Positions 1-64,000 of a stretch of DNA of 64,000 nucleotides are shown in pieces. This stretch comes from Cytophagales bacterium (lineage in GTDB: Bacteria > Bacteroidota > Bacteroidia > Cytophagales > Flammeovirgaceae). The notes beneath the pieces were generated by a model, which did no database searches, was not told where the DNA came from, and saw only the letters and a list, made by a program, of their open reading frames with translations. A program made the position numbers and the translations under genes. The stretch is taken from the NCBI GenBank assembly GCA_025056215.1, contig JANWWC010000002.1, forward strand, positions 361,052 through 425,051, read 5' to 3'. The number at the start of each line of letters is the position of its first letter. The first letter of the stretch is position 1.

Positions 1-835
1 CGTCTAATGTTAAAAACTGACGAACTATTTCGGCAAAAGACAAGTTTTCTGCATTCAAAAAAAATTCAAGGTTTTTAGTAATTGACAAAGAATAACCATT
101 TACCCATAAATCTTTTGCCCGCTTCATAATCTTGATAAGCATGCGTTCTGCACTGAGAGTCGTTTTGTGTAAATAAACTTGCCAGTACATCAGACGGCGC
201 GCATTTAAAAAATTTTCTATGCTATAAATCCCTTTTTCTTCTACTACAATTGTGTCGTTTACAATGTCGAGCATTTGAATAATTCTGTCAAAACCTACTT
301 TCCCTTCTACCACTCCTGTAAAATAGACATCGCGCTGAAGATAATCGAGTCTATCCATATCCAATTGCGAAGAAACTAATTGATGAAAAAAGTGGCGGGA
401 ATAAGTATCTTCAAAAATTTGAATGGCTAAGTTTAGTTTTCCTTCAAACTCTTCGTTAAGAAGATACATAACTTGAAGAGACATCTTTTCATGGTTCAAA
501 TTAGGCAGTAATACAGATTCTAAAACGTGTGAAAACGGACCATGTCCAATATCGTGCAAAAGAATTGCTAATAGAGCAGCTTCGTATTCTTGCTCAGAAA
601 TAAAATGACCCTTATTGCGCAACATATCTAATGCAATAGTCATTAGATGCATCGCTCCAATAGCATGATGAAAGCGCGTATGAATAGCACCCGGATACAC
701 AAATTCTGCTAATCCTAACTGTCTAATTCTGCGCAAGCGCTGAAAATAAGAATGGTTAATAACTTCTAATATTAAAGGAGACGATATGGAAATAAAACCA
801 TGAACAGGGTCATTAATAATTTTTTTAATTTTCAT
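1..835 (-). CDS. HD-superfamily phosphohydrolase (partial, C-terminus beyond window)
   Basis: About 278 residues are visible; the reading frame is open to base 1, so the C-terminus lies outside the window. The protein starts at an ATG at 835. It shows the SAMHD1/YwfO-like HD pattern: TRFHHAIGAMHL near residues 53-64, the metal-binding LLHDIGHGPFSH (H94, D95), and QLDMDRLDYLQRD further on, where another metal-ligand Asp is expected. Members of this family hydrolyse phosphate esters, often as dNTP triphosphohydrolases. The substrate here cannot be told from sequence. It lies 31 bp downstream of a sensor kinase on the same strand and may be co-transcribed with it. Confidence 0.85.
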   Translation of the reverse strand, partial: MKIKKIINDPVHGFISISSPLILEVINHSYFQRLRRIRQLGLAEFVYPGAIHTRFHHAIGAMHLMTIALDMLRNKGHFISEQEYEAALLAILLHDIGHGPFSHVLESVLLPNLNHEKMSLQVMYLLNEEFEGKLNLAIQIFEDTYSRHFFHQLVSSQLDMDRLDYLQRDVYFTGVVEGKVGFDRIIQMLDIVNDTIVVEEKGIYSIENFLNARRLMYWQVYLHKTTLSAERMLIKIMKRAKDLWVNGYSLSITKNLEFFLNAENLSFAEIVRQFLTLD

Positions 836-865
836 GCAACTAAATTTTAAAAAAACTCACGACGT

Positions 866-2341
866 CTATTCGAGTTTGGGGCGAGAATAAATCGTTGCAA
901 AAGAAAGATAAACAGTTGTGCCTTTATTTTCTACGGATTCAATCTTAATTTCCCCTTCATGAAGTTGCACGATATTTTTCACTAAATACATTCCTATTCC
1001 AGAACCTTTCCGTTTCTCTACGTTTTTGCCTCGATAAAATGGCTCAAAAATATGAGCAATTTCACTTTCAGGAATTCCGATTCCTTTATCTTTTATTGCA
1101 ATAGTCACTTTGTTATCTTGACTAAAAAGCTGAACACTCACTTGTTGAAAATCCGAGAACTTACAAGCGTTCTCTATGATATTTTTAAGCATGATATTAA
1201 ATAAATTGTAGTTCGTAAGAATAGTAATAGAAGTACCATCGGAAGGAGGAGTAAATTCAAACAATACATCTGCTTGTGGTTGTTCTCTTCTCACATCTTC
1301 AATGGCTTGCTGAATGAGAAAATCTACGCGTATTTCCTCATCAAGAAATGACTGACGATGCGAACCTATTTGAGCTAACAAAAGAAGATGATTTGTAATT
1401 TTTTGAAGCTTTTCAGCTTCTTTCAATTGTGCCTGGATAACTCTTCGATACTCTTCAGGAGTGCGCTCGCGGCTCAACGCTATATCCGCCTCTCCAATAA
1501 TTTTAGTAAGCGGAGTTCTTAATTCATGAGAGACATTGTTTACAAATGCTTTTTGCATATTGAAAGCTTCTTCTAGACGGTCTAAGAATTTATTAAAAGA
1601 TTTCGCAAGTCGGCCGATTTCATCTTCTTCGTGGTATTCAGCTAAGCGTAGATTTAAATTTGTTACTGAAATAGCATTCATCTGCTCTACAATATGCTCA
1701 AACGGTCGTAATGCGATATGAGTAAGCACAAAACCAATAGCTATTACTAAAAAAACAGAAATTATAAAACCTAAAATCAAAACTTTTCGAAAAAACGCAT
1801 CTTGCTCCTCAGCGTATCGATTGTATGCACTAATGAGAGTAATGTAATCAGAAGCTCCGTTGTTGTAAAGAATCCATAGACTTACTTTCCCATTGTTGCT
1901 TTTTTGTACAACTTCCTTGTATTGCTTTATTTTTTCTATGACTTTTTTAGAAAGTGCGGTACAAGTATTAGTTCCTGAGTAGTAAACGCTTCCTTCTGTA
2001 TTAAAAATGCAAATGGTTTCGTCGTATGTAAACGACTGATAACGCTTCTGAATAATATGATTTTGATGGGCTTGAATAGAATCTTCTAAAAATAATTGAG
2101 TTTCTAAAATAGCTTTTTCCCGCAAACGCAATATAAAATCCTGTTCGTTGTAGTATTGGTTGACCCAATAAATACACAAATACTGCAACAGAGTAAGCAG
2201 CAATATCAAAGAGGTAAAAAAAAGCATTAACCTTCTGCGAACAGACCAACGCCGAAATATACTGAACTGATGACAAATCAATTCTAAAGGGAAATTTTGA
2301 ATTCTCTTCTCAAGAACAATGGGCTCTTTTTTTTCGAACAT
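866..2341 (-). CDS. Membrane sensor histidine kinase (HAMP-HisKA-HATPase)
   Basis: A 491-residue inner-membrane sensor kinase. A first membrane segment at about residues 38-60 and a second at about 187-212 flank a periplasmic sensor domain of about 125 residues. A HAMP linker (about 209-262) follows. The HisKA domain has the phospho-acceptor H272 in VSHELRTPLTK. The ATPase domain has an intact N box (NIIENACKF) and G1 box (DKGIGIP). The domain order resembles the CusS/heavy-metal-sensor class, but no signal can be assigned. No response regulator is adjacent, so its partner must be encoded elsewhere. Its start overlaps the 3' end of the DMT transporter gene by 32 bp, which suggests co-translation. 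Confidence 0.9.
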   Translation of the reverse strand: MFEKKEPIVLEKRIQNFPLELICHQFSIFRRWSVRRRLMLFFTSLILLLTLLQYLCIYWVNQYYNEQDFILRLREKAILETQLFLEDSIQAHQNHIIQKRYQSFTYDETICIFNTEGSVYYSGTNTCTALSKKVIEKIKQYKEVVQKSNNGKVSLWILYNNGASDYITLISAYNRYAEEQDAFFRKVLILGFIISVFLVIAIGFVLTHIALRPFEHIVEQMNAISVTNLNLRLAEYHEEDEIGRLAKSFNKFLDRLEEAFNMQKAFVNNVSHELRTPLTKIIGEADIALSRERTPEEYRRVIQAQLKEAEKLQKITNHLLLLAQIGSHRQSFLDEEIRVDFLIQQAIEDVRREQPQADVLFEFTPPSDGTSITILTNYNLFNIMLKNIIENACKFSDFQQVSVQLFSQDNKVTIAIKDKGIGIPESEIAHIFEPFYRGKNVEKRKGSGIGMYLVKNIVQLHEGEIKIESVENKGTTVYLSFATIYSRPKLE

Positions 2342-3188
2342 ACTGACTAATAGGATACAACATTACTGAAATCAAAATAATGGCCATTCCTGCATAAAAA
2401 GCGGATGTCATTTTTCGATTTTCTTGAAAAATCAAAATGGCTAACAGCATTCCATAGACAGGCTCTAAATTTAAATACAAATTAATTACAAAAGAAGAAA
2501 GACGGTTGAGCAATTCTGTAGATTCAAAAAAAGCATATACCGTACAAACCCAAGCGAGTATGAGCAAGTAAATCCAATCAGTAGGAGCAGGAATTGGCAG
2601 GAACGTAACGCGCTTTTCAGTTAGTATATAGGCCAACCAAGTAAAAAAACTAGCCGATATCATTTCATACAACGTAATCACATGCGCCGGATACTGACGA
2701 ACCCATAAAGCATTGAAAACTCCAAATAAAGCACTCAAAAAAGCAGCTATTAAAGAAATAATCAGCCCTTCCCAGTATGAAAATTCAAACTTGAATATGA
2801 GATAAAGCCCCCAAACTCCTAAAATGCTCATCAAGAAGTTCATTTTACTGATTCTAACCTTCATCAACCAGCTTTCTAAAAAGAGTACAAAAATTGCGGT
2901 AGTAGCTACTCCTGCTAAACAAACACTTACGGTAGCAATTTTAGCAGCATGAAAAAAACAAACCCAGTGCGCTCCTACTATGGCACCTGTCCCCATAATT
3001 TTGAGCAATCCTTCTCCTGAAATTCGAAAAGACAATTTTTTAAAGCGCATATAAATTGCCATGCCGATGGCGGCTAACATCGTTCGCCAAATAGTAAGTT
3101 CTAATCCAGTGAGTGTAATAAGGTTTCCTAAAATAGAAGTAAAACCCCACAAAAATACCACAAAGTGAAGTCGCAGATAATCTCGCAT
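2310..3188 (-). CDS. DMT-superfamily (EamA) transporter
   Basis: A hydrophobic protein of about 292 residues made almost entirely of membrane segments (about ten), arranged as two EamA-type halves. This is the drug/metabolite transporter fold used for export or uptake of small metabolites; the substrate is unknown. The frame extends upstream to a TTG at 3215, but the ATG at 3188 gives the usual N-terminus (MRDYLRLHF, then a membrane helix directly). I therefore take 3188 as the start. The C-terminus is basic (YVRKKR). It lies 51 bp after hemN on the same strand and overlaps the following kinase gene. Confidence 0.85.
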   Translation of the reverse strand: MRDYLRLHFVVFLWGFTSILGNLITLTGLELTIWRTMLAAIGMAIYMRFKKLSFRISGEGLLKIMGTGAIVGAHWVCFFHAAKIATVSVCLAGVATTAIFVLFLESWLMKVRISKMNFLMSILGVWGLYLIFKFEFSYWEGLIISLIAAFLSALFGVFNALWVRQYPAHVITLYEMISASFFTWLAYILTEKRVTFLPIPAPTDWIYLLILAWVCTVYAFFESTELLNRLSSFVINLYLNLEPVYGMLLAILIFQENRKMTSAFYAGMAIILISVMLYPISQYVRKKRAHCS

Positions 3189-3239
3189 TTTATCAGCATA
3201 TAAATGGTTATGCAAATGTAGCTCTCAGTTTCAGAATCA

Positions 3240-4595
3240 TCAGATAGCTTTACTAAAGACTGGAAAAGAAAGATTTTGTTGAAGGTAATTGTCAAAAGCA
3301 GCACAAATCACTCGGACAAATAATCTTCCTTTTTCTGTTACTACAACCGTGTTGCCTTGTAGTTGAAGAAGTTCATCCCGCTCTAGAGAAAGAAGTTTTT
3401 TAAAAATAGATTCTAACATATTAAGTTCAAAATCAGCAGGTTGAATTGTAGTTTGATGCCGACACATCAAATTAAGGATATGCTTTCGAATCACTTTGTC
3501 TTGTTCGCTCAATAAATGACCATGAAAAATAGGCAAAGTTTTTTGTTGCACTTTCTGTTGATAAGCTTCTACTTCTTTTTCGTTTTGAGCAAAAGCCGTC
3601 CACGTATCGCTAATTGAGGAGCAACCTAAACCGATAAGCAAACGATGCGTGTTAGTAGTATAACCCATAAAATTGCGATGCAATTTTCCTTTTTGGTAGG
3701 CTATAAAAAGATTATCTGATGGAAGCGCAAAATGATCCATGCCAATAGGCTGCCAACCATTTTGAGTAAAATATTGGTACGCTGTTTGATAAATCTCCCA
3801 TTTCAAACGAGCGTCAGGGAGATCTTCTTCAGAATAGCGGCGCTGTGCCTTACTTTTCCACGGTACGTGAGCGTAAGAGTACAACGCAATTCTGTTCGGC
3901 TGAAGAGTTCGGACAAGATGAAGGGTATTAGTAAAACTTCCGACTGATTGTTTTGGCAAACCATATACCAAGTCGATGTTTATACTTTGGTAATCTAATT
4001 GGCGCGCCCACTCTACTACTTTTTTTGTTTGTTCGAAAGTCTGGGGACGGTTGATTATGTATTGTACTTCTTTATCAAAATCTTGTACGCCTAAGCTAAT
4101 GCGTCGAAAACCTATAATCGACAACTCTTCGAGATGCTGATATGATGTATAATTAGGATGAACTTCTATGCTAAACTCATGTTCAGCGCTTACCTCCACT
4201 GTTTTGAGGAGTTCATGAAGAAAATAAGAAAGATTCTGAGGTGAAAAAAAAGTAGGCGTTCCACCTCCTAAATGAATTTCTTCGAGAATAGGCTTTTCTT
4301 CAAAAATATTTAAATACATCCTCCATTCTGCTAACAAGCTTTCGATGTAAGGCAGTTCTACTTGATGATTCTTTGTAACACGCTTATTACAAGCGCAATA
4401 AGTACATAACTCTTCGCAAAAAGGAAGATGTATATAAACTGAAAGTTTTTTATTCTCCTGTCTAAAAGTTTCTTGGATATTTTTTTTCCAAGTCTGTACA
4501 TCTATAGATTGCGGATTCCAATAAGGCACCGCTGGGAAACTCGTATAGCGAGGCAACGGAATATCGTACTTTTGAAGCATTAAAGAGTCTATCAT
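3240..4595 (-). CDS. hemN: Oxygen-independent coproporphyrinogen III oxidase HemN
   Basis: A 451-residue radical-SAM enzyme that decarboxylates coproporphyrinogen III to protoporphyrinogen IX in haem synthesis without oxygen. The signature HLPFCEELCTYCACNKR has the cluster cysteines C60, C64 and C67, plus C69, the CxxxCxxCxC form that separates true HemN from HemW. GGGTPTF and YSYAHVPW are also typical. The start is the ATG at 4595. It stands only 27 bp after a strong terminator-like hairpin and about 170 bp after a good promoter, so its expression may depend on read-through (see findings). Confidence 0.95.
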   Translation of the reverse strand: MIDSLMLQKYDIPLPRYTSFPAVPYWNPQSIDVQTWKKNIQETFRQENKKLSVYIHLPFCEELCTYCACNKRVTKNHQVELPYIESLLAEWRMYLNIFEEKPILEEIHLGGGTPTFFSPQNLSYFLHELLKTVEVSAEHEFSIEVHPNYTSYQHLEELSIIGFRRISLGVQDFDKEVQYIINRPQTFEQTKKVVEWARQLDYQSINIDLVYGLPKQSVGSFTNTLHLVRTLQPNRIALYSYAHVPWKSKAQRRYSEEDLPDARLKWEIYQTAYQYFTQNGWQPIGMDHFALPSDNLFIAYQKGKLHRNFMGYTTNTHRLLIGLGCSSISDTWTAFAQNEKEVEAYQQKVQQKTLPIFHGHLLSEQDKVIRKHILNLMCRHQTTIQPADFELNMLESIFKKLLSLERDELLQLQGNTVVVTEKGRLFVRVICAAFDNYLQQNLSFPVFSKAI

Positions 4596-4621
4596 CCAAA
4601 AAATCTGAGATTAGCTTTAGC

Positions 4622-4658
4622 AAAAATAAAAAAAACTGTCCAAACAAGCTGGACAGTT
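4622..4658 (-). terminator. Rho-independent terminator or attenuator in front of hemN
   Basis: On the minus strand an 8-bp perfect stem (AACTGTCC/GGACAGTT, 4651-4658 with 4634-4641) and a 9-nt loop are followed by a run of eight T and then more T-rich sequence. It lies about 190 bp past the end of the YtxH gene but only 27 bp before the hemN start. It could end the YtxH transcript, end a small RNA made from the promoter at 4770-4801, or attenuate hemN. Confidence 0.75.
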
Positions 4659-4681
4659 GTTAATTTCTTTGATAGTTATTT

Positions 4682-4717
4682 TTATGAGTTGATTATCGCT
4701 GGTTGAAGACTACTCAT
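4682..4717 (-). other. Possible 11-codon leader peptide
   Basis: A short frame, ATG at 4717 and TAA at 4684-4682, encoding MSSLQPAIINS. It lies between the promoter at 4770-4801 and the hairpin at 4622-4658. It has no run of a single amino acid that would point to classic amino-acid attenuation. An upstream ATG starts a still shorter frame (MKMNR). Its translation is unproven. Confidence 0.25.
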
Positions 4718-4769
4718 CGATTCATCTTCATACTTTACATAGACTAAGGCTAAAACGATTAAGTATTGG

Positions 4770-4801
4770 CAAATGTAAACGAAAGCGCAATGGTTTGCAA
4801 T
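4770..4801 (-). promoter_or_regulatory. Bacteroidota-type promoter upstream of hemN
   Basis: On the minus strand ATTG (4801-4798) is followed after 20 bp by TACATTTG (4777-4770), a full match to the TAnnTTTG -7 box. Transcription should begin near 4762, giving a leader of about 165 nt before hemN, or an RNA of about 140 nt if the hairpin at 4622-4658 stops it. Confidence 0.6.
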
Positions 4802-4842
4802 TGTTTATAAAAAATTTAACTTTTTTTAATACCTTAAAAAAA

Positions 4843-5193
4843 TTAGGATTTTTTGCTTGAAATTTTGCTTCTCAATGCATCAATTTCTCCCATCAAACCT
4901 TCCGCTTGCCTAATGGTATCGTTAACAACTTTTTTTCCTTCCGATCTAGCAGCCGTCACAGCTTCTGTTTTCCCACTTATTAATCCTTCAATTGTTTCCT
5001 GAAGAAGTTGCTTGTATTTATCTAATTGATAACTTAGCTTATCGCGCGTACTTTTTCCTTTGTCAGGTGCGAAAAGAACCCCTAAGATAGCACCTGTGGC
5101 AGCGCCCAATAAAAAGGAAACAAGTGCAGTACTACGTTTACTCATAGAAGAATAAAATTTTTTCCACTTTTCAAATATATCAAATTTCGACAA
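4843..5193 (-). CDS. YtxH domain-containing small membrane protein
   Basis: A 116-residue protein with the YtxH family pattern: a short N-terminus, one Gly/Ala-rich membrane segment at about residues 20-42 (SFLLGAATGAILGVLFAPDKG), then a charged helical tail likely to form a coiled coil. YtxH proteins are linked to general stress responses in Firmicutes; their molecular role is not settled. It is single-standing, with 89 bp to the coiled-coil gene upstream and about 250 bp to hemN downstream. Confidence 0.85.
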   Translation of the reverse strand: MSKFDIFEKWKKFYSSMSKRSTALVSFLLGAATGAILGVLFAPDKGKSTRDKLSYQLDKYKQLLQETIEGLISGKTEAVTAARSEGKKVVNDTIRQAEGLMGEIDALRSKISSKKS

Positions 5194-5282
5194 AAAAAAG
5201 AGTTATTATTCACATAAAAAATATGCTTTGAGGAAAAAAACTTCTAATACAACATTTGTCAAGCAAAAAAATCATGTCAGAT

Positions 5283-6497
5283 TCAAATTTTTTTCCAAAT
5301 CTTTGCAAAGCCGATTCTTCGAGTAGCACCTAAAGCGTCTCGATAGGTAAAATAATCGAATTCGTCGGAAAAAATTAATTTTTCTTCGTAGTCCAAGGCT
5401 ATTTCTACATATAAGGAAAGTCTCTTTTCTACAGAAACAACTCCAAGCTGAGAAGAAAACTCGTACTGGAGAAGAAAATTTAGTAAGTCAGAAGTTTGTT
5501 TAAAAAAACTCTCTACTAACAATGCTGTATCAATTTGGGCTTCTTTTTCAGATTTGTCGAGCCCAGCCAACTGACTCTTCCGCTGAGCCAATCCTCGCAT
5601 ATCTGCTCGAATTAACTTGAGTTTTTCGGCTGTTTTATAAGCGATCCTTTTACCTTCATCAGTATAAAGAAATGGTAACGAAACCTTAGTGCGAATTTTA
5701 GGACGCTCATCTAGATTAAATATTAAAGCGCAATTTTGCCGAATTATCTCTTGATAATTTGTTTTATGCGCTAGTTCGAGACGGTCTTTTAAATCTTTAA
5801 GACGTTGAATTTTTTTATACAGTTCACTTTCATATTTGATTTTGTTGATATACTCAATGATTTGATCTTGAATTTTATTGAGAAAATCTCGATTCTTGCG
5901 GAGAGAAAGTCGAAAGAAACTGACAATGTTGTTTAACTCTGGATCTAAAGTAAGCAATAAGTTGCGATGTTCTTCATAGGTTTTTTCAGATTGTCGAATC
6001 AGTTCGATAATTACATCGCGTTTTTGGCGATACTTTTCAAGTTTCTGCTTCTTTATAAGGAAATTATCTTCATTTTTATAAGTATCGTCAATAAGTTTTT
6101 GAAGCTTAATCACCTCTCGAGATGTAACAGAACTAATTCTTTGCAGAGATTGCTTAATGCCTCTAGCGTATTCACGCCGCGGACTAGCCTGGTAAAATGC
6201 AATATTATCGATTAATTCTTGTAAAGAAGTTTCAATAAATTCTGGATGTACTTCACCGATCTCTAAAAAGCTCTCAAAAAAGCCGATGAGTCGCTCGTCT
6301 AATGAAATAAAACCATGAAAATCATGTAATATTTCCCGCTCTTTCAAAATTTCAATTTTAATATTTTCTACCTGATTTTCTACTAATAGCTCAGAAAGGT
6401 GAATAGAGTCTTTTCTACCAAACAAAACATCTATTAGCTCCCGATTCTGGTACAAAATGCTTAACAACGCACTGGGCTTTAAAGTAATAAAATTCAT
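5283..6497 (-). CDS. Uncharacterised coiled-coil protein in a two-component operon
   Basis: A 404-residue soluble protein I cannot assign to a family. No signal peptide or membrane segment is evident. Residues about 125-260 are rich in Glu, Lys, Arg, Leu and Ile with heptad spacing and should form long helices or coiled coil; a second helical stretch spans about 280-345. The C-terminal 40 residues look like a small folded domain (EFDYFTYRDALGATRRIGFAKIWKKI region). The start ATG at 6497 is only 3 bp after the stop of the response regulator gene, so it is almost surely co-translated with it. It may be the output or an accessory partner of that kinase/regulator pair (inference). Confidence 0.75.
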   Translation of the reverse strand: MNFITLKPSALLSILYQNRELIDVLFGRKDSIHLSELLVENQVENIKIEILKEREILHDFHGFISLDERLIGFFESFLEIGEVHPEFIETSLQELIDNIAFYQASPRREYARGIKQSLQRISSVTSREVIKLQKLIDDTYKNEDNFLIKKQKLEKYRQKRDVIIELIRQSEKTYEEHRNLLLTLDPELNNIVSFFRLSLRKNRDFLNKIQDQIIEYINKIKYESELYKKIQRLKDLKDRLELAHKTNYQEIIRQNCALIFNLDERPKIRTKVSLPFLYTDEGKRIAYKTAEKLKLIRADMRGLAQRKSQLAGLDKSEKEAQIDTALLVESFFKQTSDLLNFLLQYEFSSQLGVVSVEKRLSLYVEIALDYEEKLIFSDEFDYFTYRDALGATRRIGFAKIWKKI

Positions 6498-6500
6498 ATT

Positions 6501-7133
6501 TTAAGGAATCAGTTTCTTTTCAATAGCTTTACGAATCAGTTCCGCCGTATTAACAGCCTCTAGTTTTCGCATCATATTCACGCGATGAGTGTCTACGGTT
6601 CGATGACTTATGTGCAATTGGTCAGCAATTTGTTTTGTGCTATAACCTGCCGATACTAATTTAAGAATTTCGATTTCTCGCTTCGTAAGCTGATTTTCTT
6701 GATAATTTTTCCTTGAAAGATTTTGAATAAAAAGATGAGAAACCTCCGCATTAAAATACTTTTCTCCTTTAGCCACTAATCGAATTGCTTTTTCTAACTC
6801 ATAAGGCTCTACGTTTTTAAAAAGATAACCATCTGCGCCTAAATGGATACTTTTAACAATATAGTCTCCATCTTCATGCATAGTAAGCACAATAAACTTG
6901 ACAAAAGGAAACATTTTTTTAATTTCTGTCATTGCATCTAATCCGCCAAGAAATGGCATGGAAATGTCCACTAAAACTACTTCTGGTTGTTGGTGATGTA
7001 AAAAGTCTAAAAGAGCTTTTCCATCTGTTACTTCTCCAATAACCTCAAAATCTGTGATCCGACTCAGTATCAAACGAATTCCTTCACGAAACAACCGATG
7101 ATCGTCCGCTAATAGAATCTTGATTTTTTTCAT
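6501..7133 (-). CDS. LuxR/NarL-family response regulator
   Basis: A 210-residue DNA-binding response regulator. The receiver domain (residues 3-120) has acidic residues D10 and D11, phospho-acceptor D56 in VLVDISMP, and the conserved Thr and Lys (VLTMHED; YLFKN). The LuxR-type helix-turn-helix spans about 145-205 (LTKREIEILKLVSAG, HISHRTVDTHRVNMMRKL). Its first 50 bp overlap the 3' end of the upstream histidine kinase gene, which makes that kinase its likely phosphodonor. Confidence 0.93.
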   Translation of the reverse strand: MKKIKILLADDHRLFREGIRLILSRITDFEVIGEVTDGKALLDFLHHQQPEVVLVDISMPFLGGLDAMTEIKKMFPFVKFIVLTMHEDGDYIVKSIHLGADGYLFKNVEPYELEKAIRLVAKGEKYFNAEVSHLFIQNLSRKNYQENQLTKREIEILKLVSAGYSTKQIADQLHISHRTVDTHRVNMMRKLEAVNTAELIRKAIEKKLIP

Positions 7134-8355
7134 TTTTTTCTGCTAATGGAAGTTCAAAACTCATCGTAGTTCCTTGGCCTTCTTGGCTTTCAATTATCAA
7201 CTCAGATTTATTTTGTTTTAAAAATTCTTGACAAATCTTTAATCCTAAACCTGCTCCTCCTTCTCCTTTTGTGCCACGAGTCGAAAAATACTCAATTCCA
7301 AAGATTTTTTTCTTAGTTTCTTCGGACATCCCTACTCCATTGTCTGAAATTTTTACAAGAACCGTCTTTTTCTCGGGATTCTCCTCAGCAGTAATTTTTA
7401 TAGTTCCGCCATCAGGTGTAAACTTAGCTGCATTTGACAAAAGATTCTGTATTACTACCGACAACATATTTGCATCAGCTAAAACATAACAATCTTCATG
7501 AATAGTATCATAAATAAGCTGATTTTTATTAAATTGATATTTGAGCAAATTGTATTTATCTAAAAACATTTTTTTTAAATTAACAGGCTCCATACAAACA
7601 TGAAGACCTGAAAGCTGGTTTTTAGCCCATAAAAGTAGATTATTCAACAACTCTGATGTCTGCGCAACACTATAACGCAATTTAGCAATATAATTTTTTA
7701 TTTCACTCTCTTCAATAATCTCTAATTCAAGTAAGTCCATAAGTCCTAAGACGGAATGAATGGGACTTCTTAAGTCATGTCCTATAACGGAGAATAACTT
7801 GTCTTTAGTATGATTAAGCTCTTCTAAGGTCGCCTTTTGGGCTTCTAGTTCGGCATTAGCTTTTTGTAAAAGTTCTTTTTGCTCTTGAATAATTTTATTT
7901 TTTTGCTCCAGTTTCATAAGAAACTGCTTGCTAATTGCGTCTTGCATTTTGCGCTCTACTTCAATTTCGCGCAATTCTGTCAAATCCACTAATAAAGCAT
8001 ATCCTTTTAAAGGATGAATTTCATCAGGATAAACTCGGTAGTAAAACGAAATATAAGTAAAATTAAGTTCTTTCCCTTTAAAGCGAACTCGTTCCCAATC
8101 AAACTCAATTCCTTTCTTCATTTTTTCGATACAAATCGGAAAAAATGATTTGTCTTGTGGGTGAAAAAAATGTTCAAAAAAAGAATCTACTCCTTCTTGA
8201 AACTTGGCTAACTCTTCAGGTATCCATTCTGGAATTCGTCCGATAAGCGAAAAACGGTTCTCTACCATATCGTAGCAAAGAACTGCAATCCTTCCTACTC
8301 GTGTAATATCTGTCAGAATTTTTAAAGTAAACAGTGAGTCCATTGAAAAGGTCAT
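7084..8355 (-). CDS. PAS-type cytoplasmic sensor histidine kinase
   Basis: A 423-residue kinase without membrane segments. Residues about 15-130 look like a PAS-fold sensor ending in the LTELREIEVERK connector typical of PAS-PAC. A coiled coil (about 130-185) leads to HisKA with phospho-acceptor H193 in VIGHDLRSPIHS. The ATPase domain carries intact N (NLLSNAAKFTP) and G1 (SDNGVGM) boxes and a GAGLGL G2 box. It is the first gene of a tight operon with a LuxR-type regulator (50 bp overlap) and the coiled-coil protein. With no membrane anchor it should sense a cytoplasmic cue. Confidence 0.92.
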   Translation of the reverse strand: MTFSMDSLFTLKILTDITRVGRIAVLCYDMVENRFSLIGRIPEWIPEELAKFQEGVDSFFEHFFHPQDKSFFPICIEKMKKGIEFDWERVRFKGKELNFTYISFYYRVYPDEIHPLKGYALLVDLTELREIEVERKMQDAISKQFLMKLEQKNKIIQEQKELLQKANAELEAQKATLEELNHTKDKLFSVIGHDLRSPIHSVLGLMDLLELEIIEESEIKNYIAKLRYSVAQTSELLNNLLLWAKNQLSGLHVCMEPVNLKKMFLDKYNLLKYQFNKNQLIYDTIHEDCYVLADANMLSVVIQNLLSNAAKFTPDGGTIKITAEENPEKKTVLVKISDNGVGMSEETKKKIFGIEYFSTRGTKGEGGAGLGLKICQEFLKQNKSELIIESQEGQGTTMSFELPLAEKNEKNQDSISGRSSVVS

Positions 8356-8421
8356 TTTCTACTTAGCAAAATACAAAATAATCATATGAAACTGCAAAAA
8401 CTGTAGGATATAACAAAAAAA

Positions 8422-8454
8422 TTTGGAATCGGATCTAAAAACCACTTAGCTTTA
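8422..8454 (+). promoter_or_regulatory. Probable promoter of the DUF2723 gene
   Basis: TTTG (8422-8425), 21 bp, then TAGCTTTA (8447-8454), which differs from TAnnTTTG only in the last base. It lies 36 bp before the ATG at 8491. The same -7 variant with a TTTG box occurs upstream of the T9SS protease gene. Confidence 0.45.
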
Positions 8455-8490
8455 CAATGCAAAATCCATTTCTTAAAAAAAGAGGACTAA

Positions 8491-11400
8491 ATGAAAAATT
8501 TTAAAGTCGTAAACAATATCATAGGCTGGTTGATGTTTTTAGGAGCTACTACTGTATATGCGCTCACTGTAGAACCAACAGCAAGTTTCTGGGATTGCGG
8601 AGAGTTTATTGCAGTCTCTTATAAACTTATGGTACCTCATCCTCCTGGTGCGCCTTTTTACTTATTGATCGGGCGCATTTTTTCAATGTTCGCTTTGGGC
8701 AATGCGTATAAGGTGGCTTTTTGGGTAAATATGGTTTCTGTAATTTGCAGTGGGGCAACAATTTTATTCTTATACTGGACTATTGTTTTGCTTGCTAAAA
8801 AACTAGTAGCCTCCAACTACACCTTTCAGAATATTCCACTCGAAAAAGCGCTCTTAATCATTGGAGCTGGTATCGTAGGAGGATTAGCTTATACTTTCTC
8901 TGATTCTTTTTGGTTCTCTGCTGTAGAAGCAGAAGTTTATGCAATGTCCTCCTTTTTTACAGCGTTTGTCGTTTGGGCAATGCTTAAATGGGAACTCATT
9001 AAAGATGAAGCTTCTGCCAATCGTTGGCTTATCCTTATTTTTTACATGATGGGGCTTTCTATTGGAGTTCATTTGCTCAATTTAGTAACAATTCCAGCAT
9101 TAGCACTCATTTATTATTTCAAAAAATATCCCAAGCCATCTCTCATAGGAACTGTAGGGGCTATTCTAGTAGGGCTTCTCATTGTTGGCATTATTAACAA
9201 TTTTATTATTCCGGGTTTACCTTCTATTGCTGGGAAATTTGAAATTTTCTTCGTGAACAGTTTAGGGCTACCGTTTGGAAGTGGAATCATCTTTTTTTTG
9301 ATTCTTTTTTTAGGGGGTATTTCTTATGGTATTTATTACTCTCAAATACACCAAAAAGTATTGCTTAATCAAGTGCTACTCGCTTTTACATTCGTATTGA
9401 TCGGATATTCTTCTTATGCTTTGGTGCTTATCCGTTCTAATTTCGATCCACCTATTGACGAGAATGACCCTGAAAACGTCATCAGTTTTGTTTCTTATCT
9501 TAAAAGAGAGCAGTACGGAGACCGCCCCCTTTTATATGGGCATTTTTTTGATGCAGAAAGAATTGAAGTCAAACAAACAGAGCCTTTATACAGAAAAGGA
9601 AAGGATAGGTACGAAATCTACGATTATAAACGCGAAGTTACCTACAACCCTAGGCGTTGCACAATTTTCCCGCGCATGTATAGCCAACAAGAAGGACACC
9701 CTGATCTATACCGAAAATGGGTAGGACTGCGTGAAAAGGAAGAACCCACTATGCTTCACAACATCAAATATCTGTTCATTTATCAATTCGGGCATATCTA
9801 TTTCCGTTACTTTCTATGGAACTTTGCAGGACGAGATGGAGACGACAAAGATGCAGGTTATTTACTTCCTTTTGAAACCAATCACGGCGTACCTGAAGAA
9901 ATTGCTAATAACAAAGCAAGAGATAATTTCTATTGTTTGCCTCTTGTTCTAGGACTTTTAGGCTTGATGTACCAATATAATAGTGATAAACGCAATTTTT
10001 TGATGACAATCTTACTTTTCTTTTTAACAGGATTAGCACTTGTTCTATATCTGAACTCCCCTCCTGTCGAACCACGTGAAAGAGATTACATTTATGTAGG
10101 TTCTTTCTATGTATTCACCATTTGGATTGGTTTCGGTGTAATTCAGATAGCAGAATGGCTTTCTAAAGTGCTTAGAGCTAAAGTACTGTGCGCTATTCTT
10201 TCTACTTGCTTGGCAATTTGCGTACCTATTATGATGGGAGCTAAAAGTTGGGATAATCATAACCGATCTAATCGATATCACTCAGTAGATCAAGCGCGCA
10301 ATACATTAGCGAGTTTGGCTCCTAATGCTGTTTTATTTACAGGAGGAGACAACGACACATTCCCACTTTGGTATGTACAAGAGGTAGAAGGGTTTAGAAC
10401 CGATGTGCGAGTAGTCGTATTGAGCTATTTTTCTACTGATTGGTACATTTCGCAAATGCGTCGAAAGGTGTATAACTCAGAACCTCTTCCTATTGGCATA
10501 GACCCTGTGAATTATTTACAAGGCACAAACGACTTCGTACCATTAGCACGCGAAGTAGATGCTCCTGTAAATTTGGTGAGTTACATCGATCTTGTAAATA
10601 AAAAAGATCCGCGTGTAATAGCGAAATTTCAAGACGGTAGTTCTAACGCTGTATTAGTATCTCGTCGATTTTTTCTCAAAGTAGATTCTGCAAAAGTAAT
10701 TGAAAAAGGTTTCATTCCTAAAGGAAAAGAGCACCGCGTAGTTTCTCGTTTAGAATTCAGCCTTATGCCAGGTACTAATTATATTTATAAAAGCGATCTA
10801 GCTATTTTAGATATTTTAGTTCATTTCAATTGGGACCGACCTATTTATTTTAACAACACATCCGCCAATACGTGCAACATCGATCTTCGCCAATATTTGC
10901 ATTTAGAAGGCATGGCTTATCGTTTAATGCCTATTCCGACGCAAAATGTTTCTGGAGAATTCGGAGAAGTAAACACAGAAGTTTTAAAAGAAAATTTAAA
11001 GAAGTTTCAGTTTAGGGGCTTTGAAAATCCTAAAGTGTATCACGATGAAGAGTACAGAAAGTTTGCTGCTAACGAACTCTCTATTTTCTACCGATTAGCA
11101 TTAGATTGTTTCCAAAAAAATAACCCTGAAGAGGCGATTTACTATTTAGACGAAGGACTTAATAAAATCCCTGATTTTTCTATTCCTTACAGCTATTATG
11201 TTCCTCGTTTTGTTGAACTATATTATTTGTTAGGCGAGCAAAAAAAAGCAAAACAAATCTCTGACAAAATGGGCAATCGGGCAATTGCTAACTTAGAATA
11301 TCTTTCAAAACCACGGCGCAACAATTACGAAGTTGTAAGGCAGCGGAGTTTGTTTATTCTAAATCAGTTATATAGCATCTATAAAAATATTGTAGAAATG

Positions 11401-11571
11401 AAAAAAAATCAGATTCAGCATCAAGAAATGCTTGAAAAACTCAAACAAGAAAATAAGGGTATAAGTATTCCTAATGAAGGTGATCTCCAAAAGCTAAGGG
11501 AAGAAAAAGAATTTTTTGAGAAAGAGTTTAACAAATATAGTCAAGCGTTCTCACGATTTGCACAAATGTAA
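8491..11571 (+). CDS. DUF2723 (TMEM260-like) membrane glycosyltransferase
   Basis: A 1026-residue protein of the DUF2723 family, relatives of human TMEM260, a protein O-mannosyltransferase of GT-C fold. It has many N-terminal membrane segments up to about residue 330 and a further group at about 490-590. The first loop carries the family motif SFWDCGEFIA, with an Asp/Glu pair placed like the catalytic acidic residues of GT-C enzymes. GGDNDTFPLWY and PRERDYIYVGSF are also conserved. The C-terminal 200 residues are soluble and TPR-like, ending in a coiled coil. In Bacteroidota such genes probably glycosylate exported proteins (inference). A TPR gene follows on the same strand. Confidence 0.85.
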   Translation: MKNFKVVNNIIGWLMFLGATTVYALTVEPTASFWDCGEFIAVSYKLMVPHPPGAPFYLLIGRIFSMFALGNAYKVAFWVNMVSVICSGATILFLYWTIVLLAKKLVASNYTFQNIPLEKALLIIGAGIVGGLAYTFSDSFWFSAVEAEVYAMSSFFTAFVVWAMLKWELIKDEASANRWLILIFYMMGLSIGVHLLNLVTIPALALIYYFKKYPKPSLIGTVGAILVGLLIVGIINNFIIPGLPSIAGKFEIFFVNSLGLPFGSGIIFFLILFLGGISYGIYYSQIHQKVLLNQVLLAFTFVLIGYSSYALVLIRSNFDPPIDENDPENVISFVSYLKREQYGDRPLLYGHFFDAERIEVKQTEPLYRKGKDRYEIYDYKREVTYNPRRCTIFPRMYSQQEGHPDLYRKWVGLREKEEPTMLHNIKYLFIYQFGHIYFRYFLWNFAGRDGDDKDAGYLLPFETNHGVPEEIANNKARDNFYCLPLVLGLLGLMYQYNSDKRNFLMTILLFFLTGLALVLYLNSPPVEPRERDYIYVGSFYVFTIWIGFGVIQIAEWLSKVLRAKVLCAILSTCLAICVPIMMGAKSWDNHNRSNRYHSVDQARNTLASLAPNAVLFTGGDNDTFPLWYVQEVEGFRTDVRVVVLSYFSTDWYISQMRRKVYNSEPLPIGIDPVNYLQGTNDFVPLAREVDAPVNLVSYIDLVNKKDPRVIAKFQDGSSNAVLVSRRFFLKVDSAKVIEKGFIPKGKEHRVVSRLEFSLMPGTNYIYKSDLAILDILVHFNWDRPIYFNNTSANTCNIDLRQYLHLEGMAYRLMPIPTQNVSGEFGEVNTEVLKENLKKFQFRGFENPKVYHDEEYRKFAANELSIFYRLALDCFQKNNPEEAIYYLDEGLNKIPDFSIPYSYYVPRFVELYYLLGEQKKAKQISDKMGNRAIANLEYLSKPRRNNYEVVRQRSLFILNQLYSIYKNIVEMKKNQIQHQEMLEKLKQENKGISIPNEGDLQKLREEKEFFEKEFNKYSQAFSRFAQM

Positions 11572-11666
11572 AACAATTATCGCTTATGCGTTGTATAAGT
11601 TTTAGCACAAAAAAGATTTGCTAAACCTTTTTGAAAACGCAGTGTTTTAGTTAAAAGCTTACTAAA

Positions 11667-12392
11667 ATGACAGCCAATTATTTAAAAGGTCTACAAGCCT
11701 GCCAACAAGGCAACTTCGAAGAAGGAATATATTATTTAGGGATGGCAATTTTGGAAAACCCTACCCATGTAGAAGCGCTTTATAATCGAGGTACGGCTTT
11801 TTTACAAATTCACAAATACGCCGAAGCAATCGAAGATTTTGATAAGGCCGCCTCGTTAGCACCTTTTACCGCTGATATTTTTAGCCAAAGAGGAATTGCT
11901 TGGTTTCTTGCAGGAAAATCAGAAAAAAGCCTAGAAGACTTGGATAAAGCACTTAGCTTAGATCCTCAAAATCCATATCGTTATTCCAGTAGAGCATTTG
12001 TTCGCGCAAAAATAGGAGATGTTTTTGGCGCTATTGAAGATTATGAAATGTGTATCAAATTAGACCCTGAAGATGCTATCGCTCTCAATAATTTAGGATT
12101 GTTAGAACAACAATTAGGCTACAAACAATCAGCAGCACAACGCTTCGCTCAAGCAGACGCAATCGCTGATAAAGGAAAGCATTTTGAAAAACCTGATATA
12201 AAAAAAATCCTTGCAGAGCATCGAAAAGAGAAAACCATCACTATTTTTCAACCTGAAAAACCTATTTCATCGCCTTCTCCTTCTGTAAGCTATTGGAAAG
12301 TAGTGCGTGAGGTATTTACTCGAAAAAAGATGTTCTTAGAATTCTTGAACTTTTGGAAAGAAAAAGTTAAAAATTTATGGAAAACAAAGTAA
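11667..12392 (+). CDS. Tetratricopeptide-repeat protein
   Basis: A 241-residue protein with four to five consecutive TPR units between residues about 3 and 165 (for example EALYNRGTAFLQIHKYAEAIEDF, broken over repeats; ALNNLGLLEQQLGYKQSA). The C-terminal 70 residues are basic and Pro/Ser-rich. There is no signal peptide, so it should be cytoplasmic, acting as a protein-protein scaffold. It follows the DUF2723 gene by 95 bp and precedes the nitroreductase by 27 bp; the partner is unknown. Confidence 0.88.
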   Translation: MTANYLKGLQACQQGNFEEGIYYLGMAILENPTHVEALYNRGTAFLQIHKYAEAIEDFDKAASLAPFTADIFSQRGIAWFLAGKSEKSLEDLDKALSLDPQNPYRYSSRAFVRAKIGDVFGAIEDYEMCIKLDPEDAIALNNLGLLEQQLGYKQSAAQRFAQADAIADKGKHFEKPDIKKILAEHRKEKTITIFQPEKPISSPSPSVSYWKVVREVFTRKKMFLEFLNFWKEKVKNLWKTK

Positions 12393-12419
12393 CAAAAAGC
12401 TAGAAAAAACAATAATCGT

Positions 12420-12998
12420 ATGTCTCTTTCTGATGCTATTAATCTCGTCATTTCTCAACGTCGCTCTTACACACCTGACGAGTTCGATGGAAGCTCGGTA
12501 CCCAAAGAAATAATAGAAAAAGCACTCGAAAACGCTAATTGGGCACCAACACACGGGCTTACAGAACCATGGCGCTTTGTTGTGTTTCTTTCTGAAGAGT
12601 CTAAGCAACAACTTTCAGAAATACACTCTTCTCTTTATAAAGAAAAAACTCCTATTTCTGAATATTCAGAAAGTAAATATCAAAAACTTAAACAGCTACC
12701 TCTCAAGTCATCGGCAGTGGTAGCCATCATCATGAAAAGACAAGAAGCTCAGCTCATTCCTGAAATTGAGGAAATAGAGGCTGTTGCTTGTGCTGTTCAA
12801 AATTTTCATCTCACTCTCACTGCATATGGCTACGGTGGTTACTGGAGCTCAGGAGGTGCTACTTATTACGAAGAACTGAAACAACACTTCGGACTACTCC
12901 CTATTGACAAAATACTAGGATTCTTTTACATCGGCAAACCTAAAGCACAAAAAGAAGGCAAAAGAAAACCTTGGCAACAAAAAGTTACATGGCTGTGA
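12420..12998 (+). CDS. Nitroreductase-family flavoprotein
   Basis: A 192-residue protein with the FMN-binding pattern of the nitroreductase fold: QRRSYTPDEF near residues 13-23, NWAPTHGLTEPWRFVVF around 40, and YGGYWSSGG around 135-145. Family members reduce nitroaromatics, quinones or related compounds with NAD(P)H; the physiological substrate here is unknown. It resembles the short YdjA-type subgroup. The stop codon overlaps the start of the downstream dehydrogenase gene, so the two are translationally coupled. Confidence 0.9.
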   Translation: MSLSDAINLVISQRRSYTPDEFDGSSVPKEIIEKALENANWAPTHGLTEPWRFVVFLSEESKQQLSEIHSSLYKEKTPISEYSESKYQKLKQLPLKSSAVVAIIMKRQEAQLIPEIEEIEAVACAVQNFHLTLTAYGYGGYWSSGGATYYEELKQHFGLLPIDKILGFFYIGKPKAQKEGKRKPWQQKVTWL

Positions 12999-13939
12999 AT
13001 ACAAATTACAAAGGTCGCATTTTGGTAATAGACGAAATGCACAACTCCCTTCAAGAACTGTTCAATTCAATCGGTTGGGAAATTGACTATCAGCCTACTA
13101 TACAACGAGAAGAAATTTTAAAAATTATTGGAGATTACCAAGGACTGATTTTGCGCAGTAAAATCAGAGTTGATGCTGAAGTGATAGAAAAAGCCAAGAA
13201 GTTGCGCTTTGTAGGACGCGCAGGTGCTGGCTTCGACAATATAGACGACCAACTTTTATCCCAAAAAAACATTTTTTTGTTCACAGCGGGAGAAGGCAAT
13301 CGAGATGCTGTAGCAGAACACACTATTGGCATGTTACTTGTACTGCTCAATAAACTCTTTGTAGCAGACCAAGAAGTAAGAAGTAAAATATGGAACCGAG
13401 AAGCCAATCGTGGCATAGAGCTCAAAGGAAAAACTGTCGGTATCATCGGATATGGCAATATAGGACGCGCCCTAGCAGAAAGATTATTAGGGTTTGGCTG
13501 TAAAATCTTAGCTTACGATAAATACAAATCGGGATATGGCGATGTTTTTGCAAAACAAAGCTCTGAACAAGAAATTTTTGAAAAAGCTGATATTCTAAGT
13601 TTACACGTTCCTTTAACTGAGCAAAATCGAAATTATTTCGACGACCACTACTTTCAACAATTTGCTAAACCTATTTTTTTTATTAACACAGCGCGCGGTG
13701 AATTGGTAAAGTTCAGTACCATACGAAACATGCTCGAACAAAAAAAATGGCTCGGCGCAGCTTTAGACGTACTCGAAAACGAAAAACTTCACACACTTAC
13801 GCCAGAGCAACTAACTCATTTCGAATGGATTGCAAAACAGAAAAATGTCATACTCACACCCCACATCGCTGGCTGGACAGTAGAATCGTACAAAAAAATC
13901 AATGAAGTGTTGGCAGAAAAAGTCGCCAAAAATTTATAA
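12989..13939 (+). CDS. D-isomer-specific 2-hydroxyacid dehydrogenase (SerA-like)
   Basis: A 316-residue NAD-dependent dehydrogenase. The Rossmann motif VGIIGYGNIGRALAERLLGFG lies at about residues 145-165. The catalytic Arg lies in NTARGELV, the Glu near LDVLENEKL, and the His in LTPHIAGWTVES. This arrangement fits D-3-phosphoglycerate dehydrogenase or a related 2-hydroxyacid reductase. There is no C-terminal ACT domain, as in short SerA forms. I chose the ATG at 12989, overlapping the nitroreductase stop by 10 bp, over an upstream TTG at 12971. No serB or serC is nearby, so the serine-pathway role is only possible. Confidence 0.88.
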   Translation: MAVNTNYKGRILVIDEMHNSLQELFNSIGWEIDYQPTIQREEILKIIGDYQGLILRSKIRVDAEVIEKAKKLRFVGRAGAGFDNIDDQLLSQKNIFLFTAGEGNRDAVAEHTIGMLLVLLNKLFVADQEVRSKIWNREANRGIELKGKTVGIIGYGNIGRALAERLLGFGCKILAYDKYKSGYGDVFAKQSSEQEIFEKADILSLHVPLTEQNRNYFDDHYFQQFAKPIFFINTARGELVKFSTIRNMLEQKKWLGAALDVLENEKLHTLTPEQLTHFEWIAKQKNVILTPHIAGWTVESYKKINEVLAEKVAKNL

Positions 13940-13940
13940 T

Positions 13941-13975
13941 AGCTTTCATCTCATAAAGAGAGCTTTAAAATTTTT
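13941..13975 (+). terminator. Weak rho-independent terminator after the dehydrogenase gene
   Basis: A 7-bp stem with one G-T pair (AGCTTTC 13941-13947 with GAGAGCT 13958-13964), a 10-nt loop, then TTTAAAATTTTTC. The stem is modest, so this is tentative. Confidence 0.4.
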
Positions 13976-14069
13976 CTTTTAGAAGGATTCATCAAATTTT
14001 CTTTTGAACTTTTGATTTCAAACAGTACTTTTGAATGCTTAAGAATTGAAGTCATAATGTAAATTGAAA

Positions 14070-14546
14070 ATGAACCAAATTTTGCATCGTCTCGATGAAA
14101 TAGATAAAAAAATCTTGCATATCCTACAAAGCAATGCAAAAATTACGAATGCCCAGCTTTCCAAGGAAATAGATCTCTCCCCTGCTCCTACTCTCGAAAG
14201 GGTTAAAAAATTAGAGGCGCTTGGCGCTATTGAGAGTTATCACGCCAAAGTAAATGCCCGCTTATTGGGCATGGGAGTTACTACTTTTATCAACATTAAA
14301 CTTGCTCGACATAACAAAGAAACTAACGATGCCTTTATTGAGCATATCCACAAGATTGACGAAGTAATAGAATGTCATTACGTTACTGGTTCGAGTGACT
14401 ATCTTCTTAAAGTTGTCGCTCAAGATATTGAAGCGTATCAAAAAATTATCTCAGAAAAGCTTTCAGCAATCGACTTTATTATTGACATGCAAACTATGGT
14501 AATCCTTTCTACCGTTAAGGATAGCAAAGTTATTCCGATTCCATAA
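14070..14546 (+). CDS. Lrp/AsnC-family transcriptional regulator
   Basis: A 158-residue feast/famine regulator. The N-terminal winged helix-turn-helix (DEIDKKILHILQSNAKI, then LSKEIDLSPAPTLERVKKL) is followed by a RAM/ligand-binding domain (residues about 65-150, with the typical GSSDYLLKV segment). Such proteins sense amino acids and control amino-acid metabolism as octamers. The ATG at 14070 is taken as start; an in-frame TTG lies 6 bp upstream. It is a single gene between the dehydrogenase and transketolase genes on the same strand. Confidence 0.93.
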   Translation: MNQILHRLDEIDKKILHILQSNAKITNAQLSKEIDLSPAPTLERVKKLEALGAIESYHAKVNARLLGMGVTTFINIKLARHNKETNDAFIEHIHKIDEVIECHYVTGSSDYLLKVVAQDIEAYQKIISEKLSAIDFIIDMQTMVILSTVKDSKVIPIP

Positions 14547-14661
14547 AAGAACTAAAATCAATTAAAGTAGTTCGCTTTATATAAAATTCAGAAAATTCTC
14601 GCAAAACTTTCAAAAAAGTAAGTTATTTGCAGCCGAATTTCAAAAAAATCTAAACATCTCA

Positions 14662-15510
14662 ATGAGCACTGATATCATCCAACTTCGCCGAATAGCTTCC
14701 CAAATACGTCGCGATATTGTTCGCATGGTACATGGAGCCCAATCAGGACATCCAGGAGGTTCATTAGGGTGCACCGAGTTTTTTGTAGCTCTTTATGGCT
14801 ACATTATGAAACATAACCCTCAATTTTCTATGAATGGTATTGGCGAAGATATTTTCTTCCTTTCAAATGGTCACATTTCTCCTGTATTTTATAGCACCTT
14901 AGCTCGATTTGGTTATTTTCCAGTGAAAGAATTAGCTACTTTTCGCAAAATCAATAGTCGATTGCAAGGTCACCCCGCTACAAAAGAAGGACTTCCAGGC
15001 GTAAGAATTGCATCCGGTTCTTTAGGACAGGGTCTTTCTGTAGCAATCGGAGCAGCTTTAGCTAAAAAGATGAACAAAGACGATAGATTTGTTTACGTTC
15101 TTATGGGAGATGGAGAACTGCAAGAGGGACAAATTTGGGAAGCAGCGATGTTTGCTGGAGGCAAAAAAGTAGATAATCTTATTGCTACAGTAGATGTCAA
15201 TGGACAACAAATAGATGGACCTGTAGAACAAGTAATGCCTTTGTTAGACTTAGAAGCTAAATGGAAAGCTTTTGGGTGGGAAGTTATTCATACAAAAAAT
15301 GGAAATAATCTAGAAGAAGTGATTGAATCTCTTCAAAAAGCACAATCTTTAGCTAAAAAAGGAAAGCCTGTCATCAATCTGATGAAAACAGAAATGGGTT
15401 ATGGAGTAGATTATATGATGAACTCTCATAAATGGCATGGCATCGCCCCTAACGACGAACAACTGCAAAAAGCTCTTGCACAACTGGAAGAAACACTAGG
15501 AGATTACTAA
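14662..15510 (+). CDS. Transketolase, N-terminal (thiamine-PP) subunit
   Basis: A 282-residue protein matching only the N-terminal, thiamine-diphosphate-binding third of transketolase. GHPGGSLGCTEFF and the TPP/metal motif GDGELQEGQIWEAAMFA followed by VDVNGQQIDG are clear. Transketolase moves two-carbon units in the pentose phosphate pathway. Split transketolases need a second subunit with the pyrimidine-binding and C-terminal domains, usually encoded directly downstream; here the next gene is rpoD, so the partner must lie elsewhere. Confidence 0.9.
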   Translation: MSTDIIQLRRIASQIRRDIVRMVHGAQSGHPGGSLGCTEFFVALYGYIMKHNPQFSMNGIGEDIFFLSNGHISPVFYSTLARFGYFPVKELATFRKINSRLQGHPATKEGLPGVRIASGSLGQGLSVAIGAALAKKMNKDDRFVYVLMGDGELQEGQIWEAAMFAGGKKVDNLIATVDVNGQQIDGPVEQVMPLLDLEAKWKAFGWEVIHTKNGNNLEEVIESLQKAQSLAKKGKPVINLMKTEMGYGVDYMMNSHKWHGIAPNDEQLQKALAQLEETLGDY

Positions 15511-15524
15511 TTGAAGTCAATTTT

Positions 15525-15558
15525 TTTGTTCTCGTGAACTTTTATGGCAATATTTTTG
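15525..15558 (+). promoter_or_regulatory. Probable rpoD promoter
   Basis: TTTG (15525-15528), 22 bp, TATTTTTG (15551-15558), a perfect -7 box for Bacteroidota, 36 bp before the ATG at 15595. Confidence 0.5.
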
Positions 15559-15594
15559 TTACAAAAGAAATGCTAGAAAAACCCGTTTTTGAAG

Positions 15595-16458
15595 ATGAGG
15601 CAATTAAAAATCAGCAAGCAAATCACTAATCGTGAAAGTCAATCTTTAGACAAATATTTACAAGAAATCGGCAAAGTAGATTTATTAGCCCCAGATGAAG
15701 AAGTAGAATTAGCAAAAAGAATCCGAGAAGGTGACCAACAAGCACTCGAAAAGCTCACAAAAGCAAACTTACGCTTTGTTGTTTCAGTTGCCAAACAATA
15801 CCAAAATCAGGGGCTTTCTTTAGGAGACCTTATCAACGAAGGAAACTTAGGTCTTATCAAAGCTGCTCAGCGCTTTGACGAAACCCGCGGATTCAAATTT
15901 ATTTCATATGCCGTTTGGTGGATTCGTCAATCTATCTTACAAGCATTAGCTGAACAGTCACGTATTGTTCGCTTGCCACTTAACCGCGTTGGATCTCTCA
16001 ATAGAATTAACAAAACATTTTCTGAATTAGAGCAACAATTTGAAAGAGAACCATCTCCCGATGAAGTAGCTGAAGTGTTAGACCTACCTGTAAGTGAAGT
16101 TGATGGTACTCTGAGACTTTCTGGAAGACATGTTTCTATGGATGCGCCCTTTGTAGCAGGCGAAGAAAACAACTTGTATGATGTAATAGAAAACGAATCA
16201 GAAGAGAAGCCAGATGCTTCTTTAATGAATGATTCTCTACGCAAAGAAGTACAACGTGCTTTATCTACTCTTACTAAGCGAGAAGCCGATGTAATTTCTT
16301 TGTATTTCGGTCTGAATGGAGAAAATGCCATGACTTTAGAAGAAATTGGAGAAAAGTTTAATCTTACGCGTGAACGCGTGCGGCAAATTAAAGAAAAGGC
16401 TATTAGACGCCTACGACACACATCGCGCAGCAAAGCTCTAAAATCTTATTTAGGATAA
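15595..16458 (+). CDS. rpoD: Primary sigma factor RpoD (sigma-70, short Bacteroidota form)
   Basis: With the ATG at 15595 the product is 287 residues, the usual length of the primary sigma factor in Bacteroidota, and begins [21 protein letters not shown] as in that phylum. An upstream in-frame TTG at 15589 is rejected. Regions 1.2 (about 15-50), 2 (with [15 protein letters not shown] near 95-115), 3 and 4 ([10 protein letters not shown] and [19 protein letters not shown]) are all present; the long region 1.1 of proteobacterial RpoD is absent. It directs RNA polymerase to the TTTG/TAnnTTTG promoters seen in this window. A strong terminator follows the stop by 6 bp. Confidence 0.97.
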
Positions 16459-16464
16459 CTAAAA

Positions 16465-16495
16465 AAGCTCTGCTAATAAAAGCAGAGCTTTTAAA
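16465..16495. terminator. Bidirectional terminator between rpoD and dctM
   Basis: A perfect 9-bp stem, AAGCTCTGC (16465-16473) with GCAGAGCTT (16482-16490), and an 8-nt loop. It is followed by TTTAAATT on the plus strand and by TTTTTAGTT on the minus strand, so it can end both rpoD and the convergent permease gene. Confidence 0.85.
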
Positions 16496-16554
16496 TTGGG
16501 CACATTTTTGATACAAACGTAGTTAACTACGCAGTAACTTAAAGCCTTTAAAAT

Positions 16555-17871
16555 TTATTTTCCTATATAATTAGGCAACCAATTTACTATTTGAGGAAAA
16601 ATAGCGACTAACAAAACAAGCAAAAGTTGAATGAAAACAAAAGGAACAATTCCTTTGTAAAGGTGTAGTGTTGTTACCTGAGGAGGAGCTACTCCTTTTA
16701 AATAAAAAAGCGAGAAACCGAAAGGAGGAGTCAAAAAGGATGTTTGTAAGTTAAGGGCAATTAAAACACCAATCCAAATCAAGTCCATTTGCATTGCCTT
16801 AAAAACGGGTGCTACTACTGGCACAATAATGAATACGATTTCAATAAAATCAATAAAAAAACCTGCTATAAATATGACCATCATTACTAAGGCTAAAAAA
16901 GCGTAAGGAGTAAGTTGAGCTTCTTGAATTAAACGTACCAAATAATGATCTCCTCCCATTCCACGGAATACGAGTCCAAAGGCGGCGGCTCCCAGTAAAA
17001 TTGTAAAAACCATAGCCGTAATGTGAGTGGTTTCCATCATTACATCTATAAGAACTTGAAAAGAAAATTTTTTTTGCAGCATAGTGAGTAAAGAAGCGCC
17101 AAAAGCTCCAATGGCAGCTGCCTCAGTGGGAGAAGCGATACCCGCCAAGATAGAACCTAATACTGCCAAGACTAATAACATAGGCAATACAAAAGAAAAA
17201 AGAATTTTTTTAAAGATATTGTCAGTTTGAAAAGCCTGAAGTTCTTCTTCTGTCATAGCAGGCGCCAACCGCGGCTTCAACTGCGCCAAAATTGCCACAT
17301 ATAATATGTATAATCCTACCAACCCCAACCCTGGCAAAATAGCTGCTGCAAACAATGTTCCTACCGATACATTTAAAACACTTCCTAACAAAACTAACAC
17401 AACACTAGGCGGAATAATCTGCCCTAATGTTCCTGCAGAAGCAATAGTACCAGTAGCTAATTCAGGACTGTATCCTTTTTTTAACATCGAAGGCAAACTT
17501 AAAAGCCCCATTGTTACCACAGTAGCTCCTACAATCCCCGTAGAAGCTGCCAACAAAGTTCCTACTACAATCACTGAAATGGCTAAACCTCCTTTGATAC
17601 GTCCAAACAAATAAGCCATGCTTTCTAATAGGCGTTCAGCTACTCCCGATTTTTCAAGCATCACACCCATATATACAAAAAGAGGAACCGAAATGAGAAT
17701 AAAATTACTCATTGTGCCATAAATTCTAAGAGCTAATAAGTAAAAAAAATCTGGTCCGAATGTGAGTAAGCCAAACATGACCGCAACTCCTCCTAATGTA
17801 AACGCTACTGGATATCCTATTAAAATCAAACTAAAAACCACAACAAACAATATCAGTGATAAGGCTTCCAT
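16555..17871 (-). CDS. dctM: TRAP transporter large permease (DctM-like)
   Basis: A 438-residue inner-membrane protein with about 12-13 membrane segments and the DctM pattern: GYPVAFTLGG near residue 20, a conserved Gly/Pro-rich stretch (SAGTLGQIIPPSVVLVLLG) near 145-165, SPTEAAAIGAFGA near 250, and LQTSFLTPPFGFSLFYLKG near 385. TRAP permeases use ion gradients to import organic acids delivered by a periplasmic binding protein (DctP) and need a small membrane subunit (DctQ). Neither is adjacent: 147 bp upstream a divergent gene begins. The substrate is unknown. Confidence 0.92.
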   Translation of the reverse strand: MEALSLILFVVVFSLILIGYPVAFTLGGVAVMFGLLTFGPDFFYLLALRIYGTMSNFILISVPLFVYMGVMLEKSGVAERLLESMAYLFGRIKGGLAISVIVVGTLLAASTGIVGATVVTMGLLSLPSMLKKGYSPELATGTIASAGTLGQIIPPSVVLVLLGSVLNVSVGTLFAAAILPGLGLVGLYILYVAILAQLKPRLAPAMTEEELQAFQTDNIFKKILFSFVLPMLLVLAVLGSILAGIASPTEAAAIGAFGASLLTMLQKKFSFQVLIDVMMETTHITAMVFTILLGAAAFGLVFRGMGGDHYLVRLIQEAQLTPYAFLALVMMVIFIAGFFIDFIEIVFIIVPVVAPVFKAMQMDLIWIGVLIALNLQTSFLTPPFGFSLFYLKGVAPPQVTTLHLYKGIVPFVFIQLLLVLLVAIFPQIVNWLPNYIGK

Positions 17872-17956
17872 ATTTTTTAAACTAAAAAAACAATCTTTAA
17901 AAAATTCTACTAATCCTTCTTTTAATTTCGAACCAAAATACTTTCTTCTTCAACAA

Positions 17957-17989
17957 ATTGTTTGTAAAGAAACAAATTAGTTACCTTTA
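17957..17989 (+). promoter_or_regulatory. Possible promoter of the propeller/OM-barrel gene
   Basis: ATTG (17957-17960), 21 bp, TACCTTTA (17982-17989), one base from the TAnnTTTG box, 29 bp before the ATG at 18019. Confidence 0.35.
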
Positions 17990-18018
17990 TAAAAAACAAA
18001 CAACAGAACGTTCTGAAT

Positions 18019-21000
18019 ATGCAATATATTGTCGTTCTATCCTTGTGCTTATACCTTTTGCTGGCAAAATATTTTTGTATTTATGCTCAGTTTGGTAAAG
18101 ACGTGTTCGGAAAAAATCGCTTACAACATCGCCAGTTTGAATGGAAAGAAATCGAAAGTGCTAATTTTAATATTTTTTACTATGGAGAAGGCTACGAAAT
18201 TGCAAAATTAGCAGCACAGTACGCAGAAAGTGAATTTCCACGCATCACTGACCTGGTGGGATATGCTCCTTACCAAAAAGTAAAAATGTTTGTATACCTT
18301 TCTGTCAATGATTTGCGCCAAAGCAACGTAGGAGTAAGCGACCAAGGAGTAGACGTAGGGGGGCAAACTCATTTTTTTCGCTCTCAGATAGAGGTAGCTT
18401 ACACAGGAAATAAATATTCTTTTAAAGCGGAAATCACACGCGCTATTTCCGATATTCTAATTTTTGAAATGATGTACGGAGGAAGTCTGAAAGACGTTCT
18501 CAAAAATTCTTATCTGATGAACCTACCTGAATGGTTTATGGCAGGCGCCGCTAAATATATCGCTGAAGGATGGAGTGAAGATATGGACGACTTCATTAGA
18601 GACGCGGTGAGCCGCAACAAACTTAAAAAACCAGAAAGCTATCAAAAAGAAGAAGCAACGCTTATCGGGCAATCGCTCTGGAATTTTATTGTACAAGAAC
18701 ACAATTCTGCTACCATTGCTAACATTCTCAACATGACGCGCCTTACTCGCAAAGAAAGACAAGCTATTGAACATACACTCCGAAAAGATTATAAGACTAT
18801 CTTAAAAAACTGGAAAAAATACTACACAGAACAGTACAGAAAAGTAAAAAATGATTTAGAAAAGCCACCCTCACAAAATATCATCGTCAAAAATAGAAGA
18901 AATGATGTTATCGCAGACATAATGCTTTCTCCTGATGGAAAAAAATTAGCTTACGCCCTCAATCGCAATGGAAAATATAGAGTAGTTGTCAAAAATCTCG
19001 AAAACAAGTCTTCGCAAATAATCCTAAGAAAAGGATTTCGCGTTATGAACCAGCGCACAGAAAAACGTTTGCCTTTGTTAGCTTGGCAAAACAACGATGT
19101 TTTGGTCATTTTTAGTTCTAAAAATGGTAAACACTATTTTTGGTTTTATGATTTTTCTAAAAAAACTAACCGACGTGAACGCATTTTGTTCGACCGCTTT
19201 GCCCATATCCACGATTTTAGCATCTCTGCTGATGGCAAAAGAGCTGTTTTTAGCGCCGAACGAAAAGGGAAAAGCGATATTTATATCTATCATTTCGCTA
19301 GTCAGCGACTTACCCAAATCACAAACGACGGCTTCGACGATCTTTCTCCCACTTTTGTAGGAAACTCAAATCGCATTATTTTCACATCTAACAGACAAAC
19401 TGATTCCATCAACGCCATTGTTACATCTTTTTTAGATATTTCTGATCACTTTAGCTTATTTTTATACGACCCGGCTCAGCCTGAGCTCCTAACGAGACTC
19501 ACCAAAACTCTTAACACAGACTCAAAACCTATAGCACTTGCAGATACGGCTTTTCTTTTTTTAAGCGACCAAAAAGGCATCACACAACTTTTTAAATATT
19601 CTTTTATAGATTCTACCGTTCACCAGATTACCAAGTATTATACAAGTATCAAAAATTACAGCGTCACTCCTCACAACAAAATTGCTTTTTGTATGCTACA
19701 AGACGATAAAATGAGAATCTTTTTATTTGATACTTTTAACTTACACCAACAAAACTTTACAATTAAAACCTATCGACAAGAAATAAGAGACCTAAAAAAT
19801 TTAGAAACCATTAAACAAAAAAATAAAAAAGCAAAAGCTGAACTAGAAGCAGCGCAACAATTAGCCCAGTCTATTGAAGCAGAAAAATTCTCTAAACTAT
19901 CATCTCTTCCACCTGATGAAGTAGATACCGACAATTATGAGTTCTCTAATACCGCCGAACTCGACAAACGAAAAACTTTTCTTAATAAGTACAACCAACT
20001 TAAAAATAACATCTCTACCAAAGAAGTGAAAATAAGCAAATCGCAGGATTACAAAAGTGGCTTTACTCTCGATAACTCTGTAACAAGTTTCTATATTGAT
20101 GCATTGCGAGGCTTTGGCCTTGTCACTGAAGTAAGTGCAACTGATATACTAGAAAATCATAAATTCAACGGAGGTCTATACGGAATTTTAAATCGAAATA
20201 ATACTATTTTGTTTGCTGAATATGAGTATCTGAAAAGGAGAGAAGACATTCGCATACGCTACGATAGAAGCAACCTTAATCTTATTAGTGAAGAAAGAAG
20301 CACAGTGTTTAACCACCAATATCAAGCTAACCGCCTCGAAACGTCTTTCTCTTATCCGTTTAACATCACAACTCGCTTTACAATAGCCCCCGTTTACAGC
20401 AGTACGCGGTTTATTAATGCTAGTATTACCCATTTAGATAGAGGCGATGTAGTAAGAAACTACGCAGGAGGCTATGCCGAACTTGTATTTGATAATAGTA
20501 TTATCAGCGGCATTAACATGAGACAAGGAACTCGCTTAAAAATCAGAAATGAATTTTGGCGAGGACTTAAGTCCAACAGCCTTCCTTTTCAAGAACTCAC
20601 AATCGATTTTCGCAACTATCTTAAGTTGCATAAAACATTAGTATTAGCTACTCGTAGCTTTTTTGGACAATTCAGCGGTAAAAGTCCTAAATATTACTTT
20701 TTAGGAGGTATGGAAAATTGGATTTTCCGCAGCTTTGATTATGATACCGAATATGGAGCTTCTGACCCTCTAGTAAGCCAATCAGCCGATACAGACTTAT
20801 CGTACTTGATGTTTTCTCGATTTGTAACCAACATGAGAGGCTTTAATTTCAATCGAATGAACGGCAATAGTGTCTTTTTATGGAATACAGAACTGAGATT
20901 TCCTGTTGCGCAATACTTTTACCAAGGCAATATTAATTCAAACTTTTTAAGAAACTTGCAATTAGTCGGATTTGTGGATATCGGAAGTGCTTGGCGCGGC

Positions 21001-21228
21001 TCGAATCCTTTTTTTAATCCTAAAAACTCTATCAGCACACGCACTATCGAAAGCGGTGCTTTTCGCATAGAAGTTACAGATTATCGCAATCCTTTCATCA
21101 TCGGATATGGAGTAGGAATTCGCTCAACACTTTTTGGATATTATACAAAACTCGATATTGCTGTCGGCGAATTAGACGGAATTCAACAGCCTATTAAAGC
21201 ATATTTAAGTATCGGTTATGACTTTTAA
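18019..21228 (+). CDS. Giant secreted protein: inactive gluzincin-like domain, TolB propeller, outer-membrane barrel
   Basis: A 1069-residue protein with an N-terminal signal peptide (residues 1-24, cleavage near YAQ). Residues about 35-290 resemble peptidase-MA (gluzincin) domains, but where HExxH is expected the sequence reads ITRAISDI, and the downstream family motif (P-W-EG-A-Y) reads LPEWFMAGAAKYI. The zinc ligands therefore look lost. Residues about 295-570 hold PD40/TolB-like propeller blades (ADIMLSPDGKKLAYAL; DDLSPTFVGNSNRIIFTSNR). A charged linker (about 590-670) leads to a C-terminal region of about 390 residues with alternating beta-barrel strands ending in YLSIGYDF, typical of outer-membrane insertion. 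Bacteroidota relatives are often annotated TolB-like or surface-antigen proteins; the function is unknown. Confidence 0.8.
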   Translation: MQYIVVLSLCLYLLLAKYFCIYAQFGKDVFGKNRLQHRQFEWKEIESANFNIFYYGEGYEIAKLAAQYAESEFPRITDLVGYAPYQKVKMFVYLSVNDLRQSNVGVSDQGVDVGGQTHFFRSQIEVAYTGNKYSFKAEITRAISDILIFEMMYGGSLKDVLKNSYLMNLPEWFMAGAAKYIAEGWSEDMDDFIRDAVSRNKLKKPESYQKEEATLIGQSLWNFIVQEHNSATIANILNMTRLTRKERQAIEHTLRKDYKTILKNWKKYYTEQYRKVKNDLEKPPSQNIIVKNRRNDVIADIMLSPDGKKLAYALNRNGKYRVVVKNLENKSSQIILRKGFRVMNQRTEKRLPLLAWQNNDVLVIFSSKNGKHYFWFYDFSKKTNRRERILFDRFAHIHDFSISADGKRAVFSAERKGKSDIYIYHFASQRLTQITNDGFDDLSPTFVGNSNRIIFTSNRQTDSINAIVTSFLDISDHFSLFLYDPAQPELLTRLTKTLNTDSKPIALADTAFLFLSDQKGITQLFKYSFIDSTVHQITKYYTSIKNYSVTPHNKIAFCMLQDDKMRIFLFDTFNLHQQNFTIKTYRQEIRDLKNLETIKQKNKKAKAELEAAQQLAQSIEAEKFSKLSSLPPDEVDTDNYEFSNTAELDKRKTFLNKYNQLKNNISTKEVKISKSQDYKSGFTLDNSVTSFYIDALRGFGLVTEVSATDILENHKFNGGLYGILNRNNTILFAEYEYLKRREDIRIRYDRSNLNLISEERSTVFNHQYQANRLETSFSYPFNITTRFTIAPVYSSTRFINASITHLDRGDVVRNYAGGYAELVFDNSIISGINMRQGTRLKIRNEFWRGLKSNSLPFQELTIDFRNYLKLHKTLVLATRSFFGQFSGKSPKYYFLGGMENWIFRSFDYDTEYGASDPLVSQSADTDLSYLMFSRFVTNMRGFNFNRMNGNSVFLWNTELRFPVAQYFYQGNINSNFLRNLQLVGFVDIGSAWRGSNPFFNPKNSISTRTIESGAFRIEVTDYRNPFIIGYGVGIRSTLFGYYTKLDIAVGELDGIQQPIKAYLSIGYDF

Positions 21229-21309
21229 GAAATTTCAATTGTCTACTATTTGAAAAAACTTTTTTATGTTTTTACTTTCATTGTAGTTGCAGTAAAAAAA
21301 TATACAGTT

Positions 21310-21957
21310 ATGAAAAGATTATTTTTTGTAAGTTGTTTCTTCTTGATGAATCTAATAGGTTTTTCACAAGTTCCAGGTGTTGATTTTGATTTAGGGCCTA
21401 AAATGGGGGTAAATCTTTCTCAACTCAACGCAAGCGGAGGAAATATGACAGAACCTGGCAAAAATGCTCTCGGCTATTTTGGTGGATTGTTCGGAATGAT
21501 AAAACTCACTAAATTCGGAATTCAACCAGAAGCCTTCCTTTCTTACGACAAGCCCACTTTCAATCTCGACACAAGCCTTGTAAACCTTCCTTCTACAGCA
21601 CAACAAGTAAAAACTGAAGTGCAAATGCTCAACTTGCATATTCCGCTATTAGCAAAGTACTATATTATAGATAATGAAGCCTTCGGATTAAGTTTATTTG
21701 CAGGTCCTCAGTTTTCAATGCTTCTTAGCCAAGCAACTAAAGTCAACGGACAGGATTTCAAAGATGCGAACGGTGCTAAACAACAAGCACTCAAAAATTC
21801 TAATGTTTCAGCAGTAGCAGGCATCGGCATAGATTTGCCTTTAGGATTTCGCGTTGATTTGCGCTACAACTTAGGTATTTCTAACATCAGTAATATTAGC
21901 GGTGTAGAAAATCGCATCAGAATGGTGCAGTTTTCTGTAGGGAAAAGCCTATTTTAA
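21310..21957 (+). CDS. Outer-membrane beta-barrel protein (PorT-like family)
   Basis: A 215-residue protein with a signal peptide (MKRLFFVSCFFLMNLIGFSQ) and a beta-barrel body of the small OMP_b-brl type common in Bacteroidota: GPKMGVNLSQL at the mature N-terminus, FGIQPEAFLSYD, GLSLFAGPQFSML, and a final strand ending VQFSVGKSLF. I take the ATG at 21310 as start; a longer frame begins at a TTG at 21250 but would bury the signal peptide. It follows the giant OM protein by 81 bp and may be co-transcribed. The specific role is unknown. Confidence 0.85.
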   Translation: MKRLFFVSCFFLMNLIGFSQVPGVDFDLGPKMGVNLSQLNASGGNMTEPGKNALGYFGGLFGMIKLTKFGIQPEAFLSYDKPTFNLDTSLVNLPSTAQQVKTEVQMLNLHIPLLAKYYIIDNEAFGLSLFAGPQFSMLLSQATKVNGQDFKDANGAKQQALKNSNVSAVAGIGIDLPLGFRVDLRYNLGISNISNISGVENRIRMVQFSVGKSLF

Positions 21958-21966
21958 TGAAATAAC

Positions 21967-22000
21967 CCTGCTCTTTTTTAGAGAGCAGGTTAGCTTTTTA
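21967..22000 (+). terminator. Terminator after the small OM barrel gene
   Basis: An 8-bp stem, CCTGCTCT (21967-21974) with AGAGCAGG (21982-21989), a 7-nt loop, then TTAGCTTTTT. It sits between convergent genes. Confidence 0.75.
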
Positions 22001-23095
22001 GTAGGATGTTCCATAATAAAAGTAAAGTACTACAATAGAGATAATCAAAATCACTAACAAAGCAATTTTAATAATGCTGTAAGGATGTTCTCCGTGAACT
22101 TTTCCAGTCTGAGCATTTATTAAAAACTGGTATAACTTACCACGGTATCGGAAAGCGCTTACCCATACAGGTAACAAAATATGCTTGAAAGTAGGATTAA
22201 AATAACTTGTGCTTTTGTAAGTAATGCGCTGCTCATCTCCTCCAATATCCTTTTGTATTAAATAGTGAATAGCCTCTTGCATACGATTTTTAGCAAGTTG
22301 GTATCCTTCTGCCAAAGAGATTTGATATTGTTCTGTGCGCACCCCTGCTAAAAATTTTGCATCAAAAGGAACAAGTTTTTGAGTGTTCCATGGTTCGAGT
22401 GCTCGCAAGAATTGTTTTGGCAAAGATGTTGTGGCAGGAACCAATACATCATCAAAATTATGAGTAACAACTCCTGAAACAGGATACCATCGTGTCTTGC
22501 GAACTTTTCTTGTTCGGCTTACGTATTCCCCATTTACTTTTTCGTAGTAAGTTTCTGTTTCATAATAATATACTCCCCGTTCTCCTTTATAAGTAGTTGT
22601 AGTCAGGCAATCGTATGTCCAATAAGGAAGATAGACTCCCTTCATTTTATCGTGACGCTTTTTATAATTTTTTAAATCATTAGGTGTAAACCACAAACTT
22701 TCTATCCAGTTAGCAAATTGTTGTTGAGCTTTTTTTTCATCTATTAAAAAAGGAAGCACATACTGCGGTCGATGTACTTGACAAACTGATGCTTTTTCTA
22801 TTAACAAAGGGGTCGTACAAAAAGGACAGTTCTCTGACGTAATATTAGGTTCTAACATCACTTCTGCAGAACAGTTTGTACACTTTACAACTTTCGTTTC
22901 GTACTTTAATCCTTTTTGTTCAAAACTCTTAAGAAAGCTTTCTAAATCATTCTCTTGAATAGCGATAGGTTCCTGATGCTCTTTAATTAAGGTTTCAGAA
23001 CCGCAGTATTCACATACAAGGCTCATGGTGCCAGGTTTATAGCGCAGGGAAGCACCACAATTAGAACAAGGATAATTTACTAATTGTTCCGACAT
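21998..23095 (-). CDS. Zinc-ribbon protein with C-terminal membrane anchor
   Basis: A 365-residue protein with two N-terminal zinc ribbons: C10/C13 with C28/C31 (CSNCG ... CEYCG) and C72/C75 with C90/C93 (CTNCS ... CPFCT). A long middle domain follows (about 100-330), rich in aromatic residues, with a repeated Tyr-rich stretch (TTTTYKGERGVYYYETETYYE). A single membrane helix (about 340-362) ends the chain. Relatives are often mis-named primosomal or helicase proteins because of the ribbons alone; no helicase motif is present. The function is unknown; a membrane-anchored cytoplasmic metal-binding protein is the safest reading. Confidence 0.8.
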   Translation of the reverse strand: MSEQLVNYPCSNCGASLRYKPGTMSLVCEYCGSETLIKEHQEPIAIQENDLESFLKSFEQKGLKYETKVVKCTNCSAEVMLEPNITSENCPFCTTPLLIEKASVCQVHRPQYVLPFLIDEKKAQQQFANWIESLWFTPNDLKNYKKRHDKMKGVYLPYWTYDCLTTTTYKGERGVYYYETETYYEKVNGEYVSRTRKVRKTRWYPVSGVVTHNFDDVLVPATTSLPKQFLRALEPWNTQKLVPFDAKFLAGVRTEQYQISLAEGYQLAKNRMQEAIHYLIQKDIGGDEQRITYKSTSYFNPTFKHILLPVWVSAFRYRGKLYQFLINAQTGKVHGEHPYSIIKIALLVILIISIVVLYFYYGTSY

Positions 23096-23189
23096 GGCTT
23101 AAAAGTCATCGTTTTATCGAAATAAAAAATTTAATCTCAATTCCATACTTTAGACGCGCCATTTTTCCGACTTTTTGGATAAAAGAATG

Positions 23190-23220
23190 AAAAAAGCCTA
23201 CAAGGTCCGTACCTTGTAGG
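23190..23220 (-). terminator. Terminator of the duplicated secreted-protein gene
   Basis: A perfect 10-bp stem CCTACAAGGT/ACCTTGTAGG (23197-23206 with 23211-23220) and a 4-nt loop. On the minus strand it is followed by CTTTTTTCATT. It lies 25 bp after the stop of the 872-residue protein. Confidence 0.85.
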
Positions 23221-23244
23221 GAAATATACTTGCGAAATTTTAAG

Positions 23245-25863
23245 TTATTCTACAAAAGAAACATTCAACATCGGAGATTTATTTCCTGGGATGTATGAAT
23301 TATCGAGTTGTAATTCTTCATTTGTTTTTAAAACGCTCACTTTATTAGAGGAATTTCGAATAATAGCTAATTCCATGGACTTATCAGGTTTGCCATCTCT
23401 TAGAAAAACTGCATCAGGTTTGCTGCCAGCAATAATATTGTTCTGAAAAGTTCCTAAACCACTTTTAATAAAGTAAGTAGAAGCGTTTCCGCTTACATTA
23501 ATAGAATTATCATAACCCGCAATCACGGAATTGCGGAAATGGAAGGCGCCATTTTCAGAGGCAGAAACTCCTGTTCTATAGTTTTGATTGACATTAGTAG
23601 GATTTCCAAAACGAGGTCCTATAATAGTAAAATTAGAAAAACTCGGAATGTTCAAATAGTCTTTATAGTGCTCATATTTGCTTACTTCAATAGCGTAAGC
23701 TCCATCGAAAGCAGCGCGCGTAGGGTCTCGCACTATTAGAGCAAATTGTATTTTCCCATTATACCCATGAGAAATACTAAAATCATCATCTTCCGAATGA
23801 TAAGAAAATAAATATTTTGCATTTACATCTCCCCCAATAAATTCAAAACCATCATTTCCAGAAATAGAAACCTGAATATGAGACATATTTAAGTTGCTTA
23901 CACCCGCACAAATAATTCCTGCTAAGGTATGCTCAGAAGCTGAGTTTTTGCCTTGCACTTTTACTTCGTGTTTTTTAAGCCCGCCTGCAAATTCGATACG
24001 CACATATTTGAGAATGCCTCGGTCTTGAAGGTTCTGTAAACCTGCTAAATTAATAGTAGAAGGCAACCACGCCTCTACTTCTTTGGCTGACATCACAGGC
24101 TTTTCTGTATAAATTCTTCCTTTTCCTAAAATATAAATACCTGCCCAATCTCCTTTTGCACGTTTCCCTTTCGGCTTATCAGACGTAAAAACAATAGGCT
24201 TATTGGGTGTTCCTTCTGCAATAATTTTAGCTTCTGGAGAAATAATAAGCGATGCCACACTCTGAGATTCTCCTTTCACAATCACACCTGGCTCAAAAGT
24301 AACTGTCACTCCGTCGTTCACAACTACATCTCCTTTTAATAAGTAAGTCTTATTGGCAGCAAAAACCATATCTTCCTTAATCTCACCCTTGATAACCACA
24401 TCAGCTTCGGGATAATCTTCACTATTAGGTTTCAGATTCGTCCAATTATTTAACCAATTATTAGAAGCAGATAAAGCTCCTAAATAGTTAGTAGCTACAA
24501 AGAAAGGTTGTGCTACAGCAGGAGGTGTAGGCAAATCGTTAAAACTAGGTGTATAGCTCAAGCGACGATTAATTTCGAAATTAGGAGCTTTTTCAGTAAA
24601 AGGATTTTGAAAGATTGTTGGAATTTGGTCTGACTTTAAAATTTGATTGTTTCGCGCAGGTTCTATGAACCAAGAACTAAAATCAAATATTCGTTTATCG
24701 ATATCATGAGATTCTACAGGAGTTTTGATACCTACCAGAATATTGTTATGAATGCGAATTTTTTCCTGATTAAAATATTCGGCAATGTCACTTCCTTCTA
24801 TTAGAAACCCGATAGGAAACCCGATAAACAAGCTATTTACTACTGAAATAACTCCCCCGTGATACATCTTGACTACTTGGTCTAATTTAGGATTTCCATA
24901 TTTCCCTTGCACTTGCTCGGGCGATACAACGGTCAAGTTAGAAATAACAGCTGATGTGGGGAGTTTCATAAATTTATGACTATTATCCTGGTAAGAATCG
25001 GCTTCTACAGCTCTAGAGCCTTCTACATCAGAAATCAAATTATGCCGAAGGGCGATTGCAAATTGTATGTTGCCACGATATCCTTGTGTTAGATCAAAAT
25101 CATCATCTCCACATCGATTAGAAATCAGGTATTTGCAATTAACTGTTCCACCATAAAACTCGTAAGCATCATCTTTGCTAAAAGAAACCATCACATACTC
25201 TACTATTGTTCCATTTCCAACACCACATAAAGAAAGTCCATTCATTTCTTTATCAGGTCCGAATTTTCTTCCTGCAAACTCAATGCGAACATATCGCAAA
25301 ATACCAGAGTTATCCATATCGTTTTTTCCGCCGTACTTAGGTAATGTACCAGGTCCTTCCATCTGAAGTTCACCTGCAGGAATGTTGATTTGAGCATCTC
25401 CCAAAATCACGACGCCCCCCCAATCGCCGGGCGCTCGCTTACCTACTGGTTGAGCAGACGTGAAGATAATCGGTTGCTCTCGCGTACCATTTGCAATAAT
25501 CTTACTACCTTTGGTAATAATAAGCGCTCCTGCAGTGGCTTGCTCTCCCATGATGAGAGTGCCAGGCTCAATAAAAAGAGTAGCCCCACCCCGCACAAAA
25601 ACAGGACCTTTCAAAAGATAAACGTTACTATTGTACAATATCAAATCTTTCTCAATTGCTCCAGAAAGAGGGACAATTTTTTTAGTACCAATATTATAAT
25701 TTGTACCGTTAGGAGCATAGTCCGTCCAGCCGAGAGTCCAATCGTTTTGCCCGACAGCTCCTATAAAACTCACAGGTTCGAAGTACTGTGCCAAAGAGAG
25801 GTTAGTAAATAATCCGATGCCTAACACCCATCCATAAGTTTTCACGTAGTTCATTTGTATCAT
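23245..25863 (-). CDS. Secreted beta-helix-like protein with two tandem copies of one domain
   Basis: An 872-residue exported protein. A signal peptide ends near LSLAQ (residue about 25). The rest is two copies of the same unit of about 400 residues (about 27-440 and 455-872). Both contain the order NW..GWT/NWTN, VYLLKG..V, ..GVTVTFEPG or GATLFIEPG, P-I-F-TS-P-GKRA-GDW-G--ILG, GILRYVRIEFAG, SKDDAYEF-GG, and a late DDDF-GY-G-IQFA block. The regular short strands suggest a right-handed beta-helix. Relatives are common surface or periplasmic proteins in Bacteroidota with no proven role. No T9SS sorting domain is visible at the C-terminus. An alternative ATG lies at 25854. Confidence 0.75.
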   Translation of the reverse strand: MIQMNYVKTYGWVLGIGLFTNLSLAQYFEPVSFIGAVGQNDWTLGWTDYAPNGTNYNIGTKKIVPLSGAIEKDLILYNSNVYLLKGPVFVRGGATLFIEPGTLIMGEQATAGALIITKGSKIIANGTREQPIIFTSAQPVGKRAPGDWGGVVILGDAQINIPAGELQMEGPGTLPKYGGKNDMDNSGILRYVRIEFAGRKFGPDKEMNGLSLCGVGNGTIVEYVMVSFSKDDAYEFYGGTVNCKYLISNRCGDDDFDLTQGYRGNIQFAIALRHNLISDVEGSRAVEADSYQDNSHKFMKLPTSAVISNLTVVSPEQVQGKYGNPKLDQVVKMYHGGVISVVNSLFIGFPIGFLIEGSDIAEYFNQEKIRIHNNILVGIKTPVESHDIDKRIFDFSSWFIEPARNNQILKSDQIPTIFQNPFTEKAPNFEINRRLSYTPSFNDLPTPPAVAQPFFVATNYLGALSASNNWLNNWTNLKPNSEDYPEADVVIKGEIKEDMVFAANKTYLLKGDVVVNDGVTVTFEPGVIVKGESQSVASLIISPEAKIIAEGTPNKPIVFTSDKPKGKRAKGDWAGIYILGKGRIYTEKPVMSAKEVEAWLPSTINLAGLQNLQDRGILKYVRIEFAGGLKKHEVKVQGKNSASEHTLAGIICAGVSNLNMSHIQVSISGNDGFEFIGGDVNAKYLFSYHSEDDDFSISHGYNGKIQFALIVRDPTRAAFDGAYAIEVSKYEHYKDYLNIPSFSNFTIIGPRFGNPTNVNQNYRTGVSASENGAFHFRNSVIAGYDNSINVSGNASTYFIKSGLGTFQNNIIAGSKPDAVFLRDGKPDKSMELAIIRNSSNKVSVLKTNEELQLDNSYIPGNKSPMLNVSFVE

Positions 25864-25893
25864 TTTTACGTTGAAAGTTCAAAGAGTTCCAAG

Positions 25894-25926
25894 CGAATTT
25901 AACGAATATTTAAAACTAAATGCAAT
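25894..25926 (-). promoter_or_regulatory. Possible promoter of the 872-residue protein gene
   Basis: On the minus strand ATTG (25926-25923), 21 bp, TAAATTCG (25901-25894), one mismatch from TAnnTTTG, about 30 bp before the start codon. Confidence 0.35.
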
Positions 25927-25958
25927 TTTTTTAAATGTACAAGATGTTTTAGTTTTTT

Positions 25959-26732
25959 TTATTCGAATGTTGAAATATAAGCTTCTACGTCAATTTTAAT
26001 ATCGTCTTCCCCTATTAAGTCATAAGGGTTTTCTAAATGCTCCTGAATATTATCTAAGCTTACCAAGATAAAACTGTACAAAATTGGAACAACATACGCC
26101 AGTCCGGGAGCATATTCATCAAACGCGAATGCAAAATAAGGTCCATAAATGATAGGAAAAGAATAAATAAATACTTTACTATAAGCGCGCAATGTAACAG
26201 GAGTGCGGTAATAGTAAATATTTTTCATGTTATCAAACGACTGAATCATACTACTCAAATAGGCATGCAATCGAGTAATTTCGCTTCCTGAAACGTTATG
26301 CTCCCGAAGTTGATTGATAATTTTAGAGATCTCAGAAAATTTTTGATATATCGTTTTTTCCTTAATGAGTGCTTCTGAAGCATCAGACAAAAAGAAACTC
26401 TTTAAAGCATTTAAAATATCTTCTAACAAACATTTAACCAAATGAGCGTGATGAGCGTGGTCGTTCTCGGGCCAGTCGCGTATGGCAAAATACAAGGAAA
26501 TTCCTTGTGCTTTCATAGTAGAAAGTTGCTGCAAAGCATTTTCGCGGCGCTGATAAGCACTGTTAATTGAAAATACAATAGGAAAAACTACTGCTATTCC
26601 AATCAGATTGAGAGGAAAATTCGCACGTAAATCGTAAATGTGGCAAAGAGTCGTAATTGTCAAAGCCATTGAAGCAACTATTAACGTTTTGTAGTTTACA
26701 ATCAGGTTGATGCTTCTTAAAATTTGTCTCAT
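25959..26732 (-). CDS. Bestrophin-like membrane channel protein
   Basis: A 257-residue protein with two membrane segments near the N-terminus (about 15-33 and 38-55) and two near 188-230, separated by a helical cytoplasmic region. The C-terminal part matches bacterial bestrophin (RFP-TM) proteins: a TPVTLRAYSKVF helix, a Pro/aromatic pore-side segment, and LDNIQEHLENPYDLIGEDDI, the acidic stretch that forms the calcium-clasp region in eukaryotic bestrophins. Bacterial members form pentameric anion or cation channels. The gene stands alone; the 275 bp upstream hold nothing I can recognise. Confidence 0.75.
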   Translation of the reverse strand: MRQILRSINLIVNYKTLIVASMALTITTLCHIYDLRANFPLNLIGIAVVFPIVFSINSAYQRRENALQQLSTMKAQGISLYFAIRDWPENDHAHHAHLVKCLLEDILNALKSFFLSDASEALIKEKTIYQKFSEISKIINQLREHNVSGSEITRLHAYLSSMIQSFDNMKNIYYYRTPVTLRAYSKVFIYSFPIIYGPYFAFAFDEYAPGLAYVVPILYSFILVSLDNIQEHLENPYDLIGEDDIKIDVEAYISTFE

Positions 26733-27007
26733 AAAAAGTTTTGACTAAACAATTGCTCAATTTTTATCGAATTCTTTCAGGAAAGCAAACAAAAATTGTA
26801 CTAATTTATGAGTGTTCTTCAAGCAATATTCAAAACTTAGAACAAAAAAAGTAGTATCTGTTCCGAATTAAAAAATCTTTAGGCGATTTTTTAAGTTCGT
26901 TATTTTTAAAGTTCAATTTTTTATTTTTTCTGAAATCTTTAAAATAAAATTGAGATTTTTAAACAAGCAAATTCCTAATTTCAAGTTCCAACTTAGCAAA
27001 AAAACAT

Positions 27008-27775
27008 ATGCAACTTTACTATCGCAAAACAGGAAAAGGAGTTCCACTCGTTATCTTACATGGCGTCTTCGGCTCTTCAGATAACTGGCTCACAATGGGC
27101 AAACTATTAAGCGAACAAGGTTTCGAAGTCTTTATGATAGACCAGCGCAATCATGGTCAATCGCCTCATGCTCCTTTGCACGACTATTCTTCTATGGCAG
27201 CTGACTTACTCGAATTTTTAGAACATCATCACCTTCATCAAATCTATCTTATTGGACATTCGATGGGTGGGAAAACTGCTATGCAATTCGCTATTTCTCA
27301 TCCTGAAAAAATCAAAAAAATGATCGTAGTGGATATTGCTCCTAAACAATATCTTATCCACCATGGAAAAATCTTGCGCGGTCTTAATGCGATTCCTTTG
27401 GCTACTATTTCTTCCAGACAAGAAGCAGATCAAATTCTTAGTCAATATGAAGAAGATATCTATACACGTCAGTTTTTACTCAAAAATCTCTATAGAAATG
27501 AAAACAACCAGTTTGCTTGGCGAATCAATTTACCAGTGCTTACCGAACAAATTGCTAATGTGGTAGCTGCTATCGAATCTGACAAAAATGTAAATGTGGA
27601 CGTTCTTTTTATGAAAGGTGAAAAATCTTGGTATATTACATCGGAGGACGAAAAAGCCATTTTGAAAATTTTTTCGAAGGCGTCGTTTATTACTATCAAA
27701 GGAGCAGGTCATTGGATACACGCCGAACAACCAGAACTTTTTTTAAAAGCTACCTTAGAATTTTTTAAGCCATGA
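27008..27775 (+). CDS. Alpha/beta-fold hydrolase (YbfF/ABHD11-like esterase)
   Basis: A 255-residue hydrolase. The oxyanion segment HGVFGSSDNW lies at about residues 18-27, DQRNHGQSPH at about 53-62, the nucleophile elbow GHSMGG (Ser near residue 87), and the catalytic His in KGAGHWIHAEQP near the end. This set of motifs is that of the YbfF/ABHD11 esterase group, which cleaves acyl esters or thioesters. The last 4 bp (ATGA) overlap the start of the propeller-phosphatase gene, so the two are translationally coupled, an unexpected pairing. Confidence 0.9.
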   Translation: MQLYYRKTGKGVPLVILHGVFGSSDNWLTMGKLLSEQGFEVFMIDQRNHGQSPHAPLHDYSSMAADLLEFLEHHHLHQIYLIGHSMGGKTAMQFAISHPEKIKKMIVVDIAPKQYLIHHGKILRGLNAIPLATISSRQEADQILSQYEEDIYTRQFLLKNLYRNENNQFAWRINLPVLTEQIANVVAAIESDKNVNVDVLFMKGEKSWYITSEDEKAILKIFSKASFITIKGAGHWIHAEQPELFLKATLEFFKP

Positions 27776-30700
27776 AACTACCTTTTTGGGAAATCATTTT
27801 AGGAGGAATTTTCGCGCTAAGTCATACAGCTACTGGGCAAGTGTACTTTTTTAAAAAAGTTACAATTAAAGATGGACTAGCAGAAAATGAATCTCGATGT
27901 ATCTTAAAAGATCATTTAGGATTTTTGTGGATTGGCTCTGCAAATGAAGGAATTAGCCGCTATGACGGCAAAAATATGACTCTATACAACACCAGAAACG
28001 GACTTTCTAACAATCAAATCTTTTCTCTTTTGCAAGATAGCAAAACAAACCTATGGGTAGGTACTGGAAACGGAATTACACGCATTTACGGAAAAGAAAT
28101 CCAAACTTATCTGGTTCAGAAAAAAGAAAACAACACTTCTAAATACGTTGCTTTAGGATACGACTCGGCTCATCGCCTTTGGTTTTGTCCACAAGAAGGC
28201 GCTGTAGGATATATCCAAAACGACGTGATTACTTACCTAAGAAACGAGCGTGCTTCCATCATGTCTAAAACTTGCATGTTAATAGACAAAAAAAATCGAA
28301 TTTGGATTGGCACCCAAAGCGAAGGACTATTTCTAATTGATGGAAAAAAATCTCGCTTTTTTAACGCTCAATCTGGATTGCCCGAAACATTTATTCATTG
28401 CATTACAGAGTACCAAAATCAAATCTACATCGGAACAGAAGTGGGAGTCTTTAAAATTGAAAATCTTAAAGTCGTTCCCTTAAAGGCTCGTCATTTACCT
28501 GAAAAGTTTCCTGTCTATAAGATTTTTGTAGATAAACAAGACCGTATGTGGCTCGGCTCCGCAAGAGGTGTTTACTGCTTAGACCATAACTATACAAAAT
28601 TCTTAAGCGATAGAAATGGACTAGATGGCTCTATTACAGACATTCTTGAAGACAACGAAAATGGAATTTGGTTTTGCTCTACTTTAGGATTATATCGCCT
28701 CAATCACGAAGCTTTTCTCACTTACACTAAAGAGAATGGATTATCCGACAACTCAATTCACTCCATTTTAATCGATAAATCTCACAACATTTGGGTTTGT
28801 AATGGCAACTCAATTAACGTAATTCAAAAAGATGGAAATATAATCTCTCCGCTACTTCCTAAACCTCTCATGGAAAACACTTCTAAAATGACAATGTACC
28901 AGAACGGTATTCTCTTTACGGCACCCACTGGATTGTACTTACTTAAAAACGGTAAGTTTACGTTTTTTGCCGATAAAGTTTCTTCTCTCAAGCCGAGAGA
29001 ATACAAAACGATTTATTTTGATGAAGTCTCTCAAAGAGTGTACTTATCGTCTCAGTATGGTATTGTATATTTTGATGGAACCCAATTTTACTCTTATCTT
29101 AAACCAGAAGATATTGCAGGAGCTACAGCTACTGCCTTTCTTACGGATAAATATGGAAAACTTTGGATCGGTACAGATAAATCCGGAATTTTCATTTATC
29201 AAGATGATATTTTTTATAAGCAACTCACAGCGATAGAAGGATTAATAGGAGAAAAAATCAATGATATGGCGATTGATGATTCTGTAGTGTGGGTAGCTAC
29301 ACTAGGCAATAGCCTTTGTAAAATTAGCATTCATGATTTCGAAACAACTTGTTATGAAGAAATTAATGTCTCTTCTTCCAACATTAGAAGTGTAGTAGTA
29401 GATAAAAACCACCATATTTGGGTAGGAACTGATAGAGGATTAGATAAAGTATATATCTGGAATAATGATCAATTAGAGGTGATCAACTATACCAATGACG
29501 AGGGATTTTTACCTTTAGAAGTCAATCGGCAAGCGATGGTGTACGACGGTATCGACGAACTTTGGATAGGAACGAATGAAGGGATCACCAAGTTCGATAT
29601 GTCTAAGCGTATTTCAATTAAAAAGCCTCCTACTACTTACATCATCAACGTAAGATTATTTTTCGAACCTATAGAGTGGGAAGAATATACCGAAAACCAT
29701 AAAAACTGGCTAAATTTACCGCCTTATTTCAAGCTACCTCACGATAAAAACAACCTTACTTTCGATTTTGTAGGGCTCACTTTCGACCGTTCTGACAAAA
29801 TCCAATACCGCTGGAAATTGGAAGGTGTTGATAAAGATTGGGTGCCCGCCACTTATCGAAACGAGGCTGTCTATACGAATATTTCCCCAGGGAACTACGT
29901 TTTTTATGTAAAATCTTGCAGTGCCGACGGTGTTTGGAGCGATAAGCCTGCTTCTATAGAGTTCGAAATTACTAAACCTTTTTATCAAACTAGGTTTTTT
30001 TATGTTGTTGTATTTATAATATCTGCAATTGGAATTTATATTTATCTCAAATTCAGAATTCGTTACTTAGAAAGGAAACAAGCAGAATTAGCCTTAAAAG
30101 TGCGAGAAAGAACTACCGAAATCGAAAAACAAAAAGAACATATTCAAGCTCAAACCCTTAAGCTCGAACAAGTACTCAAAGAAATCGATATTAAAAATAA
30201 AGAACTTATCGAATATACTACTGAACTTACTTCAAGCTTGGAATATGGTAGAAAAATTCAAAATGCTATTTTTGCTTATCATACGGACTTGGTTAAATTT
30301 TTCCCTAACAGTTTTGTATTACAAATTCCTAAAAAAATTGTTTTTGGAGACTTTTTATTTGTGCGTTATTTATCAAATCATCGATTAATGATTGCTGTAG
30401 GTGATTGCACGGGAAGTGGTGTTCCTGCAGCCTTTATTACTCTAATTAGCAACGATTTTATCAACAAAATCCTTAATGAAGACGATAGTATCTCAGCAGA
30501 TACCGTTCTTTTGAAACTTGACAAAGATATTAAAAACATTCTTCAACATGCTTCAAGCGAAAACTTGAACGATGGCTTAGACATGGGCGTTTGCATTATT
30601 GAATTAAGCACAGGGAAACTAGAATACGCCGGAGCGCGCGTTCCGCTTACAATTGTCAAAAAAAATGGCGTAGAAGAAACTTTAAAAGGTAATTTTACAA

Positions 30701-31002
30701 GCATCGGGATAAGCTTCACAGGTGTATCTCCTGAGTTTGATGTACAAACTGTTTATCTCGAGGAAGGAACTTTCATATATCTTTATTCGGATGGTTTTCC
30801 TAATCAATTTGGAGGGCTTAAAAATGAAAAATACAAATCTGCTCGGTTTCGCAAACTTCTTTCGCGCATTAGTCGAATGAAACCTGAAACACAGCACAAC
30901 ATTTTATTCGACGAGTTTACAGAATGGCGCGGCAACGAACCACAAATTGACGACGTAATTGTAGTAGGTTTTCGCTTCGATGGAAATATCTCTAAACCTT
31001 AA
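27772..31002 (+). CDS. Periplasmic propeller / triple-tyrosine sensor fused to PP2C (SpoIIE-type) phosphatase
   Basis: A 1076-residue transmembrane signalling protein. A signal peptide (1-23) is followed by two-component-regulator propeller blades up to about residue 620, with many WIG(T/S) repeats (FLWIGSANEG, NLWVGTGNG, RIWIGTQSEG). A triple-tyrosine Y_Y_Y domain covers about 660-735. A membrane helix at about 742-762 leads into a coiled coil (about 763-830). The cytoplasmic SpoIIE phosphatase (about 850-1070) keeps its acidic metal sites: FGDF, GDCTGSGVPAAF, LDMGVC, LYSDGF and IDDVIVV. It should sense a periplasmic ligand, perhaps a glycan, and dephosphorylate a cytoplasmic target (inference). 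Confidence 0.9.
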   Translation: MKLPFWEIILGGIFALSHTATGQVYFFKKVTIKDGLAENESRCILKDHLGFLWIGSANEGISRYDGKNMTLYNTRNGLSNNQIFSLLQDSKTNLWVGTGNGITRIYGKEIQTYLVQKKENNTSKYVALGYDSAHRLWFCPQEGAVGYIQNDVITYLRNERASIMSKTCMLIDKKNRIWIGTQSEGLFLIDGKKSRFFNAQSGLPETFIHCITEYQNQIYIGTEVGVFKIENLKVVPLKARHLPEKFPVYKIFVDKQDRMWLGSARGVYCLDHNYTKFLSDRNGLDGSITDILEDNENGIWFCSTLGLYRLNHEAFLTYTKENGLSDNSIHSILIDKSHNIWVCNGNSINVIQKDGNIISPLLPKPLMENTSKMTMYQNGILFTAPTGLYLLKNGKFTFFADKVSSLKPREYKTIYFDEVSQRVYLSSQYGIVYFDGTQFYSYLKPEDIAGATATAFLTDKYGKLWIGTDKSGIFIYQDDIFYKQLTAIEGLIGEKINDMAIDDSVVWVATLGNSLCKISIHDFETTCYEEINVSSSNIRSVVVDKNHHIWVGTDRGLDKVYIWNNDQLEVINYTNDEGFLPLEVNRQAMVYDGIDELWIGTNEGITKFDMSKRISIKKPPTTYIINVRLFFEPIEWEEYTENHKNWLNLPPYFKLPHDKNNLTFDFVGLTFDRSDKIQYRWKLEGVDKDWVPATYRNEAVYTNISPGNYVFYVKSCSADGVWSDKPASIEFEITKPFYQTRFFYVVVFIISAIGIYIYLKFRIRYLERKQAELALKVRERTTEIEKQKEHIQAQTLKLEQVLKEIDIKNKELIEYTTELTSSLEYGRKIQNAIFAYHTDLVKFFPNSFVLQIPKKIVFGDFLFVRYLSNHRLMIAVGDCTGSGVPAAFITLISNDFINKILNEDDSISADTVLLKLDKDIKNILQHASSENLNDGLDMGVCIIELSTGKLEYAGARVPLTIVKKNGVEETLKGNFTSIGISFTGVSPEFDVQTVYLEEGTFIYLYSDGFPNQFGGLKNEKYKSARFRKLLSRISRMKPETQHNILFDEFTEWRGNEPQIDDVIVVGFRFDGNISKP

Positions 31003-31011
31003 TCCCTTCTC

Positions 31012-31251
31012 ATGAAAAAAAGAAAATTATCACCTTTTTTGTTACACGAAATAAAAGTTTTTTTAGCCTTTCTTACCATCATTTTAATAATTGAGTTTAT
31101 TCCTGAAATTTATTCGTTCAGCGGCATGAGTACATTATATTTAAATTATTACGCTAATCGTACATGGTTTCAATTCTGGTTTTTAATTGCAGCTGTCTAT
31201 TTCATTAGATTAATTTACGTATTCATTATCAAATACTTACAAAAAAAATAG
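31012..31251 (+). CDS. Small two-helix membrane protein of unknown function
   Basis: A 79-residue protein with a basic N-terminus (MKKRKLSPFLLHE), two membrane helices (about 15-32 and 52-72) joined by a short polar loop with several Tyr and Asn, and a basic C-terminus (KYLQKK), so both ends should face the cytoplasm. It begins 9 bp after the propeller-phosphatase stop and is probably the last gene of the hydrolase-phosphatase operon. I do not recognise a family. Confidence 0.6.
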   Translation: MKKRKLSPFLLHEIKVFLAFLTIILIIEFIPEIYSFSGMSTLYLNYYANRTWFQFWFLIAAVYFIRLIYVFIIKYLQKK

Positions 31252-31321
31252 TTGCCCCCTTTTAAGTTTATTAACTTTTATTGTGAGTGTTTTTTTGGGA
31301 TAAGAAACTTTTTTCATTAGG

Positions 31322-31355
31322 TTTGAAAACTTGTTTTAAATTTTGTTTAACTTTA
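31322..31355 (+). promoter_or_regulatory. Possible promoter of the lipoprotein gene
   Basis: TTTG (31322-31325), 22 bp, TAACTTTA (31348-31355), one base from TAnnTTTG, 16 bp before the ATG at 31372. Confidence 0.35.
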
Positions 31356-31371
31356 TTTAACTAAATTCTTT

Positions 31372-32007
31372 ATGAGAAAGTTATTGATAGTTGCGTCTGT
31401 AATTGCATTATTAGCTTCTTGCAGTGAAAACAAAAAAACTGAAAATCCTGCCCCTGCTAGCGCTGTAAAGCGTGAGGGAGGTAAGGTTATGGTCACAGGT
31501 AAAATATTTGCAAGAGTAGCAGGAGATACTATTAATCTTGGATCTGCTTCCTCTTCTAGTCAGGCGAGAGAAAAATATTTGGATACCCTTTCTAATGCAA
31601 GCATTCCTTTCAAAAAGTTCCGTATTGTTACTCCAGTAAATGGAGATATTAAATTAATTGCTATTGTACAAAACGTAGATCTTAACCTTACTAATACAAG
31701 CCCTACCGCTCTTGAAAATCAAGGAGTAACAATTATTAACGGGATTGTAAATGCTGATGGAAGTTATTCTGTTGAAGTTCCTGTAGGCCCCAGACCGACC
31801 GATATTAGACTCGAATTAGGAAGTATTGATAGAACTCTTTCTATCGATGCAAAAGTAACAGTAGGTTCTTCTGTTGAAAATATTAAAATTGAAATTCCTA
31901 CTCGTCACTTTGATAACGCAAACCAAGTCCTATCAGGTGCTATTCGCGGTCAGAACTATTCTATGAATATAGAATATGATGTAATCACAAGAAGCGATAG
32001 AAACTAA
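31372..32007 (+). CDS. Putative lipoprotein
   Basis: A 211-residue protein with a lipoprotein signal: LLIVASVIALLASC, with C17 as the lipidated Cys, followed by SENKKTENPAPA. The mature part is beta-rich and low in Cys, with a segment (GIVNADGSYSVEVPVGPRPTDIRL, split over two strands) like carboxypeptidase-regulatory or Ig-like folds. I do not recognise a family. The next gene, 31 bp downstream, encodes a probable outer-membrane barrel, so the pair may work together at the outer membrane (inference). Confidence 0.7.
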   Translation: MRKLLIVASVIALLASCSENKKTENPAPASAVKREGGKVMVTGKIFARVAGDTINLGSASSSSQAREKYLDTLSNASIPFKKFRIVTPVNGDIKLIAIVQNVDLNLTNTSPTALENQGVTIINGIVNADGSYSVEVPVGPRPTDIRLELGSIDRTLSIDAKVTVGSSVENIKIEIPTRHFDNANQVLSGAIRGQNYSMNIEYDVITRSDRN

Positions 32008-32038
32008 AATATTATTCATCCCTTAAAAGAAGTTTTCA

Positions 32039-33028
32039 ATGAAAAAAATATATTTCACTACTGCTGTAGTGGCAATGGCGGTTAGCATTGCACCTGCACA
32101 AGATACTTCTGAAAGCTCTTCTGAAACTGTCGAGCTAATGAAATCTAAGAATGGCTATGTGATCCCAGCTGAGGAAGGTGACTGGTCTATAGGAATCTCA
32201 GGTACTTCTAACGTAAGAAACTTCTTTATGAGTAGTAATACTGTAGGTTCTTTTTTTCAAGCTCCTTATCCTACTCCGTCAAATGCTAATTATGCTCCTG
32301 CTTCCAGCGGTATTGTGGTCTCCAGTAAAAAAATGCTCGATGCAAATACCGCTATACGCCTTCGCCTCGGAGCCGATATTTGGCGAGACGCTGATAAAGC
32401 TACTACAGTAGCTTCTTCTCTTAATTCTCCCAAGTATGCTACTTTTGTAGATGATTGGATGATCCGCCAAAATACTGCTTTGTATTTGGCAGGTGGTTTA
32501 GAAAAACGGAGAGGAAAAGGGCGTTTATTCGGAATTTATGGAGGAGAACTCGTACTTGGCATGAGTAGTTTAAGTATAGAATTTCAATACGGAAATCCTA
32601 TTACTAATGATTTTAAGGATGTGTCCACTCTTAGTAATCCACTTGCTATAACTAACGCTTCTGCCTTCACATCGGATTTTGGATTGAATAATGTTATCGC
32701 GCCCGCGGCTCATCCTTCTGTTTTTCCTCACGGAGCTCGCATGATTGAACAAAAAGGAGGTAGGGGACTTTTGGTAGGAGCAAGAGCATTTGTAGGGGTA
32801 GAATATTTTATTTTCCCTAAAATTTCTTTAGGAGGTGAGTTCGGATACATGCTTAATTATCAAACAACTTTTATTACTACTCAAACCTTCGAATATTGGA
32901 ATCCTGATATCAACGGTGTTTCTACTTATAAGCGGGATATTGAACCTATAGGAAGAAACTATGGAAGTCGATGGTCTGCAGGATTTGAAAACCTCAGCGG
33001 AAACATTAGTATGAACTTCTACTTCTAA
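32039..33028 (+). CDS. Probable outer-membrane beta-barrel protein
   Basis: A 329-residue protein with a signal peptide (MKKIYFTTAVVAMAVSIAPAQ). The mature chain has amphipathic strands (TAIRLRLGADIW, RLFGIYGGELVLGMSSLSIEF in parts, ISLGGEFGYMLNYQTTF) and ends in ISMNFYF, an aromatic C-terminus as used by the BAM machinery. Two long loops rich in Ser, Ala and Pro lie at about 55-90 and 190-235. The specific family is not recognised. It probably shares a transcript with the lipoprotein gene and ends at the terminator at 33056-33085. Confidence 0.7.
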   Translation: MKKIYFTTAVVAMAVSIAPAQDTSESSSETVELMKSKNGYVIPAEEGDWSIGISGTSNVRNFFMSSNTVGSFFQAPYPTPSNANYAPASSGIVVSSKKMLDANTAIRLRLGADIWRDADKATTVASSLNSPKYATFVDDWMIRQNTALYLAGGLEKRRGKGRLFGIYGGELVLGMSSLSIEFQYGNPITNDFKDVSTLSNPLAITNASAFTSDFGLNNVIAPAAHPSVFPHGARMIEQKGGRGLLVGARAFVGVEYFIFPKISLGGEFGYMLNYQTTFITTQTFEYWNPDINGVSTYKRDIEPIGRNYGSRWSAGFENLSGNISMNFYF

Positions 33029-33055
33029 ATTCTCAGAATAATAAAGAAAACTTTG

Positions 33056-33086
33056 AAAAGAGCTATCTAAAGATAGCTCTTTTTTA
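33056..33086. terminator. Strong bidirectional terminator
   Basis: A 13-bp perfect inverted repeat, AAAAGAGCTATCT (33056-33068) with AGATAGCTCTTTT (33071-33083). It is followed by TT on the plus side and by CAAAGTTTTC on the minus side. It lies between the convergent OM protein and GAF-phosphatase genes and overlaps the latter's last codon. Confidence 0.8.
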
Positions 33087-34325
33087 AGATGCTTTTATTT
33101 GACAAGTGAGCAATGTAATATCGTCAGCAGTAGATTCGCTTCCTCGAAATTTGGCAAGTTCCTCCAATAATTTTTCATTCATTTGTAGGGGTTCTAAATG
33201 AAAGTTTTTTTGTAGAAATTGTTTTAACTGCTCATCGCCAAACTGTTCTTGAGCAAAATTTGTAGTTTCCGTAATCCCATCTGTAAAGCATACGATAGTC
33301 CAATGAGTCATATTTTCGATTTCATTAATTCGTAAATTAGGGAGTTCCTCTACAGCGCCCAAGACGGTAGTGTCAGGTTCGAGCTGTACTACTTTTCCTT
33401 CCTTATCAATCAAAAAAGGAGCATTGTGTCCAGCATTGATGTATTGAATTCTTTTAAAAGCAAAATCGTAATGCAAAAAAAAGGCTGTAACAAAATGGGA
33501 TTCTACAAAATCTTTAGAAGCTACTTGATATACTAAATCATTCAGTTGCTGAACAATCGTACTCAAATTATCGGTGTAGCGCGTAAGCATATGCACTGCC
33601 CCACGAAAATTAGACATCAATAAAGAAGCAGAGATGCCTTTCCCAGAAACATCAGCAATACAAATAATGAATCTATCTTTTCCAAGCGGAATATAATCGT
33701 AGTAATCTCCACCTACACTGCTATGAGGTTGGTAATTGGCTGCAATTTTAAGCTCATGAGAATATGGCAACTTTTTAGGAAAAAACAAGCGCTGTACATT
33801 TTTAGCAAGTTCAATTTGATGCCGTTGTCGCTGTTCGCGCCTTACAAATTTTTTATTCTCAATAGCTACAATAATGATATTACAGAGCGCAGAGATAAAT
33901 TTCTTATCGAACAACTCTTCGTTTTGGACAGAAGACTTTTTTTTGAGAAAAATAAACGCTAGCGGTTGACTTTTGTGAGCAATCGGAATTAATGAATCAA
34001 ACTCATTAAAAGGAAAAATATCGCGAACTTCTTCAATCAACTCGCTTTGATGTTCTACAAAAGTGAGATTTTTAAGAACATCAGGCAGTGGAATTTCCGA
34101 AAATCGATAAGGCAATCCGTAAAATTCCTGACAGCGCCACCCTTCTTCTGTAAAAGTATAAAGCGCCATTGCCGAAATAATATTATAAAACTGAGACTTT
34201 AATGTAAAACGAAAAATGCGATACAAACTTTCCTCTTTTTCATTATTGTTAATCGCGTCGATAATTTCAAAAAGTCCTCTAAGTTCAATGTTGAGCAGTT
34301 CAATTTTATCTTCTGCACTAATCAT
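33084..34325 (-). CDS. GAF-domain PP2C (SpoIIE-type) phosphatase
   Basis: A cytoplasmic protein of about 413 residues. Residues about 15-165 form a GAF-like sensor. A short helical linker (FVRREQRQRHQIELAKNVQ) leads to the SpoIIE domain (about 190-410) with intact metal-site motifs: VGGDYYDYIPL, CIADVSGKGISASLLM, AFFLHYDF, NAGHNAPFL, CFTDGITE and ADDITLL. RsbU-like enzymes of this form dephosphorylate anti-anti-sigma proteins. The start is the ATG at 34325; a TTG six bases upstream is possible. It follows the GT9 glycosyltransferase gene by 11 bp. No STAS or RsbW-type gene is near. Confidence 0.9.
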   Translation of the reverse strand: MISAEDKIELLNIELRGLFEIIDAINNNEKEESLYRIFRFTLKSQFYNIISAMALYTFTEEGWRCQEFYGLPYRFSEIPLPDVLKNLTFVEHQSELIEEVRDIFPFNEFDSLIPIAHKSQPLAFIFLKKKSSVQNEELFDKKFISALCNIIIVAIENKKFVRREQRQRHQIELAKNVQRLFFPKKLPYSHELKIAANYQPHSSVGGDYYDYIPLGKDRFIICIADVSGKGISASLLMSNFRGAVHMLTRYTDNLSTIVQQLNDLVYQVASKDFVESHFVTAFFLHYDFAFKRIQYINAGHNAPFLIDKEGKVVQLEPDTTVLGAVEELPNLRINEIENMTHWTIVCFTDGITETTNFAQEQFGDEQLKQFLQKNFHLEPLQMNEKLLEELAKFRGSESTADDITLLTCQIKAS

Positions 34326-34336
34326 ATACAATCCAT

Positions 34337-35434
34337 TTATAACGGAATATGACGTAAAATTGCTTCATAAACTGTTTGAACAGATAAATATTTCATACAG
34401 TGTTCTTCTCGCTTGCATGTATTGCCATAAAAACAATCACACCCTACCGAAGGTTCGACAATTTCCCCGCGTCCATACAATTCAAACTCGTGTTTATTAA
34501 AAATATTGTTGAAAAGAATCAAAGGTTTTTTCAATCCTACTGCAATATGCATTGCCATAGAAACTGCCGATACAATGCCATCGCAATTTTGATTGATAGC
34601 AATAAATTCTGGAATCGAATACGTCCCAGGATAATATACTCCTGTTCGCTGAACATACATCAAATTTTTAGGTTCTTCGTCTTTGCCTCCTAAGACAACT
34701 GGGAAATACCCACTTTGCTGCAATTTCTGGATGAGTTCTATCCAATATTCTTCGGGCCACAACCTAGTAAGCCACCTGGCTCCGCAACCTGTATTGAGCC
34801 CTATAATTTTTTTACCGTTCGCTTTTTCTCGAAGGATTGTTTTCCATTTTTGTTCGAAATGTTCTTCCACATCGAGAAGATATTCTTCATACTGAAATTC
34901 CAATCCACATATTTCAAAAATTTCCTGCAAATAACTTTTGGTATTGGTTTTAGAAATGTTATCAAAAAAACCTGTCATAAGCTTATGTTCTGCATTCTGA
35001 TTAGCAGGTACGATATGTTTTCCATTCCAAGAGAATCCAAATTTTTGAGTCGCCTTCACTTGTGCTAAAAGAGCACAGGCCTCAGGTTCTTTATCTAAGT
35101 TGATAGCAATATCAAAAGAAAGTTGCGGCAAAAGAAACAAAGAAACTGCATCTAATTTATAGATTTCATTAATTTGGGTTTTAGGCAAAATCTCAGGCGA
35201 AAGTGTAACCCAAGTAATATGACAATAAGGATACATTTTTCTAAAGCTTGCAACCAAAGGAGTAGTTCGAATCACATCGCCGAGCGCTCCTAACTTGATA
35301 ATTAAAATGCGCTTTTCTATAGGTTGATAAAAACGACAAGTAGAACAAACTTCGTTGTATAATTTATTAGGCTTGCAAGGAACCGTACCTCGAAAATATA
35401 GACAATCATATTTTACATCTTGAATCGAAAGCAT
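34337..35434 (-). CDS. Glycosyltransferase family 9 (heptosyltransferase-like)
   Basis: A 365-residue GT-B enzyme. The GT9 N-terminal motif RILIIKLGALGDVIRTTPL sits at residues about 43-61. GLNTGCGARWLTRLWPEEYW near 215-235 and the C-terminal donor-binding segment DGIVSAVSMAMHIAVGLKKPL near 285-305 fit the family, which adds heptose or related sugars to the lipopolysaccharide core. Unusually it has a Cys-rich N-terminus (CLYFRGTVPCKPNK, CSTCRF) and C-terminus (CDCFYGNTCKREEHC) that could bind a metal or cluster. It is co-oriented with the downstream phosphatase gene. Confidence 0.87.
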   Translation of the reverse strand: MLSIQDVKYDCLYFRGTVPCKPNKLYNEVCSTCRFYQPIEKRILIIKLGALGDVIRTTPLVASFRKMYPYCHITWVTLSPEILPKTQINEIYKLDAVSLFLLPQLSFDIAINLDKEPEACALLAQVKATQKFGFSWNGKHIVPANQNAEHKLMTGFFDNISKTNTKSYLQEIFEICGLEFQYEEYLLDVEEHFEQKWKTILREKANGKKIIGLNTGCGARWLTRLWPEEYWIELIQKLQQSGYFPVVLGGKDEEPKNLMYVQRTGVYYPGTYSIPEFIAINQNCDGIVSAVSMAMHIAVGLKKPLILFNNIFNKHEFELYGRGEIVEPSVGCDCFYGNTCKREEHCMKYLSVQTVYEAILRHIPL

Positions 35435-35550
35435 TGTATTTTGTTGTTTAATGAATTCAAAGGTTTAGAATGTTTCGCTTTTTTCCAAAAAACACAGATA
35501 AAGAAATAGAATTCTCTTAAAAGAAATCCAAAAAATTATTTCAATTTTAT

Positions 35551-35581
35551 TTTGTAACTTTAAATGAGGGTGCTAATTTTG
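35551..35581 (+). promoter_or_regulatory. tRNA-Val promoter
   Basis: TTTG (35551-35554), 19 bp, TAATTTTG (35574-35581): a full match to the Bacteroidota vegetative consensus, 17 bp before the tRNA 5' end. Confidence 0.75.
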
Positions 35582-35598
35582 CAAGCGAAAAATCAAAA

Positions 35599-35673
35599 GG
35601 GATAATAGCTCAGCTGGTTCAGAGCACCTGCCTTACAAGCAGGGGGTCATAGGTTCGAATCCTATTTGTCCCA
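35599..35673 (+). tRNA. tRNA-Val (anticodon UAC)
   Basis: A 75-nt cloverleaf. The acceptor stem GGGATAA pairs with TTGTCCC and has discriminator A. The D stem GCTC/GAGC, anticodon stem CCTGC/GCAGG around the loop CTTACAA (anticodon TAC), and T arm ATAGG-TTCGAAT-CCTAT are all complete. The CCA end is not encoded (the next bases are CA-G). A strong promoter lies before it and a terminator directly after. Confidence 0.96.
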
Positions 35674-35676
35674 CAG

Positions 35677-35712
35677 ACCTATAAGGACGTTTCCTTATAG
35701 GTTTTTGTTTTT
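35677..35712 (+). terminator. Terminator of the tRNA-Val transcript
   Basis: An 11-bp stem (35677-35687 with 35692-35702, ACCTATAAGGA/TCCTTATAGGT), a 4-nt loop, then TTTTGTTTTTTT. It lies 9 bp before the pseudouridine synthase ATG, so that gene must have some read-through or a promoter inside this region. Confidence 0.85.
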
Positions 35713-35720
35713 TTAGTTGC

Positions 35721-36320
35721 ATGTCTGCTTTACAATATTGGACAATTTATAAGCCCTACGGCATGTTGTCACAATTCAGTCGTGAAGGTAAGCGCCCTAC
35801 CTTGGCTGACTTGAAATTTTGTTTTCCTAAAAAAGTATATCCTGTAGGAAGATTAGACGCAGACTCTGAGGGACTTTTAATTCTAACAAACGATAAAACG
35901 CTTACTGAATACTTACTCAATCCTATTTATGAACATACACGTACTTACCTTGTACAAACAGAACAAATTCCTACCATAGAAGCAATTCAAGCCCTTCAGA
36001 ACGGCGTCACAATTCGAATAGACAACAAGCTTTATTGTACAAAACCTGCACAAGTAAGGCTTTTGCAAGAAGAACCTGTTCTTCCAGTGCGCATTCCTCC
36101 CATCCGTTACCGCGCTCATATACCCACAGCATGGCTCGAAATCAAACTTAAAGAAGGAAAAAACCGACAAATTCGCAAAATGACTGCTTCAGTAGGATTT
36201 CCTACACTTCGTTTGGTAAGATACGCAATCGAGCATCTTACTATCGAAAAAAACATGATACCTGGAAGTATTGTCGAATGGAAAGCAGAAGATATTAAAA
36301 AATTATTACTTCTTAAATGA
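35721..36320 (+). CDS. RsuA/RluE-family rRNA pseudouridine synthase
   Basis: A 199-residue enzyme that converts a uridine in rRNA to pseudouridine. The catalytic motif VGRLDADSEGLLILTND holds D46. KPYGMLSQFSREG at 11-23 and LKEGKNRQIRKMTASVG near 145-165 are typical. It lacks an N-terminal S4 domain, which is the form of E. coli RluE (23S U2457) and its relatives, so RluE is the closest guess; the exact target is not shown. rsmG follows 41 bp downstream on the same strand. Confidence 0.9.
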   Translation: MSALQYWTIYKPYGMLSQFSREGKRPTLADLKFCFPKKVYPVGRLDADSEGLLILTNDKTLTEYLLNPIYEHTRTYLVQTEQIPTIEAIQALQNGVTIRIDNKLYCTKPAQVRLLQEEPVLPVRIPPIRYRAHIPTAWLEIKLKEGKNRQIRKMTASVGFPTLRLVRYAIEHLTIEKNMIPGSIVEWKAEDIKKLLLLK

Positions 36321-36361
36321 ATAAAAGAGTGCATTGAAATCCTCTCTAAAATAAAAAGATT

Positions 36362-36994
36362 ATGGAAATCATATTGCGTTACTTTCCTGAACTTACCCAA
36401 CAGCAACAACAACAATTTGAACAACTGAAAGACCTTTATACTGAATGGAATGCAAAAATTAACGTTATATCGAGGAAAGACATCGATTTTTTTTATGAAC
36501 ATCATGTCCTTCATAGCTTGGCGATTGCAAAATACATTCAGTTTCTACCTTATGCTAAAGTAATGGACTTAGGAACAGGTGGAGGGTTTCCTGCTATTCC
36601 GTTAGCTATTTTCTTTCCACAAACAGAATTTTGGGCTGTAGATTCAATTGGAAAAAAAATTAAAGTAGTCGAAGCTATCCATGAGAGCCTTGGCTTAAAA
36701 AACGTTCGTCCTCTTCATGCAAGAGCTGAAACTCTCTCTGAAACATTCGACTTTATAGTTACACGAGCGGTTGCTCCTATTTCAGAACTTTATGAATGGA
36801 CAAAAAATAAGTTTCGAAAAATCTCACAACACAAAATTTATAACGGAATCCTTGCTCTCAAAGGGGGCGACTTAAAAGAAGAATTCGCATGCTTCAAACA
36901 TCACTACCGATTTATCGAAATAGCAAGCTATTTTAGGGAAGAATATTTCCAAACTAAAAAAATTGTATACGTACCTATGCGTTTACAAAAGTGA
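36362..36994 (+). CDS. rsmG: 16S rRNA (guanine527-N7)-methyltransferase RsmG
   Basis: A 210-residue SAM-dependent methyltransferase that modifies G527 in the 530 loop of 16S rRNA. NAKINVISRKD at residues about 30-40 and the SAM motif VMDLGTGGGFPAIPLAI near 68-84 are hallmark RsmG sequences. AVDSIGKKIKVVEAI and VTRAVAPISELYEW follow in the expected order. The length is normal. It is the last intact gene before a decayed region. Confidence 0.95.
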   Translation: MEIILRYFPELTQQQQQQFEQLKDLYTEWNAKINVISRKDIDFFYEHHVLHSLAIAKYIQFLPYAKVMDLGTGGGFPAIPLAIFFPQTEFWAVDSIGKKIKVVEAIHESLGLKNVRPLHARAETLSETFDFIVTRAVAPISELYEWTKNKFRKISQHKIYNGILALKGGDLKEEFACFKHHYRFIEIASYFREEYFQTKKIVYVPMRLQK

Positions 36995-37033
36995 TTGCTT
37001 ACTCTCCCAAAATAAATCGTTTTAAAATATTTT

Positions 37034-37870
37034 TTACCCCTGACCTTTTTTCCAGACATAATAAAAATTAGCTGCAGGATAAGTAACTGCCCAAAAACCG
37101 AGTATCAGAAAAAGCATAGATAACTCTAACTCCCAAAGTTGAACTTCAAAAGGCAAGCGCATCACCATGACGATAGGCGAAGTTAAATAAAGACAGTAAT
37201 ACTGCTATAAAACTATGCAGATAAGAAACAATTCGCTCCTGTTGAAAAATAGCTATCACCAAGGGAGAAGTGACTACTAGTGAAAGCACATGCATTTTCC
37301 GAATCGTTACTGCTAATGCTTCAATTGAAGCAAAAATCCAAAAATACCCAAGGAATCGCATGATCTTGCTGCTGGAAAGCAAAAAAGTTGCCAAAGGAAT
37401 GCCCGCGAGCTATTTCTACCACTTGTGTTAAACAAATTGTCATTTGTGTAAGAGTTACACATACAATATCTAAAATTTTTCTGAACATCAATTGCAACGG
37501 TTTGACTGTTAGAAACATTACTTCAATGATTCTACCTATTTTTTCTTCTACTGCGCCTCGCAATACTTGAGGAACTTATACATACATAAAATAAATAGAT
37601 AAGCGTCCCTCAGCAGTAATTCCAATTATTCCGAGCCCAAAAAAAGGCGAGAGTTATTTGCCTAATAAGTTTTTTCTGATACAAAGGACTTAAATTGATA
37701 TCTACTTTCAAACTTTTGTAAAGCATATGAGATACAGCCTTTCAAGTCAATGTTTGAGGATCTCTTCCTCTAAAACACTCTCTATTTTGTAACAATCGAT
37801 GTAGAATTTTCCTACACGAGAATTGAACAAGTTGATACTATTCTTAAAACAGCAGAAATGGAAAGTGCAT
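37034..37870 (-). pseudogene. Decayed ABC-2 type transporter permease
   Basis: Three reading-frame pieces on the minus strand join into one ABC-2/NatB-like permease C-terminus. About 37563-37440 reads RGAVEEKIGRIIEVMFLTVKP (family form: RGVIEEKTxRIVEVIISSVKP), then FRKILDIVCVTLTQ. About 37390-37200 reads FLGYFWIFASIEA and further hydrophobic sequence in another frame. About 37170-37034 reads SPIVMVMRLPFEV, FLILGFWAVTYPAANFYYVWKK and a stop at 37036-37034. Upstream, FFGLGIIGI and YFMYV pieces continue in shifted frames up to about 37.8 kb. At least three frameshifts or stops break it. No ATP-binding partner gene is nearby. Confidence 0.8.
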
Positions 37871-38182
37871 TTTTTTCTGAAAGAAACTTCTCATGGAATA
37901 ACTAACTTTCACCTAGTTACCAAGATTTCTATTTTTTTGCTACTAACTCACTCAATATGTAAGGAGAAACATAAACGAACAACATAAACACAAGTCTAAA
38001 CTGAACTTAACACAAAAGAGCAGCGACGAGATTCGAGTAAAATACTCTCGCTGAAAAATGACAAGGATTTTTTCATAAATAAACATATCATTTAAAAATT
38101 TGAGAGCGTTATAAGCATAAATTTTATTAAATGATAAATTTATAATTGTTTATTTAATTTTTTTTAAAAAAACGAAAAATAA
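37871..38182. other. Gene-free AT-rich stretch
   Basis: This segment between the decayed permease and the next promoter shows no convincing reading frame, hairpin or repeat. It may be further eroded permease sequence. Confidence 0.4.
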
Positions 38183-38212
38183 TTTGCTATTTTCGCAATT
38201 GAGTTATTTTTG
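38183..38212 (+). promoter_or_regulatory. Promoter of the second propeller-phosphatase gene
   Basis: TTTG (38183-38186), 18 bp, TATTTTTG (38205-38212), a full -7 match. The -7 box contains the TTG at 38210 that opens the frame, so that TTG cannot be the start. Transcription should begin near 38219, giving a leader of about 40 nt before the GTG at 38261. Confidence 0.65.
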
Positions 38213-38260
38213 CTTTTCGATTTCTTTTCAACAATATTAGCTAAAATTATCAGATCAGCT

Positions 38261-41200
38261 GTGAAAAACTATCGCTTGATTTTTATCTTTATTGCTGGAT
38301 TATATAAAAATAGTTACTCTCAAGGCTTCGACCCTTACGAAGTGCGTTTTCGCCATATTTCCATAGAACAAGGACTTTCCCAAAGCAGCGTTCACAAAAT
38401 TATTCAAGATCATCAAGGCTTTCTTTGGATTTGTACACAAGACGGTCTTAACAAATTCGATGGATATCAATTTACAGTGTACAGCTACAATGCTCAAGAT
38501 ACAAATAGTTTAGCCGACGACTACATTTATTGCGTATTAGAAGATGCCAACCGGACGATCTGGGTGGGAACAGACGCAGGTGGATTATGTCGCTTTGACC
38601 GTCGAACTGAAAAATTTAAATCGTATAAAGCAGATCCTCAAAATCCTAATGCTATTGCAAGCAATAGAGTTTCCGTACTCTATGAACTTGAAGCTGGCAA
38701 AACACTTTTAGTAGGTACTGACGACGCAGGCTTATGCGTATTTGACATTGCTACCGAAAAATTTACACCTTTAGCATATAATTCTCCCTCTCCTAATACC
38801 CTAAAAGGAAATCAAATTAATTGTATTGTTCCATCTAGAAAAGCAGGAAAACTCTGGATTGGTACAAATGCAGGTTTTAGCGAAATGGATTTAAAAACTT
38901 ATACTTTTCGAAACTACAACAAAAATCCAGAAAATCCTAATTCTTTGATATTTAACAAAGTGTGGGATATTATAGAAGTACAAGACACATTATTTATTGC
39001 AACAGAAGGTGGCTTGAGTGTTTTTCATCTTCCTTCTGGAAACTATACAAATTATACAGCTTCAGAATCATCGGAGTATAGTCTGGCGAGCAACAATATT
39101 ATAGATATACATCTCGATAGAGAAGGAATATTATGGTTGGCTACCGAAAACGGCATTCATGTTTTTGATAGAAATAAAAAAATTTTCTACCGAATGCAGC
39201 ACGACCCTCTCAACCCTTACAGCATTCTGAACAATTTCATGATGTCTATTTTTGAAGATAATACGGGAGTGCTTTGGTTTGGTTCGCGCGGAGGAGGAAT
39301 TAACTATTACGATAGAAACACCCAAAAATTCAGAACTATCCAAAATAGACCTGGAAATCCAAACTCACTAAACAATAACGACGTGCGTACATTATTACAA
39401 GAGAACGACAGCATCGTATGGATAGGCACTTTAGGAGGAGGACTTACGCGTTATAATAGGATCGCTAACCAATTTCAAGTGTATAAAAACGACCCTAAAC
39501 AGCCTAATTCATTGCCCAATAATAAAGTGCGCTCGCTAATGATAGATAAATCGGGAAACTTATGGGTAGGAACAAGTGGTGGAGGACTTTGCAAAATGAA
39601 CTCCGATAAAAAAACTTTTACTATCTATAAAAATAATCCTGAAGACCCTGAAAGTATTAGTCATGACGATATATGGTGGATTTTAGAAGATGACAACCAA
39701 ATTTTTTGGTTGGCTACCAGAGGCGGTGGATTATGTAAGTTCAATGCTAAAACAGGAAAAGCTAAGTCTTACAAAAATAACAAAGAAGATCCCAACTCCT
39801 TGCCCGCCAACCGTGTCCGCCATATTGCTTTCGACAAAGATAAGAATTTGTGGATCTCTACAAGTGGTGGTGGCTTAGCATATTTTGATAAACAAACTGA
39901 GCAATTCAAAGTTTATAAGCAAATCAACAACAAAGCAGGTTCTTTGAGTAACAACTTTGTGAACTGCGTATTCATAGAAAAAAATGGACAAATGTGGGTA
40001 GCAACTTACAGTGGATTAAATAAGTTTGATGCTAAAACGGAAACCTTCAAAGTCTACCAAGAAAAAGACGGCCTTTGCAATGACGTAATCTACGGAATAT
40101 TGCAGGATGATGACGGCTATTTATGGTTAAGTACCAACAAAGGACTTTCTAAGTTCGACCCTAAAACAGAAAAATTTAGAAATTTTGACGATAGAGAAGG
40201 ATTGCAAAGCAACGAATTCAACTCAGGTGCTTACTACAAAGGTCTCAATGGATTGCTATTCTTTGGAGGAATTAAAGGCTTTAATGAGTTTAATCCCAGA
40301 ACTCTTAAGGAAAACCCATATATTCCTCCTGTCGCTATCACAGACTTTGAGATTTTTAACAAAAGCGTTCCTATAGGGGGAAATTCTCCTCTAAAACAAC
40401 ACATCAATCTCACAGAGAGCATCACTCTTTCTTATGCTGACTACGTATTTACCTTTAAATATGCCGCTTTAAACTATAGCCTTTCTGAAAAAAATACATA
40501 TGCTTACAAATTAGAAGGATTCGACAAAGATTGGAACTATGTAGGAGACAGAAGATTCGCCACTTACACAAACATTCCTGGAGGAGAATACGTGTTCCGC
40601 GTTAAGGCTGCTAATAACGATGGTCTGTGGAATGAAGAAGGGAAAGCGATTAAAATTAAGATTATCCCACCTTTTTGGGAAACCTGGTGGTTCAGAATCT
40701 TTAGTTTCTTTGCCTTGGTGATAGGTGGCTACACAGCCTATAAGCTGCGCGTAAGATCTGTTATAAAGCGAAAACAAGAACTCGAACGCTTAGTAGAACT
40801 AAGAACCGCTACTATCATGCAGCAAAAAATGGAACTCGAACAACAAGCAGAGGAATTAATCGCTGCTAACGAACAAATTTCTGCTAAAAATGCCGAATTA
40901 GAACAACTCAATGAAGAAATTGCTGCTCAAAGGGATACTCTCAACGAAGCATATGAAAACATTCGTTTACAAGCTTCTGTCATTATGAGCAGCATCAATT
41001 ATGCTCAAACCATCCAAAAAGCAATTTTACCTCCTTTAGAAGAAATAAATCATGTATTTTCAGAAAGCTTTGTCATCTATCGCCCTAAAGATATTGTTTC
41101 AGGAGATTTTTATTGGTTTTCAGAAATTGAGAACGGCGGTTGTGTGGCTGTAGTAGATTGCACAGGTCATGGAGTTCCAGGCGCTTTTATGAGCATGATA

Positions 41201-41737
41201 GGCAGCCAGCTACTTAACGAAATTGTAGGAGAAAAAGAAATATATGAGCCCCAATTCGTATTAGAGATGTTAGATGTAGGTATTATTGTCCGTCTTAAAC
41301 AACGGGAAGGTGCTAATAAAGACGGAATGGATATATGTTTTGTGAAAATAGAGAAAACTTCTCAGGAAAATGAATATAATTTATCGTTTGCAGGAGCGAA
41401 GCGCCCTCTTTATATAGCTACGCGCGAAAAAGGATTTCAAACTATCCAACCTTGCAGGCGTTCAATCGGAGGTATTAAGTCTAAAGAAACATCATTTACA
41501 CAAGAAACTTTCACTGTTCGCAAAGGCGACACGATGTTTCTTACTACTGATGGCGTAGCGGATTTAATCAACCCTATGCGACAAAGCTATGGTACAGGAC
41601 GCTTAAAAGAATTTTTAGCTAATCATTACCACCTTCCTTTTTCGGAACTTTATCCTCTTTTGGAAGAAGAATTTAATAATTTCCAACAAGGAGCAGAACA
41701 AAGAGACGACGTAACTTTGTTAGGACTAAGAATTTAA
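38261..41737 (+). CDS. Periplasmic propeller / triple-tyrosine sensor fused to PP2C (SpoIIE-type) phosphatase, second copy
   Basis: A protein of about 1158 residues. The GTG at 38261 gives a proper signal peptide (MKNYRLIFIFIAGLYKNSYSQ). About 14 propeller repeats follow to residue about 700 (FLWICTQDGLNKFDGY, KLWIGTNAGF, LWFGSRGGGINYYD, LWVGTSGGGLCKM). The Y_Y_Y domain spans about 720-790, the membrane helix about 810-830, and a long Glu-rich coiled coil about 830-905. The SpoIIE phosphatase (about 937-1158) keeps all acidic motifs: SGDFYWF, VDCTGHGVPGAFMSMIG, DGMDICF, LTTDGVADL and RDDVTLLG. It closely parallels the 27.8-31.0 kb protein. Its 3' end overlaps the convergent dusB gene by 12 bp. 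Confidence 0.9.
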   Translation: MKNYRLIFIFIAGLYKNSYSQGFDPYEVRFRHISIEQGLSQSSVHKIIQDHQGFLWICTQDGLNKFDGYQFTVYSYNAQDTNSLADDYIYCVLEDANRTIWVGTDAGGLCRFDRRTEKFKSYKADPQNPNAIASNRVSVLYELEAGKTLLVGTDDAGLCVFDIATEKFTPLAYNSPSPNTLKGNQINCIVPSRKAGKLWIGTNAGFSEMDLKTYTFRNYNKNPENPNSLIFNKVWDIIEVQDTLFIATEGGLSVFHLPSGNYTNYTASESSEYSLASNNIIDIHLDREGILWLATENGIHVFDRNKKIFYRMQHDPLNPYSILNNFMMSIFEDNTGVLWFGSRGGGINYYDRNTQKFRTIQNRPGNPNSLNNNDVRTLLQENDSIVWIGTLGGGLTRYNRIANQFQVYKNDPKQPNSLPNNKVRSLMIDKSGNLWVGTSGGGLCKMNSDKKTFTIYKNNPEDPESISHDDIWWILEDDNQIFWLATRGGGLCKFNAKTGKAKSYKNNKEDPNSLPANRVRHIAFDKDKNLWISTSGGGLAYFDKQTEQFKVYKQINNKAGSLSNNFVNCVFIEKNGQMWVATYSGLNKFDAKTETFKVYQEKDGLCNDVIYGILQDDDGYLWLSTNKGLSKFDPKTEKFRNFDDREGLQSNEFNSGAYYKGLNGLLFFGGIKGFNEFNPRTLKENPYIPPVAITDFEIFNKSVPIGGNSPLKQHINLTESITLSYADYVFTFKYAALNYSLSEKNTYAYKLEGFDKDWNYVGDRRFATYTNIPGGEYVFRVKAANNDGLWNEEGKAIKIKIIPPFWETWWFRIFSFFALVIGGYTAYKLRVRSVIKRKQELERLVELRTATIMQQKMELEQQAEELIAANEQISAKNAELEQLNEEIAAQRDTLNEAYENIRLQASVIMSSINYAQTIQKAILPPLEEINHVFSESFVIYRPKDIVSGDFYWFSEIENGGCVAVVDCTGHGVPGAFMSMIGSQLLNEIVGEKEIYEPQFVLEMLDVGIIVRLKQREGANKDGMDICFVKIEKTSQENEYNLSFAGAKRPLYIATREKGFQTIQPCRRSIGGIKSKETSFTQETFTVRKGDTMFLTTDGVADLINPMRQSYGTGRLKEFLANHYHLPFSELYPLLEEEFNNFQQGAEQRDDVTLLGLRI

Positions 41738-42727
41738 TGCTTCTTCTTTCTGAGCGTAATGCTCTATTATTTCGTCGAGGAGTCGGCTTACGGTTGCAAA
41801 ATCAGGTGCTTCTACAAGTTGAATGCGAAATTCTTTGAAATCAGGCAATCCTTTAAAATAATTAGCGTAGTGGCGCCGCATTTCGTAGATTCCTATTTTT
41901 TCGCCTTTCCAACGCACAGAAAACTCTACATGACGACGGCAAGTACTGATTCGTTCTTGGAGTGTAGGAGGGGCAAGAAGTGTTCCTGTTTGAAAATAAT
42001 GTTTAATTTCGCGAAAAATCCAAGGATAACCAATGGAAGCGCGTCCAATCATAATACCATCCACACCATATTTCTTTTTGTATTCCAAAGCTTTCTGAGG
42101 GGAATCGATGTCTCCATTTCCAAAAATCGGAATTTTTACCTGAGGATGATTTTTTACTTCTGCAATATAAGTCCAATCAGCCTGTCCTTTATACATTTGT
42201 TGTCTGGTACGCGCATGAATCGTCACTGCTTGTACTCCCACATCTTGCAATCTCAAAACAGCTTCTAACACGTTGATAGAATTTGAATCCCACCCTAAAC
42301 GGGTCTTTACAGTAACGGGAAGTTTGGTAGATTTAACTACTTCTGCAGTAAGGCGTTGCATTTTAGGTAAGTCTTGCAAGATGGCAGCGCCCGCACCTTT
42401 GCAAACCACTTTCTGAACAGGACATCCGAAATTAATATCTAATAAATCAGGATTTGCTTGCTCTACAATTTTGGCAGCTTCTGCCATAGAATCAGTATTT
42501 TGTCCGAAAATTTGAATTCCTATAGGTCTTTCATAATCATAAATGTCGAGTTTTTGAATGCTCTTATAGGCATCTCGGATTAGTCCTTCAGCTGCAATGA
42601 ATTCGGTGTACATCAAATCTGCGCCGTTTTCTTTGCATACAGCTCGAAAAGGAGGATCGCTCACATCTTCCATTGGAGCAAGAAGCAAAGGAAATTCTCC
42701 TAAGTTGATAGCACCAATTTTTATCAT
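41726..42727 (-). CDS. dusB: tRNA-dihydrouridine synthase (DusB family)
   Basis: A 333-residue FMN enzyme that reduces specific uridines in tRNA D-loops. The N-terminal LLLAPMEDVSDPPFRAVC, the active-site segment INFGCPVQKVVCKGAGAAIL with catalytic C109, KTRLGWD, HARTRQQMYKGQADW and IFGNGDIDSPQKA, and IGRASIGYPWIF near 230 are DusB-type signatures. The length is normal. It is a single gene convergent with the propeller-phosphatase gene. Confidence 0.95.
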   Translation of the reverse strand: MIKIGAINLGEFPLLLAPMEDVSDPPFRAVCKENGADLMYTEFIAAEGLIRDAYKSIQKLDIYDYERPIGIQIFGQNTDSMAEAAKIVEQANPDLLDINFGCPVQKVVCKGAGAAILQDLPKMQRLTAEVVKSTKLPVTVKTRLGWDSNSINVLEAVLRLQDVGVQAVTIHARTRQQMYKGQADWTYIAEVKNHPQVKIPIFGNGDIDSPQKALEYKKKYGVDGIMIGRASIGYPWIFREIKHYFQTGTLLAPPTLQERISTCRRHVEFSVRWKGEKIGIYEMRRHYANYFKGLPDFKEFRIQLVEAPDFATVSRLLDEIIEHYAQKEEALNS

Positions 42728-42791
42728 ACTGTAGATTCAAATGGCTATAATCTATGCAAAAATACAAAAATTTAAGATAGAAGCTTATTCA

Positions 42792-43180
42792 TTACTTCTG
42801 CATATACTTGAGAATTTTATCTACATTTTCTAAGTAATCAAAACACTTCTTTGAACTAAATTGTCTGTAATCAGAAATTTCGCTCATATATCCACAAGCT
42901 TTGCACGTTTGAATAGATCCGTTTCAGCTACCTCTTCCATCTGGAGCTACTGCAAAAGCTGCTGAACTACTGTTTACAAAGTAGCATACCTTTTATCAAG
43001 TACTTTTTAAAAAACTCTTTACTTGATTTGCTGTTCCTAAAACATCATGCCAAAAAACAATATAGACTGGACTGCAAAACTCTATTACTTTATTTACTTC
43101 TTCTTTTTAAAAATAGCTTCCAGTCCATTCTAAGGAACTAAAACCTGATTTTCTATTGAATTGTGTTTAAAATTAAAACA
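42792..43180 (-). pseudogene. Remnant of an unknown gene
   Basis: On the minus strand, broken pieces read like one protein: FVNSSSAAFAVAPDGRG, then an in-frame stop, then TCKACGYMSEISDYRQF, SSKKCFDYLENVDKILKYMQK and a TAA at 42794-42792. Upstream fragments (YIVFWHDVLGTANQVKSFLKS-like) lie in other frames. A CxxC pair suggests a metal-binding end. I do not recognise the family. The rest of the gap to udk shows nothing. Confidence 0.5.
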
Positions 43181-43212
43181 AGTTATCGCAATTTTCTTCT
43201 ACAAAACTTTCG

Positions 43213-43824
43213 TTATGTTACCTTAGACCTTATAAAATGGCTTATCACTTCAAGAGCTATATCAAAATTTTTATTGTTATTTACTACAATATCGGCATCG
43301 TCTTTGTGAATTCTAATGTATTTATCATAACAAGGCATTACATGATTTTCGTAACGATACAAAACATCTTCTAAATCATAACCTCTTTCTTTTTCATCTC
43401 GCAAAATGCGCCGTTTCATCTTGATATGATCTTTGGCATCTACAAAAATCTTGAGATTCACCAATTTGACAATTTCAGGATAATGAAGTACAAAAAGACC
43501 TTCTACAATAATAATAGGTTTAGGTTCAAACACTAATAACTTAGGAGTAAGAGTCGGGTTATTGTATGTATATTCCATTCTTTCAACAGTCTGACCACCC
43601 TTCAGTTTTTTTACATCGCGAATAAAATGGTCGTATTCTATAGCTTCGGGTAAATCAAAATTTCGAAAACCATTTTCATCGATCGCTTGTAATTCTTTTG
43701 GCTTATAATAGTTGTCTTGTGATATCGTACAGACGTTTTCCTGACCAATTTTTTCGATAAGCCTGCGCAAAAAAGTGGTTTTACCTGACCCACTTCCTCC
43801 CGTAATAGCTACTAAATAAGACAT
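43213..43824 (-). CDS. udk: Uridine kinase
   Basis: A protein of 203 residues that phosphorylates uridine and cytidine for pyrimidine salvage. The Walker A motif GGSGSGKTTF sits at residues 9-18. ISQDNYYKP, LPEAIEYDHF, EGLFVLHYPEIV and KMKRRILRDEKERGY follow in the order of the uridine-kinase family. I take the ATG at 43824 (MSYLVAITGG); an upstream in-frame TTG at 43836 is less likely. It lies 13 bp downstream of the methyltransferase gene and probably shares its transcript. Confidence 0.93.
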   Translation of the reverse strand: MSYLVAITGGSGSGKTTFLRRLIEKIGQENVCTISQDNYYKPKELQAIDENGFRNFDLPEAIEYDHFIRDVKKLKGGQTVERMEYTYNNPTLTPKLLVFEPKPIIIVEGLFVLHYPEIVKLVNLKIFVDAKDHIKMKRRILRDEKERGYDLEDVLYRYENHVMPCYDKYIRIHKDDADIVVNNNKNFDIALEVISHFIRSKVT

Positions 43825-43837
43825 ATTTTTTAACAAA

Positions 43838-44602
43838 TCATTTGGTGGCTACACAAAAAAAATCGTAACAGCTATCGGAAACATCTCCTAAATAATAATC
43901 TTGCAGAGAGATCTGAGAAACTAATTCCGTGTTTTGCTTTAAGAGTTTTCGCCTATTAAACCGATTTAAAATATCATAAGGAATTTGAAGTAATTTTCTA
44001 GGCAATCGATATTCTAAGTTTAGAAAGTCCCAACGTTTTAATTTAGCCACGGAAGCCTTGTTTTGTTCGTAATAAGCAGTAATTTTTTCATTCCCATACA
44101 CTCCTTTAAGATTTACTACGGAAAAGTATTTTTGAAGCAATTTGTATAACTCTTCAGCAGTGTACTCGCGCACATGCCAAGGATTGCGCGTCAACGACAT
44201 TTTGATATTGGGTGTAGTCAAAACTAATTTGCCTCCCTCTTTTAGCACTCTAAAAATTTCTCTAATAAAGTGCTCATCTTCCTGGATATGCTCAATGACT
44301 TGAAAACTTACTACAGTATCAAAATAATTGCTTTCTATGTTTCTTAATGGCGGAATCTTCATTCGATAAAACGTAAAATGATAAAACTCTTTTAACTCTG
44401 GGAAAGGAAAATTATACTTATCTATACCAACGTACTGTTTAGCATGAGGCAATAAACGCTTTGTGCCATAACCTGTTCCAGTTCCTACTTCTAACACGAC
44501 TGCATTTTCTACATAAGGAATTGCTTCTTGATATGCATGTTGATGTCTTTGAAAAACAAAATTATCCGATAATGCTGCAGAACTTCGTTCAGCTGTTTGC
44601 AT
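43838..44602 (-). CDS. Class I SAM-dependent methyltransferase
   Basis: A protein of about 254 residues from the ATG at 44602; the frame reaches a TTG at 44635. The SAM-binding motif VVLEVGTGTGYGTKRLLP lies near 34-51. FDTVVSFQVIEHIQEDEHFI (motif II/III region) and VLKEGGKLVLTTPN follow, as in UbiE/Methyltransf_11 proteins. NPWHVREYTAEEL near 150 is often seen in enzymes acting on lipids or glycans. The substrate is unknown. It is followed directly by udk. Confidence 0.88.
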   Translation of the reverse strand: MQTAERSSAALSDNFVFQRHQHAYQEAIPYVENAVVLEVGTGTGYGTKRLLPHAKQYVGIDKYNFPFPELKEFYHFTFYRMKIPPLRNIESNYFDTVVSFQVIEHIQEDEHFIREIFRVLKEGGKLVLTTPNIKMSLTRNPWHVREYTAEELYKLLQKYFSVVNLKGVYGNEKITAYYEQNKASVAKLKRWDFLNLEYRLPRKLLQIPYDILNRFNRRKLLKQNTELVSQISLQDYYLGDVSDSCYDFFCVATK

Positions 44603-44690
44603 GTTTTTTTGATTTAAGATACCTACGGAACGCAAGTTAAAAACTTCTCCTCTTTAAGGGGAATTTCTTGAAACTTCTTTTCAGGAGAGA

Positions 44691-45349
44691 GATTTTTCGA
44701 GTGACTCAATGCGAGAACGCAATCCGTCTATTGCTTTGTCCATAGCTGCAAATAAGAACTCTGTAATGATAGTCTACTAAAAATGCGACTACAAAATGAA
44801 CTACTATTCGAATCTCTGGATTATCGGGATAGATAGAGTTGTCTGCCCCAAAACAATCCTATAATGAGTCCAAAGGCGTTCTCTTTACCATGCGCAACAC
44901 ACGATAGTATTTTGTTCCCGTAAATACATCTGAATTTGGGTCATATTTAAACACGACCGACGCTCCTGACAATCCATATAGCGTAGGAAGAATATGCATA
45001 AATGGACTTAACAATCCATACGATTTGCTTTCTCAATTTCCCGAATATCGGTTTCTATGACTTCACTTTCGCCACAATTTTTTGAGTTGTCCATGAAGCA
45101 ATCTTCGCGAAATGAGTTAAAGAAATTGGTATTCTCGGAACAATCTTGGCCGAGATGCAACAAATCGCCCTGAAGAATTCGAATTTTTTCTTGGCAACTG
45201 CAGGCACGTACCTATCTTGCAACATCAGGCTATCGTTGTTTTTCACATGGTTTGTTCGATTTCGTGCTGTTCCTTAAAATATCATATAACAATTGCTATG
45301 CGAAAAAGTAGTGAACATGATAAGCGAAAATACAACAATTGCCATAATC
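44691..45349 (-). pseudogene. Decayed gene for a secreted Cys-containing protein
   Basis: The minus strand carries a signal-peptide-like start (MIMAIVVFSLIMFTTFSHS, ATG near 45343), then a stop. Pieces continue in other frames: CQEKIRILQGDLLHLGQDC, NTNFFNSFREDCFMDNSKNC, ESEVIETDIREIEKANRMD, then LSPFMHILPTLYGLSGASV, VFKYDPNSDVFTGTKYYRV, and near the end AMDKAIDGLRSRIESLEKSLS with TGA at 44693-44691. Several frameshifts separate them. The family is not recognised. The length of coherent pieces argues for recent decay. Confidence 0.55.
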
Positions 45350-45726
45350 ATTCTTTTTACAAGCTTCTCAGGGTTTTACTCAAAAAACTAAAAGGCTCCA
45401 AAGTCAAAAGGCACTCTCTACATCTGCTTCTTGTAGCAACTGAATGAACTAAATAAAAAAGTCGCTGATATGCCAACCCAAATTGTACTTTTGAGAGTTC
45501 AGATAAATTTTTTTCTTTAACAATTGCTTTTGCTAAATCTTTTTCTATTACTAATTAAAATAGCGTGTTCTAAACATCGAATGAGATTTCTCGATAGCGG
45601 TACAAATCATTTAATAGGGGTTGCGCTTTCCAAACTCATAAGAAAGAATTATAATCACTATGCAACGAAAATAAATTTTATAGTAAAAAGTCAAAATTTT
45701 ACTTTATTTGAAAAAAAAGAAATTCG
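45350..45726. other. Intergenic stretch without recognisable content
   Basis: Short frames exist on both strands but none looks like a real protein. I see no hairpin terminator or complete promoter here. Confidence 0.4.
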
Positions 45727-46377
45727 ATGATGAAAACAGCCCTACTTACAGGAGCAACAGGCTTAGTGGGTTCTCAACTTCTTAATTTATTGCTCAATCA
45801 AAGCGATTATGAAAAAATCATCGTCATTGCGCGAAGAACTATACCCACTCAACATCCTAAAATAAATTATATCATTACAGATTTTGAACGTCTTTCGGAA
45901 ATTACCTTAGATGTCTCTATTACAGATGCGTACTGTTGCTTAGGAACTACGCTTCAAAAAGCAGGATCGCGAGCTGCTTTTCGGAAGGTAGATTATGAGT
46001 ATGTGTATCTTTTTGCAAAGTTAGCCCAAAAATGGGGTGCAAAACGATTTTTATTTGTCTCTGCTGTAGGAGCTAACAAAAAATCAATCTTCTTTTATAG
46101 CCGCGTAAAAGGGGAAATAGAAGAGGCTATTTCTCAATTAGGATTTGAGTTATGTGCTATTTTTCGACCTTCTTTGCTTTTAGGAAAAAGAAATGAAATC
46201 AGAATTGCAGAAAGTATAGCAGCCAAAATAGATAAGTTATTAGGATTTCTTATTCCTAAGCGCTATCGAGCTGTTTCTGCTTTGAAAGTTGCCCGCGCAA
46301 TGTTGGAAATAGCAAAATCCGATGCAAAGGGAAATATTGTAATCGAGTCAGAACAAATTCATCAATATTCATTATGA
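45727..46377 (+). CDS. NAD(P)-binding Rossmann-fold protein (HTATIP2/TIP30-like)
   Basis: A 216-residue protein of the atypical short-chain dehydrogenase group. The N-terminal dinucleotide motif [16 protein letters not shown] is at about 9-24. [23 protein letters not shown] near 72-95, FVSAVGA and YSRVKGEIE (the Y-x-x-x-K active-site pair) follow, then [11 protein letters not shown]. These match HTATIP2-like oxidoreductases; the substrate is unknown. Either of two adjacent ATGs (45727, 45730) could start it. It overlaps the next gene by 4 bp (ATGA). Confidence 0.88.
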
Positions 46378-48401
46378 ACCGAACCCCTAATCGTTTGATT
46401 AAAAGCCATAGTCCCTACTTACTGCAACACGCGTACAACCCTGTAGATTGGTATGAATGGGGAGAAGAAGCGTTCCAAAAAGCAAAAATCGAAAAGAAAC
46501 CTATTTTAGTAAGTATTGGATATTCTGCTTGTCATTGGTGTCATGTAATGGAAAAAGAATCCTTCGAAAATGAGACCATTGCCAAAATTATGAACGAGCA
46601 TTTTGTTTGTATCAAGGTAGATAGAGAAGAGCGCCCCGACGTAGACCAAATCTACATGGAAGCTATACATCTCATGGGCTTACAAGGCGGTTGGCCTTTA
46701 AATGTTTTTTTAACGTCCGATTGTAAACCGTTCTACGGAGGAACATATTTTCGCCCTCATACGTGGGCAAACCTTCTCCAACAAATTGCAAAAGCTTATC
46801 GCGAACGAACCGCTGAAATTGTCGAATCGGCAGAACAATTTGCGCAAGAACTCCAAAAAAGCGAAGTCGTAAAATATAACTTATCTCAATCAGAACCGGA
46901 ATACAGCGTAGATTTGCTTCATAAAATGTTTAATTCTCTCAAAGTACGCTTTGACAAGCGGCACGGAGGAATGCACAAAGCTCCTAAATTTGCAATGCCA
47001 TGTATTTACGAATTTTTGTTGCGCTACTACTACGTAACAGAAAATCAGGAAGCATTGCAACACGTAGGTTTTACACTCACAGAGATAGCAAAGGGTGGAA
47101 TCTACGACCAAATAGGCGGTGGTTTTGCGCGCTATTCAGTAGATGCGGAGTGGTTTGTTCCACACTTTGAAAAAATGCTTTACGACAATGCTCAGCTCAT
47201 CGCCTTGTACGCTCAAACCTTTGCTCTCACCCAAGACCTTTTCTTCAAAAAAATATTTGAAGAAACCATAGAATTTGTTTTGCGAGAACTCTACCACCCA
47301 GAAAGCGGAGCATTTTACGCCGCTCTCGATGCCGATAGCGAAGGAGTAGAAGGAAAATTTTATTGTTGGCACTACGACGAATTACAAAAGCTTTTTCCTG
47401 AAGATGAGTTTGTTTTATTCTGCCAGTACTTTCAAGTTATCCCAGAAGGCAACTGGGAACACGGATTCAACATTTTACATACAAAACAATTACCAGAAAA
47501 ATTTGCTGCTAAGCACTCCATTTCCCTTGAAGCATTTGAAACATTGTTACAAAAATGGAAGAAAAAACTTTTAGAAATACGCGCTCAAAGAGTACGCCCT
47601 GGACTTGATAACAAACTCATTGCTTCATGGAACGCATTGATGCTCAAAGGATTATGTGAGGCTTACAAAGCTACTCAATGTCCTACTTACAAAACAATTG
47701 CCCTTAAAAATGCTCATTGGATTCTCCGAGAAATGACAAAGCCCGATTTTAGTTTGTGGCACTCTACGCAAGTAGGCAAAACCCCTCACATACGCGCCTA
47801 CTTAGATGATTATGCCGCTGTAATTGACGCTTTTGTACAGCTCTATCAGATTACATTTGATAATCAGTGGATTTTTCAAGCAGATAAATATGCTCAGTAT
47901 GTCATTCAAAACTTTTATGACAATCAAGAAAACATGTTCTATTATACAGATATACACGCTGAGCCTTTAATTGCACGCAAAAAAGAAATCTTTGATAACG
48001 TTATTCCCGCTTCTAATTCCATGTTAGCGAGAGGCTTATACAAATTAGGAAGTCTTTTAAACAACAACGACTATCGAAACAAAGCACAAACAATGTTGGA
48101 AACTATTATCAAACTTTTTCAAGTAGAAACGCAATATTTATCGAACTGGGCAGCTTTTTATGCAGAATTAGTAGAGGGCACCTCAGAGATTGTAATCATT
48201 GGAAAAGATGCATTCGACTTTTCAGCAGAAATCACAAAATATTTTATTCCTCATATCGTAATCGGAGCCACTTCTTCCCTTCCTAACGATTTACCTATTT
48301 TTGAAGGAAAGCAAATCTTCTCCAACCAAACAGCTATTTATGTTTGCAAAAATCAAACTTGTTATTCTCCTGTATTTTCGTTAGACAAACTAAAAATATA
48401 A
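46374..48401 (+). CDS. Thioredoxin-domain protein of the YyaL/SPATA20 family
   Basis: A 675-residue cytoplasmic protein. The N-terminal thioredoxin-like domain carries the redox motif SACHWCHVM (C53, C56) after the family signature [43 protein letters not shown] follows. The remaining 480 residues form an (alpha/alpha)6 barrel like those of glycan-epimerase/hydrolase proteins ([47 protein letters not shown]). The family is conserved from bacteria to humans, but its biochemical role is unsettled. It is translationally coupled to the Rossmann-fold gene upstream. Confidence 0.93.
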
Positions 48402-48430
48402 AAAAACACCGCAAAATGCAGTGTTCTTTT
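48401..48430. terminator. Bidirectional terminator between yyaL-like gene and accC
   Basis: AACAC-C-GC (48405-48412) pairs with GC-A-GTGTT (48418-48425) with one C-A mismatch and a short A-rich loop. It is flanked by CTTTTA on the plus side and a T-run on the minus side. Confidence 0.6.
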
Positions 48431-48461
48431 ACAACTTTAAATCCCATGAAATCAAAATCTA

Positions 48462-49814
48462 TTACCTATCTTTTAGGCGAGAAAAATCATAAGTATCCAA
48501 AAACTTAGTAGTAAATCTTCCTGCTCTAAAATCCTCGTTGTCCATCAAATCGAGATGAAAAGGAATAGTGGTTTTAATTCCTTCGATGACAAACTCCGAA
48601 AGAGCTCGTTTCATGCGAAGAATAACACGTTCACGCGAGGAAGCAGTTACAATTAGTTTGGCAATCATCGAATCGTAATGAGGAGGTATTACATAACCGG
48701 CATATACATGCGTATCTACTCGCACTCCTAACCCCCCTGGAAGATGTAAATTAGTAATTTTTCCTGGGCTAGGTCTGAAATCATTCGCAGGGTCTTCGGC
48801 GTTGATACGCACTTCCATAGAATAAAGCTTAGGATACTGATTGCCCCAAGAGAGTCTTTCGCCAGCTGCTACCTTGATTTGTTCTCGAATCAAGTCATGA
48901 CCCGTAACCTGTTCTGTAATAGGGTGCTCTACCTGAATACGCGTATTCATTTCCATAAAATAGAAATTGCCGTACTTATCTACAAGAAACTCTATGGTTC
49001 CTGCTCCTATATAATTAATTGCCTTTGCTCCTCTTACGGCCGCTTCTCCCATTCTTTCTCGCAACTCATCAGTCATGATGGGAGAAGGAGTTTCTTCTAC
49101 TAACTTCTGATGACGCCTTTGAATAGAGCATTCGCGCTCCGAAAGATGGACTACATTGCCATGCTTATCGCCAAAAAGCTGTATTTCAATGTGGCGAGGT
49201 TCTTCTACGAATTTCTCAAGATATACTCCATCATTTCCGAAAGCATTTTTGGCTTCTTTGCGAGCATTTTCCCAAGCGCTTTCAAACTCTTCTTCCGATT
49301 TAATAATGCGCATTCCTTTTCCGCCTCCTCCTGCAGTAGCTTTGAGCATTACAGGATAACCTATTTCTGCAGCAATCTGTTTGCCTTCTTCTAACGACTC
49401 TACAAGACCGTCTGAACCTGGCACTACAGGAACACCTGCATTTCTCATGGTAGCTTTTGCGGTGGACTTATCTCCCATGGCATCAATCATTGCAGGAGTA
49501 GGACCAATAAAAACAATTCCATGCTCTTCGCATATGGAAGCAAAACGAGAATTTTCAGATAAAAACCCATAGCCTGGATGAATTGCATCGGCATTTGTAA
49601 TTTGAGCCGCAGAAATAATAGATGGAATGTTTAAATACGACTCTGGGCTTGGCGCAGGGCCAATGCAAACAGCTTCATCGGCAAACTTGACATGCAAACT
49701 ATCTCTATCTGCCTTAGAATAGACTGCAACCGTTTTAATACCCATCTCTCGGCATGCTCTAATCACCCGAAGAGCTATTTCGCCTCTGTTTGCTACTAAT
49801 ATTTTCTTAAACAT
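48462..49814 (-). CDS. accC: Acetyl-CoA carboxylase, biotin carboxylase subunit
   Basis: A 450-residue ATP-grasp enzyme that carboxylates biotin on AccB, the first step of fatty-acid synthesis. The N-terminal [22 protein letters not shown], the glycine-rich ATP loop [13 protein letters not shown] near 160-172, [16 protein letters not shown] near 230, [23 protein letters not shown] (metal-site Glu) and RINAEDP are all present. It is the last gene of the efp-accB-accC block, 31 bp after accB. Confidence 0.97.
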
Positions 49815-49845
49815 GTATTTTTTACAAGTTCAAAATTCCAAAAAT

Positions 49846-50331
49846 TTAAACATTTGGATCCACTAAAAACAAAGGTTGATCGTACTCGACAGGAGTAGCA
49901 TTCTCTACCAACACTTTTACAATCCTACCACTTACATCCGATTCAACTTCGTTAAAAAGCTTCATTGCTTCAATTATACAAACTACTTTTCCTGGTTTTA
50001 CCAAATCGCCTACCTGAACAAATGGAGGCTTCTCAGGAGAGGGAGCCGCATAAAAAGTACCTACCATAGGCGATTTAATCGTTACATACTTGGATGTATC
50101 AGCAATATCCGCTGGTTGAGAAGATTTGACTGCTGGCTCTGCTGACGGTGTAGAAACAATTTGCGGTATTGCGCGCATTGTCGAAGCAACAGGCTCCACA
50201 TACGGAACAGGTGCAGGAGAATCGGGATTTCGTTTTACATGCAGTTCTATCTCCGATGTTTTGAGATTTACCTCGCTTAAGCCTGAAGCAGCAATAAAGC
50301 CAAGTAAATCTTGAATTTCTTTTACTTTCAT
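49846..50331 (-). CDS. accB: Acetyl-CoA carboxylase, biotin carboxyl carrier protein
   Basis: A 161-residue carrier. The N-terminal helical domain (MKVKEIQDLLGFIAASGLSEV) is joined by a Pro/Ala-rich linker (about 36-78) to the C-terminal biotinyl domain. The domain has SPMVGTFYAAPSPE, the thumb-type insertion found in BCCP, and the biotinylation site EAMKLFNEVESD with K124. It delivers carboxyl-biotin to the AccAD transferase. It lies between efp and accC on the same strand. Confidence 0.96.
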   Translation of the reverse strand: MKVKEIQDLLGFIAASGLSEVNLKTSEIELHVKRNPDSPAPVPYVEPVASTMRAIPQIVSTPSAEPAVKSSQPADIADTSKYVTIKSPMVGTFYAAPSPEKPPFVQVGDLVKPGKVVCIIEAMKLFNEVESDVSGRIVKVLVENATPVEYDQPLFLVDPNV

Positions 50332-50388
50332 GTGGTTGGTTCAGTTAAAGTTTTCCAAATTAACTCCAAAAAAATGAAATTTCAAAAG

Positions 50389-50955
50389 TTATTCTTTTAC
50401 TCGTTCGGCATATGTGTAGGTAGAAGTATTTACTTTGATGAGCTCGTTGTTATCAATAAACAGAGGAACTTGAATGCGCGCTCCCGTTTCTACAGTAGCA
50501 GGCTTCATGGCACTTGTTGCGGTATCTCCTTTCACACCAGGCTCTGTATAAGTTACGCGCAATACTACATAAGGAGGTAAAATGACCTGAAGCACAACTC
50601 CTTTTTCATCATGAATCATTACATCTACTTGTTGCCCTTCTTTTAAAAGATCATGAGCCTCTATTTTGCTCTCTTCTACAATTACTTCTTCAAAAGTTTC
50701 ACTATCCATAAAGTGATAGCCCATTTCATCTTTATAAGTATATTGATGCGGGCGCGTCACTACTCGCGCAGTAGTAATTTTTACTCCGGCTGTAAAAGTG
50801 TTATCGATGATTTTTCCGTTAGTGAGGCTTTTGAGCTTTGTGCGAACAAAAGCGGGGCCTTTCCCCGGCTTAACATGTTGAAACTCTAAAATTGTATAAA
50901 TGTCGTTGTTAAATTCTATACACAGACCAGGTTTAAAATCTGCCGTTGTTGCCAT
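50389..50955 (-). CDS. efp: Translation elongation factor P
   Basis: A 188-residue protein starting at the ATG at 50955 (MATTADFKPGLCIEFNND); an in-frame extension to 51021 is not typical and is rejected. It has three beta-barrel domains. The tip of domain I, HVKPGKGPAFVRTK, carries K32, placed like the modified Lys of E. coli EF-P. EF-P eases peptide-bond formation at polyproline stretches. No modification enzyme is encoded nearby. It precedes accB-accC, a common arrangement. Confidence 0.96.
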   Translation of the reverse strand: MATTADFKPGLCIEFNNDIYTILEFQHVKPGKGPAFVRTKLKSLTNGKIIDNTFTAGVKITTARVVTRPHQYTYKDEMGYHFMDSETFEEVIVEESKIEAHDLLKEGQQVDVMIHDEKGVVLQVILPPYVVLRVTYTEPGVKGDTATSAMKPATVETGARIQVPLFIDNNELIKVNTSTYTYAERVKE

Positions 50956-51032
50956 ACTTTTAGAAATTTCTCTTGCAAAGTAAGGCAAAGGAATTGCAAA
51001 AATCCAATCAAACAATTCCAAATTGTTTAACT

Positions 51033-51974
51033 TTACAACAAGCTGTTGAGTTTAGGAACAATCTCAAAAGCATCTCCTACAATTCCGTAATCAGCTACTT
51101 TAAAAAATGGCGCTTCAGGGTCTTTGTTGATAACAACAATCGTTTTGGAGGAACTTACACCCGCCAAATGCTGAATAGCTCCAGAAATTCCAATAGCAAT
51201 ATACAAATTGGGGCTGATTTTAATGCCCGTCTGGCCTACATGCTCATGGTGTGGTCTCCAATTTGCGTCTGAGACAGGTTTTGAGCAAGCGGTAGCTGCC
51301 CCTATTTTTTGAGCTAAAGTTTCTATCATTCCCCAATTTTCTGGTCCTTTTAAGCCTCTACCTCCAGAAACTACTTTATCAGCTTCAGGCAACAAAATTT
51401 TCCCTTCACTTTTTTGGCGCTCTAACAACTTTACTTTCGAGCCTATGGCAGGAATCGAAAGAATTTCTACCAATGCTTTTTGATTCGATTTTTCTACAGA
51501 AAGAATATTTTTCTTGATGGTAAGTACTTTTTTAGGCGAAGTCAAAGTTACTTCTGCAAATGCTTTACCTGTATAGATACTTCTTTTTACTGTAAAACCA
51601 TTATAAAAATCTGGTAAACCCACAACATTCGAGACAACTTGTGCCTGGAGTTTAACAGCAATGCGAGGCGCTACTGCATCATTCAAGGAAGTACGAGGGA
51701 GAATAATAACTTCTGCTGCAAAATCGCGAGCAATTTGCGACACATATTCCGCTGTAATCATAATATCCCCTTCCTTATGAGGCGATGCCAATGCAAGCAC
51801 TTTGTTAGCACCGAAGTTTCCACATGTTTCTAATACAGAAGAATCGTTAGAATGAAGGCATAAAGCAATTACTTCTCCGCTTGTTCCAGACACTTGTCGC
51901 CCATAAAAAATGGCTTCGGCAGAGGAAGTTTTGATTTGTTGATTTTCAGTTTCAATGATTACCAAAGATTTCAT
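51033..51974 (-). CDS. etfA: Electron transfer flavoprotein, alpha subunit
   Basis: A 313-residue subunit. The C-terminal FAD domain has the hallmark GGRGLKGPENWGMIETLA, ACSKPVSDANWRPHHEHVGQTG, YIAIGISGAIQHLAGV and VVINKDPEAPFFKVADYGIVGD. With EtfB it passes electrons from acyl-CoA dehydrogenases to the quinone pool. It starts 2 bp after the etfB stop, so the pair is translationally coupled. Confidence 0.97.
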   Translation of the reverse strand: MKSLVIIETENQQIKTSSAEAIFYGRQVSGTSGEVIALCLHSNDSSVLETCGNFGANKVLALASPHKEGDIMITAEYVSQIARDFAAEVIILPRTSLNDAVAPRIAVKLQAQVVSNVVGLPDFYNGFTVKRSIYTGKAFAEVTLTSPKKVLTIKKNILSVEKSNQKALVEILSIPAIGSKVKLLERQKSEGKILLPEADKVVSGGRGLKGPENWGMIETLAQKIGAATACSKPVSDANWRPHHEHVGQTGIKISPNLYIAIGISGAIQHLAGVSSSKTIVVINKDPEAPFFKVADYGIVGDAFEIVPKLNSLL

Positions 51975-51976
51975 AG

Positions 51977-52690
51977 TCAGAATTTTTTAATAAGCTCGGC
52001 TAATTCTTCCACGCTAATCATTTTACAAGCGCTTCGTTCTGGCACCAACGAAAAGTTGCGATGAACAAGAACATTCTCTACAGAAATGGCAGAGATTACT
52101 TTCAGAGGCTTGTTTTTGGCTGTCATAATTCCACGCATGTTTGGAATCTTCCATTCTGCAATAGGCTCTTGACAACCTGCCACGAAAGGAAGTTCAAGTT
52201 CTAAAGTTTCTTTTCCTCCCTCAATTTCGCGCGTAGCGCGTACAGTACGCTCTCCTACAAACTCCAAACTCATACAAGGGGATAAAGATGGAATCCCTAG
52301 CATTTCACCTACGAAGCCGTGAACCAAACCTCCATTAAAATCTACAGATTCGCGCCCCATTAAAATTAAATCGTACTGGTTTTGTTTGGCAAATTCTGCA
52401 ATTTGTACAGCTACAAAGTAAGCGTCTATTGGGTCGGCATCTATACGAATTGCTTCATCTGCTCCTATAGCGAGCGCTTTACGCAAAGTAGGTTCTGTTT
52501 CAGGCTTTCCTACATTCAAAACGGTCACTGTCGCATTTTTTTCTGATTTTAAGTCCACAGCTTTTGAAAGCGCATAATCATCGTAAGGACCGATAATAAA
52601 TTGAACTCCGTTTGTATCTAATTTATCGTTTACAAACTTAATTTTTGTCGTCGTATCTGGAACATGACTAATACAAACCAAAATCTTCAT
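51977..52690 (-). CDS. etfB: Electron transfer flavoprotein, beta subunit
   Basis: A 237-residue protein, near the usual family length. KILVCISHVPDTTTKIKF at the N-terminus, IIGPYDDYALSKAVDLK, RKALAIGADEAIRID and the signature VRATREIEGGKETLELELPFVAG are typical of EtfB, the AMP-binding partner of EtfA. It is the first gene of the etfB-etfA-efp-accB-accC minus-strand block, 82 bp past the start region of the block. Confidence 0.97.
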   Translation of the reverse strand: MKILVCISHVPDTTTKIKFVNDKLDTNGVQFIIGPYDDYALSKAVDLKSEKNATVTVLNVGKPETEPTLRKALAIGADEAIRIDADPIDAYFVAVQIAEFAKQNQYDLILMGRESVDFNGGLVHGFVGEMLGIPSLSPCMSLEFVGERTVRATREIEGGKETLELELPFVAGCQEPIAEWKIPNMRGIMTAKNKPLKVISAISVENVLVHRNFSLVPERSACKMISVEELAELIKKF

Positions 52691-52772
52691 ATGTGCGATA
52701 AAATTGAAGAAAATGTTTAATTGATTTAAACGTAACTTACTTTAGAACGTTTTGTTCTCACTTCGGTTTTTA

Positions 52773-54866
52773 CTACTTCATGACACTAATTTTAAAATAT
52801 TTTTTTCCTTCAGAGGTTTCTAAAAGAAGCATATAAATTCCATTAGGAACAGTGGAGAAATCGAGTTGCTCTAAAGTGCAATGACAAGAATATTCGTTGA
52901 GCAAACGTCCTTCCAGAGTGTACAACCGCATAGTATAAATTACAAGATTAGTTTGAATGATTAGATCGCCACTCGTCGGGTTAGGATAAGCCAAAATGTA
53001 ATGAGCAGGATTCCCTGCCGTCTTAACCGTAATATTGTCCAAGAAAATGCGATTATTTCTATTTCCAAGGTTCTGAAATATCAACTGCCATACAGCGGGT
53101 CGCTGCGTTCGAAATATTGTGCCTATAGAACGCCACTCTGCAGAAGATGAAGGAGAAAAATTGGAACGAGATGGCGCAGTAACTAGCTGATTTCCTCCCA
53201 TCTTTAAAATTTGATGTAGTTCGTGAGTGCAAACATTTCTGAGCATTACCACCAAAGTATCAAAATTAGTTCTAGCAGGTGCCAAACTATGTGCAAACTG
53301 AAAATCTATAAAGAGCGTTTCAGCATCTGTACGCATAAAAGGAGAAAACAAATACATCTGTTTATTCCGCTGTTCGGCGAGTGATGTATTAAAATTATCT
53401 ACCATAACAGAACCAGACGTATGTTCTGTAGCGCTTTGAGACGCATATACCCAAGTATTACTCGCTATGGATTGCCACCCCACAGGAAGTTGAGAGGAAA
53501 GAGATGAAAAATTTTCAGATAACAACACATCGTTAGAAGAAATCAAATCTTCATAGTTGGTTACGGCAATGTATTGAGTTCTTAACAAAGTATCGCGCTT
53601 GCCCGACTGGGTTTGCACTACTAAACGAACATCAAAACGACCTGTATGAGGATACACCACTATAGGATTCCTGACAGTAGAAGTAGCAGGAATTCCTCCC
53701 TGAAAATTCCACCACCAATTCACAATGCTATCAGAAGAATTAGCTACAAAAGATTTATCTTCGAAAGAAACTGGCAACATACGGCATACTTCGCGAACAG
53801 CTTTGAAGTTCGCTGTTACTTCTCTGGGGGTAGCCACTGGAGAAGTAAGCAAAGAGCTTCGTCTTGTTCCGAACTCCAAAACGCGCCGCATTCGATTTTT
53901 TTGGTCACGGGTAAAAAGGTTCATGCAAGCATCAGGAGAATAAAAGAGAAAATTTTCCCACATATCTAGTTTGTTTGCTTCACAAGAGGGCATAGAACTA
54001 CTTGGGCAAGTCAATTGATTATAATCTCGCTGACTAGTAGGGGTGTCGTCACAGTAATCTGTTCCGTTGCAATTATAATCATCGCCCCATACGTGATAAA
54101 GTCCTAAGAAATGCCCAAGCTCGTGAGTAAGTGTTCTTCCTTTAGTATAAACAGATTTGAGTTGTGCGCCTGGAAAAATATCGCGTGAACCAAACACCTT
54201 ATAATGAATGAAAACTCCATCTTCATGAGGCGGGAAATTCATTGTAAGGTCAGCAGCAGCAGAGGGCGCAAAAGGAAAAGTAGAATATCCCAAAGTGCTT
54301 TCAGAACTTCCTACATAAAATCGAACTGACCAAATATTAAGATATTGATTAGGATTCCAACTAGTAGCAGCTTTTATGATATTATTTACTTCATCAAAAC
54401 TATAGACTTCTTTACCGCCATTGTAGCGATGAATGCCTGGCTCTTCTAATGGAGTGCCATCAGGAGCATACAAAGCAGGCACTAGTTCAATTTTTGTATC
54501 AGCGGATACTGCTGCAAACATAGAACGCGTAAGAGCAGTGTCAGAATTGCGCCTTCGCAAATCAGCGTTGGTAGCTTCTATTTGAGAATACACTTGTCTT
54601 GCATCTAAGTTTGTACCAATTCCGATAGGTTCTCCTCCATGAACCACATGCACAATATATGGCAACCGATACACCGAATCATCCTGTTCGGCGATGCGCG
54701 CCATTTTCGAATAATTCCTCAAACGATTTTCAAAATCTTCCTGAGCTTTTCTTTGAAAATTTTTAGAAAAATTCAAGTGAAACAAGCACTTATCTGCCAA
54801 TGGTTCATCAAAATGCTGACCCAACAATTTGTAAGATATCAGAAAGAATAAGAATATTTTTTTCAT
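52773..54866 (-). CDS. Secreted pappalysin-like metalloprotease with T9SS sorting domain
   Basis: A 697-residue exported protease. A signal peptide (1-16, ending near LLGQ) precedes a catalytic domain of about 100-340 with the metzincin zinc motif HELGHFLGLYHVWGD (first His near 248) and Cys-rich CNGTDYCDDTP, as in the pappalysin (M43) group. A PKD-type domain covers about 355-440 (FEDKSFVANSSDSIVNWWWNFQGG region), then a beta-sandwich at about 465-620. The C-terminal 75 residues (AYPNPTSGDLIIQ, YTLEGRLL, GIYMLLLETSEGKKYFKISV) form a type A T9SS sorting domain, so the enzyme should be exported across the outer membrane and held at the surface or released. Confidence 0.92.
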   Translation of the reverse strand: MKKIFLFFLISYKLLGQHFDEPLADKCLFHLNFSKNFQRKAQEDFENRLRNYSKMARIAEQDDSVYRLPYIVHVVHGGEPIGIGTNLDARQVYSQIEATNADLRRRNSDTALTRSMFAAVSADTKIELVPALYAPDGTPLEEPGIHRYNGGKEVYSFDEVNNIIKAATSWNPNQYLNIWSVRFYVGSSESTLGYSTFPFAPSAAADLTMNFPPHEDGVFIHYKVFGSRDIFPGAQLKSVYTKGRTLTHELGHFLGLYHVWGDDYNCNGTDYCDDTPTSQRDYNQLTCPSSSMPSCEANKLDMWENFLFYSPDACMNLFTRDQKNRMRRVLEFGTRRSSLLTSPVATPREVTANFKAVREVCRMLPVSFEDKSFVANSSDSIVNWWWNFQGGIPATSTVRNPIVVYPHTGRFDVRLVVQTQSGKRDTLLRTQYIAVTNYEDLISSNDVLLSENFSSLSSQLPVGWQSIASNTWVYASQSATEHTSGSVMVDNFNTSLAEQRNKQMYLFSPFMRTDAETLFIDFQFAHSLAPARTNFDTLVVMLRNVCTHELHQILKMGGNQLVTAPSRSNFSPSSSAEWRSIGTIFRTQRPAVWQLIFQNLGNRNNRIFLDNITVKTAGNPAHYILAYPNPTSGDLIIQTNLVIYTMRLYTLEGRLLNEYSCHCTLEQLDFSTVPNGIYMLLLETSEGKKYFKISVMK

Positions 54867-54883
54867 TCTCGACTTTCATTTCT

Positions 54884-54914
54884 TAAAGCTACTCAACTTA
54901 ATAGCTTTTTCAAA
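54884..54914 (-). promoter_or_regulatory. Promoter of the T9SS metalloprotease gene
   Basis: On the minus strand TTTG (54914-54911), 19 bp, TAGCTTTA (54891-54884), 17 bp before the start codon. The -7 box is identical to that of the DUF2723 gene. Confidence 0.5.
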
Positions 54915-55074
54915 AGTGTTTTTAAATTTCTGTAATTAAAAACAAAAACTACCTCACAATCGCTTATCAAAAAGTTGTAGTAAACACAAAAAAACTTTGA
55001 TTTTGCTTGAAAATTTTTTTGAACACTCAAATTTTTTAAAAAATTGCTTCTGATAATTCAATAACTATTTTACT

Positions 55075-56352
55075 ATGAAGAGCATCCCGTTGCATTGGCA
55101 AATTTTAATTAGCATGGCAATAGGCATCTTAATAGGTATTGGGCTGAGCGCCCTTCAATTTACTTCTTTTGCTGTGCAATGGATCAAACCTTTAGGAACT
55201 ATCTTTATTAACTTACTCAAACTCATGGCTGTTCCTCTTGTTCTTACATCTCTCATAAAAGGAATCACAGGTCTTAAGGATGTTCGCCAATTCTCAAGCA
55301 TCGGCATCAAAACTATATTGATTTATTTGTTCACAACTGTTGTCGCCATCAGCATTGGGTTGGTATGCGTCAATGCAATACAGCCAGGCAAAAAGCTCTC
55401 TGCCCAAGTAAGAACAGAGCTTCAAACAAAATTTGCAGAATTCACCCTTCAAAAAAGCCACGACGCCCAACAAATTCGCCAACAATCTCCGTTGCAACCA
55501 TTAGTAGATGCTGTTCCAGAAAATATTTTCAAAGCCACTACAGACAATCGCTATATGCTGCAAGTGATTGTATTCGCCGTATTATTTTCGTTTGCAATGC
55601 TCTCTTTACCTGAAACGACAGTGCTGCCAATACAAAATTTTTTTGATGCTCTTCATGAAATAATAACGAAAATGGTGATGCTCGTCATGCGCCTTTCTCC
55701 TTTGGGAGTTTTTGCGCTTATGGCTGCCCTAATTGCAGAAATTGCAGGGAATCAACCCCAAAAGGCTGTAGAAATTCTTACTGCTTTGTTGTACTACACT
55801 CTTACAGTAATAGTAGGCTTGAGTATTATGATTTTTGTAATTTATCCTCTCTTGCTTATTGTCTTTACAAAACAAAGATACTCTAATTTTATTAAAGGAA
55901 TTTTTCCAGCTCAGCTCATGGCATTTTCAACAAGTTCAAGTGCTGCAACTTTGCCGGTTACTATGAATTGTATGGAAAAACATTTTTCTGTTAAACCTTC
56001 CACATTAAGTTTTGTGTTGCCTCTAGGCGCTACTATTAATATGGACGGAACAAGTCTTTATCAAGGTGTAGCAGCTGTATTTATCGCCCATGCATATGGC
56101 ATCGATCTTTCAATTGCCGACCAACTCGGAATTATTCTCACGGCTACTTTGGCTTCTATCGGAGCAGCTGCAGTTCCGGGAGCAGGATTAGTAATGTTAG
56201 TCATCGTATTAGAGCAAGCGCATATTCCTGTATCTGGCTTAGCACTGATTTTTGCTCCTGACAGGCTATTAGATATGTTTCGCACTACTGTCAATGTTAC
56301 AGGAGATATGGCTGTTTGTTTGATTGTAGATAAAAACAAAACAATAAAATGA
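55075..56352 (+). CDS. Dicarboxylate/amino-acid:cation symporter (DAACS family)
   Basis: A 425-residue inner-membrane transporter with eight membrane helices and two re-entrant loops. The loop FSTSSSAATLPVTMNCME (Ser-rich HP1) near 283-300 and LPLGATINMDGTSLYQGVAAVF (TM7, with the NMDGT motif) near 317-340 are diagnostic of GltP/DctA-type carriers, which import glutamate, aspartate or C4-dicarboxylates with Na+ or H+. TVNVTGDMAVCLIV in TM8 holds the substrate-binding Asp. A broken frame overlaps its stop codon. Confidence 0.95.
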   Translation: MKSIPLHWQILISMAIGILIGIGLSALQFTSFAVQWIKPLGTIFINLLKLMAVPLVLTSLIKGITGLKDVRQFSSIGIKTILIYLFTTVVAISIGLVCVNAIQPGKKLSAQVRTELQTKFAEFTLQKSHDAQQIRQQSPLQPLVDAVPENIFKATTDNRYMLQVIVFAVLFSFAMLSLPETTVLPIQNFFDALHEIITKMVMLVMRLSPLGVFALMAALIAEIAGNQPQKAVEILTALLYYTLTVIVGLSIMIFVIYPLLLIVFTKQRYSNFIKGIFPAQLMAFSTSSSAATLPVTMNCMEKHFSVKPSTLSFVLPLGATINMDGTSLYQGVAAVFIAHAYGIDLSIADQLGIILTATLASIGAAAVPGAGLVMLVIVLEQAHIPVSGLALIFAPDRLLDMFRTTVNVTGDMAVCLIVDKNKTIK

Positions 56353-56762
56353 GTTATCAATACGAACGCATAAATGGATTGATAACCTTATCAGAAAAAA
56401 ATATACCTTCCGAGCAAATGCTTAACAAACTAAACAAAACTTTGGAAAAGAAAATAAGGTTTTCCACTATTCGAAGAACTCAGTTTTTAAAGATTTAAAA
56501 GTGCTGTGGAAAATACGATGAAGCACTACAAAATCGAAAAGCAAATCATTGTTTCATATTGGAGTTACATTACTTTGCGATAAAGCTCTTCATATTTTAG
56601 AAGTTAAAACCGAGAGCTCACTATCACCAAACCTTTAATCATTCTCCGACTATAATAACAAAAATAGAAAATTACGCTCGTCATTATCCTCTAAAATTAG
56701 TGGAAGAAATTCTTCAGATATGGCAAAGATGTGAAAGTAATTTCACTAAAAAAAAACAGTAA
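56349..56762 (+). pseudogene. Broken small gene coupled to the symporter
   Basis: An ATG at 56349 overlaps the symporter stop (ATGA) and opens a 49-codon frame (MSYQYERINGLITLSEKN ... RRTQFLKI). Downstream, further protein-like pieces run in other frames: CDKALHILEVKTESSL and, near the end, KIENYARHYPLKLVEEILQI with TAA at 56760-56762. I read this as one gene of about 135 codons broken by frameshifts. The family is not recognised. The short first frame alone could still be made. Confidence 0.45.
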
Positions 56763-56790
56763 GAGTTTTTCTTAATTTAAAAACTTGGAA

Positions 56791-56798
56791 TATTTTTG
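56791..56798 (+). promoter_or_regulatory. Promoter -7 box of the first DUF4190-like gene
   Basis: TATTTTTG at 56791-56798 is a full -7 match; the upstream -33 element is only TTT. Transcription would begin near 56805, which favours the ATG at 56828 over the one at 56816. Confidence 0.4.
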
Positions 56799-56827
56799 AA
56801 CCTGTAGTATGCTTAATGCTTTATGCC

Positions 56828-57235
56828 ATGAAAAGATTTAAAAAAATTGTTCATTTGTTGTCTTTTTCGTTGCTTTTAAGCTCGGCAAACGTACCCCACT
56901 CAACTTTTGAAGAGAGAAATTTAGTCCCAAATTTTCAAGCAACTATTCAATCGAAAAGTTTACCCTCTAACAGCAAGGTTGTAAAAAAAGAAATTGAAAG
57001 TGTTGGAAAGATTTACGAACAAAAAAAAACTGATGCATCGCAAGCTTCTTCTAAAGGAAGTATACACTGGGCTAACATTGTAGCAATTTCAACGGGCGTA
57101 ATAAGTTTTTTGCTATGGTTTTTTTCGATTCCGGCCATAGTATTTGGCGCAATAGGCCTTAACAAACCAGGTAAAGGGCTGGGAATTGCAGGACTTGCAG
57201 CTGGAATTCTCGTATTTCTTCTCTTTCTTCTATGA
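56828..57235 (+). CDS. Exported DUF4190-like membrane protein
   Basis: A protein of about 135 residues from the ATG at 56828; an in-frame ATG also exists at 56816. A signal peptide (MKRFKKIVHLLSFSLLLSSAN) is followed by a polar segment of about 60 residues rich in Ser and Lys. Two membrane helices (about 80-98 and 115-133) then surround FGAIGLNKPGKGLGIAGLAAG, the DUF4190 pattern. A paralogue lies at 58105-58548. The role of these proteins is unknown. The gene's end overlaps the convergent DUF2752 gene by 6 bp. Confidence 0.7.
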   Translation: MKRFKKIVHLLSFSLLLSSANVPHSTFEERNLVPNFQATIQSKSLPSNSKVVKKEIESVGKIYEQKKTDASQASSKGSIHWANIVAISTGVISFLLWFFSIPAIVFGAIGLNKPGKGLGIAGLAAGILVFLLFLL

Positions 57236-57586
57236 TGATTTCACTTTATGAACGTCTTGTTTGGCAAACCTATACTTATGGTAACTTTGCAGAAGTTCTT
57301 GGAAATATAAGTAAGACAAAATCGGAAAAACTAAAAAAGATATCTTATTCAAATCCCACGCAGCCCTAAAATCAAAATGAAAAAGATGCATAAGAGCTCT
57401 TGTCATGCCGCAACCGTAGCACTCTACATCGAACAACAAAACAGAAAGACATAAGCTTTGACCTCTATCGAAAAAATCAGCAGGCAATAAAACTAAAATA
57501 ATAGGAATTAAAATCATTCCTATTATTTTCGCCAATAAAAACGTTTTGTTTTGAAATAAATTATAGTTTTTTAGCATAATCACCAT
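57230..57586 (-). CDS. DUF2752 membrane protein
   Basis: A 118-residue protein with membrane helices at about 17-35 and 80-95 and the DUF2752 signature CYGCGMTRALMHLFHFDFRAAWDLN near 54-78, where the Cys pair and the following Arg are conserved. The function of the family is unknown. It overlaps the TM2 gene upstream by 26 bp, so the two are likely co-translated. A second in-frame ATG (57577) is an alternative start. Confidence 0.8.
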   Translation of the reverse strand: MVIMLKNYNLFQNKTFLLAKIIGMILIPIILVLLPADFFDRGQSLCLSVLLFDVECYGCGMTRALMHLFHFDFRAAWDLNKISFLVFPILSYLYFQELLQSYHKYRFAKQDVHKVKSS

Positions 57587-58016
57587 CTTTAGGCTTCAAG
57601 TTGCCAGTAACAATCCGAATAAGATCGATCAAAGTCCAAACTCCACAACCTCCTGCTGTAAGAAGTTGTACAACTCCTTGCCATGTATATCCTAAATAAA
57701 AACGGTGGATTCCTAGCGTACCTACGAGAAGCACTAAAACTAGAGCCACAACCTGACTTTTTTCTCCATTCATATTCTTCTTTTCTAATTCTTTTTTAAC
57801 TTTTTTTTCAGCAACTTTCACCACGAGCTTTTCTGAGAGCGATAAATTGCTTAGAACTTCTTTCTCAACAATTGAGGCGTTGTTTGGAAGAGCTTGGATA
57901 AGGCTTTCTTCAACACTTGGCGAGTTTGCAATCTGAATGCTTTTTGATACATTAGATGACATTAATACAAATGCCATAGAAGCTACCCAAAAGTGTAACA
58001 AGATTTTTTTTACCAT
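57561..58016 (-). CDS. Exported TM2-domain protein
   Basis: A protein of about 151 residues from the ATG at 58016; an ATG at 58043 is also in frame but sits almost at the expected transcription start. A signal peptide (about 1-22, ending near VLMSSN) precedes a polar, Lys/Glu-rich helical stretch (to about 85). The C-terminal TM2 domain has two helices around GTLGIHRFYLGYTWQGVVQ and GGCGVWTLIDLIRIV. TM2 domains are found in many phyla; their bacterial role is unknown. Confidence 0.8.
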   Translation of the reverse strand: MVKKILLHFWVASMAFVLMSSNVSKSIQIANSPSVEESLIQALPNNASIVEKEVLSNLSLSEKLVVKVAEKKVKKELEKKNMNGEKSQVVALVLVLLVGTLGIHRFYLGYTWQGVVQLLTAGGCGVWTLIDLIRIVTGNLKPKDGDYAKKL

Positions 58017-58053
58017 AGTTGTAGAGTTTAAATTTTTTACCATAACTTCGCTA

Positions 58054-58085
58054 CTAACCTAAATTCTTCTTTCATCGAATCCAAA
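58054..58085 (-). promoter_or_regulatory. Possible promoter of the TM2-DUF2752 genes
   Basis: On the minus strand TTTG (58085-58082), 20 bp, TAGGTTAG (58061-58054), one mismatch from TAnnTTTG. Transcription would begin near 58047, supporting the ATG at 58016. Confidence 0.4.
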
Positions 58086-58104
58086 AAATATATGTTAAAA
58101 TTCT

Positions 58105-58548
58105 ATGAAAAATTGCAAGTGTAGTATTTTTTTCATCTTTCTCTCCATATGGCTGAGTGCAGCTACTTTACCTTTCGAACAATTAAGAAAATCAGATGAT
58201 TTTTACCATCCTTTAATTTCAAAAAATTGTAGTTGGTCATCAGAAACAAGATCTAACCCAACAAACCCTAAAACAGACGATCCTCAAGTTACCCCTTCAG
58301 AAAAACGCCGTATTCATTGGTCAAACATAGCAGCGCTGGCAAGTGGAGTTCTGGCTTATGTCAGTTTCCCTGAGTTATTGCTTTTTTTCTTACCGGCTGT
58401 CGTGTTTGGTGCTATCGGAATTGCCAAGTCAGGTCGAAAAAAAAAGTTTGGCGGGCTGGGCATGGGAATTGCAGGCTTCGTACTCGGCTTAATTGGACTG
58501 TTTTTAGTAGTCATGGTTATAATTATATTCGCTACTTATTTTCCATAA
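58105..58548 (+). CDS. Exported DUF4190-like membrane protein, second copy
   Basis: A 147-residue paralogue of the 56828-57235 protein. It has a signal peptide (about 1-20, MKNCKCSIFFIFLSIWLSAA), a polar segment of about 50 residues, then RRIHWSNIAALASGVLAY (compare GSIHWANIVAISTGVISF in the paralogue) and membrane helices around VFGAIGIAKSGRKKKFGGLGMGIAG. It is divergent from the TM2 gene. Its stop codon directly abuts the stop of the convergent kinase-like gene. Confidence 0.7.
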   Translation: MKNCKCSIFFIFLSIWLSAATLPFEQLRKSDDFYHPLISKNCSWSSETRSNPTNPKTDDPQVTPSEKRRIHWSNIAALASGVLAYVSFPELLLFFLPAVVFGAIGIAKSGRKKKFGGLGMGIAGFVLGLIGLFLVVMVIIIFATYFP

Positions 58549-59562
58549 TTACACTATGATCTTGGGCAAGAAGATGTTGAACAACGTCTCTTCTTCTGTT
58601 GAGTAAACAAGTTCTATTTTTCCGCCCAACTTAGTAGCGGCTAGGGTGGCGCTGTAAAGCTCTAATCCCGTATGTCCTGAATGGTTCGAAGTGCGGTGGA
58701 AAAGTTTAAAGATCTCCTTTGAAAGCTCTGGAGGGATGGTGTTGCCGTTATAACTAATAAAAAATAATAAATCGTTTGCATTGTCAATTGCTTTTACTTC
58801 TAAAAAAGAAGTATTATAGCGCTTAATCGTAATATTGTTAAAAGCATACTCAAGCAGATTTTCTAACAAAATTGTCAGCACGTTCTTATCTACATAAATA
58901 GATATATTGGGAGGATAAATAAAATCATAACGAATTCGTTCATCTTCTTTTTGTCGAACAAAGTTTTCCAGTTGTTCAAAAATCGTGCTTAAATGCCATA
59001 CACGGGGATTGATTTCCATTTTTTTAAGATTATCCACTGAAAGTAATCGCGTGAGCAAATTTCTAAGTGAAATAGCAGTTTGCGCAATCATCTTAAAGTA
59101 TTGCAAACAATGCTCATCTTTTGTTTCCATCTCTGCTAGATGGCATAATCCGATAATGCTGACCAAAGGTCCTTTGATATCGTGGGAGGCTCTATAAATA
59201 AAGTCATCGAGTTCACGATAGCTAATGTTTAGCTCTTCGTTAAGTGCAATAAGTTCTTCTGTGCGTTGTCGTACTTTTTCTTGTAGCTCTTGCTTAGCAG
59301 CCTGAAGTTCTGCATTTTGATTATCAATCAAAGATTTAGCATTCTCGAGCTCTTTTGTTCTTTCGATCAGTTTTTCATTTATAATTCTCATGCGCGTTTG
59401 CAGACGATCGCTCACGCGCATCACAAATCGAATATCTTTTAACAACATTTCATAATGATTGAGCAATACAGAAAAATATTCCTTCCATGTTTCCAACGAT
59501 TCGGGAGGATTTTCTAACAACTTGCGCGCTTCTGATAAAAAGATATCTTCTTTTTCGTACAT
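58549..59562 (-). CDS. Histidine-kinase-like protein with degraded ATP-binding site
   Basis: A protein of about 337 residues from the ATG at 59562; a GTG at 59577 is also possible. There are no membrane segments. A helical N-terminal part and a coiled coil (about 65-120) lead to a HisKA domain with an intact acceptor motif, YRASHDIKGPLVSIIGL. The ATPase domain is abnormal: the N box reads ENLLEYAFNN (second Asn replaced by Tyr, Lys by Asn) and the G1 box reads SYNGNTIPPE in place of DNGxGI. The F box (IFKLFHRTS) and G2 box (GHTGLEL) are recognisable. It may be a pseudokinase that accepts or removes phosphate rather than using ATP (inference). Confidence 0.8.
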   Translation of the reverse strand: MYEKEDIFLSEARKLLENPPESLETWKEYFSVLLNHYEMLLKDIRFVMRVSDRLQTRMRIINEKLIERTKELENAKSLIDNQNAELQAAKQELQEKVRQRTEELIALNEELNISYRELDDFIYRASHDIKGPLVSIIGLCHLAEMETKDEHCLQYFKMIAQTAISLRNLLTRLLSVDNLKKMEINPRVWHLSTIFEQLENFVRQKEDERIRYDFIYPPNISIYVDKNVLTILLENLLEYAFNNITIKRYNTSFLEVKAIDNANDLLFFISYNGNTIPPELSKEIFKLFHRTSNHSGHTGLELYSATLAATKLGGKIELVYSTEEETLFNIFLPKIIV

Positions 59563-59653
59563 CTTAAAACTATTCACTATAACACTTTATTTCAAATGTA
59601 ACATCAATCTACAAAAAAATCAGATTATCACTGAAGTTTATTCCATTTGAGTG

Positions 59654-59661
59654 TATTTTTG
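59654..59661 (+). promoter_or_regulatory. Promoter -7 box of the haem-lyase gene
   Basis: TATTTTTG, a full -7 match; the -33 region is weak (CTG about 20 bp upstream). It supports the ATG at 59686 rather than the TTG at 59671 as start. Confidence 0.4.
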
Positions 59662-59685
59662 CAATAAGCTTTGAGTAAAAATTTT

Positions 59686-62229
59686 ATGCGCGAACTTGTA
59701 GGAGAAATTGGGCATTTGGCTGTTATTATATCTTTTGTAAGCTCATTAACAAGTAGTTATGCTTTCTGGAAAAGTTATCGTTCTTCTGCATCAGAAAAAT
59801 TAGCATGGAAGTCGTTAGCTCTTACTACCTTCTGGATACATGCGTGTTGTGTAGGAATTGTCATCATAGCTTTGTTCACGATTATCTATAATCATTGGTA
59901 TGAGTATCATTATGCTTGGAGCCACTCCTCTAACAATTTGCCAGTAGCTTATATGATTTCTTGTTTTTGGGAAGGACAAGAAGGAAGTTTTCTACTCTGG
60001 ATATTCTGGCATGTGTTGTTAGGAGTAGTTCTGCTCAAAACAACTCGAGAAGAATGGAAGCCAACTACTATGTTGGTATTCATGTTAGTGCAAACATTTT
60101 TAATTTCCATGATTTTAGGAGTTGTTATTCCTTTCACCCAAATTAAGATTGGAAGTTCTCCATTTGTACTATTAAAAGATGTGATAAAAGCACCTATTTT
60201 CCAATTAAACCCCGACTACAAACCTGAAGATGGAAACGGTTTAAATCCTTTGTTGCAAAATTATTGGATGGTAATTCACCCTCCTACTCTTTTCTTAGGA
60301 TTCGCGCTTACTTTAATCCCTTTTGCCTATTGCTTAGGCGCACTTGTTATGGGAAAAGTGCAAGAATGGATCACTTATGCCTTGCCATGGAATATCGTTG
60401 GCACAGGAATTCTAGGAATTGGCATTATGATGGGCGCTTACTGGGCGTACGAAACACTCAACTTCGGAGGATATTGGAATTGGGACCCAGTAGAGAACGC
60501 TGTTTACATTCCTTGGTTAATTTCAGTAGCTTCTATTCATACGATGATTATCTACAAAAAAAATCAATCGGCTTTAAAACTTTCTATTTTTTTGGTAGTC
60601 GCTACTTTTTTATTAGTGCTGTACGCTACCTTTTTGACTAGAAGTGGTATTTTAGGAGAATCGTCTGTTCATTCTTTTACCGACTTAGGACTTTCAGGAC
60701 AATTAATCGGGTATTTACTTTTTTTTACTGGACTCTCTAGCGGATTGATAGTTTGGCGTTGGAAATTAATTCCTGGCTCTCAGAAAGAAATTTCAGCATA
60801 TAGTCGTGAATTTTGGATATTTATAGGCGTAACTACTCTTATTTTAACAAGCTTTCAAGTGCTCGTGCCTACTTCTATTCCCGTGTGGAATCAATTTGTA
60901 AAATTATTCGGTATCGAATCTAGACTGGCTTCTCCCGCTGACCAAGTACAGTTCTATAACAAATTTCAAATATGGTTCGCCATTGCTATTGCTCTATTAA
61001 GCGGAACAGGTCAGTTGTTTTTCTGGAAAAAAATGGAACCCAGCAAGTTGCGAGAAGCTATTGCTATCCCTGCTATGCTCAGTTTGCTTGTCTCTGCTGC
61101 GCTGATTGTTATTGCTAAAATCCATAACCTTCAGCACATTTTCTTACTAACATCCTCTATCTATTCTATCATTGCTAATGCAAGTATTCTGTTAAAACTC
61201 TTTAAATCGTCTAATTTTAAGCTAGCAGGAGGGAGCGTTACACATGTTGGGATAGCTTTGATGTTAATAGGCATCTTATTTTCGGCGGGCTATTCTAAAA
61301 CAATCTCTTTAAACAACACTGGATTTTTGTACAATAAAAATTTCTCTGATGAAATGAATCGGGAACACTTGCTTTTATTTAGAGGTCAGCCTCAAAAAAT
61401 GCAAGATTATACGCTTATCTACAAAGGAATCCGCATGGAATCAGCAGAAATCGATAGTTACATCGATAAAGAAGACCTATTCCCTACCGAAAACCCTTTC
61501 CGATTCATTCTCAAAAAAGATTACCCTCCGCGAAAAGCAGGAGACACTATTCAAGTCTATCACGAAAACATGTATTACGAAATAGAATACAAAGATAAAC
61601 AGGGGAGAACATTTTCACTCTACCCACGAATACAATTCAATACCAAAATGGGAGGAGAATCTAATCTCGTTCCTTCTCCAGACATTCGGCACTTTTGGAA
61701 CAAAGACCTTTATACGCATGTCACTAACATTCCAGACCCTCAAGCCGAAACCAAATGGAGTGAACCTGAAACTTTTGTACTCCATCTCGGCGACACGTTT
61801 TATTTGAACGACTACGTAGCTATTCTCGAAAGTGTACAAAGAGTAAACCAAGTAATCGGAGTTTCTTTAGGACCAGAAGATATTGCCATAATAGCCAACA
61901 TCAAAGTTTTCACTAAAACAGGAGAATTCCTCTTAAAACCTTATTTTATCATTAAAGACAAACAAGTAGGATTAATCCCACACACAGTAGCAGAACTAGG
62001 CGTGAGAATTCTTTTTGAAAAGATCGACCCTGAAAAAAATGCTTTTACTTTCCAAGTGCGCACGACTCAACGCGATTGGTTAATTCTTAAAGCAGTAGAA
62101 AAACCTTACATTAACCTGGTTTGGATAGGAACCTTTTTTGTTTCGATAGGGCTTTGCATCACTGCTTATAGACGATTCAGAGAAATCAAATCTTTTAAAC
62201 ATGACGAATCTCCCATCGAAGTATACTAA
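59686..62229 (+). CDS. ccmF: CcmF/CcsA-family cytochrome c haem lyase
   Basis: A protein of about 847 residues with some 14-15 membrane helices that attaches haem to apocytochrome c in the periplasm. The tryptophan-rich haem-handling loop GGYWNWDPVENAVYIPWL lies near 260-277. YHYAWSHSSNNLPVAYMIS, FWEGQEGSFLLW and NYWMVIHPPTLFLGF match CcmF. The C-terminal 270 residues include a periplasmic domain (about 545-800) and a last helix. No other ccm gene is in the window. It overlaps the CPBP protease gene by 29 bp. Confidence 0.93.
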   Translation: MRELVGEIGHLAVIISFVSSLTSSYAFWKSYRSSASEKLAWKSLALTTFWIHACCVGIVIIALFTIIYNHWYEYHYAWSHSSNNLPVAYMISCFWEGQEGSFLLWIFWHVLLGVVLLKTTREEWKPTTMLVFMLVQTFLISMILGVVIPFTQIKIGSSPFVLLKDVIKAPIFQLNPDYKPEDGNGLNPLLQNYWMVIHPPTLFLGFALTLIPFAYCLGALVMGKVQEWITYALPWNIVGTGILGIGIMMGAYWAYETLNFGGYWNWDPVENAVYIPWLISVASIHTMIIYKKNQSALKLSIFLVVATFLLVLYATFLTRSGILGESSVHSFTDLGLSGQLIGYLLFFTGLSSGLIVWRWKLIPGSQKEISAYSREFWIFIGVTTLILTSFQVLVPTSIPVWNQFVKLFGIESRLASPADQVQFYNKFQIWFAIAIALLSGTGQLFFWKKMEPSKLREAIAIPAMLSLLVSAALIVIAKIHNLQHIFLLTSSIYSIIANASILLKLFKSSNFKLAGGSVTHVGIALMLIGILFSAGYSKTISLNNTGFLYNKNFSDEMNREHLLLFRGQPQKMQDYTLIYKGIRMESAEIDSYIDKEDLFPTENPFRFILKKDYPPRKAGDTIQVYHENMYYEIEYKDKQGRTFSLYPRIQFNTKMGGESNLVPSPDIRHFWNKDLYTHVTNIPDPQAETKWSEPETFVLHLGDTFYLNDYVAILESVQRVNQVIGVSLGPEDIAIIANIKVFTKTGEFLLKPYFIIKDKQVGLIPHTVAELGVRILFEKIDPEKNAFTFQVRTTQRDWLILKAVEKPYINLVWIGTFFVSIGLCITAYRRFREIKSFKHDESPIEVY

Positions 62230-63127
62230 ATTCTACGATTTACTCCTTCTGATAGGGTATGTTTCAATCGGTATAATGGTAGGCAATTTTTTATCGTTTG
62301 CAGTAGGGATAGCTCTTTGCCAAGGCAATCGAGAAGCCGTTCACTTGCTGCTCGAAACTCCCCATTTATTTCCAGAACACCGCACTACGCTGCTCCTTAT
62401 GCAAGCCATAAATAGCCTATTTGTTTTTTTAGTAATGCCCTTATTGTATATCAGGTTTAGCGAAAATGCTTATCAAGATGTTTTTGATTCAAAAATTTCG
62501 AATGTAGGATTATTTCTTGTAATTGTTTTTTTCTTAGTGATTTCTTACTTTCCCCTTACTGCTTATCTAGTAAAGTGGAACGAAAGTTGGAAACTGCCCG
62601 ATTTTTTGCAGGAATTCGAAGCAAAAGCAAAATTCTCTGAAGAAAAAATCAAAAAAATAACAGAATATCTCATTGATTTTCAGACTCCTATTGAACTTTT
62701 TCTAGGTTTTTTCGTCATTGCCGTACTTCCTGGAATAGGAGAAGAACTTTTTTTTAGAGGACTTTTACAAAGAACAATTTGCAAACTATTAGGAAATATC
62801 CATATAGCAATATGGGTGACTGGCTTTTTGTTTGGTGCTTTCCATTTGCAACTATATGGAATCGTACCGCGCATGTTGTTAGGTGTACTGTTCGGCTATC
62901 TTTACTATTGGTCGGGAACGCTTTGGATTTCGATGTGGGCACACTTTTTGAACAACGCTCTTACCCTTCTTCTAATGATTGCATTGAGCCCCCATAAAGA
63001 ATTGATTTTTTCAGAATCCATAGAATCCATAGAAAACAATCCATACTCTTTGTTTTCACTGATCGGAGTAGGTTTTATGCTGCTGTTGTTTTATCGGAAC
63101 TCCATTCAACACAAACTTCCTTCCTAA
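62201..63127 (+). CDS. CPBP-family intramembrane metalloprotease
   Basis: A 308-residue membrane protein with about eight helices. The three CPBP/Abi motifs are present: GIGEELFFRGLLQR (Glu pair near 181-182, Arg near 186), FGAFHLQLYG (His near 212) and WAHFLNNALT (His and Asn near 247-250). These residues form the metal site of Rce1-like proteases, so an active enzyme is expected. The substrate is unknown. Its ATG lies inside the end of the ccmF gene, and its stop overlaps that of the convergent ilvE by 3 bases. Confidence 0.9.
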   Translation: MTNLPSKYTKFYDLLLLIGYVSIGIMVGNFLSFAVGIALCQGNREAVHLLLETPHLFPEHRTTLLLMQAINSLFVFLVMPLLYIRFSENAYQDVFDSKISNVGLFLVIVFFLVISYFPLTAYLVKWNESWKLPDFLQEFEAKAKFSEEKIKKITEYLIDFQTPIELFLGFFVIAVLPGIGEELFFRGLLQRTICKLLGNIHIAIWVTGFLFGAFHLQLYGIVPRMLLGVLFGYLYYWSGTLWISMWAHFLNNALTLLLMIALSPHKELIFSESIESIENNPYSLFSLIGVGFMLLLFYRNSIQHKLPS

Positions 63128-64000
63128 AGAACGTGCACCCATCCATATGGATCAGGTTTGATACCGTGTTTGATATCATAAAGTTCTCGATATACTTTAT
63201 TTGAAAATTCTCGCTCGTGAATAGGAGGAAGAGTATAATCAACCCCCTCGTGTCCGATTACAGAAATATGAGCAATAGTAGCAGCAGTTCCTGCTCCGAA
63301 GGCTTCTTGTAAACGCTTGGTTTTAATAGCATCAATTACTTCGGCTACTGGCACAGGACGCTCCTCTACTGTCATTCCCCACTGACGAGCAATTGTAAGT
63401 ACACTATCTCGCGTTACACCTTTTAAAATAGAATCACCTGTAGCAGGAGTAATTAGTTTGCCATCAATCACAAACATGATATTCATCGTGCCTGCTTCTT
63501 CGATAAACTGATGAGTTTGCCCATCCGTCCAAATAATTTGGTCGTATCCTTGTTGAGCTGCTAACTTAGTAGGATACATCGATGCAGCATAATTACCTGA
63601 AAACTTAGCATAGCCTGTTCCTCCCTTTACGGCGCGCGTATAATGTTGTTCTACTTTCACTTTTACTGGTGCGCTATAATACGCCCCTACAGGTGAAGTA
63701 AAAATCATGAATTTATACGTTTGTGAAGGTTTCATGCCGATATAAGGATCAGTAGCAAACATAAAAGGGCGGATATATAAGGAACAACCCTGAGAAGTCG
63801 GCACCCAATCGCGGTCTAGGTTTAAAAGTTCTCGTATTCCGCCAATAAAAATTTCTTCTGTAATAGAAGGCATGCACATGCGCTCTGCAGAAATGTTCAT
63901 GCGTAAAAAGTTCGCTTCTGGTCGAAACAAACAAATATTTTTGCCATTTATATGTCTATCAGCCTTAAGCCCCTCAAAAATAGACTGTCCGTAATGCAAT
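63124..64000 (-). CDS. ilvE: Branched-chain amino acid aminotransferase (partial, N-terminus beyond window)
   Basis: About 292 C-terminal residues of a PLP enzyme of fold type IV that interconverts branched-chain amino acids and their 2-oxo acids. HYGQSIFEGLKA at the window edge, PEANFLRMNISAERMCMP, YIRPFMFATDP, the PLP-lysine segment GGTGYAKFSGNYAASM, FIEEAGTMNIMFV, TPATGDSILKGVTRDSVL and EAFGAGTAATIAHI are those of the longer (type II, about 355-residue) branch of the family. The frame is open to base 64000, so roughly 60 residues are missing. Confidence 0.95.
   Translation of the reverse strand, partial: LHYGQSIFEGLKADRHINGKNICLFRPEANFLRMNISAERMCMPSITEEIFIGGIRELLNLDRDWVPTSQGCSLYIRPFMFATDPYIGMKPSQTYKFMIFTSPVGAYYSAPVKVKVEQHYTRAVKGGTGYAKFSGNYAASMYPTKLAAQQGYDQIIWTDGQTHQFIEEAGTMNIMFVIDGKLITPATGDSILKGVTRDSVLTIARQWGMTVEERPVPVAEVIDAIKTKRLQEAFGAGTAATIAHISVIGHEGVDYTLPPIHEREFSNKVYRELYDIKHGIKPDPYGWVHVL

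Follow-up and report, generated by a model that had tools for sequence, protein, structure and literature searches.

A conserved Cytophagales family of stand-alone histidine kinase homologues that probably lacks ATP use and may function in phosphotransfer

What might a histidine kinase (HK) homologue do that has retained its phosphoacceptor histidine and seems to have lost its site for ATP? This question is raised by P0001, a protein encoded in the window, as we call the whole stretch of 64,000 nucleotides analysed here from contig JANWWC010000002.1 of a Cytophagales bacterium. The original prediction, made from the letters of this DNA alone, described a soluble HK homologue that seems unable to bind ATP and offered three roles for it, namely phosphatase, phosphoacceptor or scaffold. 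Comparison with relatives supports the loss of ATP use well, and to judge from these alignments it is highly probable that P0001 does not use ATP. On the function we are evenly divided, giving about as much credence as doubt to the reading that P0001 is the stand-alone pseudo-HK of a conserved Cytophagales clade and serves as a phosphotransfer node that is fed by other proteins.

The gene, its domains and the residues of the ATP site

The reading frame of P0001 runs from an ATG at 59562 to a stop codon at 58549-58551 with zero internal stops, in agreement with the earlier view of a full-length gene that is not frameshifted (Table 1). An alternative GTG at 59577 would make the protein longer by five residues. 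The column of the ATG is the start in 6 of the 12 relatives of alignment A2, and the remaining six have N-termini longer by 2 to 17 residues, the starts of these relatives having been chosen by us. At its 3' end the gene lies tail to tail with a DUF4190-like gene (58105-58548, +), it is divergent from a ccmF-like cytochrome c assembly gene that extends from 59671 onward (+), and it looks monocistronic. The Bacteroidetes -7 element has the consensus TAnnTTTG, and a candidate match to it is listed in Table 1. The DUF4190-like gene has a paralogue at 56816-57235 (+), both being under the Pfam cut-off, and between the two lie a TM2-domain gene (57561-58043, -) and a small ORF (57230-57586, -).

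Table 1. Positions in the window of P0001, its domains and the residues discussed
Feature	Position	Strand	Basis or remark
Pseudo-histidine kinase ORF P0001, 337 aa, stop codon included	58549..59562	-	ORF list and translation
Candidate -7 element TACATTTG, TAnnTTTG match, starting 38 bases upstream of the ATG	59593..59600	-	Lead only, from the -7 match
N-terminal helical/coiled region, residues 1-115	59218..59562	-	Predicted helices 2-17 and 23-146
DHp (HisKA) domain, residues 118-181	59020..59211	-	Pfam 118-175; model helices to 146 and 150-181
Phosphoacceptor His127 in SHDIKGP	59182..59184	-	Sequence; His and next Asp kept in 16/16 family members
Degraded ATP-binding (CA, HATPase_c) domain, residues 186-335	58558..59007	-	Pfam, relatives, model
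Tyr239 replacing the second N-box Asn	58846..58848	-	Column counts; Asn in 99/100 distinct non-family rows
Tyr271 replacing the adenine-contacting G1 Asp	58750..58752	-	Column counts; Asp in 100/100 non-family rows
Thr275 replacing the second G1 Gly	58738..58740	-	Column counts; Gly in 97/100 non-family rows
Glu301 replacing the second G2 Gly	58660..58662	-	Column counts; Gly in 96/100 non-family rows

Pfam recognises in P0001 a HisKA domain (E 1.4e-6, 28.6 bits against a cut-off of 26.9) and a HATPase_c domain at residues 228-334 (E 4.3e-8, above the curated cut-off). No Pfam domain was found above the cut-off in the N-terminal region, and neither a PAS nor an Hpt domain (PF01627) is present among the Pfam matches of the protein at E up to 1. 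The highest 19-residue mean of the Kyte-Doolittle hydropathy is 1.11, so that P0001 has no strongly hydrophobic segment and looks soluble. Thus, with both HK domains found and no membrane segment, the description as a soluble HK homologue was confirmed. The other 15 members of the family described below have maxima of 0.89 to 2.00, the top one (L087) falling in the CA region and not in an N-terminal anchor.

The AlphaFold2 model, which was obtained with the 13-sequence alignment A2, has a mean pLDDT of 85 and a pTM of 0.61. Its match to HK853 (Z 21.2, 206 residues, rmsd 6.1) is tied with that to the pseudokinase DivL (Z 20.7, 206 residues, rmsd 4.7), and the CA domain of the model alone matches ADP-bound ThkA (Z 20.5, 147 residues, rmsd 2.1). 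The HK/Bergerat fold is predicted to be retained in P0001 despite the missing ligand residues. ChpT is not named among the 50 matches listed per fold search, which has no bearing on a likeness to ChpT.

HKs bind adenine and Mg-ATP, and hold the ATP lid, through residues of their N, G1 and G2 boxes. The acceptor motif SHDIKGP of P0001 is intact, while the N box reads NLLEYAFNN, with Tyr239 in the place of the second Asn, and the G1 box reads ISYNGNT, with Tyr271 in the place of the adenine-binding Asp, all of which had been noticed from the sequence before. Two further losses in the ATP site add to these, T275 at the second G1 Gly and E301 at the second G2 Gly, where the G2 box has GLELY and GLGLY is expected. 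The loss of the N-box Lys, which the original prediction had also counted as a sign, does not stand as such and is not diagnostic, because only 9 of 37 active-type relatives carry Lys there.

A family of stand-alone relatives within Cytophagales

A search of 58 genomes, that of P0001 included, gave four other near-full-length matches (ORFs of 338-358 aa), and 390 genomes of the order, again including its own, were then scanned with the alignment of P0001 and those four. Stand-alone relatives of about 340 aa are present in at least 16 of these 390 genomes and in three bacterial families, all 16 matches lying in ORFs of at most 360 aa and having E 2.9e-69 or better. Five candidates were scored per genome in the scans of the order and the phylum, and the family count is a lower bound that leaves out short, lower-scoring ORFs such as those in G107 (284 aa) and G139 (253 aa). 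Members occur in 3 of the 18 genomes of coded family f1, 8 of the 11 of f2 and 5 of the 13 of f4; two more matches in f4, from ORFs of 724 and 567 aa, were rejected as members, their boxes being intact. Named contigs with members come from Flexithrix dorotheae (L081), Thermoflexibacter ruber (L080) and a Bernardetia MAG (L079), and since these members agree in boxes, lengths and scores with those of the coded genomes G004, G068 and G153, f1, f4 and f2 are probably Flammeovirgaceae, Thermoflexibacteraceae and Bernardetiaceae, respectively. In the phylum-wide sample, E 1e-75 or better was reached among the matches listed by 1 genome of 395, namely P0001's own. A search with the single protein P0001 found no close relative in the genome contigs and viral contigs; the search of the genome contigs with alignment A1 did recover its relatives.

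The position of the G1 Asp is taken in the 16 members by Tyr (10), His (3), Leu (2) or Trp (1), the second G1 Gly position by Gly in none, and the second G2 Gly position by Glu (11), Lys (4) or Arg (1), whereas the N-box Asn position shows Phe (6), Asn (4), Tyr (3), Ile (2) or His (1). An alignment of orthologues, proposed at the outset as a check for loss of the same residues, was therefore clear for the G1 Asp and also for the G2 Gly, each lost in 16 of 16 members, and divided for the N-box Asn, which is lost in 12 and kept in 4 of the 16.

The tree comprised 65 rows, from which the columns of the N, G1 and G2 boxes were left out: the 16 family members and 49 non-family rows, which were picked by hand from 100 distinct non-family rows that take in only loci with a tblastn match at E 1e-3 (L010, discussed below, is among those outside). 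All 16 members fall on one side of one branch with a support of 99/98, and the family label changes once on the tree, against a mean of 14.6 changes for shuffled labels. The 49 non-family rows have 20 columns that are at least 90% conserved from residue 60 on, and the family departs, in the sense that the commonest residue is kept in 8 or fewer of its 16 members, at exactly four of them (239, 271, 275 and 301), all in the ATP site. When all 100 non-family rows are used, the number of columns with at least 90% conservation rises to 25 and the departures are at 239, 271, 275, 297, 300 and 301, the extra columns 297 and 300 both being inside the G2 box. This near-exclusive departure at ATP columns argues that the ATP site has been lost and little else.

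The DHp domain, for its part, appears well preserved, as the identity in its helix 1 is 0.65 among seven family representatives versus 0.57 among 37 active relatives, and the ratio of CA to DHp identity is 0.57 versus 0.77 in the same two sets; the 37 active rows were picked by hand, 12 of the 49 tree rows being left out, including the long HKs with partial loss L118, L119 and L138. In nine close family pairs, every finite dN/dS value is 0.15 or lower in the N-terminus, the DHp and the CA domain, with several of the pairs saturated and dS below 1 in all three regions only for L079-L053 and L051-L079. As judged from these substitution ratios, there is purifying selection between close family members, and since dN/dS is low in the CA domain too, this domain is still under constraint, no longer at its ATP residues. 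The pairs exclude the P0001 gene, which is too distant from any relative, so that the earlier idea that selection keeps the gene holds for the family wherever dN/dS is measurable, with P0001 itself in no pair. 

The three long HKs L118, L119 and L138, from Marinigracilibium, Mangrovivirga and a Cyclobacteriaceae MAG, lie outside the clade and have Glu at the second G2 Gly; two of them also have Gln at the second G1 Gly, and the G1 Asp and the N-box Asn are kept. They are possible half-way stages of the loss of an ATP site.

Phosphotransfer through His127 and its alternatives

The HK fold is established as a dimer, and the helical N-terminus and the DHp domain of P0001 would form the usual one. 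The CA domain, according to the model, would keep the Bergerat fold with the residues for adenine, Mg-ATP and the ATP lid lost, and the larger side chain that all 16 members have at the G1 Asp might plug the adenine pocket. Because its ATP site appears to be gone, P0001 most likely cannot phosphorylate itself. Instead, His127 may take a phosphate from a receiver domain, or from another kinase, and hand it on to a response regulator, in the manner of ChpT, Spo0B and PhyT. Such phosphotransfer via His127 is suggested by the retained His-Asp pair together with the well conserved DHp helix, the stretch surrounding the His being better preserved than any other part of the protein. P0001 joins a DHp domain with its His to a degraded CA domain and has no recognised sensor domain, the composition of the ChpT type of HK-derived phosphotransferase taken as a working type and not as a sequence family.

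Several observations speak against a phosphotransferase. Weak nucleotide binding can persist in a degraded CA domain, as in DivL, and 4 of the 16 members still have the N-box Asn. Moreover, the genome of P0001 has 23 receiver matches and four Hpt matches above the Pfam cut-off, so that candidate donors and acceptors of phosphate exist, and other phosphotransfer domains too; with four Hpt domains already there, another phosphotransferase is not obviously needed. The surroundings of the gene do not point to a partner either. We compared 13 loci (the window and L077-L088), with a Pfam scan of 20 neighbouring proteins, which are part of the total, and found no neighbour next to the gene that is common to all three bacterial families; the only pair of loci with many neighbours in common are the near relatives L077 and L081. 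No receiver gene is nearby, the nearest receiver match on the contig of P0001 being about 51 kb away. The only hint of a circuit is a single case, L087, in which the pseudo-HK gene is flanked on the same strand by a REC-SpoIIE gene and by the gene of a 1274-aa HK that has intact N, G1 and G2 boxes and the DHp motif HEIKNP. In the genome of P0001 no ORF with both a receiver and a SpoIIE match was found when the match lists were compared by eye.

The main rival to phosphotransfer is a reader or scaffold like DivL, which would bind a phosphorylated response regulator or a kinase through its DHp domain and alter a partner kinase without any chemistry at His127. We hold this to be unlikely, and still well ahead of the readings that follow. 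A degraded HK core does serve as a sensor of a phosphorylated receiver in DivL, as described in PMC4211667, the P0001 model resembles DivL (Z 20.7), and the L087 gene lies between those of a REC-SpoIIE protein and an HK with intact boxes. However, the same source gives DivL a Tyr at the acceptor position, where all 16 family members keep the His and the following Asp, and a second ORF that clusters with the HK was found in only 1 of the 13 loci, L087.

A partner that is phosphorylated in trans, forming mixed dimers with an active HK or being phosphorylated by its CA domain and having an output of its own, seems improbable to us. The DHp domain and coil of P0001 closely resemble their counterparts in active HKs from the order, and in L087 the gene of the intact-box HK is directly downstream, but the different DHp motif of that HK (HEIKNP) does not favour mixed dimers. 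In addition, the best other HK match in the genome of P0001 has only 30% identity and lies on a different contig, and the N-terminus of the family is conserved on its own, with E5, L33, Y37 and D52 invariant across all 16 members.

Slightly more improbable still is a phosphatase that drains phosphate from response regulators. HisKA phosphatases use Thr or Asn at the position His+4, which is Gly in 16 of 16 members (Gly131 in P0001), and a canonical phosphatase is therefore disfavoured. As His+4 is also Gly in 36 of the 37 active relatives, this residue was inherited and does not represent a specific adaptation. A phosphatase role was proposed for PhyP, whose ATPase domain is degraded (PMC5898713), and a phosphatase activity by back-transfer to His and subsequent hydrolysis is possible. 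Of the three roles offered by the original prediction, the phosphoacceptor, in the sense of phosphotransfer, thus fits best, the scaffold is possible, and the canonical phosphatase is disfavoured.

Finally, we regard it as very improbable that P0001 still functions as a kinase by means of an atypical nucleotide site, or that its gene is decaying. HATPase_c does remain above the Pfam cut-off, and the N-box Asn is found in 4 of the 16 members, but no member of the clade has the G1 Asp or either of the two Gly residues, and the open frame and the low dN/dS of close family members, where measurable and with P0001 in no pair, argue against decay.

Other findings in these genomes concern further signalling proteins. 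The REC-pseudo-HK L010 was considered as a partner of P0001 and rejected, as its distribution in the 58 genomes (own included) differs: G004 and G009 have P0001 relatives and no L010 match at E 1e-20, and G001, G003, G007 and G011 have an L010 match and no P0001 relative. This second pseudo-HK of the genome (L010:1126-2235; C9:279265-280374, +; 370 aa) consists of a receiver and a degraded HK core in which the acceptor His is absent (VSDLKNP) and the G1 and G2 boxes are degraded. Its relatives L205-L208, from four genomes of the same family, keep the His, their G1 and G2 boxes look degraded by eye, and in three of the four (L205-L207) another receiver-like match lies nearby. The genome also has a third degraded HK core, in a 760-aa HK (L006:1243-3525, -, C11), which keeps AHNLRAP, has the N box LLQYSAT and shows no recognisable G1 or G2. 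SpoIIE-type phosphatases (PF07228) have 35 matches in the 2.83-Mb genome, in our judgement seemingly many for its size, three of them within the window (33096-33680, -; 30376-30978, +; 41141-41734, +). In a Cytophagales MAG, the pseudo-HK gene is followed by that of a Cas9-like protein of 1587 aa with RuvC_III and HNH_4 (L085:11355-16115).

Comparison with known systems

Pseudo-HKs have been described before, as have phosphotransferases derived from HKs. Spo0B of Bacillus subtilis sporulation, which belongs to a different phylum than P0001, is a dimeric HK-derived phosphotransferase with a degraded C-terminal domain that passes phosphate from Spo0F to Spo0A. Both Spo0B and ChpT are named as degenerated HKs that are phosphotransferases in PMC5898713. 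ChpT of Caulobacter crescentus, as described in PMC3433190, shares with P0001 the HK-like architecture, a phosphate-carrying His and a C-terminal domain of Bergerat type that makes no use of ATP; its partners are CckA and CtrA, turns of a helix stand in place of its lid, and it consists of a helical hairpin and the C-terminal domain, lacking in that description the long N-terminal helix of P0001. Neither the ChpT nor the Spo0B family is among the 11 Pfam matches of P0001 at E up to 1, and neither protein turned up in the profile search of PDB sequences, which gave 55 matches at E up to 0.01.

PhyT and PhyP of Sphingomonas melonis also have an intact acceptor His and a degraded ATPase domain, and PhyT transfers phosphate from SdrG~P to PhyR in vitro (PMC5898713). 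The same source presents them as predicted to be membrane-anchored, with an HRxxN-type DHp and encoded at the phyR locus, whereas P0001 looks soluble, is of the HD[LI][KR]GP type (HDIKG) and has no regulator beside its gene. DivL of Caulobacter, too, has a degraded ATP site on an HK fold and binds TNP-ATP at 57 uM; it contains PAS domains and has Tyr as the residue at the acceptor site (PMC4211667), where P0001 has His127 and no PAS domain was found among its Pfam matches at E up to 1.

Active-type HKs of the HD[LI][KR]GP type in Cytophagales share the DHp type of P0001 and differ in keeping the N-box Asn, the G1 Asp and the Gly residues, those listed being mostly longer proteins. One of them, from Xanthocytophaga flavus (L090, an ORF of 1157 aa), is among the nearest sequences outside the clade, with 34% identity to P0001 over residues 49-337.

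The Cytophagales clade is separate from ChpT, PhyT, DivL and Spo0B by DHp type and phylum, and, going by titles and the openings of abstracts, none of the papers listed in our literature searches appears to concern an ATP-site-deficient HK family of Cytophagales. Here we speculate, with somewhat less confidence than for phosphotransfer by P0001 itself, that the clade might be a separately evolved family of HK-derived phosphotransferases in Bacteroidota, in which the pocket would be closed from inside by the large G1 residue, a charged residue would have taken the place of the G2 Gly (Glu, Lys or Arg in 16 of 16), and the kinase core would have become a relay hub for orphan kinases and regulators. 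Because Pfam labels its HisKA and HATPase_c domains, domain annotation would present P0001 as a sensor kinase, and any network drawn from labels of this sort would get the direction of signal flow wrong. ChpT, PhyT, DivL and Spo0B are proteins of alphaproteobacteria and Bacillus; if true, a case that spans a whole Cytophagales clade would mean that the conversion of HKs happened again in another phylum, and would provide a natural series of an ATP site taken apart with the phosphoacceptor kept.
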